A DNA stretch of 48,378 nt from an uncultured Clostridia bacterium (GTDB taxonomy: Bacteria; Bacillota; Clostridia; HGM11327), in assembly GCA_945918795.1 (NCBI GenBank), contig CAMEIT010000012.1:1-48378 (forward strand), written 5' to 3'. Positions 1 to 48,378 of the stretch are shown piece by piece (position 1 is the first letter of the stretch; each line of letters starts with the position of its first letter). Below the pieces are notes generated by a model. That model was given only the letters and a program-made list of their open reading frames with translations, was not told where the DNA came from and did no database searches. Made by a program: the position numbers and the translations under genes.

Positions 1-1046
1 AAACAAAGAGAGTTGTTCATTACGACATGAACGATACTGCAAGCGGCAGAAAGTACGCTCTTAGAAATTATATGAATAATGCTCAGATTGGTCTGTCAAT
101 TGCTTCGTACACAACATCTGCAGAAGCTGCAAAGTGGTCTTCTGATATTCGTGAGGTTACAAACTGGAGAGTTTCTCCTGTTATGATTTCACAGGAAGGC
201 AAGAAGTACTCAGTAATAGCATCTTCACAGATAGATACAACATGGTTTGCAATAGGCAACAGACTCGGTGAAGAATTTGCACTTCGTATCTGCGATATGC
301 TTGCATATTCGGCATCTGACGATGGCTATATAAGATACTTCTTCGGAAAAGAAGGCGATCCGTTTGAGGATTCAGTTGAAGATGCAGGTAACTTTATATG
401 GGTATACGATGAGGATTCAGGCGAAAAGAGAATGCGTTTTACCGTTGAAGACAGATTCGGCGGCACATCTGCTGATCCTGATTTCTGGAATGCAATCGAT
501 CCTCACTACTCACTCTTCCCGGACGGCGTTGACTGGGGTATGAACTGGGATTCGGCAGGCAACCTCGCTGACAAATACGGCGTTACGGATACAGGCTTCT
601 ATCCTTCATGGCGTAACTACAAGCTCGGCACAATCTTCTATGCAGACATTACATCATATCCGATGCAGATGACTGTATATTGGGAGAAGCAGGAAGCAAT
701 GGGTAAATACGATATGAAGAGCATCGAAGCTGTTAAGGGCGAAGCTGAGGCAAACAATACAATAATTTACAACGGCTTCTACAAGACACCTAAGGAAGCA
801 CTCGGCGGCGCAGAGAGCAAGGATATCGAGACAAAGATTTCAACAATAGCATCAATCGCTAAGCAGTTCACAATCGATTTCCTCAGCGGAAAGAAGACAG
901 CAACACACTGGGATTCTTACATTAAGGACCTCAAGGCTGCAGGCTATGATGACGTTTACGAATTCTATAAGGCAACTGCATACAGCTTCCCGACACAAAC
1001 AGTATCGGGTACTGAATCACAGTCATCAGTAAACGCAAAGAGATAA
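1..1046 (+). CDS. Extracellular solute-binding lipoprotein, tandem copy 1 (5' truncated by window edge)
   Basis: This is the C-terminal half (about 348 residues) of a protein nearly matching the three complete paralogues that follow. The reading frame is open from base 3, so the window begins inside the gene, at a point corresponding to about residue 315 of the complete copies. The ATG at 27 is internal (HYDMND) and not a real start. Like its paralogues it resembles periplasmic-binding-protein-fold lipoproteins that deliver sugars or oligosaccharides to CUT1 ABC importers; this is inferred from overall pattern, as no family-specific motif is short enough to be decisive. It ends with the shared tail SQSSVNAKR and is followed by its own terminator. 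Differences from the other copies cluster in a few segments, for example around 100-170 and 460-560. The ligand is unknown. Confidence 0.8.
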   Translation, partial: TKRVVHYDMNDTASGRKYALRNYMNNAQIGLSIASYTTSAEAAKWSSDIREVTNWRVSPVMISQEGKKYSVIASSQIDTTWFAIGNRLGEEFALRICDMLAYSASDDGYIRYFFGKEGDPFEDSVEDAGNFIWVYDEDSGEKRMRFTVEDRFGGTSADPDFWNAIDPHYSLFPDGVDWGMNWDSAGNLADKYGVTDTGFYPSWRNYKLGTIFYADITSYPMQMTVYWEKQEAMGKYDMKSIEAVKGEAEANNTIIYNGFYKTPKEALGGAESKDIETKISTIASIAKQFTIDFLSGKKTATHWDSYIKDLKAAGYDDVYEFYKATAYSFPTQTVSGTESQSSVNAKR

Positions 1047-1077
1047 TTATTAAGAAAAAGTAAACAAATCATAAAAC

Positions 1078-1112
1078 CGGAGCGTACATTCCCGTACGTT
1101 CCGCTTTTTTTA
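1078..1112 (+). terminator. Rho-independent terminator of copy 1
   Basis: A 10-bp stem (cggagcgtac at 1078-1087 with gtacgttccg at 1094-1103, one G-T pair), loop attccc, then seven T residues from 1105. It shares the cggagc...gttccg core with the terminators after copies 2 and 3, so the terminator was duplicated with the gene. Confidence 0.9.
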
Positions 1113-1180
1113 TAAATGTAAATGAAATATGAACAAAATCGAAAAAACAACTCTTAATTGTAAACAAACAATTAACTCTG

Positions 1181-1209
1181 TTGACATGAATCGCATAGTG
1201 TGATATTAT
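1181..1209 (+). promoter_or_regulatory. Sigma-A promoter of copy 2
   Basis: TTGACA at 1181-1186 and TATTAT at 1204-1209 are separated by 17 bases. TGTGA directly precedes the -10 (TRTG, -16 element). The upstream flank is A-rich. Transcription should start near 1216, about 55 bases before the start codon. Confidence 0.9.
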
Positions 1210-1223
1210 ATTATAACCCAATA

Positions 1224-1246
1224 AGTATTCGGCATTGCCGAACACT
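1224..1246 (+). promoter_or_regulatory. 5' UTR hairpin ahead of copy 2
   Basis: Agtattcggc (1224-1233) pairs with gccgaacact (1237-1246) with one mismatch around an ATT loop. It lies between the predicted transcript start and the ribosome binding site and has no U run. Copies 3 and 4 carry hairpins of different sequence at the same position, which suggests an mRNA-stabilising or regulatory role. Confidence 0.7.
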
Positions 1247-1270
1247 GAAAAATTATTCCTGGAGGAGTAT

Positions 1271-3250
1271 ATGAAAAAAGTATTATCATTATTGCTGGTA
1301 ATCGCATTGTCAGTTACTCTGTTTGCGGGTTGCGGCAAAGATCCGACATCGGATCCGGGTTCATCAGCTGACCCAACGCCTACGCCGACAGGTGACACAA
1401 TGAGAAGACCACACTATGCAGACGATCTCAGCGATGTAATAAGATTCAATCTCTACGATGAGGCTGATTTTATGACACGTTGGACCGACGTAAGCAGGGA
1501 ATGGATGCTCAATAACTATCATTTGGCTATAAACAATTCAATACCGAATGTTTGGACAGGAGATACATTGAACCTTTCCGACGCTGACACAAGAAAGACA
1601 TATAACACTGCTTTCTCGCAGTTGTTCCAAACGCAGGATACATATCCGGATTATATGCCTGCACTTCACGCAAATGCGGCAGGTTTGGACGCTTGCTTTA
1701 AGGATTTGTTCGATCACCTTGTAGACCTTAACCCATACATTGAGGAAGGCCAGATACTTCACGGTTATGTATCATGGGTTTGGGCAGGCGCAGAGGACTA
1801 TTGGGAATCTGCAAAGAAGGTGTTTGAATCCGATGGCGCTCTTTATGCTTTGCCGAGAAGAGAAATGATGCCTACACAGACATATCTGTGCTATGCTGAA
1901 AAGCAGCTCAACGACATCAACTATCAGTTTGACAACCTCCCGACAACATGGGACGGCTTTGTTGATATGCTCAGAGCATTCAAGAACGTTTCAAGCGATA
2001 ACGTTCCGTTTACACAGGACGGCGCAAGACTCGATACACTTCTCAAGTTCATTGCAACGACATACGGACTTGACTTTAACCTGGATTTCTCATGGACGAC
2101 CAAGAACGGCGAACCGCTCTGGACATATTATTGGGATGAATATCTCCAGATTCTCCAGAGAGCAAACGAGCTTGCTGCGGAAGGCCTTGTTTATACAGAC
2201 TCTGTTGAAACAAAGAGAGTTGTTCACTACGACATGAACGATATGGCAAGCGGCAGAAAGTACGCTCTCAGAAATTATGAGAAAAATGCAAAGTACGGTT
2301 TGTCAATAGCTTCATACACAACACCTGCAACGGCTGCAATGTGGGCTTCCGATATTACAGAGCAGACAGATTGGAGAGTTTCTCCTGTTATGATTTCGCA
2401 GGAAGGCAAAGAGTATTCCGTAATAGGAACTTCACAGATCGACACATCATGGGTTGCAATAGGCAACAGACTCGGTGAAGAATTTGCACTGCGTATCTGC
2501 GATATGCTCGCTTACTCTGCAACTGACGAAGGCTATATAACATACTTCTTCGGCAAGGAAGGTATTCCTTTTGCAAATTCAGTTGAAGAAGCAGGTAACT
2601 ACATTTGGGTAGATGATGAGGATTCAGGCGAAAAGAGAATTCGCTTTACAGTTGCAGACAGATTCGGCGGCCCGTCTTCAGAACCTGATTTCTGGCTCGG
2701 CCTCGATTCTCATTACGGTATGTTCCCGGATGGCGTAAATTATGAAATGTCATGTGAAGCTGCCGGCAACCTCGCTGACAAGTACGGTATTACAGACATA
2801 GGCTTCTATCCGTCATGGCGTAACTTCAAGCTCGGTACTATCTGGTTTGCAGACATTACATCATATCCGATGCAGATGACTGTATATTGGGAGAAACAGG
2901 AATCGATGGGAAGATACGATATGAAGAGCATCGAAGCTGTTAACGGTGTGGCTGAATCAAATAACACTGTAATTTACAACGGTTTCTACAAGACTCCTAA
3001 GGAAGCACTCGGTGCTGAGAGTAAGGATATTGAGACAAAGATTTCAGACTTGTCTGCAATCGCTAAGCAGTTCACAATCGACTTCCTCAGCGGAAAGAAG
3101 ACAGCAACACACTGGGATTCTTACATAAAGGATCTTAAGTCTGCAGGCTATGATGATGTTTACGAGTTCTATAAGGCAACAGCATACAGCTTCCCGACAT
3201 CAACAGTATCGGGCACTGAATCACAGTCATCCGTAAACGCAAAAAGATAA
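1271..3250 (+). CDS. Extracellular solute-binding lipoprotein, tandem copy 2
   Basis: A 659-residue lipoprotein, probably the ligand-capturing subunit of a carbohydrate ABC importer, anchored outside the membrane. The start at 1271 follows GGAGGAG at 1261; an in-frame ATG at 1235 falls inside the 5' UTR hairpin and is rejected. The N-terminus is a lipoprotein signal (MKKVLSLLL...) with lipobox LFAGC and Cys21 as the lipidated residue, followed by a flexible Asp/Pro/Thr linker (DPTPTPT). The remainder resembles family 1 solute-binding proteins: a Trp/Tyr-rich middle (WDGFVDMLRAFKN, YYWDEYLQILQRANELA) and a conserved C-terminal segment (FYKTPKEALGAESKDIETKI). The length is above the usual 400-550. 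It is a monocistronic unit between its own promoter and terminator. Codon choice is strongly skewed, as in highly expressed genes. Ligand and partner permease are unknown. Confidence 0.85.
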   Translation: MKKVLSLLLVIALSVTLFAGCGKDPTSDPGSSADPTPTPTGDTMRRPHYADDLSDVIRFNLYDEADFMTRWTDVSREWMLNNYHLAINNSIPNVWTGDTLNLSDADTRKTYNTAFSQLFQTQDTYPDYMPALHANAAGLDACFKDLFDHLVDLNPYIEEGQILHGYVSWVWAGAEDYWESAKKVFESDGALYALPRREMMPTQTYLCYAEKQLNDINYQFDNLPTTWDGFVDMLRAFKNVSSDNVPFTQDGARLDTLLKFIATTYGLDFNLDFSWTTKNGEPLWTYYWDEYLQILQRANELAAEGLVYTDSVETKRVVHYDMNDMASGRKYALRNYEKNAKYGLSIASYTTPATAAMWASDITEQTDWRVSPVMISQEGKEYSVIGTSQIDTSWVAIGNRLGEEFALRICDMLAYSATDEGYITYFFGKEGIPFANSVEEAGNYIWVDDEDSGEKRIRFTVADRFGGPSSEPDFWLGLDSHYGMFPDGVNYEMSCEAAGNLADKYGITDIGFYPSWRNFKLGTIWFADITSYPMQMTVYWEKQESMGRYDMKSIEAVNGVAESNNTVIYNGFYKTPKEALGAESKDIETKISDLSAIAKQFTIDFLSGKKTATHWDSYIKDLKSAGYDDVYEFYKATAYSFPTSTVSGTESQSSVNAKR

Positions 3251-3281
3251 TAAGTAAATATTGACTTATATTAACACTTAG

Positions 3282-3313
3282 AACGGAGCATACATTGTTG
3301 TGCTCCGTTTTTT
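3282..3313 (+). terminator. Rho-independent terminator of copy 2
   Basis: Aacggagca (3282-3290) pairs with tgctccgtt (3301-3309), with loop tacattgttg, followed by a T run to 3313. It is related to the terminators of copies 1 and 3. Confidence 0.9.
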
Positions 3314-3391
3314 ATAAATGAATAAACTGTTAACAAAAAACATCGATTTAATCTCATTTGTAAAATATTTTAAATAAATACTGAAATAATG

Positions 3392-3420
3392 TTGACATGT
3401 TTTATTTCATGTGATATTAT
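3392..3420 (+). promoter_or_regulatory. Sigma-A promoter of copy 3
   Basis: TTGACA at 3392-3397, a 17-base spacer ending in TGTGA, and TATTAT at 3415-3420. It is nearly the same as the copy 2 promoter although most of the spacer differs. Confidence 0.9.
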
Positions 3421-3434
3421 AGTAAAAGCTTTCT

Positions 3435-3459
3435 GAGTGTTCGCGACTTTCGAACGCTC
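3435..3459 (+). promoter_or_regulatory. 5' UTR hairpin ahead of copy 3
   Basis: Gagtgttcg (3435-3443) pairs with cgaacgctc (3451-3459) with one G-T pair and a 7-base loop. It begins about 8 bases after the predicted transcript start. The sequence differs from the copy 2 hairpin but the position is the same. Confidence 0.65.
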
Positions 3460-3482
3460 AAATTTATTTAACGGAGGAGTAT

Positions 3483-5465
3483 ATGAAGAAAGTATTATCA
3501 ATCCTATTGGTAATCGCATTGTCAGTCACACTGTTTGCGGGCTGCGGAGAGAAGCCGTCATCAAATCCTGATTCATCGGCTGACCCGACGCCTACACCGA
3601 CGAGTGACACAATGAGAAGACCGACATATTCGAATCAACTCGACGATGTCATAAGATTCAATCTCTACGATGAGGCTGATTTTATGACACGTTGGACAGA
3701 CGTAAGCAAGGAATGGATGCTCAATAATTATCATTTGGCTATAAACAATTCTATACCGAATGTATGGACATCTGATACATTGAACCTTTCCGATGCCGAC
3801 ACAAGAAAGACGTATAACACCGCTTTTGCACAGCTGTTCCTTACGCCGGATACATATCCGGATTATATGCCTGCGCTTCACGCAAATGCGGCAGGTACGG
3901 ACGCTTGCTTTAAGGAGCTGTATGATTACCTTGTAGACCTCAATCCTTTCATTGAGGAAGGTCAGATACTTCACAACTATGTATCATGGGTTTGGGCAGG
4001 TGCAGAGGACTATTGGGAATCTGCAAAGAAGATGTTCGAGGTTGACGGAGCGCTTTACGCTTTGCCGAGAAGAGAAATGATGCCTACACAGACATATCTG
4101 TGCTATGCCGAAAAGCTTCTCAACGACGTTAACTATCAGTTTGACAACCTCCCGACAACATGGGACGGCTTCGTTGATGTACTCAGAGCATTCAAGAACC
4201 TCTCAAAGGATAACATTCCTTTCGTACAGGACGGAGCAAGACTCGATACGCTCTTGAAGTTCATTGCTTCAACATACGGTCTTGATTTTAACATGGACTT
4301 CTCTTGGACAACCAAGAACGGCGAACCGCTTTGGACATATTATTGGGATGAGTATCTCCAGATTCTCCAGAGAGCAAACGAGCTCGCTGCAGAAGGCCTT
4401 GTTTACACAGACTCGGTTGAAACAAAGAGAGTCGTTCACTACGACATGAACGATACAGCAAGCGGCAGAAAGTATGCTTTGAGAAATTATGCAACAAATG
4501 CTGCTATGGGCTTGTCCGTTGCATCTTACACAACGTCTGCTCAGGCTGCAATATGGTCTTCTGACCCGAGAGCTGTTACAGATTGGAAGGTTTCACCTGT
4601 AATGATTTCTCAGGAAGGCAAGCAGTACTCATTGATAGGATCTTCACAGATCGACACATCATGGGTTGCAATAGGCAACAGACTCGGTGATGAATTTGCA
4701 CTTCGTATTTGCGATATGCTTTCATATTCCGCAAGTGATGAAGGCTACCTCAGATATTTCTTCGGCAAAGAGGGCGATCCTTTTGCTGATTCAGCTGAAG
4801 AAGCAGGTAACTACATCTGGGTATATGATGAAGATTCAGGCGAAGACAGAATCCGTTTTGCAGTTGCTGACAGATTCGGCGGCGTAAATGAGGACCTTGA
4901 CTTCTGGAAGACAGTCGATGAGCATTATGCTATGCTTGACAAGAACATTAACCTCGGCGAAGCAGAGTGGGACGAATCAGGCAACCTCGCTGACAAATAC
5001 GGCGTTACGGGAACAGGCTTCTATCCGTCATGGCGTAACTTCAAGCTCGGAACTATCTGGTATGCAGACATTACATCATATCCGATGCAGATGACTGTAT
5101 ATTGGGAGAAGCAGGAAGCAATGGGCAGAGGCGACATGAAGAGCATTGAAGGCTTGACATCAGTTGCCGAATCAAATAACTCTGTAATTTACAACGGCTT
5201 CTACAAGACACCTAAGGAAGCACTCGGCGCAGAGAGTAAGGATATTGAGACAAAGATTTCAGATCTTTCCTCGATCGCTAAGCAGTTCACAATCGACTTC
5301 CTCAGCGGAAAGAAGACGGCTACACACTGGGATTCTTACATTAAGGATCTTAAGACTGCAGGCTATGATGACGTTTACGAATTCTATAAGGCAACAGCAT
5401 ACAGCTTCCCAACATCAACAGTTTCGGGTACTGAGTCTCAGTCATCGGTAAACGCAAAAAGATAA
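3483..5465 (+). CDS. Extracellular solute-binding lipoprotein, tandem copy 3
   Basis: A 660-residue lipoprotein paralogous to copies 2 and 4 and to the fragment at the window start. The start follows GGAGGAG (3473-3479). The lipobox is LFAGC with Cys21, then a Pro/Thr linker. The mature protein has the same arrangement as copy 2. It differs mainly in the linker, in the stretch after the conserved YALRNY (NAAMGLSVASYTTSAQAA), in the segment after DRFGG (NEDLDFWKTVDEHYAML) and near KSIEGLTSVAESNN. These scattered blocks between nearly invariant runs would fit binding-site divergence on a fixed scaffold. It is its own transcription unit. Substrate unknown; the class is inferred as for copy 2. 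Confidence 0.85.
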   Translation: MKKVLSILLVIALSVTLFAGCGEKPSSNPDSSADPTPTPTSDTMRRPTYSNQLDDVIRFNLYDEADFMTRWTDVSKEWMLNNYHLAINNSIPNVWTSDTLNLSDADTRKTYNTAFAQLFLTPDTYPDYMPALHANAAGTDACFKELYDYLVDLNPFIEEGQILHNYVSWVWAGAEDYWESAKKMFEVDGALYALPRREMMPTQTYLCYAEKLLNDVNYQFDNLPTTWDGFVDVLRAFKNLSKDNIPFVQDGARLDTLLKFIASTYGLDFNMDFSWTTKNGEPLWTYYWDEYLQILQRANELAAEGLVYTDSVETKRVVHYDMNDTASGRKYALRNYATNAAMGLSVASYTTSAQAAIWSSDPRAVTDWKVSPVMISQEGKQYSLIGSSQIDTSWVAIGNRLGDEFALRICDMLSYSASDEGYLRYFFGKEGDPFADSAEEAGNYIWVYDEDSGEDRIRFAVADRFGGVNEDLDFWKTVDEHYAMLDKNINLGEAEWDESGNLADKYGVTGTGFYPSWRNFKLGTIWYADITSYPMQMTVYWEKQEAMGRGDMKSIEGLTSVAESNNSVIYNGFYKTPKEALGAESKDIETKISDLSSIAKQFTIDFLSGKKTATHWDSYIKDLKTAGYDDVYEFYKATAYSFPTSTVSGTESQSSVNAKR

Positions 5466-5497
5466 TAAGCTGTAATAATATTACAGTACGTCAAATC

Positions 5498-5535
5498 AAA
5501 AGCGGAGCATACTTCAATGTATGTTCCGCTTTTTG
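5498..5535 (+). terminator. Rho-independent terminator of copy 3
   Basis: Aaaagcggagcatac (5498-5512) pairs with gtatgttccgctttt (5519-5533) around loop ttcaat, ending in T residues. The A-rich 5' arm could make it work in both directions. A perfect 17-base palindrome (ctgtaataatattacag, 5470-5486) lies just upstream. Confidence 0.88.
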
Positions 5536-5602
5536 TTAAAAATGTTAAAAATCACAAATTAACAAATATATTGCAAATTTTAAATAAAAAACAAGAAAAC
5601 CA

Positions 5603-5631
5603 TTGACACATATGCACTAATGTGGTATTAT
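5603..5631 (+). promoter_or_regulatory. Sigma-A promoter of copy 4
   Basis: TTGACA at 5603-5608, a 17-base spacer ending TGTGG, and TATTAT at 5626-5631. The same design as the promoters of copies 2 and 3. Confidence 0.9.
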
Positions 5632-5641
5632 AATAACAGTA

Positions 5642-5657
5642 AGTATTGTATAATACT
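5642..5657 (+). promoter_or_regulatory. 5' UTR hairpin ahead of copy 4
   Basis: Agtatt (5642-5647) pairs with aatact (5652-5657) around loop gtat. It is weaker than the hairpins of copies 2 and 3 but sits at the same place in the leader. Confidence 0.5.
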
Positions 5658-5680
5658 AAAACTATATTATGGAGGATTAT

Positions 5681-7651
5681 ATGAAGAAAGTATTATCAAT
5701 TTTATTGGTAATCGCATTGTCAGTCACGCTGTTTGCGGGTTGCGGCAAAGATCCTACATCGGATCCCGGCTCAACAGTTGACCCGACGCCTACGCCGACG
5801 GGTGAAACAATGAGAAAACCTCAGTATGGCGAAATAATAAGATTCAATCTTTATGATGAGGCTGATTACATGACACGCTGGACAGACGTAAGCAAGGAAT
5901 GGATGCTCAATAACTATCAATTGGCTATAAACAATTCAATACCGAATGTTTGGACAGGAGATACATTGAACCTTTCCGATGCTGACACAAGAAAAACATA
6001 CAACACTGCTTTTGCACAGCTGTTCCTCACGCCGGATACATATCCGGATTATATGCCTGCGCTTCATGCAAATGCGGCAGGTACGGACGCTTGCTTTAAG
6101 GACTTGTATGATTATCTTGTAGATCTCAATCCTTTCATTGAGGAAGGACAGATACTTCATGGCTATGTTTCATGGCTGTGGGAAGGCGCAGAGGACTATT
6201 GGGAATCTGCAAAGAAGGTGTTCGAGGTTGACGGAGCACTTTACGCTTTGCCGAGAAGAGAAATGATGCCTGTACAGACATATCTGTGCTATGCTGAAAA
6301 GCTTCTCAACGATATTAACTATCAGCTTGATACGCTTCCGACAACATGGGACGGCTTCGTTGATATTCTCAGAGCATTCAAGAACCTCTCAAGTGATAAC
6401 ATTCCTTTCGTACAGGACGGAGCAAGACTTGATTCACTCTTGAAGTTCATTGCTTCAACATACGGTCTTGATTTTAATATGGACTTCTCATGGACGACAA
6501 AGAACGGCGAACCGCTCTGGACGTATTATTGGGATGAATATCTCCAGATTCTCCAGAGAGCAAACGAGCTTGCGGCTGAAGGACTTGTTTACACAGATAC
6601 TGTTGAAACAAAGAGAGTTGTTCATTACGACATGAACGATACTGCAAGCGGCAGAAAGTATGCTTTGAGAAATTATAAAACAAATGCGTCTATGGGCTTG
6701 TCTATTGCATCTTACACAACATCAGCTCAGGCTGCAATATGGTCTTCTGACCCGAGAGCCGTTACAGATTGGAAGGTTTCTCCTGTAATGATTTCTCAGG
6801 CCGGAAAGCAGTTCTCATTGATAGGAACATCACAGATCGATACATCTTGGGTTGCAATAGGCAACAGACTCGGTGAGGAATTTGCTCTTCGTATTTGCGA
6901 TATGCTTGCATACTCCGCATCAGATGAAGGCTACCTCAGATACTTCTTCGGTAAGGAAGGCGTTCCGTTCGGTTCTTCAGCTGAAGAAGCAGGTAACTAC
7001 ATCTGGGTATACGATGAGGATTCAGGTGAGCAGAGAATCCGCTTTACTGTTGAAGACAGATTCGGCGGAGTGCCGGCAGATCCGGATTACTGGATAAGCC
7101 TCGACGAGCATTTTGCGGCATTCACAAAGACAGGCGTTACAGGTGAAATGTGTTGGGACGAAGCGGGTGACCTCGCTGATAAATACGGCGTTACGGGCAC
7201 AGGCTTCTATCCGTCATGGCGTAACTTCAAGCTCGGTACTATCTGGTATGCAGACGTTACATCATATCCGATGCAGATGACTGTATATTGGGAGAAGCAG
7301 GAAGCAATGGGCAGAGGCGACATGAAGAGTATCCAGGGTATAAGAGCGATTGCCGATTCAAATAATACGGTAATTTACAACGGCTTCTACAAGACACCTA
7401 AGGAAGCACTCGGCGCAGAGAGCAAGGATATTGAGACAAAGATTTCAGACCTTTCTTCAATTGCAAAGCAGTTCACAATAGACTTCCTCAGCGGAAAGAA
7501 GACGGCAACACACTGGGATTCTTACATTAAGGACCTTAAGACTGCAGGCTATGATGACGTTTATGAATTCTATAAGGCAACGGCATACAGCTTCCCGACA
7601 TCAACAGTTTCGGGTACCGAATCACAGTCATCGGTAAACGCAAAGAGATAA
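5681..7651 (+). CDS. Extracellular solute-binding lipoprotein, tandem copy 4
   Basis: A 656-residue lipoprotein, the last of the tandem array. The start at 5681 follows GGAGGA at 5671; an in-frame ATG at 5669 overlaps that ribosome binding site and is rejected. The signal with lipobox LFAGC and Cys21, the Asp/Pro/Thr linker and the overall scaffold are shared with copies 2 and 3. It lacks a few residues after the linker (QYGEIIRF versus longer versions) and has its own variable block after DRFGG (ADPDYWISLDEHFAAFTKTG). Its terminator is unrelated to those of copies 1-3, which marks the downstream end of the duplicated unit. No permease or ATPase gene is adjacent, so it must work with a transporter encoded elsewhere; the CUT1 locus at 36-48 kb is one candidate. 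Confidence 0.85.
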   Translation: MKKVLSILLVIALSVTLFAGCGKDPTSDPGSTVDPTPTPTGETMRKPQYGEIIRFNLYDEADYMTRWTDVSKEWMLNNYQLAINNSIPNVWTGDTLNLSDADTRKTYNTAFAQLFLTPDTYPDYMPALHANAAGTDACFKDLYDYLVDLNPFIEEGQILHGYVSWLWEGAEDYWESAKKVFEVDGALYALPRREMMPVQTYLCYAEKLLNDINYQLDTLPTTWDGFVDILRAFKNLSSDNIPFVQDGARLDSLLKFIASTYGLDFNMDFSWTTKNGEPLWTYYWDEYLQILQRANELAAEGLVYTDTVETKRVVHYDMNDTASGRKYALRNYKTNASMGLSIASYTTSAQAAIWSSDPRAVTDWKVSPVMISQAGKQFSLIGTSQIDTSWVAIGNRLGEEFALRICDMLAYSASDEGYLRYFFGKEGVPFGSSAEEAGNYIWVYDEDSGEQRIRFTVEDRFGGVPADPDYWISLDEHFAAFTKTGVTGEMCWDEAGDLADKYGVTGTGFYPSWRNFKLGTIWYADVTSYPMQMTVYWEKQEAMGRGDMKSIQGIRAIADSNNTVIYNGFYKTPKEALGAESKDIETKISDLSSIAKQFTIDFLSGKKTATHWDSYIKDLKTAGYDDVYEFYKATAYSFPTSTVSGTESQSSVNAKR

Positions 7652-7668
7652 TATAATACGATTCTCGT

Positions 7669-7703
7669 ATCCGACGGATGAAATAATTCCGTCGGATTTT
7701 TTT
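7669..7703 (+). terminator. Rho-independent terminator of copy 4
   Basis: Atccgacgga (7669-7678) pairs perfectly with tccgtcggat (7688-7697), followed by a run of seven T. The sequence is unlike the shared terminator of copies 1-3. Confidence 0.92.
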
Positions 7704-7732
7704 ATCCCAAAAATCAAAAAAATAAACATTGC

Positions 7733-7761
7733 TTGTCAAAATCGTTTATTTGTGGTATACT
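7733..7761 (+). promoter_or_regulatory. Promoter of the mannosyltransferase-like gene
   Basis: TTGTCA at 7733-7738, 17 bases ending TGTGG, and TATACT at 7756-7761. A good sigma-A match with the TRTG element. Confidence 0.8.
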
Positions 7762-7836
7762 AATTAAAATGCGGCTTGCATTGCGGCTGCGGACATTTTC
7801 TTTTGACGTAATATTATTCGGAGGAAAAGCTTTTTT

Positions 7837-9180
7837 GTGTACTTAAACACGGGGCTTATTGTATTTTTAATGGAAACATCGATAATTATATACGAACATA
7901 TATGGTGTTTTGCTTTGGTGATTGCGGTTGTCGGCGCGATTTTTTATTTTATACGTGTCTTGAAAACGAGCTACTGCGGCGAAGATGAAAATTGTGAATA
8001 TATAGGCAAATTTTATGAAAAAGGCGAGCCTTCTTTCAGACTCAAGCCTCAAAAGAACGAATTGAAGCCGATATTGATCCTGATAGGAATCTATTTTGCC
8101 GTGCGAATATCGACAACGGCATTGGCATTTGTTATCAAATCGGTTATAGCAGAGGATTACACGTTCAAGCTTACGGATTTGTTTGTTGAACTGACAAAAT
8201 GGGATTCGCATCATTACATCGGAATTGCAGAAAAAGGTTACCAAAACGAGGGCGATCCGCGTTTCCACATAGTTTTTTATCCGCTGTATCCTTTGATAGT
8301 GAGAGGGCTTTCGTATTTGTTCGGAGGCAGTGTAAGAGTGGCGGCTTTTGTTGAACCGAATATTTTTATGGCGCTGTCAATAGCGGTAATGTATAAGCTT
8401 TTGAGAATCGATTTTTCACAAAAAACGACGATTACGGCTATATTGCTTCTCATATTCAATCCGTTCGCATTTTTCTTTTCACTGCCGTTTACGGAATCAA
8501 CGTTCTTGTTTTTGTCACTGCTGTTCATGTTCATGCTGAAAAAAGAAAATTGGCTTGCCGCCGGAATTTGCGGATTCTTTGCGGCGCTGACAAAGAATTT
8601 CGGCTTGATATTCATAATTCCGTACGGAGTGCATCTGATTACGGTTGCGTGCAAGAGACATTACAAGGCAAAAGATTTTATTTCAAAGCTCCTGCCTGCT
8701 TTTCTGGTGCTTGCGGGCTTCGGTGTTTACCTTATTATAAATAAGGTGGTAACGGGGAATTGGTTCCAATTCATGATATACCAGAAGGAGCATTGGTATA
8801 ACGAAATATCATGTATACTGAAAAACGTGACAAATCATTTCAGGTGGTTTATTTCGGAGAATGCTTCTCCGGACAAAAAGTGGTTCTTGTGGTTCGGAAA
8901 TGTGTCGGCGGCTGTTCTGACAATGACGGCTGTTTTCATAAAGCACAAAAAAATGCCGTTCTTGTATAACATATATGCCCTTGCATATTTGTTCCTCACG
9001 CTGACGGTAAGCTGGCTTTTGAGCGGCGCGAGATATTTGATGGCATCGTTCCCGGCGTATATTGCATATGCACTCGCACTTGATGATTACAAGTGGCTGA
9101 GGTGGACGGTGATTGCGGTGGAGTATATTCTCGGAATTGCAGTAATGACGGCGTTTCTCATGAATGCCTATATAATGTAA
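7837..9180 (+). CDS. PIG-V-like membrane mannosyltransferase
   Basis: A 447-residue polytopic membrane protein with about ten hydrophobic segments. It resembles the PIG-V/GPI mannosyltransferase II family (GT-C fold), which uses a polyprenyl-phosphate sugar on the outer membrane face. The motif KWDSHHYIGIAEKGY near residues 116-130 fits the family's acidic loop after the first membrane segments, followed by FYPLYPLIVRGLSYL and by SLPFTESTFLFLSLLF. The start is GTG at 7837 behind GGAGGA (7820-7825), with a rather long 11-base gap; ATG at 7870 would remove 11 residues but has no clear ribosome binding site. It is a single-gene unit with its own promoter, and shares a terminator with the convergent spoIIIAH. 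The acceptor could be a wall polymer, glycolipid or protein; nothing here decides that. General GT39-type enzymes are the alternative. Confidence 0.72.
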   Translation: MYLNTGLIVFLMETSIIIYEHIWCFALVIAVVGAIFYFIRVLKTSYCGEDENCEYIGKFYEKGEPSFRLKPQKNELKPILILIGIYFAVRISTTALAFVIKSVIAEDYTFKLTDLFVELTKWDSHHYIGIAEKGYQNEGDPRFHIVFYPLYPLIVRGLSYLFGGSVRVAAFVEPNIFMALSIAVMYKLLRIDFSQKTTITAILLLIFNPFAFFFSLPFTESTFLFLSLLFMFMLKKENWLAAGICGFFAALTKNFGLIFIIPYGVHLITVACKRHYKAKDFISKLLPAFLVLAGFGVYLIINKVVTGNWFQFMIYQKEHWYNEISCILKNVTNHFRWFISENASPDKKWFLWFGNVSAAVLTMTAVFIKHKKMPFLYNIYALAYLFLTLTVSWLLSGARYLMASFPAYIAYALALDDYKWLRWTVIAVEYILGIAVMTAFLMNAYIM

Positions 9181-9181
9181 A

Positions 9182-9234
9182 AATCAAAGACGTCTGCTTA
9201 CAATAAACACGGTAAGCCGACGCCTTTTTTGATT
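9182..9234. terminator. Bidirectional terminator between mannosyltransferase gene and spoIIIAH
   Basis: A long stem: aaagacgtctgcttac (about 9186-9201) pairs with gtaagccgacgccttt (about 9212-9227) with two mismatches. AATCAAA precedes it and TTTTTTGATT follows it, so each strand gives a hairpin followed by a T-rich tract. It sits exactly between two convergent genes. Confidence 0.82.
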
Positions 9235-9241
9235 ATGCTGT

Positions 9242-9826
9242 TCATACTCTCGTGATGATCGTGACGTTCTGCGATGCTTCTCCTGTTTCGTCTACGACGA
9301 TTTTCAGTATTTTTGTCGCCTGCGCAGATGTAATCTGTTCTGCTTTGATTACTATATTCACCGAACCTTCTTCAACAAACGCTATGACATCCTCAAAACC
9401 CTTTGCTTTTATAAGGTTTTCAATTTTGAGTTCCTTCTCCATTAAAGACGCAATCTCGAGCAGACGTTCTTCGGCTTCCTTTTTTACGGCACTGTCTGAG
9501 TTCTGGTTATCTGAAACCGTCTGAACGTAACGCATTTCCATATCCCTTATGCTTTGACGGTTTGTGCGGTACGCTTCAAAGTAGTTCGACTGTGCCGATA
9601 CGCTTGTATTACTGCTCTCATCGGGTGTGTTTGTGTTGCTGCCTGTGGAATCGGGATTGGAATCGCCCTGATTTGCGGCAGGGTCCTGTGCCGAGGGAAT
9701 ATCAGGGATTTCATTCTGACTTCTTGTATATATGTAGTTTGCACTTCCTAAAATTACCAGACACATCACAAGACTTACTATAACAATTCCCCTTTGTTTA
9801 GTAAAGTAACTCCAATTGATTTTCAT
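9242..9826 (-). CDS. spoIIIAH: Stage III sporulation protein AH
   Basis: A 194-residue bitopic membrane protein and the last gene of the spoIIIA operon. In the family, SpoIIIAH in the mother-cell membrane binds SpoIIQ (or a replacement) from the forespore across the intermembrane space and forms a ring-like part of the feeding channel. Visible here: a short cytoplasmic start (MKINWSYFTKQRG), one membrane segment (residues about 14-33), a Ser/Asn/Pro-rich linker, and a C-terminal YscJ/FliF-like domain (LLEIASLMEKELKIENLIKAKGFED, split by family as two helices, then strands ending VTIITRV). A strong AAGGAG lies ahead of the ATG at 9826. A 49-base gap separates it from spoIIIAG. Confidence 0.93.
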   Translation of the reverse strand: MKINWSYFTKQRGIVIVSLVMCLVILGSANYIYTRSQNEIPDIPSAQDPAANQGDSNPDSTGSNTNTPDESSNTSVSAQSNYFEAYRTNRQSIRDMEMRYVQTVSDNQNSDSAVKKEAEERLLEIASLMEKELKIENLIKAKGFEDVIAFVEEGSVNIVIKAEQITSAQATKILKIVVDETGEASQNVTIITRV

Positions 9827-9875
9827 AAAATGCTCCTTTCAGATTTATGTATTTATATCATATTTTGATATACGT

Positions 9876-10313
9876 TTAATTATTACCCATTTCAAAAATT
9901 TTTACCTGACGTGCCTCAATGCCGAGTACGGTTTGCACAGACTGCTGTATTTTGATTCGTACTTCAAGATTATCAGCACCCTCGGCTATGACAATGGCAC
10001 CGAGTGGCTTTGATGTTGCCGCATTGCTTTCGGCTGAGACCGGTTCGGCATCGTATGTTATCATTACATCTACTTTGCCCACACCGTTTATTTTGCTCAA
10101 TATGTTCTCAAGCCTTACTTCAAGCTCGGTTGAAACGTCTGTTGAGGGGGACGGCGCATCGGGCGTATTTTTGTATGCGTACGTATCCTTGTTTTTGTTT
10201 ATATACACGCCGACGGCAAACATTGCAATAATAACGACGGCACATATTGCGGCGTCCTTTTTACTGAATTCCTTGAACGTATCCGAGACTTTCTTAAAAA
10301 AACCGTTGCTCAT
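9876..10313 (-). CDS. spoIIIAG: Stage III sporulation protein AG
   Basis: A 145-residue bitopic protein, starting at MSNGFFKK because GGAGGAG lies just ahead of the ATG at 10313; a longer in-frame reading to 10388 would run back into spoIIIAF. One membrane segment (AAICAVVIIAMFAVGVYI) follows a short cytoplasmic part, then a linker and a ring-building domain (LEVRLENILSKINGVGKVDVMITYD) typical of SpoIIIAG, with the conserved GVGKVDVM and the C-terminal VLGIEARQVKIFEM. SpoIIIAG is known to form a large ring in the mother-cell to forespore channel. It is shorter than the B. subtilis protein (about 229), mainly in the linker and an insertion in the ring domain. Confidence 0.93.
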   Translation of the reverse strand: MSNGFFKKVSDTFKEFSKKDAAICAVVIIAMFAVGVYINKNKDTYAYKNTPDAPSPSTDVSTELEVRLENILSKINGVGKVDVMITYDAEPVSAESNAATSKPLGAIVIAEGADNLEVRIKIQQSVQTVLGIEARQVKIFEMGNN

Positions 10314-10330
10314 TTTTCTCCTCCTTTGTT

Positions 10331-10813
10331 TTAGTGATTCTGTAAATATATATTCACATAATCCGCCGATATACCTGTTTTGGCGCAAATTAATTTTTTT
10401 GCCGCATCAGCATCGCCGTCGCTTATGTAATCGTTGAACGTTACATATATTCGGTATACATTGTTTTCATGCCTGTATGTACGCACAGTAAATGAATACT
10501 TGCCGAATTCATCATTGAGTATGTTTTGCACATATTTTTCCAGAGAGCTTGCGGAATAGCCGTTCCATATCCGTTCTACCTTTTCGCGGTAGCTGTTGTC
10601 GGTATTTGTGTAATTCATTTCAAGCGAAACGCTCCAATCGGAATTTATGAGCTTTGCCGTAGGCTCGGCAAGTGCCGCGACAATGGCAAGCCCAAGAATC
10701 AGATGCACGTACGGCTTGAATTTTTCTGACGTGATAAGCATATCGCATAAGAAACAGAGTATAGCTATACCTGTTAAAATTTTTATTGCCGAGTAAAATG
10801 TATCCATGGTCAC
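10331..10813 (-). CDS. spoIIIAF: Stage III sporulation protein AF
   Basis: A 160-residue protein with two N-terminal membrane segments (ILTGIAILCFLCDMLI and VHLILGLAIVAALAEP) and a soluble C-terminal domain (YVQNILNDEFGKYSFTV, then strands to VNIYLQNH), as in the SpoIIIAF family, which also has a YscJ-like ring domain. Two starts are possible: GTG at 10813, directly after the spoIIIAE stop, and ATG at 10807, which gives a start closer to the usual family N-terminus. AGGTGA just upstream of the ATG is only partly suitable as a ribosome binding site, so translation is probably coupled to spoIIIAE. Confidence 0.92.
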   Translation of the reverse strand: MTMDTFYSAIKILTGIAILCFLCDMLITSEKFKPYVHLILGLAIVAALAEPTAKLINSDWSVSLEMNYTNTDNSYREKVERIWNGYSASSLEKYVQNILNDEFGKYSFTVRTYRHENNVYRIYVTFNDYISDGDADAAKKLICAKTGISADYVNIYLQNH

Positions 10814-11995
10814 CTATATTCCTATGAGCGTGTTTCCCACAGCGGTTATTACAGACAAAAGCATGAAGAAAAGCACTGATGCCGTCATGACGCAGAGAAA
10901 CACTGTCCCGTATATTTTGCCGATGTCGCAAAGACAGCCGGATATTCTTGTTTCGCCTATGAGCGATGCCAAAAACGCGGTTATTCTGTATACGACGGAT
11001 ATTGCAAGCAGATAAACGGCAGGAGCAATACATATGGAAAGCAGAATTATCATGCTTATGCCGCCGAGCACGTTTTTCATTATGACGGCACAGCCCGTAA
11101 CGACATCAAAGCTTTTTGATAAGAAAGAGCCGCCGTACAGCGAAAACGATGAGAGCGTATATTTTACAGCCTTTACCGAAATGCCGTCAAGAGCCGATGA
11201 CGTGAGCTTTTGTATGGATATTATCCCGAAAAAGAGCGTAAACATTATTCCTATTATCCAGTCCGCAAGCTTTTTTATACTGCCGGATATTTCGGAAAAC
11301 GTATTGCATTTGGATACATTGTAGGCTATCGAAAGCACTGCAGAAGAACTCAGGAGCGGAATGATTATGCAGTTTATGAGCTTGACTGTCAGCTCGACTA
11401 TCATAATCACGCTCGGTCGGAGAATCTGGGAGGAGGCCGCCGATTGTATGGCTGTAACGAGAGACATGAGCACGGGAAGCGATTTATCGATGAAGTCAGA
11501 CATATTGTTTACCGCACCGACCCCACGGCTTATTACATCGGCAAAGCTTTTTATTATAAGCCCGACAGCACAGCAGAATAATATATTTGATGCAGCGGCG
11601 GATATATTTCCTTTGAATATGCTTTTGGAGAATTTCTCGAGTACGGCTGACATGGCGGCGATGCCGAAGAGAATTGCGGCAAGATTCATATGTGATTTCA
11701 GCGCTGCAATAAAATCGGCAAATACGGCATTTATGAATCCGTCAAATGATATAACGGCATCTCCCGCAATAAGCTTTTTTATGTATTCTGTAATACTGCC
11801 GCTTGCGGAAGTAATGCTTTCAAAAAATTCATTGTCCGATATGAATCTCTGCCACGGGGCGAGGTCAATGCTTTCAAGCGACTCTTCCATTACGGACGTT
11901 ATATCAACGGTATCTCCCTCTTCGTATGCGAGGCACCTGATTGGAATTACGGCGAGCGCAAAAAGCGCAAAAAATAACATTACGGTTTTCTTCAT
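10814..11995 (-). CDS. spoIIIAE: Stage III sporulation protein AE
   Basis: A 393-residue polytopic membrane protein with an N-terminal signal-like segment (MKKTVMLFFALFALAVIP, then CLAYEEGD) and about seven further hydrophobic segments, matching SpoIIIAE, the largest integral membrane component of the channel. Recognisable stretches include ITEYIKKLIAGDAVISFDGF, PVLMSLVTAIQSAASS and ISGCLCDIGKIYGTVFLCV. In the family it is thought to form the membrane pore with SpoIIIAD/AC. The ribosome binding site at 11995 is weak. It abuts spoIIIAF, consistent with one polycistronic message. Confidence 0.94.
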   Translation of the reverse strand: MKKTVMLFFALFALAVIPIRCLAYEEGDTVDITSVMEESLESIDLAPWQRFISDNEFFESITSASGSITEYIKKLIAGDAVISFDGFINAVFADFIAALKSHMNLAAILFGIAAMSAVLEKFSKSIFKGNISAAASNILFCCAVGLIIKSFADVISRGVGAVNNMSDFIDKSLPVLMSLVTAIQSAASSQILRPSVIMIVELTVKLINCIIIPLLSSSAVLSIAYNVSKCNTFSEISGSIKKLADWIIGIMFTLFFGIISIQKLTSSALDGISVKAVKYTLSSFSLYGGSFLSKSFDVVTGCAVIMKNVLGGISMIILLSICIAPAVYLLAISVVYRITAFLASLIGETRISGCLCDIGKIYGTVFLCVMTASVLFFMLLSVITAVGNTLIGI

Positions 11996-12008
11996 ATGTT
12001 TTATCCGT

Positions 12009-12395
12009 TTATGATAATATTGAAAAGATTGAGTCCAGCATATCTGTTATTATGGGCAGAGCGAGTGCAAGAATTATTATTCTTCCTGCCGATTCAACCT
12101 TTGAGGCAATGGACGTTTGTCCTGCATCGTTGCATATTGACGCGGCAAATTCGGCAATAAAGCTTATTCCGACGACCTTTGCCAATGATGAAAGTATTTC
12201 GCTTTTTATTCCGGAGCGCTGTGCTATATCGGAAAATGCAGATAATGTTTCCGAAATAGGATTGACGAGATACAAAATTATAATTATTCCGAATACTGTG
12301 CTTATCAAAACCGCAAAATCGGGCTTAAGCTCTTTTATCGAGAGAATAAGCAGTACGGTTACTATCGCAAGCAGTGAAATGAGAACAATATCCAT
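12009..12395 (-). CDS. spoIIIAD: Stage III sporulation protein AD
   Basis: A 128-residue integral membrane protein with four hydrophobic segments, matching SpoIIIAD in length and pattern (LLAIVTVLLILSIKELKPDF, LAKVVGISFIAEFAASICND, SKVESAGRIIILALALPII). The ATG at 12395 lies three bases after the spoIIIAC stop and has no clear ribosome binding site, so translational coupling is likely. Distantly related to type III secretion export components by published comparison. Confidence 0.93.
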   Translation of the reverse strand: MDIVLISLLAIVTVLLILSIKELKPDFAVLISTVFGIIIILYLVNPISETLSAFSDIAQRSGIKSEILSSLAKVVGISFIAEFAASICNDAGQTSIASKVESAGRIIILALALPIITDMLDSIFSILS

Positions 12396-12398
12396 ACG

Positions 12399-12593
12399 TC
12401 ACAACTGAAACAATGTTCTCAGCGTTGTGAAAAGGTCGCTGATAAGCTCCACGACTGTCAAAAGAACGATTATTACGCCCGTAAGCGTCACAAGAGTTGC
12501 AATTTCCGATTTGTCCGCTTTTACAAGCACCTGATTCAGTACGGCGAGAAGTATGCCTATCGCCGCGATTCTGAATATGATTTCAATTTGCAT
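12399..12593 (-). CDS. spoIIIAC: Stage III sporulation protein AC
   Basis: A 64-residue protein with two membrane segments (IIFRIAAIGILLAVLNQVLV and LVTLTGVIIVLLTVVELI), the usual size and layout of SpoIIIAC. The start at 12593 (MQIEIIF) follows AAAGGAAA; a nine-residue in-frame extension to 12620 is rejected because it would place that site inside the coding region. Confidence 0.93.
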   Translation of the reverse strand: MQIEIIFRIAAIGILLAVLNQVLVKADKSEIATLVTLTGVIIVLLTVVELISDLFTTLRTLFQL

Positions 12594-12666
12594 TTGTTTT
12601 CCTTTCTGAAAAACAGGCATGGCACCGATATAAACAGATGTTATTGAATAATGTATGCCGTGTTTT

Positions 12667-13152
12667 TTATATAATAAGTATTGCCGCGCCGATACCGACT
12701 AACAAACCTACTTTTTTGCAAAGCGGTGCGTCTTTTTCCTTTTTGATCTGCGCTTCGTTTTTGTATTTTTGAACAGTGATTATCGTAATGTCAAAATTTT
12801 TTCTTATTTCGGCTTCTTCGGACTGTGATATTGCTTCAAAAAGCCTTGAAAGGCTCATTTTTATTTCCGAATTATAGGGAGAGCCATCTATTGCTTCCGA
12901 AAAAACGCCGTCTGTGCGACGGATTGTCAGCTTTTCGGAAATATCTCGGAAGAGGGGACATTTTTTGTCAAGCTCTCCGTTTACTATTGCTTCATGAAGT
13001 CCCGATGAATATGTGCAGATGTGGTTTTTAAGCGTTTCAAGCGTATCATACAATTCACTTAAATTTTTAAGCTCTGCCGACATACGCGCTGCTGCTATGC
13101 ACCCGATTAAAAATCCTGTCAAAATGCTTATTCCGCTCAAAACAATATTCAT
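12667..13152 (-). CDS. spoIIIAB: Stage III sporulation protein AB
   Basis: A 161-residue protein with an N-terminal membrane segment (MNIVLSGISILTGFLIGCIA), a helical cytoplasmic body (LSELYDTLETLKNHICTYSS... LFEAISQSEEAEIRKN) and a C-terminal membrane segment (KKVGLLVGIGAAILII). This is the SpoIIIAB layout, which resembles GspF-like platform proteins. The start at 13152 follows AAAGGGAAA; an upstream ATG at 13170 is less well placed. It probably works with the ATPase SpoIIIAA. Confidence 0.92.
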   Translation of the reverse strand: MNIVLSGISILTGFLIGCIAAARMSAELKNLSELYDTLETLKNHICTYSSGLHEAIVNGELDKKCPLFRDISEKLTIRRTDGVFSEAIDGSPYNSEIKMSLSRLFEAISQSEEAEIRKNFDITIITVQKYKNEAQIKKEKDAPLCKKVGLLVGIGAAILII

Positions 13153-13207
13153 TTCGGATTTCCCTTTCATGAAAACTTGTGTAACATCGGGAATCGGACA
13201 AAGAAAT

Positions 13208-14092
13208 TCACAATTTTATGACCTCTTCGATCGTTCCTATGCCGTTTGATCTGCCGAGCAATATTACTCTTTTGATTATGCCGCAATCAAACAGCTCTCT
13301 TGCACTCTGCCTTTTCTTTGCGCTTTCAATGCTGTCTGCGTGCATAGCCGCAACAAAGCTCACACCGCACACTGCGGCTTCCATAAGTGCCTTGCAATCG
13401 TTACTGCCGCCTATTTCATCGGTTATTATTACGTCGGGCGCCATGCTTCTCACAGCCATTGCAATGCCCTCGGGCTTCGGACAGCCGTCAAGTACATCTG
13501 TGCGCTTGCCTGTGTCAAATTGCGGAACTCCGCAATAGCATGAGGCTATTTCGCTCCGCTCGTCTATTATTGCAACGTTTACGTAATTTCCGAGACTTCG
13601 GGCAATATCTCTGAGCAAGGTTGTTTTTCCCATCATCGGCGGAGAAATTATGAGTGTGCTGAATACACTGCCATTGCTGTATATGTCGTTGAATATTTTC
13701 TCTGCACAGCCGCGGTATTCATGTGCTATCCTTATATTTATGCTGTTTATATTGCGCTGAAATTCAATATTGCCGTTTTTTATTATAACTTCTCCCGCAA
13801 TACCTGCGCGGCAACCGTACTTAAGAGGAATAAATCCCTTGCTGATCTTTTCTTTTACGGAATTCATTGAGTAGTCGCACAAAAGGTTCATTACCAACGC
13901 AATATCCTCTGCGGATACGCTTGATTCATTTTCGGCAAAAATACATTTATCGCCGAGCTCCACTGCAACAGGCTTGCCTGAACGCAATCTTATTTCTTTG
14001 ATGCAGGCTTTTTTGCTTTCGGGAAGCGTGTCGATATATCGGGAGAACCTTACGGGCAGGAATTCCTTTATATAGTCAAGGGCACTTTCCAT
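13208..14092 (-). CDS. spoIIIAA: Stage III sporulation protein AA (secretion-type ATPase)
   Basis: A 294-residue cytoplasmic P-loop ATPase, first gene of the operon; in the family it energises the mother-cell to forespore channel. Visible: the N-terminal domain with IKEIRLRSGKPVAVEL, the Walker A SPPMMGKTTLLRDIARSLG, VAIIDERSEIASCYCGVPQF, and a Walker B region DVIITDEIGGSNDCKAL followed by VSFVAAMHADS, as in GspE/PilT-like ATPases. The ATG at 14092 matches the usual family start; GTG at 14110 is possible but neither has a strong ribosome binding site. All eight spoIIIA genes are present in the standard order. Confidence 0.95.
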   Translation of the reverse strand: MESALDYIKEFLPVRFSRYIDTLPESKKACIKEIRLRSGKPVAVELGDKCIFAENESSVSAEDIALVMNLLCDYSMNSVKEKISKGFIPLKYGCRAGIAGEVIIKNGNIEFQRNINSINIRIAHEYRGCAEKIFNDIYSNGSVFSTLIISPPMMGKTTLLRDIARSLGNYVNVAIIDERSEIASCYCGVPQFDTGKRTDVLDGCPKPEGIAMAVRSMAPDVIITDEIGGSNDCKALMEAAVCGVSFVAAMHADSIESAKKRQSARELFDCGIIKRVILLGRSNGIGTIEEVIKL

Positions 14093-14127
14093 GGCAGTAC
14101 ATTGCCTCACTTTGAGTGTTTTGTTAT

Positions 14128-14153
14128 ATAGTATGATTGGAGGAGAGGTATAA
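14128..14153 (-). promoter_or_regulatory. Candidate sigma-E promoter of spoIIIA
   Basis: On the minus strand, CATACTAT (14135-14128) resembles the sigma-E -10 (CATACA-T), and TTATACC (14153-14147) could serve as a weak -35, though the 11-base gap is shorter than usual. spoIIIA is sigma-E controlled in B. subtilis. The match is partial. Confidence 0.35.
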
Positions 14154-14178
14154 GAACGAAAATATTTTTTTAAATGTA

Positions 14179-14207
14179 TTGCAAATTTTCTGTTGATATA
14201 TTAAAAT
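14179..14207 (+). promoter_or_regulatory. Candidate promoter of the GH95 gene
   Basis: TTGCAA at 14179-14184, 17 bases, and TAAAAT at 14202-14207. A second overlapping option is TTGATA at 14193 with TATGTA at 14215. Both are weaker than other promoters here, so a regulator may be needed. Confidence 0.4.
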
Positions 14208-14246
14208 ATATATGTATGTAATTATATTTTGGAGGATACATATTGT

Positions 14247-16562
14247 ATGAATAATTATTTGCATGAGTCTGTGCCTGCAGAACGCTGGCTTGACGCATAC
14301 CCGCTCGGAAACGGTCACATTGGTGCAATGGTATACGGCGGCGTTGATTCGGATAAGATAAAAATGAATGACGATACGCTTTACAGCGGCAAAAAAATGT
14401 GCGCCGACGCACCTGATGCGGCGGCTCATATTGATGAGATAAGACGACTTATTCTTGAGGACAAAAACAAAGAAGCGTATGACGCTTGCGGAAAATATCT
14501 CCTCGGCAATCCTTTGTTTGTTCGCTCCTATCAGGAGGTCGGTAATCTTATAATTGATAATAACAATACGGGCAGCATTGAGAACTACAAACGTACTCTT
14601 GATATGAGAACGGGAATTGCCGATGTTGTATATACTCAAGACTCGGTAAAAATCAAAAGAGAATATTTTATATCATTTGATAAGGACGTAATGTTCGTAA
14701 AGACAACAGCCGAAAAAAATGTTCTTGACATGACGGTGGGATTTGAAAGAGGCGCAGATTCATCAATAAAGTCATATGATAATTATATAATGCTCAACGG
14801 TCAGCTTGTTGACCTTCCGACAGACATTCAGGGCGAGGGCGGAAGCAATATGCGCTTTGCGGCGGCAATAAAGGTATTTTCAGACGGCGAAAGGAAGCTT
14901 GACAAAGCGACAAACAAGATTTCCGTTTCGGGAGCTTCTTATGTTACGGTTGTATATACATCTCATACAGATTATGATTTCAGCGAGCTGAGCCTTGACA
15001 GAAATATTGAGCCTCTCGATGAAGCAATGCGCAAGGTCAATGCAATAGACGATGCTAAGTATGACGAGTACACAGCCGAAGCGGCTGAAGCATTATCAAA
15101 GCTTTACGACAGAGTTGCTCTGAAGCTTACAGATGACGAGTCTGATTTTGATGTTACCGAGCTTCAGGCTCTTGCACGTGAGGGAAAGCACGTTGAAGCG
15201 CTTGTGGAAAAAACGTTTAATTTCGGACGTTATCTTCTCATTACATCGTCTACTCATCCGGGAACATTGCCTGCAAATCTTCAGGGCATATGGGGCGAGG
15301 GATACGATATGCCGTGGAATGCGGACTTCCACACGAACATAAATCTCCAGATGAACTATTGGCCGGCTCATGTATGCAATCTTGCGGAAACGGCTGAATT
15401 ACTCAATGATTTCCTCGAGAAATTGGCAATACCGGGTGCCGAAACGGCAAAGAATATGTATAACGCCGGCGGCTGGACGTTGCATCATCTTGTAGACTGC
15501 TTCGGAAAGACGTGTCTGCATGACGGGGTTTGGGGTGCAACGCCTCTGAGCGGTCCGTGGCTTGCAAGACATTTGTGGGAGCATTATGAGTATACGGGCG
15601 ACATCGACTTCCTTAAAGACAAAGCATATCCGCTGATTGAGGGCGCGTGCAGATTCCTCCTCGACTACATGATAGACGACGGAACGGGACGACTTGTTAC
15701 GGCTCCGAGTGCTTCACCCGAAAACGCATTCATGCTCAACGGCGAAAGAACATATCTTACTTATTCGTCAACAATGGACGTTGAGATCATTTTGGACTTG
15801 TTTGATAAAATGGTTGCGGCGGCAAAGGTGCTCGGCAGAGAAGACGATGCTATAATAAATGAAATAAAAGAAGCTCTCCCGAGACTGCCTAAGCTTAAGG
15901 TTTCCGAGAAGTTCGGCAATCTCTGTGAATGGATAGAGGATTATGAGGAGACAGAGCTCGGACACAGACACGTTTCGCACTTGTACGGTTTGCATCCTGC
16001 CGATGTTATAACACGTAAGGACCCTGTTATATATAAGGCGGCAAGAAAGGCAATAGACAGACGTCTTGAAAACGGCGGTGCGGGAACAGGCTGGTCAAGA
16101 GCATGGACGATAAACTTCTTTGCGAGATTCCATGACGGCAATTCGGCATACAATCACGTTTCCGAATTTGTAAAGAAGTGCTGTGAGAACAATTTGTTCG
16201 ATATGCACCCACCGTTCCAGATCGACGGCAATTTCGGCTTTACGGCGGGCGTTGCCGAAATGCTCCTGCAGAGCCATGACGGAGAAACGTGCAACAGAAT
16301 TATTTCGATTCTTCCTGCACTTCCGGATGCTTGGAAAAACGGCTATGTAAAGGGACTCAAAGCAAGAGGAAATATTGAAGTTGATATTGAATGGAAAAAC
16401 GGCAAGGCTGTGAGAATTGCTTTCAGACCTGCTCATGATATAAAGATAAAGGTGGAATACGACGGTATTTTCGCAATGAAGCATGACTTTGAAGTCAAAG
16501 CTGAAGACGGCATTGCAGTGTTCGATGCGTGCGCGGGAAGCGAGTACGTATTCACCGCATAA
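14247..16562 (+). CDS. Glycoside hydrolase family 95 (alpha-L-fucosidase/galactosidase type)
   Basis: A 771-residue cytoplasmic glycosidase (no signal peptide). GH95 enzymes are inverting 1,2-alpha-L-fucosidases or alpha-L-galactosidases. Sequence support: N-terminal beta domain beginning [22 protein letters not shown] (shown as family start, 22 residues apart at ends), then the (alpha/alpha)6 barrel with NLQGIWG at 344, [13 protein letters not shown] with Asn364 and Asn366, APSASPEN with Glu492, [22 protein letters not shown] and FQIDGNFG with Asp660. By family knowledge the two Asn plus Asp activate water and the Glu is the acid. Length is normal for the family. The start at 14247 follows GGAGGA (14231-14236); a TTG at 14229 would precede that site. 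It is divergent from spoIIIA. Its location inside the cell implies that imported oligosaccharides are the substrate. Confidence 0.88.
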
Positions 16563-16577
16563 CAGTGAAAATGGAAC

Positions 16578-16617
16578 ACGGGATTTATTCATATACGGAT
16601 AAATCCCGTATTTTTTT
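16578..16617 (+). terminator. Rho-independent terminator of the GH95 gene
   Basis: Acgggatttat (16578-16588) pairs perfectly with ataaatcccgt (16599-16609), followed by a T run from 16611. Confidence 0.92.
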
Positions 16618-16664
16618 ATGGAAAAATATGTATGAAAAAATTTGTTAAATTACCGCATTTTGTA

Positions 16665-16693
16665 TTGACACGGCAATTGATTTGTGATATAAT
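16665..16693 (+). promoter_or_regulatory. Consensus sigma-A promoter of the ABC-DUF1854 operon
   Basis: TTGACA (16665-16670), 17 bases ending TGTGA, and TATAAT (16688-16693): a full consensus match plus TRTG. It lies about 200 bases upstream of the first ABC gene, which leaves a long leader (about 16700-16903). Confidence 0.92.
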
Positions 16694-16716
16694 GCAACCG
16701 CCTGTGAACGGCAAAT

Positions 16717-16738
16717 CCGAACCGCATTTTGCGGACGG
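16717..16738 (+). promoter_or_regulatory. Leader hairpin upstream of the ABC operon
   Basis: CCGaaCCGC (16717-16725) pairs with GCGGaCGG (16731-16738) around ATTTT with a small internal loop. It is immediately followed by a ribosome-binding-site-like AAAGGAG (16747-16753). No U run follows it, so it is not an obvious attenuator. Confidence 0.45.
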
Positions 16739-16758
16739 CAATTATGAAAGGAGCAGAT

Positions 16759-16806
16759 TTGTTTTATAACTCAGCACAGTATCTGACTGATGCCGGAAGA
16801 GAATAA
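16759..16806 (+). CDS. Possible leader peptide ahead of the ABC operon
   Basis: AAAGGAG (16747-16753) is followed five bases later by TTG, opening a 15-codon frame (read LFYNSAQYLTDAGRE) ending TAA at 16804-16806. An in-frame ATG at 16744 would give 20 codons but lies ahead of the ribosome binding site. It sits in a 200-base leader downstream of a consensus promoter. Whether it is translated cannot be told from sequence alone; chance is a real alternative. Confidence 0.25.
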   Translation: MFYNSAQYLTDAGRE

Positions 16807-16903
16807 AATGTATCGGATATTATGAGCGATATTCATTTTGTGATATTTCACCGACATGGGTAGGATTCTGTTAAAAATGTAAAATAAATCGTAAAGGTGT
16901 ATT

Positions 16904-19228
16904 ATGGAAGCAGAACTCTTCTCTCCGTATATAGTTGATATATTGGTAGGGGAAGGAATGAGACCGGAGAGCGTACTGCTTACAGCTTGCTGTGACAGAT
17001 CTCTTGACGACAAGTTTGAAGATACATATGTTTTCCTATGTATTGACAAGGTTGGCTTTCTGACAGTAGAGTATGATAAGCAGGTAAGTAAGGTTTATAA
17101 TGGATTTGTTTTGAAAAAAGGTAAAAAACAATCCGACGAAAAAAGTAATATTCCTTGCAGGAAGAAAAGATACCTTCAGTATAAACTGAGCGATATTAAA
17201 GAGCTGAGACTTGTTAATCTCGTTGCTTCAGGTGAACTGTTTGTTAAGTTTGAAGACGAAACAAAAGAAACGCTGGCAGTTTCCGCTTATACGAACGCCT
17301 GTGTTTCGGATCTTGCGAAAATTTCCCGCGCTATTGACAAAATAAAGAAAACAGGAACTCTAAATTTTGCGGAGTTCAAGGATAAGGATGATGAAATCTG
17401 CTGCCCCAAGTGCGGCATGATGTATGTTGATAAGGTGCGCAAGGTGTGCCCGCGTTGCGCAAACAGAAAGTCTACCTTCACACGCTTGCTGAAGCTTGTT
17501 CCGAAGTATAAAAAGAACGTTATAATTGCCGCGATAATGACGTTGATTGTAAGCTTGCTCGGACTTGTTCAGCCGTATATGTCGGGTACCATTCTTTTTG
17601 ATAAGGGTCTCAATGCCGAATCGGGCGGATTCTGGTACGGCAAGGTCGGCCTTATAGTCGGTATTATAGTTCTTACATATCTTCTTTATACGGTTCTGAC
17701 CGCTATACTGAATATAAACATGAATACCATGGCTCAGAACATGATGTATGACTTGAAGCTTGATATATTCAAGTCGTTCCAGACAATGTCAATGGGCTTC
17801 TTCACAAAGAACCGTATCGGCGGCATCATGAACAGAATCAATAACGATACGACTGCTGTTGCAAGATTCTTCATAAGCGGTATTCCGTTTTTGATGATAA
17901 GCATAATTCAGTTTATCGGAGGATTGGTAATGCTCATAAAGCTCAATCCCAAAGTAATTATTCTTGCGGCACTCCCTGCATTTGTTATTATTGTTATACT
18001 CAAAGCAACAAATAAATATATGTGGAGATTGTACCAGAAGGCATGGAACATAGGTTCAAAGCTTACATCGAGCGTAAGCGACAGCTTGAGAGGTGTTAAG
18101 GTCGTAAAGGCGTTCGGTAAGGAAAAGGACGAGATAAGCAGATTTGAAAAAATCAATCAGAAGTGCTTCAAGATAAATTATAAGCTTTGCTACACGACAA
18201 ACCTGCTCAATCCTATTTACAGCCTTGTTATAAGCATAGTAACATACGGTATCTGGATCATAAGCGGTATGGAAATCGTTAACGGAGCTACGGGTATGTC
18301 TTACGGTGTTCTTGCAAGTACGCTTTCATATTTCGGCATGATGCTCACGCCTATACAGTCATTCTCGAGCTTTATGGAATGGTGGAGAAACGCAATGAAC
18401 TCCGCACAGAGAATGTATGACCTTATTGACGTTGACCCTGACGTAAAGGAATCAAATCATCCCGTTGTTATGGATAAGGTCAAGGGCGATATTAATATTA
18501 AGAATGTAAGCTTCGGATATGAACCTAACAATACAATACTCAAGAACCTGAACGCGGATATTAAAGCAGGTGAGATGATAGGTATTGTAGGCCATTCCGG
18601 TGCGGGAAAGTCAACGCTTATTAACCTTATTACGAGAATGTACGATGTTGATGAAGGCTCGATAAGCATTGACGGCTATGATATTAAGGATATTGCCATG
18701 AGAACATTGCGTGACAATATCGCTCTCGTAACTCAGGATACGTATATTTTCCAGGGAACAGTGCTTGAAAATATAGCATACGCAAATCCCGAGGCAAAAA
18801 GAGAGGACGTTATTGCCGCTGCAAAAATTGCAAAAGCACATGACTTTATTGAAGCAATGCCTGAAGGCTATGATACAATGGTTGGCGCCGGCTACAGAAG
18901 TATGTCCGGCGGTGAAAGACAGAGAATTTCTATTGCAAGAGCTATTCTCATAAATCCGAGAATACTTATTCTGGATGAGGCTACTGCGGCTCTTGATACC
19001 GAAACGGAAATGAGCATTCAGGATGCGCTCGATAATCTGACAAACGGCAGAACAACGCTTGCTATTGCTCACAGACTTTCGACTCTCAGAAATGCAGACA
19101 GACTTATTGTTATAGAAAACGGTGAAATTACGGAAATGGGTACTCACAGTGAGCTTGTTAAGAATAAGGGCGTATATTACAGACTTATGCTTAAACAGGC
19201 AGAGGCTCTGAAAACTAAAGGCGTTTGA
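16904..19228 (+). CDS. ABC exporter half-transporter with N-terminal domain and zinc ribbon
   Basis: A 774-residue ABC half-transporter. Order: an N-terminal beta-rich domain (about 1-150) that looks like a bacterial PH-type fold (YVFLCIDKVGFLTVEYD, SGELFVKFEDETKETLAVS); a four-cysteine zinc ribbon (Cys167, 170, 182, 185); a six-helix exporter membrane domain (about 205-500); and a nucleotide-binding domain with Walker A GHSGAGKST (563-571), signature SGGERQR (668), Walker B ILILDEAT (Asp691, Glu692) and the switch His723. All catalytic residues are present. The start follows AAGGTG. It heads an operon with DUF1854 and a second half-transporter, and the two probably form a heterodimer. The cargo is unknown. 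The N-terminal PH-like reading is an inference. Confidence 0.88.
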   Translation: MEAELFSPYIVDILVGEGMRPESVLLTACCDRSLDDKFEDTYVFLCIDKVGFLTVEYDKQVSKVYNGFVLKKGKKQSDEKSNIPCRKKRYLQYKLSDIKELRLVNLVASGELFVKFEDETKETLAVSAYTNACVSDLAKISRAIDKIKKTGTLNFAEFKDKDDEICCPKCGMMYVDKVRKVCPRCANRKSTFTRLLKLVPKYKKNVIIAAIMTLIVSLLGLVQPYMSGTILFDKGLNAESGGFWYGKVGLIVGIIVLTYLLYTVLTAILNINMNTMAQNMMYDLKLDIFKSFQTMSMGFFTKNRIGGIMNRINNDTTAVARFFISGIPFLMISIIQFIGGLVMLIKLNPKVIILAALPAFVIIVILKATNKYMWRLYQKAWNIGSKLTSSVSDSLRGVKVVKAFGKEKDEISRFEKINQKCFKINYKLCYTTNLLNPIYSLVISIVTYGIWIISGMEIVNGATGMSYGVLASTLSYFGMMLTPIQSFSSFMEWWRNAMNSAQRMYDLIDVDPDVKESNHPVVMDKVKGDINIKNVSFGYEPNNTILKNLNADIKAGEMIGIVGHSGAGKSTLINLITRMYDVDEGSISIDGYDIKDIAMRTLRDNIALVTQDTYIFQGTVLENIAYANPEAKREDVIAAAKIAKAHDFIEAMPEGYDTMVGAGYRSMSGGERQRISIARAILINPRILILDEATAALDTETEMSIQDALDNLTNGRTTLAIAHRLSTLRNADRLIVIENGEITEMGTHSELVKNKGVYYRLMLKQAEALKTKGV

Positions 19229-19247
19229 TTTATAAAGGAGAAAAAAT

Positions 19248-19802
19248 ATGAGTGAAAGCATTATAGATTCGGTAGACATAGATTACATAGATCCAAAAGA
19301 AGCTAAATTCAATATAACAGAAAATCATATTCTTACATTAGACCTTAACGGAGTACATTATCCGTGTGTTCAGCTGCACAGATCGTTTCCGTTCACAAAT
19401 CCGGATCAATACATATCGGTAAGAGACGATGATGACAGCGACAAGGACGAGGTAAGAGAAATAGGTAACGACAAGAAAAAAGAAATCGGCATAATCCGCG
19501 ACTTGAACGAGTTTGATGCGGTAACAAGAAAGATTCTCGACAAGTATCTTGAGCTGCGTTATTTCGCACCGGCAATAATAAGAATCATATCGATACGCGA
19601 GGAGTTCGGTTACAGATATTGGACAGTTGAGACAGACAAGGGCGTGTGCAAATTCACAACTCGTCTCGGCAGAGGTACGGTAGTAACGGTAGGCTCGGGC
19701 GACAAGGTAATGATTTACGATGTTGACGGAAACAGATTCCAGATACCGAGCTTCTCGCAGATAGAGTCTAAGACCAGAAAACAGATCGAAATGTTTATGT
19801 AA
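19248..19802 (+). CDS. DUF1854 family protein
   Basis: A 184-residue acidic cytoplasmic protein resembling DUF1854 (Pfam PF08909). As I recall, that domain is found at the C-terminus of some ABC transporters and as a separate protein beside them, including near cyanophycin genes. Visible: YIDPKEAKFNITENHILTL, VQLHRSFPFTNPDQYISVRD, an Asp/Glu/Lys-rich low-complexity insert (residues about 62-84), EIGIIRDLNEFDAVTRKILD, ELRYFAPAIIRIISIREEFG, YWTVETDKGVCKFTTRL. It starts behind AAAGGAG, 19 bases after the first ABC gene. Function unknown; it is a likely accessory or ligand-handling subunit of the flanking ABC pair. Confidence 0.78.
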   Translation: MSESIIDSVDIDYIDPKEAKFNITENHILTLDLNGVHYPCVQLHRSFPFTNPDQYISVRDDDDSDKDEVREIGNDKKKEIGIIRDLNEFDAVTRKILDKYLELRYFAPAIIRIISIREEFGYRYWTVETDKGVCKFTTRLGRGTVVTVGSGDKVMIYDVDGNRFQIPSFSQIESKTRKQIEMFM

Positions 19803-19818
19803 CGGCGTTTAACTTTTG

Positions 19819-19858
19819 AAAGGAGCATTTTTACCGCTTGCCTTGTAAGCGGCGGTAG
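19819..19858 (+). promoter_or_regulatory. Ribosome binding site separated from the start by a hairpin
   Basis: AAAGGAG (19819-19825) is 32 bases from the GTG start at 19858, too far in linear terms. Between them lies an inverted repeat that can fold in two registers: TACCGC/GCGGTA (19832-19837 with 19852-19857) or CCGCTT/AAGCGG (19834-19839 with 19847-19852). The first register leaves six unpaired bases between the ribosome binding site and the hairpin and puts the start right after the stem, so folding could restore normal spacing. Confidence 0.45.
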
Positions 19859-22095
19859 TGAGTGATTTTATTATGAAACTTAATTTTGAATTGCCCGAAA
19901 AGGTCAAGCTTAAGGTATTGCAGTCTCTTATGACAGACATATTGTATGCGGTGCCTTTGGGAATGGACGTTACCGGTCAGAAGAGAAAGGAAAGCTGGTT
20001 TGTTATCGGTACGGACAAATGGCTTACGGTACAGGACGGAGAAATCGAAAAGGTAGAATATATTGCGCACTGCAAGGATTTTCTGCTCAAGCCTATGGTA
20101 GGTAACGCATATATCAAAGCTACCGTTGACGGCAGAGTATCCATAATCGCCAGATTCTCCATGACTGACGTTGTAAGATACGGATACATTGTACAGATAC
20201 TCAATCAGATGGCAGCAAATCAGCCTGTCAAGATTTACAATAACGATAATGACAAGGTTTGCCCTGTATGCGGACGTATACTTATAAGAGGTACCAACCT
20301 TTGCCCTAAGTGCAGTAAAAAGGGTCAGGCTGTAAAGCAGATAGTAACAATGGCGAAGCCGTATATGATATTTATGGTTATTTCGCTCATTATATATCTT
20401 ATTACAACGGTTCTTTCACTTAAGGAAGTAACATATTACCAGAAGATAGTCGATGAATGCTTCGGCGGAGGCGGCACAAAGGAACAGTTCTTTAAGTATA
20501 TGTTCATAGTTATAGGACTCGGACTCGGTGCTTTCTTCCTTAATATTGTAGCCGCAATATCCGATAACAATTTTACACAGCGATTTGCAAAAAGACTCAG
20601 AAAAGCTGTTTTCGATAAGGTTCAAAGTCTTTCGGTAAGCTACGTTTCAAACGCAAGCCCGGGCGACATTATGAACCGTACCTTCTCGGATACAAACGAA
20701 ATAAACACCTTCATCAGAACCGTATCCGTAAACCTTATAAAGGCTGTGTTCCTGTTTATAGTTGCTACTGTTATGATGCTCCAGATGAACTGGAAAATGG
20801 CTCTTGTAATAATGATTCCTGCGCCTCTTGCGTTCTATATTCAGATAGGCGCTTGGAATAAGTTCATGAAGAAGGTATTCAAGGGACTCAGAGTTGCAAA
20901 CGATAAAGCAAATTCTTATCTGCATGACGTTGTAAGCGGTATAAGAGTTGTAAAGGTTTTCGGTACGGAAAAAAGAGTTACGGCAAAGTTCCGTAAGCTT
21001 GCAAGAAATGTAGCAGACCAGGATATTAAAGGTCAGACGCTCGTTGAATGGTTCGGACCGCTTACATCTATAATACTGTACCTCGGTCAGTATGCGATAT
21101 ATTTCTTCGGCTGTATGGCAATACTCGGAGAGACTATGACTTTGGGTGAGCTTGTTGCGTTTAACACGATAGCTCAGAAGTTCTATGCGCCTCTCAATCA
21201 GCTCATACTTATGCCGCGTCAGATTGCAAACTCTATGATTTCCGTTCAGCGTGTTTATGAAATTCTCAATCAGGTTCCCGAAATCAGAGACCAGAACACA
21301 AGCACAGAGCATAAGATTGAGGGTAACATTGAATTCCAGGGCGTAAGCTTCGGCTACAATTCATATGACCACGTTTTGAATGATATTAACTTTACCGTTA
21401 AAAAGGGCGAGATGATAGGCCTTGTAGGTCGATCCGGCTCGGGCAAGAGTACACTTACGAACCTTGTATGCCGCTTCTATGACGTAAATGAGGGAAGCAT
21501 AAAGATTGACGGCAAGGACATAAGAGATATTCAGCAAAGCTCTCTTACAAGTCAGATAGGTGTCGTTCTTCAGGAAAACTTCCTGTTCAGCGGTCCGCTG
21601 TTTGAAAACATAAGATATTCAAAGCCCAATGCTACTCCGGAAGAGGTAATAAGGGCGGCTAAGATAGCAAATGCTCATGAATTTATAATAAATCTCCCGG
21701 ACGGCTATGATACGTGGGTTGCCGAGGGCGGCAGCAACTTCTCGGGCGGTGAAAAACAGAGAATTGCCATTGCAAGAGCTATACTCAGCGATCCTGCAAT
21801 CCTTATTCTTGACGAGGCAACATCGGCTCTTGACGTTGAAACAGAGGCTCAGATTCAGGAAGCTTTGCAGAGACTTATTGAGGGCAGAACGACGTTTGCG
21901 ATTGCTCACAGACTTTCTACGCTCAAGAATGCAAACAGACTTTTCGTTATGGATAAAGGTAAGATAGTTGAAATGGGTACGCATGACGAGCTTCTCAAGC
22001 GAAAGGGAATATATTACAGCCTTGTTATGGCTCAGCGTACTATGGCAAAGAGAAAGGGAAAAACAGATACGGTTTCTGAAATATTGGCTAATTAA
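19858..22095 (+). CDS. ABC exporter half-transporter 2 with N-terminal domain and zinc ribbon
   Basis: A 745-residue partner of the first ABC half-transporter with the same layout: an N-terminal domain (SWFVIGTDKWLTVQDGEIEK... VSIIARFSMTDVVRYG), a zinc ribbon (Cys135, 138, 149, 152), six membrane helices (about 160-450), and a nucleotide-binding domain with Walker A GRSGSGKST (524-532), signature SGGEKQR (629), Walker B ILILDEAT (Asp652, Glu653) and His684. Both halves of the presumed heterodimer therefore keep full catalytic sites. GTG at 19858 is used here; ATG at 19873 would shorten the protein by five residues. The usual ribosome binding site is displaced upstream by a hairpin. The next gene starts two bases after the stop. 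Confidence 0.87.
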   Translation: MSDFIMKLNFELPEKVKLKVLQSLMTDILYAVPLGMDVTGQKRKESWFVIGTDKWLTVQDGEIEKVEYIAHCKDFLLKPMVGNAYIKATVDGRVSIIARFSMTDVVRYGYIVQILNQMAANQPVKIYNNDNDKVCPVCGRILIRGTNLCPKCSKKGQAVKQIVTMAKPYMIFMVISLIIYLITTVLSLKEVTYYQKIVDECFGGGGTKEQFFKYMFIVIGLGLGAFFLNIVAAISDNNFTQRFAKRLRKAVFDKVQSLSVSYVSNASPGDIMNRTFSDTNEINTFIRTVSVNLIKAVFLFIVATVMMLQMNWKMALVIMIPAPLAFYIQIGAWNKFMKKVFKGLRVANDKANSYLHDVVSGIRVVKVFGTEKRVTAKFRKLARNVADQDIKGQTLVEWFGPLTSIILYLGQYAIYFFGCMAILGETMTLGELVAFNTIAQKFYAPLNQLILMPRQIANSMISVQRVYEILNQVPEIRDQNTSTEHKIEGNIEFQGVSFGYNSYDHVLNDINFTVKKGEMIGLVGRSGSGKSTLTNLVCRFYDVNEGSIKIDGKDIRDIQQSSLTSQIGVVLQENFLFSGPLFENIRYSKPNATPEEVIRAAKIANAHEFIINLPDGYDTWVAEGGSNFSGGEKQRIAIARAILSDPAILILDEATSALDVETEAQIQEALQRLIEGRTTFAIAHRLSTLKNANRLFVMDKGKIVEMGTHDELLKRKGIYYSLVMAQRTMAKRKGKTDTVSEILAN

Positions 22096-22097
22096 AT

Positions 22098-22883
22098 ATG
22101 AGTAAAGAAAAACAGAAGAAGACAGAGCTGCTGTCACACAACAAAGAAGAAGCTTTGCTTGGGCGCAGAATGCTTGATTTGGATACGCTTTGCCAAAAAA
22201 AGCATTGCCCGACGTCAACATTTTTTCTGACAGAGCCCGAACAGATGTATTGTGAGACTGTTTTTCATCTTCTTGATTCTCATTGCAGGCTATTGGGTGG
22301 CTACGACGGCGCAGAGCGCTGCGTAGCCATTCTTTTACCCGAAGAGAATTATTTGTTGGAAGATGAGGAAATACCGTTTGTTCCGTTAAAGATAGAATAT
22401 CCGGTACAAGTGGGGCATAGGGATATACTCGGAAGCATTCTCGGACTCGGCGTTGAACGCAACGCGGTGGGAGATATTCTTGTATTCAAGAGCGAATGCT
22501 ATGTATTTATAATGAAAGATATAGCACATTATGTTGAACAGACCCTTGTTAAAGTGGGCAGACAGAATATAAGTATAAAAGAGGTCGGCTTTGACGAAGT
22601 TTGCGTTCCCGAGGTCAAAACGGAGGAGATAAATACAACGGTTGCTTCCTTGCGCCTTGACTGCATTATAGCGGAAGGCTTCAGATTGTCAAGAGAAACG
22701 GCAAAAGCGGCTGTTGAAAAGCAGATCGTTCAGTTGAATCACAGAATAATCGGCACGCCGTCACAGAACGTAAAGGAAAATGATGTAATATCATTACGCG
22801 GAAAGGGAAAAATAATACTTGAATCCGTAAGCGGAGAGAGCAAAAAAGGCAGAATTTGGGTAAAAATACTCAGATATATCTGA
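22098..22883 (+). CDS. ylmH: YlmH-like S4-domain RNA-binding protein
   Basis: A 261-residue cytoplasmic protein of the YlmH family. Diagnostic stretches are HRDILGSILGLGVERNAVGD (about residues 111-130) and a C-terminal S4 RNA-binding domain (LRLDCIIAEGFRLSRETAKA, then VQLNHRIIGTPSQNVKENDV). In B. subtilis YlmH lies in the cell-division cluster downstream of ftsZ and is connected with ribosome-associated quality control. Here it is detached from division genes and begins two bases after the ABC gene with no ribosome binding site of its own, so translation is presumably coupled. That context is unusual and may simply reflect operon shuffling. Confidence 0.85.
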   Translation: MSKEKQKKTELLSHNKEEALLGRRMLDLDTLCQKKHCPTSTFFLTEPEQMYCETVFHLLDSHCRLLGGYDGAERCVAILLPEENYLLEDEEIPFVPLKIEYPVQVGHRDILGSILGLGVERNAVGDILVFKSECYVFIMKDIAHYVEQTLVKVGRQNISIKEVGFDEVCVPEVKTEEINTTVASLRLDCIIAEGFRLSRETAKAAVEKQIVQLNHRIIGTPSQNVKENDVISLRGKGKIILESVSGESKKGRIWVKILRYI

Positions 22884-22897
22884 AAAAGTAAATTTCC

Positions 22898-22926
22898 TTG
22901 ACATGTATTGACAAAAGTGTTATACT
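22898..22926 (+). promoter_or_regulatory. Sigma-A promoter of the PBP-carboxypeptidase gene
   Basis: TTGACA (22898-22903), 17 bases, TATACT (22921-22926). A second TTGACA (22909-22914) lies inside the spacer but is at the wrong distance. The leader is about 100 bases long. Confidence 0.88.
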
Positions 22927-23034
22927 TACATATATAAGCGTATTTATACTTTCCGTCTGATGCGTTTTTTTAGCTTATTGAAAAAATTTCATTATGCACC
23001 AAAGCATATGGAAATTTGTTTAAGGAGGAATAAT

Positions 23035-26000
23035 ATGTCCGGCTCAAAAAAGTCAAACAGCTTTAAGGATACGGCAATAGGATCATTTTTCAGCAGAATA
23101 TACTTGAACATAAAAAATAAATCAATCGGCAACGGTAACGGCACAAGGAGAACTCCTCAGCATGATACTGCCGATGCCGGGAAAGGAAGCATTGCGGATA
23201 CTTTGCAAAGAGCATGGGCTTCGGTAAAGGGATTTTTTATAAATATTGCTCATAAGATGTCCGATAGTCAGACTACAAAAAAAATAATGGGCGCAGTACG
23301 GTCATTTTTTGCAATGGCAGCCGTAAAAGTAAAGGCATTCTTTTCGGCAGCAAAACGTTTTTTTGCAAATACTGCCCGCAAATTGTCTGAAAGCAATGCG
23401 ATTAAAAAAATATTGGGCGCAATAGGTGCGTTTTTTGCGATGATAGCAGCAAAAATAAAGCATTTTTTCTCAGCGGAGAATTTTGCTGCAATAAAATCCG
23501 GTATAAACGGATTTTTTGCGAAATTATTCGGCAAAAATAAGCAAGCAACCGTAAACGAAGCGGAAGATCCCGCAAATGAAAACGAATCTGATTCTGCCGA
23601 AACAGAGGTTCACAAAGAACCTATCAAAAGGGAAAAACATAAGAAAAATATATTCATGGCGCTTTGTATATCCGTGCTTGCGGCAGTTGTTCTGTTTTTC
23701 AGAAAAATCAAATGCTTGGCCAAAAAAGCATTTGCCGGAGCCGGAAAGCCGAAGGTTGATGCTCAGGATAAAGTTGCCGAAGCAAAAGCGTCTGATGCAG
23801 GTGAGAACAACACAAATAAAAACAACGTACGCCGTATACCGCAGGCAGAACCTGCTCGCGAAATTACCGATGTTGAACAAAGTAAGCCTGTCGTTGAGCC
23901 TTTGAATATTATTGAAGACGAAAATGAAGTACATTCCAGCGAGTCGATTGCTGTGGACCCTGTATTGCCGATAATGGATATAAGAAAGCTTGAGTCAAGG
24001 AGTGACAGGAAAAATCGTACTGAAAAAAATAAAAAGTCTGACGATGATGAGGATGAAGAAAAGCACAGCATCTGGGTAAGAGACAGGAGACCTTTTTTCC
24101 TTGTTTCGATAGGTGTTTCTGTTTGCAGACTTTGTTTGCTTCTTGTGATAATGGCAGGCTTTGCAGGCCTCGGAATCGGTCTCGGTGTTGCGAGAGCATA
24201 TATTGCATCGGCACCTGAATTGAGTGTTGAGAAAATAGAAAACAATGACCAGACATCTTTTATATATGACTGCAACGGAAATCTCATAACGGAATATTAT
24301 AACCTTGAAAACAGATCGTGGGCAAGCTACGACGAGATTCCTACCATGCTCAAATATGCTGTCGTTGCAAGTGAAGACGAATCGTTTTTTGAACATAACG
24401 GATTCAATTTCAAGCGTATATTTGCATCTGTTTTAAGTGACCTCAGCGGTGGCTCCGTACAGGGCGGAAGTACAATAACACAGCAGGTATTAAAGCTAAC
24501 GCTCCTGACGTCTCAGCAGACGTATAAACGTAAAATTCAGGAAATTTATCTGGCGTATCAGCTTGAAAAGGAATATACCAAAGAGGACATTCTTGAATGG
24601 TATATGAATATAATGCCTATGGGCGGACTTTTGTACGGAGTCAAATCTGCCTCGGAGGACTATTTCGGGAAAGAGCTGAGTGAGCTTACATTACGTGAGT
24701 GCGCGGTTCTTGCGGGTGCGACGAATGCTCCGACGTATTATGATCCGAGACTGTGTATGCTGTCCGAGGATGACGGAGGATATGGAGAAAAAGGCAGGCT
24801 GAGGCTGTATAACAGAGCAAACTACGTTCTTACCCAGATGTATGCGGTCGGATTTATATCGGAGGAAGAATATAACGATGCTTTGTTTGATACCGAGGAC
24901 CTTGTTTCGGATCAGCTGGTGGTAAATCCCACTTCGACGAATTATACTTATGAGCATAAGTATTATATAGAATATGTTCTTGATGAGCTTGTAACAAGAC
25001 TCAAAGAGGCAAACGGCTGGGAAGGTAAAACGGGAACTGAACAGGCATATTCGCTTTTGAGATCAGGCGGCTTTAAGATTTATACCGCACTTGACGTTGA
25101 AAAGCAGACTAAGGTTGAAAATGCCGTATATTCATACGAAAATTGGCCTAAGCTTCTTGATCCGTCCGATAATATAAGCACAGGCGGCATTGAACAGCCT
25201 CAGTGCGCCGTAATGGTAATAGACAATTCAACAGGATATATTGCGGCAGTTGTCGGAGGCAGAACTGAGCCGACAATAAGATTCGGACTTAACAGAGCAT
25301 ACCAGTGCGTATTGCCATTCGGTTCTTCAATAAAACCGCTGTCTGTATACGGACCTGCTCTGGACAGAGGCTTGCTCGGGAATATGGTTATTGAAAACAT
25401 ACCTGTACCTATAAACGGGTGGCAGTCAACCAATGGCTTCCCACAGAACTTTGATAAAACATATTGCGGTCCGATGTCCGTATCATACGCTCTTTACAGA
25501 TCAATGAACGTCCCGACATCGAGAATATTGCTTGGAAGACTTACGCCTCAGGTGTCATACAGCTATCTGCGTTCTCTTAATATATCCGAGAGCGTGTTGT
25601 CAATGAGCCCTTCGCTCCTTGCACTCGGTTCAACAGGAAGCTACCTTGTTGAATACGCTGCGGCATTTGCAACTTTTGCAAACGGAGGCGTTTACAGAGA
25701 GCCATTGTCAATAACGAAAATCATAGACAAAGACGGAAATGAATTGTTCAGTGAGGAAAATCAGATTTATAAGCAGGTATTCAAAAAGTCCACTGTTTAT
25801 ATTATAACCGAATGGCTTAACAGAGCAGTATCACAGGGTAACAAGCCGTTGACGTATCTTACGGTTAACAAGGATATTCAGGTTGCAGGTAAAACGGGTA
25901 CCAACGAGAATTCGCGCGGAATTGCATTCATGGGTTATACGAAATATTATACCTGCGGTGTATGGATGGGCCACGATGACTTTAAGCCTCTGTATGCTTC

Positions 26001-27942
26001 CGGTTTTGATGATGCAAGACCTTTCTGGATAACCATAATGGATAGCCTGCATGAGGGGCTTGAGAGTGCAAACATTTACGATGAAGTGCCGGATGACGTA
26101 ATTGAGGTTACTGTCTGCGGAGTATCGGGCTTGTTGCCGAACGGCGAGGTTTGCGATCATGATCAGAATGGCTACGGAACGACAACGGAATACTTTGTAA
26201 AGGGCACGGAACCGACTCAAGTATGCGATATGCACAAAGAGGTTGCATACTGCACGGTATCGGGCAAGCTTGCGGGCAAATATTGCTCTGAGGACGAAAT
26301 TGAGTATAAAACGGCTGTAATACTTCCCGAAAAATCAGAATACCTTAAGCTTATTGATTCTGATTACGAATATCTGTTGTATGAATACTTCCCGTTGTAT
26401 TTTGTAAACGATGTGCCGTATATGGACGGTGCTTCGGGAGAAGAGTGCTACTGTGATATTCATACGGAAGAGACGGAAGGTCTGCTTGCACAGAAACTGG
26501 AAATGATGCGAAAAGCGGATGCGCTTATCCGTGACATCAACAGCAAGCTTAAGCTTTCAAAATACAGCATGAATATAAGCCCTGCTCAGACTAAACAGAT
26601 AAGCGATGCGGGAGCGTTACTGAAGGAGCTTGTAAACGCGCCTGTATTCAGCCTTAATCCCGACACAAAGGTATTCAACAAGGAAGAGACGGAGGCGGCA
26701 TATAATCAGCTTGAAGCTGTTTCGAACGAGATATTTGAGTCGATTGATGCAAAGCTGCAGCTCAAGTCTGATTTCACGACATTGGGCAACAGACTGATAG
26801 GTCAGATAAACATCAAGCTTCTCAGAGCCGATTACGCATCTGTCATTACGGTTGATGAAATTGTTTCTATCAACAGAGATATGGATGCGTTCAGAGATGC
26901 GCTTGACGCACCGATATATTCAAGTGATTCAAGCGTCGAATTGTTTGACGAGGAGATTGTAAGACAGTGTTACAACACATTGCAGCTCAATTCCGATACA
27001 TTGTTTGCAGCACTTGACGAACGCTTGAAGGAGCCTGTCGATCCCGATCCGGATGATGAAGACAAGATCATTTCGGTATTTAAGGATGATGAAACAGTCG
27101 ATCTTGATTTGGAATTGCTTTCACAGTACGCTGTTTTGATAGAAGCTTCAACAGGCAGAATATTGGCACAGAAAAATGCCGATGTTCAGATGTATCCTGC
27201 ATCTATGACAAAGATAATGGCTGTTATAGTTGCATATGAATATATGCGTGACAACAACATAGATATGGACAGCACGTATATTATGCTGACGGAAGACATT
27301 ATAAGCTACATCGAAGAGAAGAATACCGCATCGGCAGGCTTTGAAGCGGGCGAGGTCGTTTGCATAAAGGATTTGTTCTACGGTGCCGTAATGCAGTCGG
27401 GAGCAGATGCAGTGATAATGCTCGCACGTTACTGCGCGGGAACAGAAAATGCCTTTGTGACGCTGATGAACAGCAAGGCTGCTGCACTCGGCTTACAAGA
27501 CACTAACTTTACAAATTGCATAGGTATTACTGACGTAAATCATTACAGTACGGTAAACGATATGGCGGTAATACTTGCATATGCCAACAATTACACCTTC
27601 CTCAGGAATGTAATGGAGGCAAATACATACACGTATAAATCAACGAATAAGCAGGCGCAAAGAAGCGTAAAGAGCGGACTCCATTCGGCACGTATAAAAT
27701 ACGATATGGATATTGAAAATTCCGCAGTTGCCGGAGCCGATAATTTCGGAGGCAAGACGGGTTATACGGATGAAGCCGGATACTGCATGATGACATTTGC
27801 ATACGGAGCAAACGGAAAGTATATCGCGGTTACTGCGGATACGGCTCTGAGCAAGGATGCTGTTTCGGATTATCTGTACCTTTACTCAAATTATTCGGCG
27901 TTGAGTGACAGTGAGAGTGAAAGCGAGAGCGAGGGTATATAA
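23035..27942 (+). CDS. Fused class A penicillin-binding protein and D-Ala-D-Ala carboxypeptidase
   Basis: A 1635-residue membrane-anchored wall enzyme; ordinary class A PBPs are 650-950. Start at ATG 23035 after AAGGAGG. Order: a Lys/Ala/Phe-rich cytoplasmic part with near-repeat blocks (KKIMGAVRSFFAM, KKILGAIGAFFAM); a hydrophobic stretch about 208-225; an acidic/basic linker; a membrane anchor about 352-380; GT51 transglycosylase with EDESFFEHNGF (catalytic Glu447) and GGSTITQQ; transpeptidase with SSIK (Ser764-Lys767), SMN (823-825) and KTG (953-955); a Cys-containing region; two tandem helical repeats (about 1165-1335); then a peptidase S11 domain with SMTK (Ser1390-Lys1393), SGA (1455-1457, usually SGN) and KTG (1574-1576). 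GT51 polymerises glycan, the transpeptidase crosslinks, and S11 trims the terminal D-Ala. Single-gene unit with its own promoter and terminator. Confidence 0.9.
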   Translation: MSGSKKSNSFKDTAIGSFFSRIYLNIKNKSIGNGNGTRRTPQHDTADAGKGSIADTLQRAWASVKGFFINIAHKMSDSQTTKKIMGAVRSFFAMAAVKVKAFFSAAKRFFANTARKLSESNAIKKILGAIGAFFAMIAAKIKHFFSAENFAAIKSGINGFFAKLFGKNKQATVNEAEDPANENESDSAETEVHKEPIKREKHKKNIFMALCISVLAAVVLFFRKIKCLAKKAFAGAGKPKVDAQDKVAEAKASDAGENNTNKNNVRRIPQAEPAREITDVEQSKPVVEPLNIIEDENEVHSSESIAVDPVLPIMDIRKLESRSDRKNRTEKNKKSDDDEDEEKHSIWVRDRRPFFLVSIGVSVCRLCLLLVIMAGFAGLGIGLGVARAYIASAPELSVEKIENNDQTSFIYDCNGNLITEYYNLENRSWASYDEIPTMLKYAVVASEDESFFEHNGFNFKRIFASVLSDLSGGSVQGGSTITQQVLKLTLLTSQQTYKRKIQEIYLAYQLEKEYTKEDILEWYMNIMPMGGLLYGVKSASEDYFGKELSELTLRECAVLAGATNAPTYYDPRLCMLSEDDGGYGEKGRLRLYNRANYVLTQMYAVGFISEEEYNDALFDTEDLVSDQLVVNPTSTNYTYEHKYYIEYVLDELVTRLKEANGWEGKTGTEQAYSLLRSGGFKIYTALDVEKQTKVENAVYSYENWPKLLDPSDNISTGGIEQPQCAVMVIDNSTGYIAAVVGGRTEPTIRFGLNRAYQCVLPFGSSIKPLSVYGPALDRGLLGNMVIENIPVPINGWQSTNGFPQNFDKTYCGPMSVSYALYRSMNVPTSRILLGRLTPQVSYSYLRSLNISESVLSMSPSLLALGSTGSYLVEYAAAFATFANGGVYREPLSITKIIDKDGNELFSEENQIYKQVFKKSTVYIITEWLNRAVSQGNKPLTYLTVNKDIQVAGKTGTNENSRGIAFMGYTKYYTCGVWMGHDDFKPLYASGFDDARPFWITIMDSLHEGLESANIYDEVPDDVIEVTVCGVSGLLPNGEVCDHDQNGYGTTTEYFVKGTEPTQVCDMHKEVAYCTVSGKLAGKYCSEDEIEYKTAVILPEKSEYLKLIDSDYEYLLYEYFPLYFVNDVPYMDGASGEECYCDIHTEETEGLLAQKLEMMRKADALIRDINSKLKLSKYSMNISPAQTKQISDAGALLKELVNAPVFSLNPDTKVFNKEETEAAYNQLEAVSNEIFESIDAKLQLKSDFTTLGNRLIGQINIKLLRADYASVITVDEIVSINRDMDAFRDALDAPIYSSDSSVELFDEEIVRQCYNTLQLNSDTLFAALDERLKEPVDPDPDDEDKIISVFKDDETVDLDLELLSQYAVLIEASTGRILAQKNADVQMYPASMTKIMAVIVAYEYMRDNNIDMDSTYIMLTEDIISYIEEKNTASAGFEAGEVVCIKDLFYGAVMQSGADAVIMLARYCAGTENAFVTLMNSKAAALGLQDTNFTNCIGITDVNHYSTVNDMAVILAYANNYTFLRNVMEANTYTYKSTNKQAQRSVKSGLHSARIKYDMDIENSAVAGADNFGGKTGYTDEAGYCMMTFAYGANGKYIAVTADTALSKDAVSDYLYLYSNYSALSDSESESESEGI

Positions 27943-27965
27943 TAAAATATAAACGGTACGTTTTG

Positions 27966-28002
27966 AGCTTCGGCAGAAATTGAATTTTGCCGAAGCTTTT
28001 TT
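27966..28002 (+). terminator. Rho-independent terminator of the PBP fusion gene
   Basis: Agcttcggca (27966-27975) pairs perfectly with tgccgaagct (27988-27997), followed by a six-T run. Confidence 0.92.
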
Positions 28003-28031
28003 CATACAGGACACTTTGATTTCCATCGTGA

Positions 28032-28060
28032 TTGACAATTTTATCGTGTAATGATATAAT
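28032..28060 (+). promoter_or_regulatory. Consensus promoter of the Eis-like gene
   Basis: TTGACA (28032-28037), 17 bases, TATAAT (28055-28060). Transcription should begin near 28067. Confidence 0.9.
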
Positions 28061-28125
28061 TTAATTGACATGAACAAGAATACTTTGGCTTTTGAAGTTA
28101 TTATATAAAGCAGGTTTTATTTTAT

Positions 28126-29316
28126 TTGAAAGGAAACTCCGACACAAGAAAAACGCGATTTTTCGGTTGGGGTATGAAGGGTTATTGGTATATGGCTTTG
28201 AATTTGGTTTCGTATGAAAACGATGGAAATGTTATAAGCGAGAGCATGGAAAACACAAACGATAATGGCGTTTGTATGTCCCATATGGGATTCAGAACGC
28301 TTGACAGCGTTTATTGCGGCAAGTATTTAAAAACACTTACTATAAGCGGCGTTGCGACAAGTCCCGAATATCGCAGGTGCGGCTGTGTAAGACAGATGCT
28401 GAATAAATTGTTTGAAATGGCACCCGAGCGAGGCTGGGAGGTAAGCTTTTTGCATCCGTTCTCATTTTCATATTACAGAAAGTTCGGATATGAGAAGGTG
28501 GCAGATCATAAAATTATAGAGTTCCCGATATCAAAGCTTGACTTTGCAGACAGATTCCCGGGCTTGAAGCCTGTTGACAGTGAAGAAAGGGCAAAAGACT
28601 GCACGAAAATATATAATGAGTTTTCAATGAAGCGCAACATAATGTTCAAAAGATACGGCACAAGCATTTATCCCACATCTGCCTCGGGAGACAAAAAGAC
28701 GTATATATGGTATGATGCCGCATCAAAGCCTGCTTCTTATATCACTTTGCGCTCGGAACAATATTTCAGTGTTAACAGAATGGAAAGTGTGAATCTGCAT
28801 ATACATGAAATGGCGTTCACAACACCCGAATCACTTATGGCGCTGTTCGGTTTTATAAGAATGTTCGAAGGCGAGGATAAACGTGTCAAGATTCATAATT
28901 GCGCCATGTCGCCCGAAGTAGATACTGTTTTGAAGCATTATATGCACTCATCTTATACGCTTGTACCTGATATTGCCGCAAGAATACTCGATGTTAAAGC
29001 TGTTTTGCGGGCAAACAGATACCCGGCAGGTGAAAGAGGCTGTTTTACGGTTAAGGTAGAGGATTCTCTTGAATATACGAGAGGCGTGTACCGCGTTGAA
29101 TATGATAACGGACAATCAGAGGTTACAAAGCTCGGTGATGATGCGGAGTACGATCTGTCAGCTTCAATGCCTTCATTTACACAGCTCGTATACGGGTATG
29201 ACGAATATACTGCCGATAAGGCGGCTTACATGGACGGCGTTGAGATATGCAATCCCGACAGCAAATTTTTCAATGTTTTCCATAAAAAACACAACGGACT
29301 CTTTGAACACTTCTGA
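28126..29316 (+). CDS. Eis-like GNAT family N-acetyltransferase
   Basis: A cytoplasmic acetyltransferase of up to 396 residues. It resembles the Eis family: acetyl-CoA binding GNAT core (ISGVATSPEYRRCGCVRQML, with the usual R/Q-x-x-G-x-G/A loop altered to RRCGCV), a linked second GNAT-like part, and a C-terminal sterol-carrier-like domain. FSFSYYRKFGYEKV matches the family strand-helix. The start is uncertain: TTG at 28126 lacks a good ribosome binding site, AAAGGAAA at 28129 has no start codon at proper distance, and ATG at 28174 gives 380 residues. The usual first 30-40 residues of the family are not evident. Substrates of Eis-type enzymes are lysines or aminoglycosides, so the target here is open. 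Confidence 0.72.
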   Translation: MKGNSDTRKTRFFGWGMKGYWYMALNLVSYENDGNVISESMENTNDNGVCMSHMGFRTLDSVYCGKYLKTLTISGVATSPEYRRCGCVRQMLNKLFEMAPERGWEVSFLHPFSFSYYRKFGYEKVADHKIIEFPISKLDFADRFPGLKPVDSEERAKDCTKIYNEFSMKRNIMFKRYGTSIYPTSASGDKKTYIWYDAASKPASYITLRSEQYFSVNRMESVNLHIHEMAFTTPESLMALFGFIRMFEGEDKRVKIHNCAMSPEVDTVLKHYMHSSYTLVPDIAARILDVKAVLRANRYPAGERGCFTVKVEDSLEYTRGVYRVEYDNGQSEVTKLGDDAEYDLSASMPSFTQLVYGYDEYTADKAAYMDGVEICNPDSKFFNVFHKKHNGLFEHF

Positions 29317-29355
29317 TTTGTTAAAATAAAAATATTAATATGCGGGGGCACTGTT

Positions 29356-30294
29356 ATGAAAATATTTTTGATAGTATTGTTTATTCTGCTTGGCATTAAT
29401 ATTGCGGTGTCGTTGATATGCTTTATTTGCTGCTTTACAAGAGTAATCAAGACGCGCGATATGTCAACCGAAGAAGGCGTAAAAATGATGCACCTTGACA
29501 AATTCAAGGACATTATTATATCATCCGTAAAAGAGGCAAAGTCTCTTCCGCATGAAGACGTATTCATACAAAGCTATGACGGACTCAAGCTGCACGCGGC
29601 TCTTTACAAAACTCAGGGTGCTGATACGACAATGATACTTTTTCATGGCTGGATTTCGAGCGGCTTGAACGATTTCGGATGCGTAGTTCCGTATTTTGTT
29701 AAAAAGGGCTACAATGTTTTGCTTATTTCCGAGAGAGGTCAGGGGAAAAGCGAGGGCAGATATATTTGCATGGGCGCAAAGGAAAAATACGATTGCGTTT
29801 CGTGGTGCGAATATGTTTCCAAACGCTTCGGCAGTGAACACAATATTTTCATAGAGGGTATTTCAATGGGTGCCTCAACCGTGCTTTTTGCATCGGCGCT
29901 CAATCTGCCCGATAACGTCAGAGGAATTATAGCAGACTGCGGCTTTACGTCGCCTATTGAAATTGTAAAATCCGTTGCATGGTCGCATCATATATTCCCT
30001 TATCCTGTTGTGTGGTTCGTGGCGTTGTGGTTCAGAATATTCTGCGGATGCAGTATGTACAAGGATTCAACATTGAAAGCAATGCAGAAAAATATCCGCC
30101 CGATACTGTTCGTGCATGGAGAACGGGACGATTTTGTTCCGTGCTCAATGGGCAAGGAGACTTATCAGGCTTGTACGACGGAAAAGAAGCTCGTGCTTGT
30201 GCCTGAGGCAGGTCACGGTCAATCATATTTATTTGATTCGGAAAGATGTATAAACGAGCTTGACTCATTCATAAGCAAGTACAGCAAAAAGTAA
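29356..30294 (+). CDS. Membrane-anchored alpha/beta hydrolase
   Basis: A 312-residue alpha/beta-hydrolase-fold protein with an N-terminal membrane segment (FLIVLFILLGINIAVSLICF). Catalytic residues are visible: nucleophile Ser170 in GISMGAS, Asp258 in HGERDDFVP and His287 in EAGHGQS, and the oxyanion strand ILFHGWISSG. This is the YqkD/FrsA-type serine hydrolase group, with broad esterase or peptidase-like possibilities. The ribosome binding site GGGGG is weak but near. It lies 39 bases after the acetyltransferase and 38 bases before the DUF4091 gene; all three may be cotranscribed. Substrate unknown. Confidence 0.82.
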   Translation: MKIFLIVLFILLGINIAVSLICFICCFTRVIKTRDMSTEEGVKMMHLDKFKDIIISSVKEAKSLPHEDVFIQSYDGLKLHAALYKTQGADTTMILFHGWISSGLNDFGCVVPYFVKKGYNVLLISERGQGKSEGRYICMGAKEKYDCVSWCEYVSKRFGSEHNIFIEGISMGASTVLFASALNLPDNVRGIIADCGFTSPIEIVKSVAWSHHIFPYPVVWFVALWFRIFCGCSMYKDSTLKAMQKNIRPILFVHGERDDFVPCSMGKETYQACTTEKKLVLVPEAGHGQSYLFDSERCINELDSFISKYSKK

Positions 30295-30332
30295 AATTCA
30301 AAGTGTACTTATTAAATAAACGGGAGGATACA

Positions 30333-31973
30333 ATGATAGTCAGACAAATATCAACGCTTGAAAAGGTTTTAAGGCAGACAGATGCGGATAAGATTCATGA
30401 ATTTGATTCTTTTTCGGCATTCAGAAACGAGCGCTTTTCATACCAGATAATAGTAAAAAACGAAAGCAATGAGGATAAGACGGCACATATTGAGATTGAC
30501 AGTAAGCTTGAATCAAGCATTACAATAGGCCGCCTTGAATACGTTTATGTAAACAGACCTTCTGGCTTGGATGAAATGAATCCGGACGATTTTGTTACAA
30601 TGACACCGGGGTATGTGCCTGATGCAATTTTCCCGATTGAAAACGGGGACGTAACTTTACCTGCAAATGAAAACACGCCGTTGCTTGTGACTGTCAATGC
30701 GGACAAATTCATTGCCGATGCAGGTACATATGATATTGATGTAAAGCTTAAATCAGATTCTGAAACAATATCAAAGCGCTTTACACTTGAAATAATAGAT
30801 GCACTTCTTCCCGAACAGACGCTTATGTATACGAATTGGTTTCATTGCGATGCGATTGCTCTTGAACACAATGTCAATGTGTTTTCGGAAAAATTTTGGG
30901 AACTCACGGAAAAATATATGCTTGCGGCGGCAGACATAGGTATGAACATGATACTTACTCCCATATTTACGCCTCCGCTTGATACCGAGGTAGGCGGGGA
31001 GAGGCTTACAGTACAGCTGGTGGATATAGAGAAAAACGGCGATAAATATGAGTTTGAGTTTTCAAAGCTTTATCGCTGGATAGCACTTGCCAAAAAATGC
31101 GGAATGAAATATTTTGAAATGGCGCATCTTTTTACACAGTGGGGAGCGGAATTCACACCTAAAATAGTAGTGAAAATAAACGGCAAAGATGAAAAGCTTT
31201 TCGGCTGGAATGTTGCCGCAGACGATAAGAGCTATGAGGATTTCCTTTCTCAGTTCCTGCCTGCGCTTACGGAAGCATTGAAAAAAGCAGACGTTGACAA
31301 TGTGACGTTCTTCCACATTTCCGACGAGCCCTCGGCAGACAAGGCACTTGTACAATACGCAAAATGCAGAAGTCTCACGGAAAAGTATATTAAAGGCTTT
31401 GTTATAATGGATGCTCTTTCAAATCCCGATTTCTATGAAACGGGGACTGTCACATATCCTGTTCCCGATACGTCATCGGTAAAAAAGTTCATGAAGTTTG
31501 ACATTAAGGACAGATGGACGTACTATTGTTGCAGTCAATGTATCAATCTGTCGAACCGCTTTACGGCAATGAACGGCTGGATGACGAGACTTATAGGGGC
31601 GCAGTTTTATAAATTCGATATACACGGATTTTTGCATTGGGGCTTCAATCATTACTTCAGCATACTTTCAAAGGAACTTATAAATCCGTACGAGAAGAAC
31701 GATTATTGCAACTTCCCGACAGGCGATTCCTTTATAGTATATCCTTACAAAGACGGCGTTGTACCCTCGCTCAGAGGACAGCTTTTCTATGACGCATTGC
31801 AGGACCAAAGAGCGCTCATACTTTTGGGCGACATGATAGGAAGAGAAAATGCCATTGCCATTGTCGAAAATGAAGCCGGAGCGGAGCTTGAATTTGACAA
31901 GTTCCCACACAATGCCGAGTTTATTCTTAATTGGCGTATGAAAGTAAATGAAGCGATTAAAGCGTCGCTTTGA
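30333..31973 (+). CDS. DUF4091 / GH123-like protein
   Basis: A 546-residue cytoplasmic protein resembling DUF4091 (PF13320), the catalytic-domain relative of glycoside hydrolase family 123. Family GH123 enzymes remove beta-N-acetylgalactosamine by substrate-assisted catalysis using an Asp-Glu pair. That pair is seen as FFHISDEPS with Asp331 and Glu332. Other aspects: an N-terminal beta-sandwich (about 1-160) and TIM-barrel-like segments (YTNWFHCDAIA, FLHWGFNHYFS, SLRGQLFYDALQDQRAL). The start at 30333 follows GGAGGA; an upstream TTG-type start at 30303 is rejected. No signal peptide, so like the GH95 enzyme it would act on imported sugars. The exact activity is inferred. Confidence 0.78.
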   Translation: MIVRQISTLEKVLRQTDADKIHEFDSFSAFRNERFSYQIIVKNESNEDKTAHIEIDSKLESSITIGRLEYVYVNRPSGLDEMNPDDFVTMTPGYVPDAIFPIENGDVTLPANENTPLLVTVNADKFIADAGTYDIDVKLKSDSETISKRFTLEIIDALLPEQTLMYTNWFHCDAIALEHNVNVFSEKFWELTEKYMLAAADIGMNMILTPIFTPPLDTEVGGERLTVQLVDIEKNGDKYEFEFSKLYRWIALAKKCGMKYFEMAHLFTQWGAEFTPKIVVKINGKDEKLFGWNVAADDKSYEDFLSQFLPALTEALKKADVDNVTFFHISDEPSADKALVQYAKCRSLTEKYIKGFVIMDALSNPDFYETGTVTYPVPDTSSVKKFMKFDIKDRWTYYCCSQCINLSNRFTAMNGWMTRLIGAQFYKFDIHGFLHWGFNHYFSILSKELINPYEKNDYCNFPTGDSFIVYPYKDGVVPSLRGQLFYDALQDQRALILLGDMIGRENAIAIVENEAGAELEFDKFPHNAEFILNWRMKVNEAIKASL

Positions 31974-32003
31974 TTCAATAAAACGGCACGCACGTATGAA
32001 AAC

Positions 32004-32045
32004 AAGCTCGTATCGGCAGATAAAATCTGTCGGCACGGGCTTTTT
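32004..32045 (+). terminator. Rho-independent terminator after the DUF4091 gene
   Basis: An 18-base arm (32004-32021) pairs with 32025-32042 around an AAA loop, with one mismatch and three G-T pairs, followed by T residues. Confidence 0.85.
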
Positions 32046-32111
32046 GATTGTGAATTTCCGGATACATATTTTATTACGAGAGAAAGCACGAAGGCCGTGC
32101 ATTTTACGGTA

Positions 32112-32140
32112 TTGCCAAAAATACTTTTTTCTGTTATAAT
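32112..32140 (+). promoter_or_regulatory. Promoter of the yigZ-queA-tgt group
   Basis: TTGCCA (32112-32117), 17 bases, TATAAT (32135-32140). Confidence 0.75.
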
Positions 32141-32207
32141 TAATATGTTTGCAGTTCGGCAGAAAATATAAAATAATATTCAAATAACGGTTACGGCGGT
32201 ACGGAAA

Positions 32208-32834
32208 ATGGAAGACGGCGGTTTTGTTACAATAGATAGATCCTGCGAAACTGAATTTACAGAGAAAAAATCTGTTTTTAAAACGTCGGTCTTTACTGTC
32301 TGCTCCGATAACGACGCAAATGAACTGATAAGGTCCGTGCGCAATAAATATCCCGATGCGACGCATCACTGTTACGGATATATTATAAGGCAGGGCGGCA
32401 TAAAACGCTTTTCGGATGACGGCGAGCCGTCGGGTACGGCAGGTATGCCTATACTGAATGTTATTGAAAAATCGGGCTTGTGCAATACACTTGTTATTGT
32501 CACGCGCTATTTCGGCGGCATAAAGCTCGGTGCAGGCGGACTTGTGAGGGCATATTCAACAGCAGCATCCGAGGCGCTTTTACAGGCAGGCAAGGCAGTG
32601 TATGAAAAAGGCTCAAGAGGTACCGTTGAGGTTGATTACGATGATTTTTCCGCAGTTGAGCGTATGCTTTTGCAGTCGGGGTGCATAATTGAAAACAAGA
32701 GCTTTGCAAGCGGAGTGACTATCCGGCTTAAAACACGTGAGGATTGGGACAAGCTTTCACAGAGAGTCTGTGATATGTGCCGAGGCGGAGCAATATGCGA
32801 GTTTGCAGAACATATATACATAAAACAGCAATAA
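32208..32834 (+). CDS. YigZ/IMPACT family protein (UPF0029)
   Basis: A 208-residue cytoplasmic protein of the YigZ/YvyE/IMPACT family. Visible are KKSVFKTSVFTV, DATHHCYGYIIRQ, RFSDDGEPSGTAGMPIL, LVIVTRYFGGIKLGAGGLVR and the C-terminal ferredoxin-like part. The N-terminal domain has a ribosomal-protein-S5-like fold and is related to eukaryotic IMPACT, which modulates translation control; the bacterial role is poorly defined. The ribosome binding site is weak. Followed after 22 bases by queA. Confidence 0.92.
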   Translation: MEDGGFVTIDRSCETEFTEKKSVFKTSVFTVCSDNDANELIRSVRNKYPDATHHCYGYIIRQGGIKRFSDDGEPSGTAGMPILNVIEKSGLCNTLVIVTRYFGGIKLGAGGLVRAYSTAASEALLQAGKAVYEKGSRGTVEVDYDDFSAVERMLLQSGCIIENKSFASGVTIRLKTREDWDKLSQRVCDMCRGGAICEFAEHIYIKQQ

Positions 32835-32856
32835 AATGAATCGGGGTTTAGCATAA

Positions 32857-35046
<2,190 letters not shown>

Positions 35047-35047
<1 letters not shown>

Positions 35048-35907
35048 TGCTGAAAAACATAAATCCTTCCAGACAAACACGTGTTCTTGCAATTCACGAT
35101 ATATCGTGCATAGGCAAGTGCTCGATAACGGCGGCGTTGCCCATACTTTCCGCTGCGGGGATCGAAACGGCGGTACTGCCGACGGCTATCCTTTCAACTC
35201 ATACGGGAGGATTTAAGGGATATACATTCAGGGACCTTACGGATGACATCATGCCTGTAATAAACCACTGGGAAAAGGAAGGCATAGATTTTGATGCTGT
35301 TTATACGGGGTATCTCGGTTCGTATGAACAGATAAATATAATGAAGGAAATATTTTCAATTTACAAGAAAAAGGGCGCTCTTATATTTGTCGATCCCGTA
35401 ATGGGCGACAACGGGCGACTGTATTCCGCTTTTGACGATTCGTTTCCCAAGGGAATGCTCGATATGTGCGCGTATGCGGATATTATTACGCCGAATATTA
35501 CGGAAGCATCCCTCATGCTCGGCGAGAAGTATTCTTCGGGACCGTATGAAAAAAAGTATATTGAAGATATTATGCGCCGTTTGTCGGGCATATGCGGCGG
35601 AAGCGTTGTATTGACGGGTGTTTGCTTTGATGAGAATATGCTCGGTGCCGCAACGTATGATGCTTCAAATAATAAAACGGATTATTCATTTGCCCGGAGA
35701 ATTGACGGAATGTATCACGGCACGGGAGATGTGTTTGCGAGCGCTTTTCTGGCGTCGCTCCTCAACGGAAACGATATGAAGAAGTCGGCTGATATTGCAG
35801 TTGAATTTGCGGCTCAATCAATAAGGCAAACGTTGAAAATAAAGCAGGACAGATATTACGGAGTTAATTTTGAAGCGGCTATTCCGTGGCTTATAAATAA
35901 TATTTGA
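35047..35907 (+). CDS. Pyridoxamine kinase-like (PdxY/PdxK-type ribokinase fold)
   Basis: A 286-residue cytoplasmic kinase resembling the pyridoxal/pyridoxamine kinases of the ribokinase superfamily, which phosphorylate B6 vitamers with ATP. Seen: VLAIHDISCIGKCSITAALP, AVLPTAILSTHTGGFKG, FVDPVMGDNGRLY, ADIITPNITEASLMLG and the anion-hole/catalytic GTGDVFASAFLASLL. The start ATG at 35047 overlaps the tgt stop by one base; a TTG three bases earlier is less likely. It is the last gene of the unit and is followed by a terminator-like hairpin. Another ribokinase-type vitamin kinase is possible. Confidence 0.85.
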
Positions 35908-35919
35908 TTTGTATATAAA

Positions 35920-35959
35920 ATGCGTCGGTGAATAATATGATTTTCCGACGCATATTTTT
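35920..35959 (+). terminator. Rho-independent terminator after the kinase gene
   Basis: Atgcgtcgg (35920-35928) pairs perfectly with ccgacgcat (35945-35953), with a 16-base AT-rich loop and a T run at 35955-35959. Confidence 0.85.
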
Positions 35960-36099
35960 ATTTTGAGTCGTGATTTTATAAAAGGAAGCTTTCGTTTATT
36001 TTATCTCATTATTAAATAAAAATGTGAATTTTGATAATGTTACTCAATAACAAAATGAAATAAAATAACATTGAAAATGAAAAATATTTTCGAAATTAT

Positions 36100-36128
36100 T
36101 TGTGAAATAAATTTTCGACTGTTACAAT
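36100..36128 (+). promoter_or_regulatory. Candidate upstream promoter of the CUT1 locus
   Basis: TTGTGA (36100-36105), 17 bases, TACAAT (36123-36128). Weaker than the proximal candidate and about 290 bases from the gene. Confidence 0.4.
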
Positions 36129-36283
36129 GGAATTAATTGTATCAAAACGGAAAAAAGTTTAAAAATGGTTAATAAAATGACATTTTGTCGATAAATGCGG
36201 ATAAAAATGAGATTCGGGACTTTTAATACAGCAAAATTGACGAAAAAAGGAAGCTTTTTTTGGGCGTATTATAAAATTTTATA

Positions 36284-36313
36284 TTGACATTTGTATCTGT
36301 AATATGTTAAAAT
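36284..36313 (+). promoter_or_regulatory. Proximal promoter of the CUT1 locus
   Basis: TTGACA (36284-36289), 18 bases, TAAAAT (36308-36313). It gives a leader of about 100 bases. The -10 is off consensus, leaving room for activation. Confidence 0.65.
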
Positions 36314-36419
36314 ATATATGCTCAATGGTGGGTAGTAGGCTGAATTTTAAATGAAATGCGGATGTTGTTATTTTTTATTCGATTTTCAGAGTTATTATCC
36401 ATACTAAGGGAAAGAAAGG

Positions 36420-39400
36420 ATGTGTTTGTATTTGCGTAGAGGTATAATCAAGTATTGCAAAAAATTTATTGCGATGTTTTCGGTTACTACCCTGATTATA
36501 ACGGGTCTTGTCACCCCGCGCGCATTTGCGGCGGATACTGCCCAATCAGCCGGAGAAAGCAAAAGCTCATCAGAGCTTATCAGCGTGGGTGATGAAGATA
36601 TCAGGTACAACGCTTATTTACAAGAAATTGAGGAAGCGGCGAAGAATAACAATATCACTATTAAGGATTACGATGGCAGTGATATAGTTTTGACGCCGGC
36701 AGATGCTGTATGCACAGACGAAACCGAGGATTCAACTCCGGATAACCCGATTTATGTTGAAACTCCGCTTGGCGAAGAAGCAGGCGAGGATAATATTATC
36801 AAGTGGACAGAGGATTACACTGCTTTTACATGGACAGTTAATGTTCCCAAAACAGGATATTATCAGATTGCGATAGACTACATAGGCGCTGCTGACGGAC
36901 TCGGCATAAATCCGTCAAGAGGTATTGCCATAAACGGCAAGATTCCGTTCTTTGAGGCTATAAACATAAGCTTCAAGAAGTGGTGGAAGGATTCAGCCGA
37001 ACCTATTGAAAATCTGCTTACACATGACGAAACTGCTGCGCCTTTGGAAGAGATTCGTCATTGGGCTACTGTTGATCTGCGCGATACAGACGGATATTAT
37101 ACAGCGCCTTTCAAATTCTATCTTGAAGCCGGAACAAATACTATTACGCTTAACTATGTTAACCGTACAATGTTTGTAGGCAATCTTTATCTTAAGGCAC
37201 CGCAGAAGCTGCAGGATTATGCAACTGTTTCGGCAGGATATTCCGAATATGACGCATCGGGAATAGAAAAACAAACGTTCCAGGCAGAGGATATAAGCAA
37301 GATAGTCGAGAAATCATCAAACATGATGAGACTTACCGCAAGCAAGAATACGTCTGTTACTCCGTTCAAGAGCGGCTATACAATTATCAACCAGGTAGGC
37401 GGTTCAACAAACTGGTATTGCGACAGAGACTCATATACATGGAAGTTCACGGTTCCGGAAGACGGTCTTTACAAGATAGCGCTCAGAGTATCAAACAACG
37501 TTAACATCGGTATGCCTGTGTACAGACAGATTTATATCGATGACGAGATTCCGTTCTCTGAATTTGCGGCTTATAAGTTCAATTACAACTATAACTATTA
37601 TACAGAGACGCTTTCCGATGATGAGGGCAATCCTTACCTCTTGTATCTGAAAGCGGGCGAGCATACGATCAAATTGGAAGTTGTCATGGGTGACTTGGGA
37701 CCTATCGCTCTTTCATTCTATTCAGAGACTGAAACACTGAATAAGCTCACAAGACAGATTCAGAAGATCATAGGTGATTCACCTGACCCGAACTACAATT
37801 ACAGACTTGAGGACAGAGTTCCGGGTCTCATGGATTCTTTGCATCAGCTCCTCGCAAATTACGAAGAGATGATAAAGACTCTTGAGATTGCCTGCGAAAC
37901 GGAATCATCAACATTGATAAACGACCTTAAGTCTTCTATGGATACACTCAGTGAATGTATTGCGGACCCGATTGATATTCCTAACAGAATGACTGACCTC
38001 CAGTCGATTCAGACAAACATGGGTACATGGATTTCAACACTCGAAAGCTCTTCACTCATGATAGACTTCATCGAGATATGTCAGCCTCAGGCACAGGTAA
38101 CTGAACCAAAGACATCTTTCTGGGCAAGCCTTAAGAGCGTTTGGGATTCCTTTATCGTATCATTCACAAAGGATTACAGCTCCCAGATGGAACAGATCAA
38201 AAACGAGGGCGGAGAAGTAGTTGAAATCTGGATGTCAAAGGACAGAGAAAACGCAGATATGATCATATCATTGCTGAATGCAGAATTCGGCAATAACAGA
38301 CACAATTTCTCAATCAACATGAGAATCGTTCCGGGACAGATCGATTTCGGTTCATTCAACCTCCTGTTGCTTTCATTGATGTCAGGTCAGGAGCCTGATA
38401 TGATATGGGGCTGTGGAAGCACAACGCCTATTCAGTATGCAATAAGAGGCATAGGATATAACCTTGAACAGTTTGACGACTTTGAAGAGGTAACGTCACG
38501 TTTCTGTGAAGCTACAATGCAGGCACTGCGTTATACGGATAACACGGGCGAAAGAAACGGAACGTTCGGCTTGCCTGAGACAACAAGCGTAAACCTCGCG
38601 TTCTACCGCAAGGATATATTCGAAGAGCTCGGATTGTCGGTACCGCAGACATGGGATGAGTATTTTAACGACGTACTCCCTGCGTTCTATAAAGAAGGTT
38701 ATATACCGATAGCGGGCGATGCGGGTGCATGGCTCCTCCAGAGAGGCGGCTGGCCGACACGTGCTGACAACAGACTCAGCGGATACGACACGGAAATTGC
38801 ATATGAGGTATTGACGGATAACTTCAATCAGTATTTGATATACGGTATCGACGTTGCCGTTGAATCATTCCAGGGCTTCAGAAACGGTGAAGTTCCTTAT
38901 ATGACAGGCGGACTTGATGTATATACAAAGCTTATGGTTGCGGCTCCTGAGCTTATGGGCAAGTGGGGCATTGCATTGACTATGGGTACTATTGATGAAT
39001 ACGGTATTAACAACAGGACAAACTTCGGCGCAGGTCCGGGTTCTGCACTTGCCATAATGCCGAATACACAGCACGCAGACAAATGCTGGGAGATTATGAA
39101 GTGGTGGACTTCTACCGATATTCAGATAGAGTACTCAAGCATGGTAGATGCTAAGTTCGGTCAGGAAAACAGATGGTACAGCGCAAACGTTGAAGCACTT
39201 CTTTCAATGTCATGGACAACTAAGGAGCGCGAAGTTATAAGAGAATCGTTCAATTGGTACTGCAATATGCAGCAGATACTCGGAAGCTACCAGATGGACA
39301 GATATTCAAACTTTGCGTTTAACCAGGTTGTAATTCAGGGTAAGAACGCGCGTGATGCCATTGAAGAAATGGTTGCATATGTAAACCCCGAGCTTGTAAG

Positions 39401-39539
39401 AAAGCAGGAGCAGTATGATATAACACCTGCTTCAGAAGAAGAGATTGCAAACAAGGTTTACGATATAACGGCTCTCGACAGAGTTTCCTATTACAGAAAG
39501 CTCAGAGAGGAAGCCCAGAAAGCTCAACAGAAAGGATGA
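36420..39539 (+). CDS. Large extracellular solute-binding protein with N-terminal beta-sandwich domains
   Basis: A 1039-residue secreted protein heading the transport locus. Signal peptide about 1-37 (positively charged start, hydrophobic core, PRAFA cleavage, then ADT); there is no lipobox, unlike the four lipoproteins at the window start. Residues about 95-225 and 290-430 look like two carbohydrate-binding-type beta-sandwich domains (TWTVNVPKTGYYQIAIDYIG and TWKFTVPEDGLYKIALRVSN are equivalent strands; FYLEAGTNTITL and LYLKAGEHTIKL likewise). A helical linker (430-580) leads to a family 1 solute-binding domain (about 590-1000: MSGQEPDMIWGCGSTTPIQY, NLAFYRKDIFEELGLSVPQT). The start follows AAGGG. 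It should feed the adjacent CUT1 permeases with a complex glycan. No lipid anchor is seen, so how it stays near the membrane is unclear. Confidence 0.85.
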   Translation: MCLYLRRGIIKYCKKFIAMFSVTTLIITGLVTPRAFAADTAQSAGESKSSSELISVGDEDIRYNAYLQEIEEAAKNNNITIKDYDGSDIVLTPADAVCTDETEDSTPDNPIYVETPLGEEAGEDNIIKWTEDYTAFTWTVNVPKTGYYQIAIDYIGAADGLGINPSRGIAINGKIPFFEAINISFKKWWKDSAEPIENLLTHDETAAPLEEIRHWATVDLRDTDGYYTAPFKFYLEAGTNTITLNYVNRTMFVGNLYLKAPQKLQDYATVSAGYSEYDASGIEKQTFQAEDISKIVEKSSNMMRLTASKNTSVTPFKSGYTIINQVGGSTNWYCDRDSYTWKFTVPEDGLYKIALRVSNNVNIGMPVYRQIYIDDEIPFSEFAAYKFNYNYNYYTETLSDDEGNPYLLYLKAGEHTIKLEVVMGDLGPIALSFYSETETLNKLTRQIQKIIGDSPDPNYNYRLEDRVPGLMDSLHQLLANYEEMIKTLEIACETESSTLINDLKSSMDTLSECIADPIDIPNRMTDLQSIQTNMGTWISTLESSSLMIDFIEICQPQAQVTEPKTSFWASLKSVWDSFIVSFTKDYSSQMEQIKNEGGEVVEIWMSKDRENADMIISLLNAEFGNNRHNFSINMRIVPGQIDFGSFNLLLLSLMSGQEPDMIWGCGSTTPIQYAIRGIGYNLEQFDDFEEVTSRFCEATMQALRYTDNTGERNGTFGLPETTSVNLAFYRKDIFEELGLSVPQTWDEYFNDVLPAFYKEGYIPIAGDAGAWLLQRGGWPTRADNRLSGYDTEIAYEVLTDNFNQYLIYGIDVAVESFQGFRNGEVPYMTGGLDVYTKLMVAAPELMGKWGIALTMGTIDEYGINNRTNFGAGPGSALAIMPNTQHADKCWEIMKWWTSTDIQIEYSSMVDAKFGQENRWYSANVEALLSMSWTTKEREVIRESFNWYCNMQQILGSYQMDRYSNFAFNQVVIQGKNARDAIEEMVAYVNPELVRKQEQYDITPASEEEIANKVYDITALDRVSYYRKLREEAQKAQQKG

Positions 39540-39549
39540 TTCGTGAGTC

Positions 39550-40524
39550 ATGGCAAAAAAACAAGACATAGAAGTTATTGACGATGTCGGTGAAGGCGAG
39601 ATACAAGCCGCCAAAATTTACAAAACACAGTCAAAATTAAGCAAATGGTGGAATCGTGTCGGTGTTGGCTGGGCTTTCATGCTTCCGTTCCTCGTATTTT
39701 TCATACTGTTCTCGGTTATACCGGTACTTACGTCAGTTCGTTACTGCTTCACGTATTACGATATGGTAAGACCGGCAGAATGGACAGGACTTGAGAATTA
39801 CAGATATATGTTTTTGGAGGATGATATTTTTGCAATAGCATTTGCAAATACGTTCAAACTCGCAGTTCTTACAGGACCTACGGGCTACATACTTTCATTC
39901 TTCTTTGCATGGGTTATAAACAATCTTAAGCACAAATCATTCTGGGTACTTGCATTCTACACACCTACAATGGTTTCGGGAACGGCTGTCGGAATTATAT
40001 GGATGACGCTGTTCGGCAATACACGTTTGGGCTATTTGAATTATGCCCTCCTCAAAATGGGTTTGATTACGGAGCCTATACCGTTTACTCAGACAAAAGA
40101 ATGGATAGTGCCTATAATAGTTATCATAAGCTTGTGGCTGAGCTTGGGCGGTAACTTCCTCATATTCTTTGCGGGTCTGCAAAACGTCCGAAAAGAATTG
40201 TACGAAGCTGCGGCTATTGACGGTATTGAGAATCCATATCAAGAGCTTTGGTACATAACACTTCCTTTGATGAAGCCTCAGCTTTTGTATACGGCTATCA
40301 CGTCAATTACAAGCGCATTTGCAGTCGGAAGTATATGTACTACCGTTGCGGGCAACCCGAGCCCTGATTACTGTGTACATACGCTATCGCTACATATCGG
40401 CGACTATGCCGGAGCACGACTTGAACTCGGATATGCCTGTGCGTTGTCACTCGTAATGTTCGCAATAACGTTTACACTCGGTAAGTTCGTTATGAAGTTA
40501 CTTTCAAGTAAAGATGAATTATAA
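39550..40524 (+). CDS. CUT1 sugar ABC permease, MalF type (pair 1)
   Basis: A 324-residue integral membrane permease of a carbohydrate ABC importer. About six membrane helices; the first is VGWAFMLPFLVFFILFSVIP (about 39-58). The EAA loop that docks the ATPase is seen at about 216-241 (LYEAAAIDGIENPYQELW, then ITLPLM). It starts 10 bases after the solute-binding protein gene and is followed by its MalG-type partner. Length is standard. Confidence 0.93.
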   Translation: MAKKQDIEVIDDVGEGEIQAAKIYKTQSKLSKWWNRVGVGWAFMLPFLVFFILFSVIPVLTSVRYCFTYYDMVRPAEWTGLENYRYMFLEDDIFAIAFANTFKLAVLTGPTGYILSFFFAWVINNLKHKSFWVLAFYTPTMVSGTAVGIIWMTLFGNTRLGYLNYALLKMGLITEPIPFTQTKEWIVPIIVIISLWLSLGGNFLIFFAGLQNVRKELYEAAAIDGIENPYQELWYITLPLMKPQLLYTAITSITSAFAVGSICTTVAGNPSPDYCVHTLSLHIGDYAGARLELGYACALSLVMFAITFTLGKFVMKLLSSKDEL

Positions 40525-40541
40525 GAAGGGAGGAGATTAAA

Positions 40542-41435
40542 ATTAGCACTGAAACTTATGTACCACGCGGCGTAGACTTTGGTAAGAAGGAGAAAAAAAG
40601 AAGATTTACAATAGGCGGATTTTTCAAGTTCTTATTCCTCGGATTACTGTTGGCATTCCTTGTACTCCCTCTTATTTATAACTTCACAACAGCATTCAAA
40701 CCGCTCGACGAAATGATTAAGTATCCGCCTCCGATATTTGTTAAGAAACCGACGCTCCAGAACTTTGTAGATATGGTTATGGTTTATGCAAACACAGAGG
40801 TTCCTCTCCTCAGATATGTGTTCAACAGCGTTTGGACGACAGGCGTTGCAATGTTCCTGACTATAATACTTTCAATACTTTGCGGTTATTCACTTGCAAA
40901 GCTTAAGGTTAAATCGGCGAACATAGTATTCAACATAATCATTGCATCCATGATGATCTCGCTTTCAACAGCGGCTATCATGAACTACAAGATCACGATG
41001 TGGCTTGGTTTGTACAACTCATATTGGGCGTTTATAATTCCGTATATTGCAAACTCGTCTTACGTATTCCTTTCAAGACAGTTTGCAGAGGGTATACCGG
41101 ACGAACTTATGGAAGCTGCACGTATTGACGGTGCATCGGAATTGAAAACATTCTTCGTAATTGCAGTTCCGATCCTCAAGCCGGCAATAGCTACAATAGG
41201 TCTTTATTCATTCAACGCATTGTGGGGTTCTTCAGGACCTTCCGGAATGTACATAGTTGATGAGGCAAAGAAAAACCTTCCGTATGCACTTTCAAATGCA
41301 ATTTCCGGCGGTCTTGCAAGACAGGGTGCTCAGGCGGCAATGTCATTGATAATGCTCCTGCCTTCATTGATAGCTCTTATCATTACGCAGTCTAAGGTTG
41401 TAGACACAATGTCTCATGCCGGCATAAAGGGCTAA
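40542..41435 (+). CDS. CUT1 sugar ABC permease, MalG type (pair 1), apparent ATT start
   Basis: A 297-residue permease partner of the preceding gene. EAA loop at about Glu191 (LMEAARIDGASELKTFF, then VIAVPIL) and about six membrane helices. There is no ATG, GTG or in-frame TTG at a proper place: GGGAGGAG (40528-40535) is followed six bases later by ATT at 40542, which opens a frame reading STETYVPRGVDFGKKEKKRR, a normal cytoplasmic N-terminus. The next usable start (TTG 40650) would cut into the first membrane helix. Translation from AUU, as in infC, is therefore the best explanation; a sequencing error in the start codon is the alternative. Confidence 0.88.
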   Translation: MSTETYVPRGVDFGKKEKKRRFTIGGFFKFLFLGLLLAFLVLPLIYNFTTAFKPLDEMIKYPPPIFVKKPTLQNFVDMVMVYANTEVPLLRYVFNSVWTTGVAMFLTIILSILCGYSLAKLKVKSANIVFNIIIASMMISLSTAAIMNYKITMWLGLYNSYWAFIIPYIANSSYVFLSRQFAEGIPDELMEAARIDGASELKTFFVIAVPILKPAIATIGLYSFNALWGSSGPSGMYIVDEAKKNLPYALSNAISGGLARQGAQAAMSLIMLLPSLIALIITQSKVVDTMSHAGIKG

Positions 41436-41447
41436 GGAGGAAAAAGT

Positions 41448-42995
41448 ATGAAGATCTTCAAAAAAATTATTGCCTCATTGCTTACGGTTTGCGTAATTGC
41501 AGCCGGTGTTGCCGAATTGAGCATTAACAGCGCAAATGCCGAAATCGTATCATTGTACGACTGGCACTTGTATATGGAAGGCTCAAACGTTGCAAAAATG
41601 GCTATCCCGAAGGCATACACGGTAAGAAATACGATCCGTACGTTTGAATCGCAAGCCAATGCCGTATTCAGTACACCTACCGATATGTTCATTGACGATG
41701 ACGACAACATATACGTTGTTGACTCGGGCAATGCAAGAATCGTAAAAATGGACTCATGGGGAAACATGATATATGAGGTTTCCGCAATAGAGTGCAGACA
41801 CGGGGAAGACGAGGAATGTGATCACGTAAACAGTTCTTCTGTTTTATCAAAGCCAAACGGCATATTCGTAAATTCCGATTCAATTTACATTGCCGATACG
41901 GGAAACCGGAGAGTTGTTCAGCTTGACCTTGACGGATATTTCGTAAGAGAGTATACAAAACCTGATGACCCTGCATTGACGGATTATCCGTTTGACGTTA
42001 CAAAGGTTGCTGTTTCAAACAGAGGTATTATTTACCTGCTCCTTGAGACAGACTTCCAGGGCTTCATAATGCTTAACGACGCAGGTGAATACATGGGTAA
42101 CACCGGTATGACAAGAACAACGACAAACTTCGTTGAATACCTGTGGAGCAAATTGAGCACGGGTAATTCACTCCTCCAGAGAACGTCATATACGGCACCG
42201 CCTTACAGTAACTTTATGATTGACGGCGAAGGCTGGATATATGCTACCGTTGAAACGGTTGAGACAAACCAGATTACAAAGCTCAATTCTGTCGGAACAA
42301 ACGTTTTCGGCAACGGAGAATCCGTGCAGTATGGCAGAAACTTCTATGAAATTACAGATGAATTGACTTATGAATCTGCCCACTATGTTTCAAACTTTGT
42401 TGACCTTACGGTTGACCCGGACGGAATAGTTTATGCTTTGGACGATACGCTCGGCAATATATTCCTTTATGACCAGGAATCAAATAACCTTGCATATTTC
42501 GGCGAGCTTGGTACAAACAGAGGTAAGTTCCGCAAGCCTGTGGCAATAGACATCATGTCTGACGGAACGCTTGCTGTACTCGATGCCGGAACGGGATATA
42601 TAACAATATTCGAATCGACACAGTTCTGCGACCTTATGAAAAAAGGTACAACGCTTTACAGAAACGCACAGTATAACGAAGCAAGAGACGTATGGACACA
42701 GCTCCTCCAGCTCGACGCAAACTATATTTACGCTCATAAAGCAATAGGCAGAGCATACTACAAAGAAGATAACTACCAGGAAGCAATGGCTGAATATAAG
42801 CTTGCAAAGGACAAAGAGGGCTACTCACTTGCCTTTGAAGCAAATAAGAGCGAGCTGACAAAGAAGTACTTCTTCCTGATAGTGCTTATAATTGCTTTGC
42901 TTATAGTGGGATTCGTAATAGGATACAGGAAACTGAAGAAATATGTAGATAAACTGCACGTCAAGGTTACAACTTGGGGAGGAGACGACGAATGA
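41448..42995 (+). CDS. Secreted NHL-repeat and TPR protein with C-terminal membrane anchor
   Basis: A 515-residue surface protein. Signal peptide about 1-31 (SANAE cleavage region), then NHL beta-propeller repeats (PTDMFIDDDDNIYVVDSGNARIV, given as family pattern in two parts; PNGIFVNSDSIYIADTGNRR; VDPDGIVYALDDTLGNIFLY; KPVAIDIMSDGTLAVLDAG), then two or three TPR-like helices (about 400-455, GTTLYRNAQYNEARDVW and AIGRAYYKEDNYQEAMAEYK), and a membrane segment (about 474-493) followed by a short basic tail. It begins behind AGGAGG. Propeller plus TPR suggests a binding or scaffold role for the transport complex on the outer face. Its stop overlaps the next start (ATGA), so the two are tightly coupled. 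Confidence 0.83.
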   Translation: MKIFKKIIASLLTVCVIAAGVAELSINSANAEIVSLYDWHLYMEGSNVAKMAIPKAYTVRNTIRTFESQANAVFSTPTDMFIDDDDNIYVVDSGNARIVKMDSWGNMIYEVSAIECRHGEDEECDHVNSSSVLSKPNGIFVNSDSIYIADTGNRRVVQLDLDGYFVREYTKPDDPALTDYPFDVTKVAVSNRGIIYLLLETDFQGFIMLNDAGEYMGNTGMTRTTTNFVEYLWSKLSTGNSLLQRTSYTAPPYSNFMIDGEGWIYATVETVETNQITKLNSVGTNVFGNGESVQYGRNFYEITDELTYESAHYVSNFVDLTVDPDGIVYALDDTLGNIFLYDQESNNLAYFGELGTNRGKFRKPVAIDIMSDGTLAVLDAGTGYITIFESTQFCDLMKKGTTLYRNAQYNEARDVWTQLLQLDANYIYAHKAIGRAYYKEDNYQEAMAEYKLAKDKEGYSLAFEANKSELTKKYFFLIVLIIALLIVGFVIGYRKLKKYVDKLHVKVTTWGGDDE

Positions 42996-43615
42996 ATCCA
43001 ATACAGATATCGTTAATGACAATTTTTCATCCAATGGATGGATTCTGTCTCATAAAATCCGACCGTGAGAATTTCTCGTACATACCGTCGATAATACTTT
43101 CCGTACTGTTTGTTGCGGTAAGAATAGTTTCAATGTATTTGATGCACTATTCTGTCGGAAGCGTTGAACCGTATCAGATAGATATTCCGATTGAAATTGC
43201 AATGCTTATTGCACCTGTACTTTCATGGATCGTTGTACACTATGCTATTACGACTATTTCAAGCGGTGAATGTAAAATGAGAGAGGTTTATGCCGGTCTC
43301 GTATATGCTTTCGTTCCTTACATAGTATGTATGCTTCCCATCGCTCTTCTCTCACACCTTTTCTCACAGTCAAGTGCGGGAACAATAACACTGCTTCAGA
43401 ATATAGTATGGATATACTGCATATTCCAGGTTTTTGTAAGCATAAAGGCAATGAACGACTTCACATTGAAAAAGACGATCGGAATCATTATTTTGACATT
43501 GGTCGGAATTGTTCTTTGCTGGGTATTGATACTTCTGCTGTACGGCTTGACAGGTCAGCTTATAAATACTGCATATCAGCTGCTTGTAGAGTTTATTAAT
43601 ATCTATATAAGTTAA
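42992..43615 (+). CDS. YIP1 family membrane protein
   Basis: A 207-residue integral membrane protein with five hydrophobic segments, fitting the Yip1 domain family. Visible are FHPMDGFCLIKSDRENFSYI at the start, a segment with IEIAMLIAPVLSWIVVHYAI, MREVYAGLVYAFVPYIVCML, and a final pair. The Pro/Tyr/Val pattern AFVPYIVCMLP is typical. The start at 42992 overlaps the preceding stop by four bases; the upstream ATG at 42974 is inside the previous gene. The bacterial role is unknown; it probably works with the NHL/TPR protein. Confidence 0.8.
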   Translation: MNPIQISLMTIFHPMDGFCLIKSDRENFSYIPSIILSVLFVAVRIVSMYLMHYSVGSVEPYQIDIPIEIAMLIAPVLSWIVVHYAITTISSGECKMREVYAGLVYAFVPYIVCMLPIALLSHLFSQSSAGTITLLQNIVWIYCIFQVFVSIKAMNDFTLKKTIGIIILTLVGIVLCWVLILLLYGLTGQLINTAYQLLVEFINIYIS

Positions 43616-43628
43616 GAAGGAGATAATG

Positions 43629-45893
43629 ATGAAAAGGATTATTAGTATTTTGCTGTGCACGCTCATTACAATATCTTTGTTTACATATTCGGGCGTCAAC
43701 ATAAGCACAGCGAACGCTGCAACCGATGATGAGTATATGTATCCTGAGGCACCGTTATTTCTTGAGGATATAGACGCTGATTATTGGGGCTTTGAATTGG
43801 TTTCGGAATCTGACAAGCTTGCGCTGTACGTTATTGAATCGACCGTTAACATTGCGGTTCTCAATAAGAAGTCAGGCATGATATGGTCATCGCTCATAAC
43901 GGAAACTGCTTTTGAGACAGAAGGCGAAAACAGATCGCTCGGACGTTTTTATTCGCTGTTTTCAGTCGGCGATATAGGTGCTTCCGCAAGCGGTGTTACG
44001 TTGTCTGAGACTTTTTCAAACAGCATTATTACAACTGAAGTCAGAGAAGAAGACAAATATGATAACAACAGTGTTGCAAACAGCTACATGAAGGTTGACT
44101 ATGCGGCAGTTCTCAATGGCGTAAGAATAACATCATTCATGGCGGATGTAAAGTATAAGCTTATCATCGATATTTCTCTTGACAAAGAGAATGAGACGCT
44201 TGTTCTTTCCGTTGACGGTGAAGAGTGCGAATATTATTCAAACTCCAAAAAATGGATAACGGTAAACTTGCTTCCGTATTTCGGTGCGGCAGGTGACCGC
44301 GAGGACGGATACGTTTTCTATCCGGACGGCTCCGGCACGATAGCTGAATTTACACCTCACCATTCAATGGTTGAGTCCTCAAAAACACTTCCGTTTTATT
44401 CTCAGGAGCTTGCATCTTCAATGCAGCTCACGGTCAGCGAGCAGGACGGCACAATGCCTGTTTTGTACCCGGTATTCGGTATGAAGCGCGGCAACGATGC
44501 TTTCTTCGGAATAGTTACTGACGGTGCTTGCTCAAGCGGCGTAAAATTCTGCCCGAGCGGCAACCTTACAAAGTTTTACAGAATACATCCTGTATTATAC
44601 CTTGCCGAGGCTCATACAAAGAACAGTGATTACACGACACCGTCCTATACAATGCAGGGCGATATACATGATGAATATTTCCGTGTAGAATATCATTTCC
44701 TTGAAGATGATGATGCGGATTACTCGGGCATGGCTGTTACATACAGAAATTATCTCTTGAAGAACGATCTGCTCTTTGACAGAATTTCGGACAGCGACAA
44801 GATGCCGCTCGCACTTGACTTGTACATGAATACGTACGAAGGCACAATATTCGGTAACAAGTCAATCGTCATGACGACTTTCTCACAGGCTGTCGAAATG
44901 ATAACAGAGCTGCATGACAAGGGCATAGATGATATGCTGCTGAATATTTCGGCATGGCAGAAGGACGGCGAGTCTACCGGCACAGTAAACTCTGCGGCAT
45001 CGGCAATCGGCGGCAACAGCGGTTTGAAGTCGCTTGCACAGAAGGCAAAGGAATACGGATATGACTTGTTCGCTCAGGTAAATATGGAGCGCGCTCAGAG
45101 CAACACGACAAAGTTCAAGGCTTCAAGAGACGCCGCAAAGGACCTCCAGGGACTTTCGATAATAGGTGACTATTACCTGATTGCTCCTCCTGTTATTAAA
45201 CAAAGATACGAAGAAATTTACGTTCCGTATTTTGAGGAAATGGGCGTTACGGGACTTAACTTTGAAATGCTCGGATACTATTTGTACTACTACAATTACG
45301 CTGAAAAGCATTACAACAGATTCGTTGCCGAAGAGACACTCACTCAGATTCTCAATCAGACAACCAATGATTTCGAAAAGACTGCCGTTTGGTACGGCAA
45401 CCAGTACGCTTTGGCGAGCGCATCATGGATTTACGACTTGCCGTCAACAGATACGGGTTATGCAAATACAACAAGAGCTGTTCCGTTTGCTCAGATAGTT
45501 CTTCACGGTTACATACCGTATTCTTCGATTGCGGGAAATATGTTCTATGACGATGCGGCACAGACGCTTAAGTGGATCGAGTACGGATATGTTCCGTATT
45601 ACAAGCTTACGTATGTTTCGACAAACGAGCTTATAAATACAGATATGGCAATCCTGTTCTCGGCGAAATTCTCGGATTGGGTTGACAACATAGTAGATAA
45701 GTACAACATGATGTCTGACAGTATCGGCTATTTGTACAATGTGCCTATCAAGAAGCACACAATGCTGACTGAGAACGTATATGTTACGATTTACGAAGAC
45801 GGCTCTAAGGTTTATGTAAACTACGGTTCGCGTGCTTACAATACATCTGACGGCGTGGTAAACGGAAAGAGTCATCTTGTAGTGAAAGGATAA
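43629..45893 (+). CDS. Secreted DUF5696-like protein
   Basis: A 754-residue secreted protein with a signal peptide (about 1-30, STANA cleavage). It matches the pattern I recall for DUF5696 proteins encoded beside CUT1 transporters in Paenibacillus and related Firmicutes. N-terminal part: beta-rich (NIAVLNKKSGMIWSS, YVFYPDGSGTIAEF), resembling a glycosidase supersandwich. C-terminal part from about 400: TIM-barrel-like strands (MPLALDLYMNTYEGTIFG, GIDDMLLNISAW, YGYDLFAQVNMER, MGVTGLNFEMLGYY). These suggest a glycoside-hydrolase-like fold, but I cannot identify catalytic acids. AAGGAG lies six bases ahead of this ATG; the ATG at 43626 is three bases away. Function is inferred. Confidence 0.72.
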   Translation: MKRIISILLCTLITISLFTYSGVNISTANAATDDEYMYPEAPLFLEDIDADYWGFELVSESDKLALYVIESTVNIAVLNKKSGMIWSSLITETAFETEGENRSLGRFYSLFSVGDIGASASGVTLSETFSNSIITTEVREEDKYDNNSVANSYMKVDYAAVLNGVRITSFMADVKYKLIIDISLDKENETLVLSVDGEECEYYSNSKKWITVNLLPYFGAAGDREDGYVFYPDGSGTIAEFTPHHSMVESSKTLPFYSQELASSMQLTVSEQDGTMPVLYPVFGMKRGNDAFFGIVTDGACSSGVKFCPSGNLTKFYRIHPVLYLAEAHTKNSDYTTPSYTMQGDIHDEYFRVEYHFLEDDDADYSGMAVTYRNYLLKNDLLFDRISDSDKMPLALDLYMNTYEGTIFGNKSIVMTTFSQAVEMITELHDKGIDDMLLNISAWQKDGESTGTVNSAASAIGGNSGLKSLAQKAKEYGYDLFAQVNMERAQSNTTKFKASRDAAKDLQGLSIIGDYYLIAPPVIKQRYEEIYVPYFEEMGVTGLNFEMLGYYLYYYNYAEKHYNRFVAEETLTQILNQTTNDFEKTAVWYGNQYALASASWIYDLPSTDTGYANTTRAVPFAQIVLHGYIPYSSIAGNMFYDDAAQTLKWIEYGYVPYYKLTYVSTNELINTDMAILFSAKFSDWVDNIVDKYNMMSDSIGYLYNVPIKKHTMLTENVYVTIYEDGSKVYVNYGSRAYNTSDGVVNGKSHLVVKG

Positions 45894-45902
45894 GGTGTTA
45901 TT

Positions 45903-46919
45903 ATGGAAGACAACAACAATTCGATACAAACTAACGCTGAAACCGAAACACTTGCTGAAGAACAGGTCGTTGAGGTTGAAGCGACAATAGTTGAGGGTGA
46001 TACTGCCGTATTGGCACCTAAAAAGAGGAAAAGCAGAAAGCTTAAGTATCAGGACAGATACGCGATTGCAGGCTTCTTGTTTGCACTGCCTTTCATTATA
46101 GGCTTTGCGGTATTCAAGCTTGCTCCGCTTATAGTATCATTCCAGCTGAGCTTTTCACAGTGGACTTCCGGTGCTGTTTCAAAGAGTATGCAATGGGTAG
46201 GCTGGTACAATTACATTTACCTCTTTACTGAGTCAAGCGGAAGATTGATGAATGCGTGCGTTTCGTACGTTACGTCAACCCTTCTTCAGCTCCCTGTAAT
46301 CAATATTTCGGCATTCTTCTTTGCAATTCTTCTTAACAGAAAGATGCCGGGACAGTCAACATTCAGAGCAATATTCTTCATTCCTGTTCTGATCGGTACA
46401 GGTTATGCGTACGATACACTTTCTACGTATATGTCACAGGGCCTCAGCCTTTCAATACCGGGCGGCTTGCTGTACTACCTGGGTGGTTCGGAAATGGTTG
46501 AATACATTACGACATTCTTCCACACGTTCGTTACGACGTTGTGGAAAACAGGTGTTCAGGTGCTCCTCTTCCTTACAGGCTTGCAGGGAATATCAAAGAC
46601 TCTTTACGAATCTGCTTACTGCGACGGCGCTACCGAATGGGAGCAGTTCTGGAAGATTACTTTGCCGATGATGACGCCTACAATATTGCTGTGCCTTGTA
46701 TATACGATTATCATAAGATTTAACGATACGGATAACCCGTTTGCATCGTATTATTTTATAACTCAGTCCACAACCGAATCAACTGTTACACAGGGTCCGC
46801 TTTCAGGTCCTGAGCTTGCTACGGTATCATGGGTATATGCGTTGATTTCAATCATATTTGTAGCTATTGTTTTCCTGATAATGAATCCTATTATCAAGAG
46901 AAACAGCGGCAGAGATTAA
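45903..46919 (+). CDS. CUT1 sugar ABC permease, MalF type (pair 2)
   Basis: A 338-residue permease with a longer acidic N-terminus (about 40 residues, TETLAEEQVVEVEATIVEG) ahead of the first helix. EAA loop near Glu236 (LYESAYCDGATEWEQFW, then KITLPMM). It starts behind AAGGTG nine bases after the DUF5696 gene. This is a second MalF-type subunit in the locus and is not a close copy of the first. Confidence 0.93.
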   Translation: MEDNNNSIQTNAETETLAEEQVVEVEATIVEGDTAVLAPKKRKSRKLKYQDRYAIAGFLFALPFIIGFAVFKLAPLIVSFQLSFSQWTSGAVSKSMQWVGWYNYIYLFTESSGRLMNACVSYVTSTLLQLPVINISAFFFAILLNRKMPGQSTFRAIFFIPVLIGTGYAYDTLSTYMSQGLSLSIPGGLLYYLGGSEMVEYITTFFHTFVTTLWKTGVQVLLFLTGLQGISKTLYESAYCDGATEWEQFWKITLPMMTPTILLCLVYTIIIRFNDTDNPFASYYFITQSTTESTVTQGPLSGPELATVSWVYALISIIFVAIVFLIMNPIIKRNSGRD

Positions 46920-46949
46920 TGCGAAATAATTTATTTTGGAGGAAATGTT

Positions 46950-47948
46950 ATGTCAGAAATAGATATGAGTCAGCCGGTTGCTGACGTTAAAGAAGAAAAT
47001 AAATTATTGTCGCGCCGTAAGAGATTTCTGGCTCTTATGAAAACAAGAAAGTTCTGGAAAGAATTGATCGGCAAAGTATTTATTTATACAATGCTTATAG
47101 ACTTTGCACTCGTTTTCATTATCCCGATTCTCTATATGATAGTTACAGGTATAGAGTCGCCTGTCGACTTGGCAGACGAGGATGTTGTATGGATACCGAA
47201 ACGTCCTCTGTATACGGAAAATATGAAGTGGAGCTTCGCGGTTCTCGATTATTGGAATACATTGTGGTATACGGTTAAGATCGTTGCAATTTGTACAATC
47301 GGTCACGTTCTGTCGGGTGCGCTCGTCGGATATGCGGTAGGTAGACTTAAGTTCTTGGGAAGAGGTATGATTTTCGCATTCGTGCTCATTTCACTTATCG
47401 TACCTGCTCAGGCACTTGTTACAATGATGATACAGATTTATGTTGACTTGATGCCGAGTTGGCCTGATATTTATCGAATAATAATTCCGTGCTTCCTCGG
47501 TTGCGGCTTGAATGGCGGTATATTCATATTCATATTCCGACAGGTTTACGCAGGCTTGCCGAAAGAACTTGAAGAAGCAGCTATGATCGACGGTTGCGGT
47601 ATTTTCCAGACATTCAGAAGAATCATGCTTCCGCTTACATCATCTGCTATCCTTGTTTGCGCTATATTGTCTATCGTTTGGCATTGGAATGACTTGTTCG
47701 AACCGACAAAGTATATAATGACTATAACGGCAAATGATACCGTTTTGATGTCACTTAGATTGTATCATACATTCTTGAATCCGACTCCGATATTCGATGT
47801 AACGCTTATCGAGAACGATGCAAGTAATAAAGATATCCAGCTTCAGATGTTCAGTACACTCCTTAGTCTGGCACCTATCTTTGTAATGTACGTGTTCGTT
47901 CAGAAATACTTTATGGCAAGCGTTGCCAATACAGGTATTAAGGGCTAA
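46950..47948 (+). CDS. CUT1 sugar ABC permease, MalG type (pair 2)
   Basis: A 332-residue permease, partner of the preceding gene. EAA loop near Glu209 (LEEAAMIDGCGIFQTFRRI, then MLPL). GGAGGA precedes the ATG. It is the last gene of the transport locus in the window. No solute-binding protein or ATPase gene accompanies this second pair here; a shared ATPase such as MsmX/MalK encoded elsewhere is expected from how CUT1 systems work in Firmicutes. Confidence 0.93.
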   Translation: MSEIDMSQPVADVKEENKLLSRRKRFLALMKTRKFWKELIGKVFIYTMLIDFALVFIIPILYMIVTGIESPVDLADEDVVWIPKRPLYTENMKWSFAVLDYWNTLWYTVKIVAICTIGHVLSGALVGYAVGRLKFLGRGMIFAFVLISLIVPAQALVTMMIQIYVDLMPSWPDIYRIIIPCFLGCGLNGGIFIFIFRQVYAGLPKELEEAAMIDGCGIFQTFRRIMLPLTSSAILVCAILSIVWHWNDLFEPTKYIMTITANDTVLMSLRLYHTFLNPTPIFDVTLIENDASNKDIQLQMFSTLLSLAPIFVMYVFVQKYFMASVANTGIKG

Positions 47949-47962
47949 TTTGTTGATTTTTT

Positions 47963-47990
47963 CCTGGGGACTTTTGAAAAAGTCCCCAGG
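47963..47990 (+). repeat. Strong GC-rich hairpin without a U run
   Basis: Cctggggactt (47963-47973) pairs perfectly with aagtccccagg (47980-47990). The 3' flank is CCCGAAAAC, so it is not a standard terminator in either direction. Confidence 0.7.
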
Positions 47991-48018
47991 CCCGAAAACT
48001 TTAAAACGCTTTGCGGTT

Positions 48019-48069
48019 TGCGCATCTTTCCGTCGAGAGTATGACGAAAAGATGCGCATTTATTTTTCG
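48019..48069 (+). terminator. Probable terminator of the CUT1 locus
   Basis: Tgcgcatctttccgtc (48019-48034) pairs with gacgaaaagatgcgca (48043-48058), one mismatch, followed by TTTATTTTT. Confidence 0.8.
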
Positions 48070-48141
48070 TTTATGTTTAAGTTTTTTACAGCATTATGCA
48101 GTTATACGGCACATTTTACTTAAAGAGAAAAGAAAATTTAA

Positions 48142-48182
48142 TATCCGCGAGCGATGACTACCATAGGCATCGCTTGCGGATA
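48142..48182 (+). repeat. Hairpin in the non-coding tail
   Basis: Tatccgcgagcgatg (48142-48156) pairs with catcgcttgcggata (48168-48182) with one G-T pair. No U run follows, so it is not a standard terminator. Confidence 0.6.
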
Positions 48183-48206
48183 GCTACAAAGTATTTTAAA
48201 GTTTAG

Positions 48207-48330
48207 GTCAAGCCTTTTCAAAGGCTTGCGGAGTGTGAGGCGGAGCCTCACGAAAAAGTCTTGGCAGGGTGCGGGGCGGCAGCCCCGAAAAGGGACTTGT
48301 GGAGAGTGAGGCAGAGCCTCACAAAAAACA
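48207..48330 (+). repeat. Hairpin-rich repeat tail
   Basis: About 120 bases of closely spaced hairpins. Tcaagcctt/aaggcttg (48208-48227) is followed by gtgaggcggagcctcac (48235-48251), ggggcggcagcccc (48273-48286) and gtgaggcagagcctcac (48306-48322). The first and last of the gtgagg units are near-identical direct repeats, and each is followed by an A run. I recall this kind of extragenic element as common in gut Clostridia. No gene is seen from 48070 to the window end except a three-codon ATG frame near 48353. Confidence 0.6.
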
Positions 48331-48378
48331 TTTAAGGAGAAACGGAAAGTAAATGGCAATCTGACTCGACGACCACCG

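Follow-up and report, generated by a model that had tools for sequence, protein, structure and literature searches.

A single open frame of 1635 amino acids at 23035-27942, on the + strand of the window (the whole 48,378-nucleotide stretch of DNA analysed, which comes from an uncultured clostridial genus), encodes a class A penicillin-binding protein (PBP) that runs on into a peptidase S11 domain. In a frame scan the stop-free frame extends over 22960-27942 (1660 codons), but ATG 23035 is a better start than 22960: homologues begin there, the protein of one congener has a similar MSxxxK start, and a ribosome-binding site, AAGGAGG, can be read from the sequence at 23022-23028 (+), 6 bases 5' of the ATG. 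The continuous 1635-residue frame proposed in an earlier note on this DNA is thus borne out. Residue numbers used here are those of that note plus 25, so that ATG 23035 encodes Met26. The window genome is designated G000 below, its two congeners G001 (the one with the similar start) and G002, and a genome of another genus in the same family G003.

A promoter-like site on the same strand (TTGACA-17-TATACT with an extended -10; 22898-22926) was located by a consensus scan as an 11/12 match, which is a match and not proof, since shuffling leads one to expect 1.4 such sites in a region of the same size. At 27965-27998 (+) there is an intrinsic terminator-like hairpin of 14 pairs followed by a T run, for which the shuffled expectation is 0.1. 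The promoter-like site 5' and the strong terminator-like hairpin 3' suggest that the fused gene is probably transcribed alone. The gene order ABC, DUF1854, ABC, ylmH, PBP, with GH123 further downstream, is shared with G001. The ABC-DUF1854-ABC set, which is syntenic in that genome, occupies 16904-22095 of the window, where a DUF1854 gene flanked by two ABC transporter ORFs makes up a set that is similar to the cyanophycin-associated one (NF052233, NF052234) at scores below the cut-offs. Elsewhere in the window, two 660-aa lipoprotein-like ORFs that are 89% identical and have no Pfam match lie side by side as direct duplicates (3483-5465 and 5669-7651), and a 1039-aa ORF (36420-39539) matches a solute-binding protein family over residues 649-902 only.

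Domains of the fused protein

The N-terminal region ahead of the membrane segment (23035-24084, +), which is basic, has repetitive amphipathic stretches and is poorly conserved between congeners (24-33% identity), may be cytoplasmic. These ~350 residues also hold another hydrophobic patch, IFMALCISVLAAVVLFF, which has an equivalent in each congener. The putative membrane-spanning segment itself (FFLVSIGVSVCRLCLLLVIMAGFAGLGIGLG...; 24091-24189, +) was recognised by eye as a hydrophobic stretch before the GT51 glycosyltransferase domain. That domain (residues 440-627; 24277-24840, +; PF00912, E 7.7e-57, 192 bits) is 85-90% identical between congeners and has the catalytic-Glu motif EDExFxxHxG, as EDESFFEHNGF at 472, and GGSTITQQ at 502. 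The transpeptidase domain (residues 750-984; 25207-25911, +; PF00905, E 9.3e-19 with the whole protein) is 60-67% identical, with SxxK, SxN and KTG all present (SSIK 789, SMN 848 and KTG, in KTGT, 978); the GT51 and transpeptidase motifs are intact in the congeners as well.

Beyond the transpeptidase, alignments define a Cys-containing C-terminal region (26053-26469, +) that is common to unfused class A PBP homologues of the class. The link to the S11 domain consists of two tandem copies of a helical bundle (26470-27054, +; internal repeat, hhalign probability 98.4), 38-50% identical between congeners, in which an AlphaFold model places one continuous helix of ~48 residues with pLDDT mostly 85-95. 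The S11 domain follows (residues 1385-1627; 27112-27840, +; PF00768, E 7.7e-43, 147.1 bits against a cut-off of 27.6). Its motif 1, SMTK (TCT ATG ACA AAG, 27202-27213, +), supplies the nucleophile Ser1415 and Lys1418; motif 2 is SGA (in SGAD 1480; 27397-27405, +), typical of its clade on comparison; and motif 3, read from the sequence, is KTG (in KTGY 1599; 27754-27762, +). All the motifs that the earlier note had listed, from EDESFFEHNGF to the KTG of S11, were located where it had placed them, and the Pfam search that it had proposed puts PF00912, PF00905 and PF00768 above their curated cut-offs in one frame.

Distribution of the architecture

The order is represented in the collection by 4 genomes with completeness of 78-95%, among them three species of the genus, two of these from assemblies that are 78-79% complete. 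Both congeners have the same GT51-transpeptidase-S11 architecture in single frames (1619 and 1563 codons) at ~53-55% identity, with alignments covering residues 170-1648 and 141-1647. Their assemblies are recorded as SIG351 (G001) and RGIG9120 (G002, a metagenome-assembled genome whose source is given as a water deer's rectum) and are independent of that of the window. The window genome is a draft in 122 contigs, and a fusion created by assembly or binning has to be considered on that account; the probability that we give it is negligible, because the same junction recurs at 53% identity in the independent assemblies SIG351 and RGIG9120 and because the single frame is bounded by one promoter-like and one terminator-like site. 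An assembly or binning join was therefore rejected, and a stop or join between the transpeptidase and S11 parts, which would have undone the earlier note's proposal, is excluded by the congeners, which share the junction in single frames.

In the sister genus, G003 has the PBP without S11. Further afield, 391 class genomes and 399 phylum genomes (~770 different ones) were surveyed. The matches listed, which were the best ~150 in each survey, included no other PBP-S11 fusion, so that an unrelated fusion elsewhere could be missed; nor did the matches listed for 291 class genomes outside the genus include an S11 domain in a frame longer than 773 codons. In scans of genome contigs the C-terminal part, used as query, found no match, and the full alignment matched the two congeners and unfused relatives. 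Four long class A PBP frames (L016, L017, L106 and L107) were read as candidate fusions and rejected, their tails being low-complexity or Ig-like rather than S11; this reading covered those four and left out some frames of 1110-1138 codons. Literature searches found no description of a PBP-S11 fusion. The same domain order has thus turned up in two congeners and in none of the other genomes among the matches listed, and the suspicion that it is unusual and undescribed is supported: this is a real, unusual and new domain architecture, limited to one genus as far as searched. In each of the 4 genomes of the order a single GT51 protein was found, which in the window genome is the fused one. Every genome of the genus also has one clear class B PBP, and G000 has three stand-alone S11 proteins.

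The S11 domain: clade, fold and catalytic residues

In solved S11 structures motif 2 is described as Ser/Tyr-Xaa-Asn/Cys (PMC12073871), a rule from which the window S11, with SGA, departs together with its whole clade. The earlier note had taken SGA as a reason to doubt activity, a doubt that does not survive comparison: the nearest stand-alone S11 relatives nearly all have SGA or SGG as motif 2, with SxTK and KTG intact. This clade survey, in which SGA/SGG is the rule, rules out SGA as a sign of damage. The window domain matches the clade at all three motifs; of the 45 columns that the clade conserves, it keeps the consensus in 38 and differs in 7. With all three clade motifs intact, the window S11 is probably active, although SGA could lower its activity.

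A maximum-likelihood tree places the three fused S11 domains in one clade (100/100) inside the SGA group (98/95) and the stand-alone S11 proteins of the genus outside it. Motif and tree together rule out the stand-alone S11 proteins of the same genome (L001 with SAND, L002 with SGND, L004 with NAD) as the source of the fused domain. Several genes of the SGA group lie 3' of a VanS gene, with four of the VanS proteins above the NCBIfam cut-off and, at one gene, a VanR-F/M regulator above cut-off, or have VanZ genes as neighbours, three of which exceed the Pfam cut-off. Stand-alone SGA-motif S11 genes beside genes for VanS-type kinases and/or VanZ-family proteins were seen in various families of the class (L083/L110, L084, L086, L087, L088, L089, L091 and L094). 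SGA as second motif seems to characterise a separate VanY-D-like S11 clade to which the SxN/SxC rule does not apply. The group is called VanY-D-like and not VanY-D because scores against NF000471 (VanY-D) are far below the cut-off of 625 bits: 28.5 bits for the fused S11 and 70-96 bits for stand-alone clade members. VanYD of Enterococcus faecium is, by the title of Reynolds' 2001 report, said to be a penicillin-binding protein. A related S11 with SGG as motif 2, annotated only as a serine hydrolase, is carried on the conjugative E. faecium plasmid pEfm12493 (L115:2805-3731). In viral contigs the window S11 as query found no match; the clade alignment as query found five S11 matches, two of them strong.

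An AlphaFold model of the S11 domain has a pTM of 0.83, with pLDDT <50 over model residues 223-237, the stretch that leads up to KTG; the first model, which took in the helical arm as well, was poor in the KTG region. Active-site geometry is consequently left outside our claims. Against solved S11 enzymes the model gives TM-scores of 0.70-0.80, the highest being with the Streptomyces K15 DD-transpeptidase, including its C98A mutant (about 0.80/0.88-0.89); sequence matches are stronger to carboxypeptidases (4k91, 5tr7).

The congeners hold a second surprise, which could not be seen from the window sequence alone: the catalytic Ser and Lys of their S11 domains are gone, and KTG is damaged. SMTK has become ELTN in G001 (GAG CTT ACA AAT) and DMTT in G002 (GAC ATG ACC ACG), and KTG has become VTG and KTA, respectively. 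At the site of the lost serine the codon change involves at least two positions, which sequencing error does not reasonably explain. G001 and G002 are sisters in the tree (100/98), so a single event may account for the missing Ser and Lys. Mutants of K15 in the lysine (K38H) and in Ser96 are reportedly nearly inactive, which bears on these losses. The earlier note's proposal that a linked carboxypeptidase sets crosslinking during synthesis consequently fares unevenly: it fits the window copy and cannot be the genus-wide function of the domain, the catalytic Ser and Lys being replaced in both congeners.

Origin and possible role

That the S11 domain might be a dying passenger, fused by accident, dead in two congeners, on its way out in the window species and without selected function, is suggested by the loss of catalytic residues in two of three species and by an S11 identity between congeners (43-47%) below the values for two of the genus's stand-alone S11 proteins (55-57% and 72%) and near that of the helical arm. 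We nevertheless consider this quite unlikely. The window domain has all its motifs. The congeners' domains are still recognised by PF00768 (85.7 and 126.7 bits), and the dead copies keep 30 and 35 of the 45 clade-conserved columns, as against 38 in the window. The S11 part is stop-free in all three lineages at ~45% identity; neutral drift to that identity, simulated with substitutions only and uniform rates, produces on average ~11 stops in two lineages, and zero stops, as observed in the congeners, were obtained in 0/300 runs. A recognised fold, conserved columns and the absence of stops in the dead copies suggest that the fold is maintained for some role besides hydrolysis. Preservation of the S11 module across the genus is not due to carboxypeptidase activity alone, and accounts based on trimming are weakened because two of the three species no longer have catalysis.

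One such account has the VanY-D-like domain serving tolerance to glycopeptide or similar antibiotics by clipping D-Ala-D-Ala at the synthase and so removing drug targets from new wall. The clade has members in vanRS-S11-vanZ neighbourhoods, VanY takes the terminal D-Ala off pentapeptides that have escaped remodelling (PMC8541618), and Clostridia have, according to a published survey, vanRS(YD)HAX arrangements in which the VanYD is DacC-like (PMC9689679). Against this stand the lost catalysis of the congeners, the absence of VanS above cut-off from the 4 genomes of the order, and the surroundings of the fused gene, which has ylmH upstream, is framed by a promoter-like site and a terminator-like hairpin of its own, and adjoins no van gene; among the stand-alone relatives whose neighbourhoods were read, the nearest (L109, family f26) has no van genes next to it either. 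We regard it as unlikely. Still less probable, in our judgement, is a second transpeptidase like that of Streptomyces K15, which would give the protein two crosslinking sites. The top TM-scores are to K15, and its C98A mutant (1es3) is altered at the motif-2 residue that is Ala here: Cys98 is the third residue of motif 2 (SGC), so that the mutant carries SGA. The fold cannot tell the two activities apart, however, the sequence matches are stronger to carboxypeptidases (4k91, 5tr7), and the site is dead in the congeners.

We lean instead towards the following account. The sole class A PBP found in the genome acquired a VanY-D-like S11 domain of the SGA type, most likely once, in the genus ancestor, by way of a duplicated arm; in the window species the domain would trim locally, and the role shared across the genus is probably also non-catalytic. 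The nearest unfused PBPs (40-47% identical) have one helical stretch, or a shorter form of it, and then a low-complexity tail. Because they end in one helical stretch, the helical arm was probably duplicated, and S11 then added, in the genus ancestor. Pentapeptides are the donors that a transpeptidase requires, and carboxypeptidases shorten them to tetrapeptides (PMC4632607). In the window species the S11 domain, if active, would cut the terminal D-Ala from pentapeptides on strands just made or docked, leaving fewer donors near its own synthase and so limiting crosslinking or setting the choice of crosslinkable strands. Class A PBPs can themselves do part of such trimming. In the congeners the fold is retained and a serine mechanism is impossible, and the common role would probably also be non-catalytic: holding or sensing pentapeptide stems, positioning the synthase in the wall, spacing it from the wall by means of the helical arm, or offering a platform for binding or for partners. 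It is possible, and we put it forward tentatively, that the S11 domain has been converted from a carboxypeptidase to a part of a class A PBP that binds stem peptides or regulates without catalysis, the window species standing before and the congeners after the catalytic loss; a wall synthase would then be controlled or positioned by a built-in pseudo-carboxypeptidase.

The fusion is a case of a carboxypeptidase domain from a resistance-associated VanY-D-like clade having been recruited into a core wall synthase. As long as D,D-carboxypeptidases and synthases are separate and redundant, it is difficult to test whether the former act on what one given synthase makes, and whether it is their catalysis or their presence that counts. 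Here synthase and trimmer are one molecule, the only class A PBP found, of which nature provides one apparently active and two inactive versions.

Among known systems, class A PBPs (nearest solved structure by sequence Pbp1a, 7u4h; NCBIfam TIGR02074, PBP_1a_fam) have the same GT51 and transpeptidase domains with all motifs, an N-terminal anchor and, in clostridial homologues, the Cys-containing C-terminal region. The fused protein differs in adding the duplicated helical arm and S11 after the transpeptidase, and it scores below the TIGR02074 cut-off (434.8 vs 508.75 bits). The class A PBP of G003 (L008) is 47% identical over residues 298-1134 and has a helical stretch near its C-terminus, but it lacks S11 and ends in a PEAT-repeat tail. 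The stand-alone VanY-D-like S11 proteins (NF000471; vanRS-S11-vanZ) share the S11 fold, SxTK, SGA and KTG and one tree clade with the fused domain, whereas here the domain is joined to a PBP, shows no sign of VanRS control and has lost its catalytic residues in the congeners. The Streptomyces K15 DD-transpeptidase (1skf, 1es3), finally, has the S11 fold at similar size, but it is free-standing, is a transpeptidase and is 26-27% identical to the fused S11.
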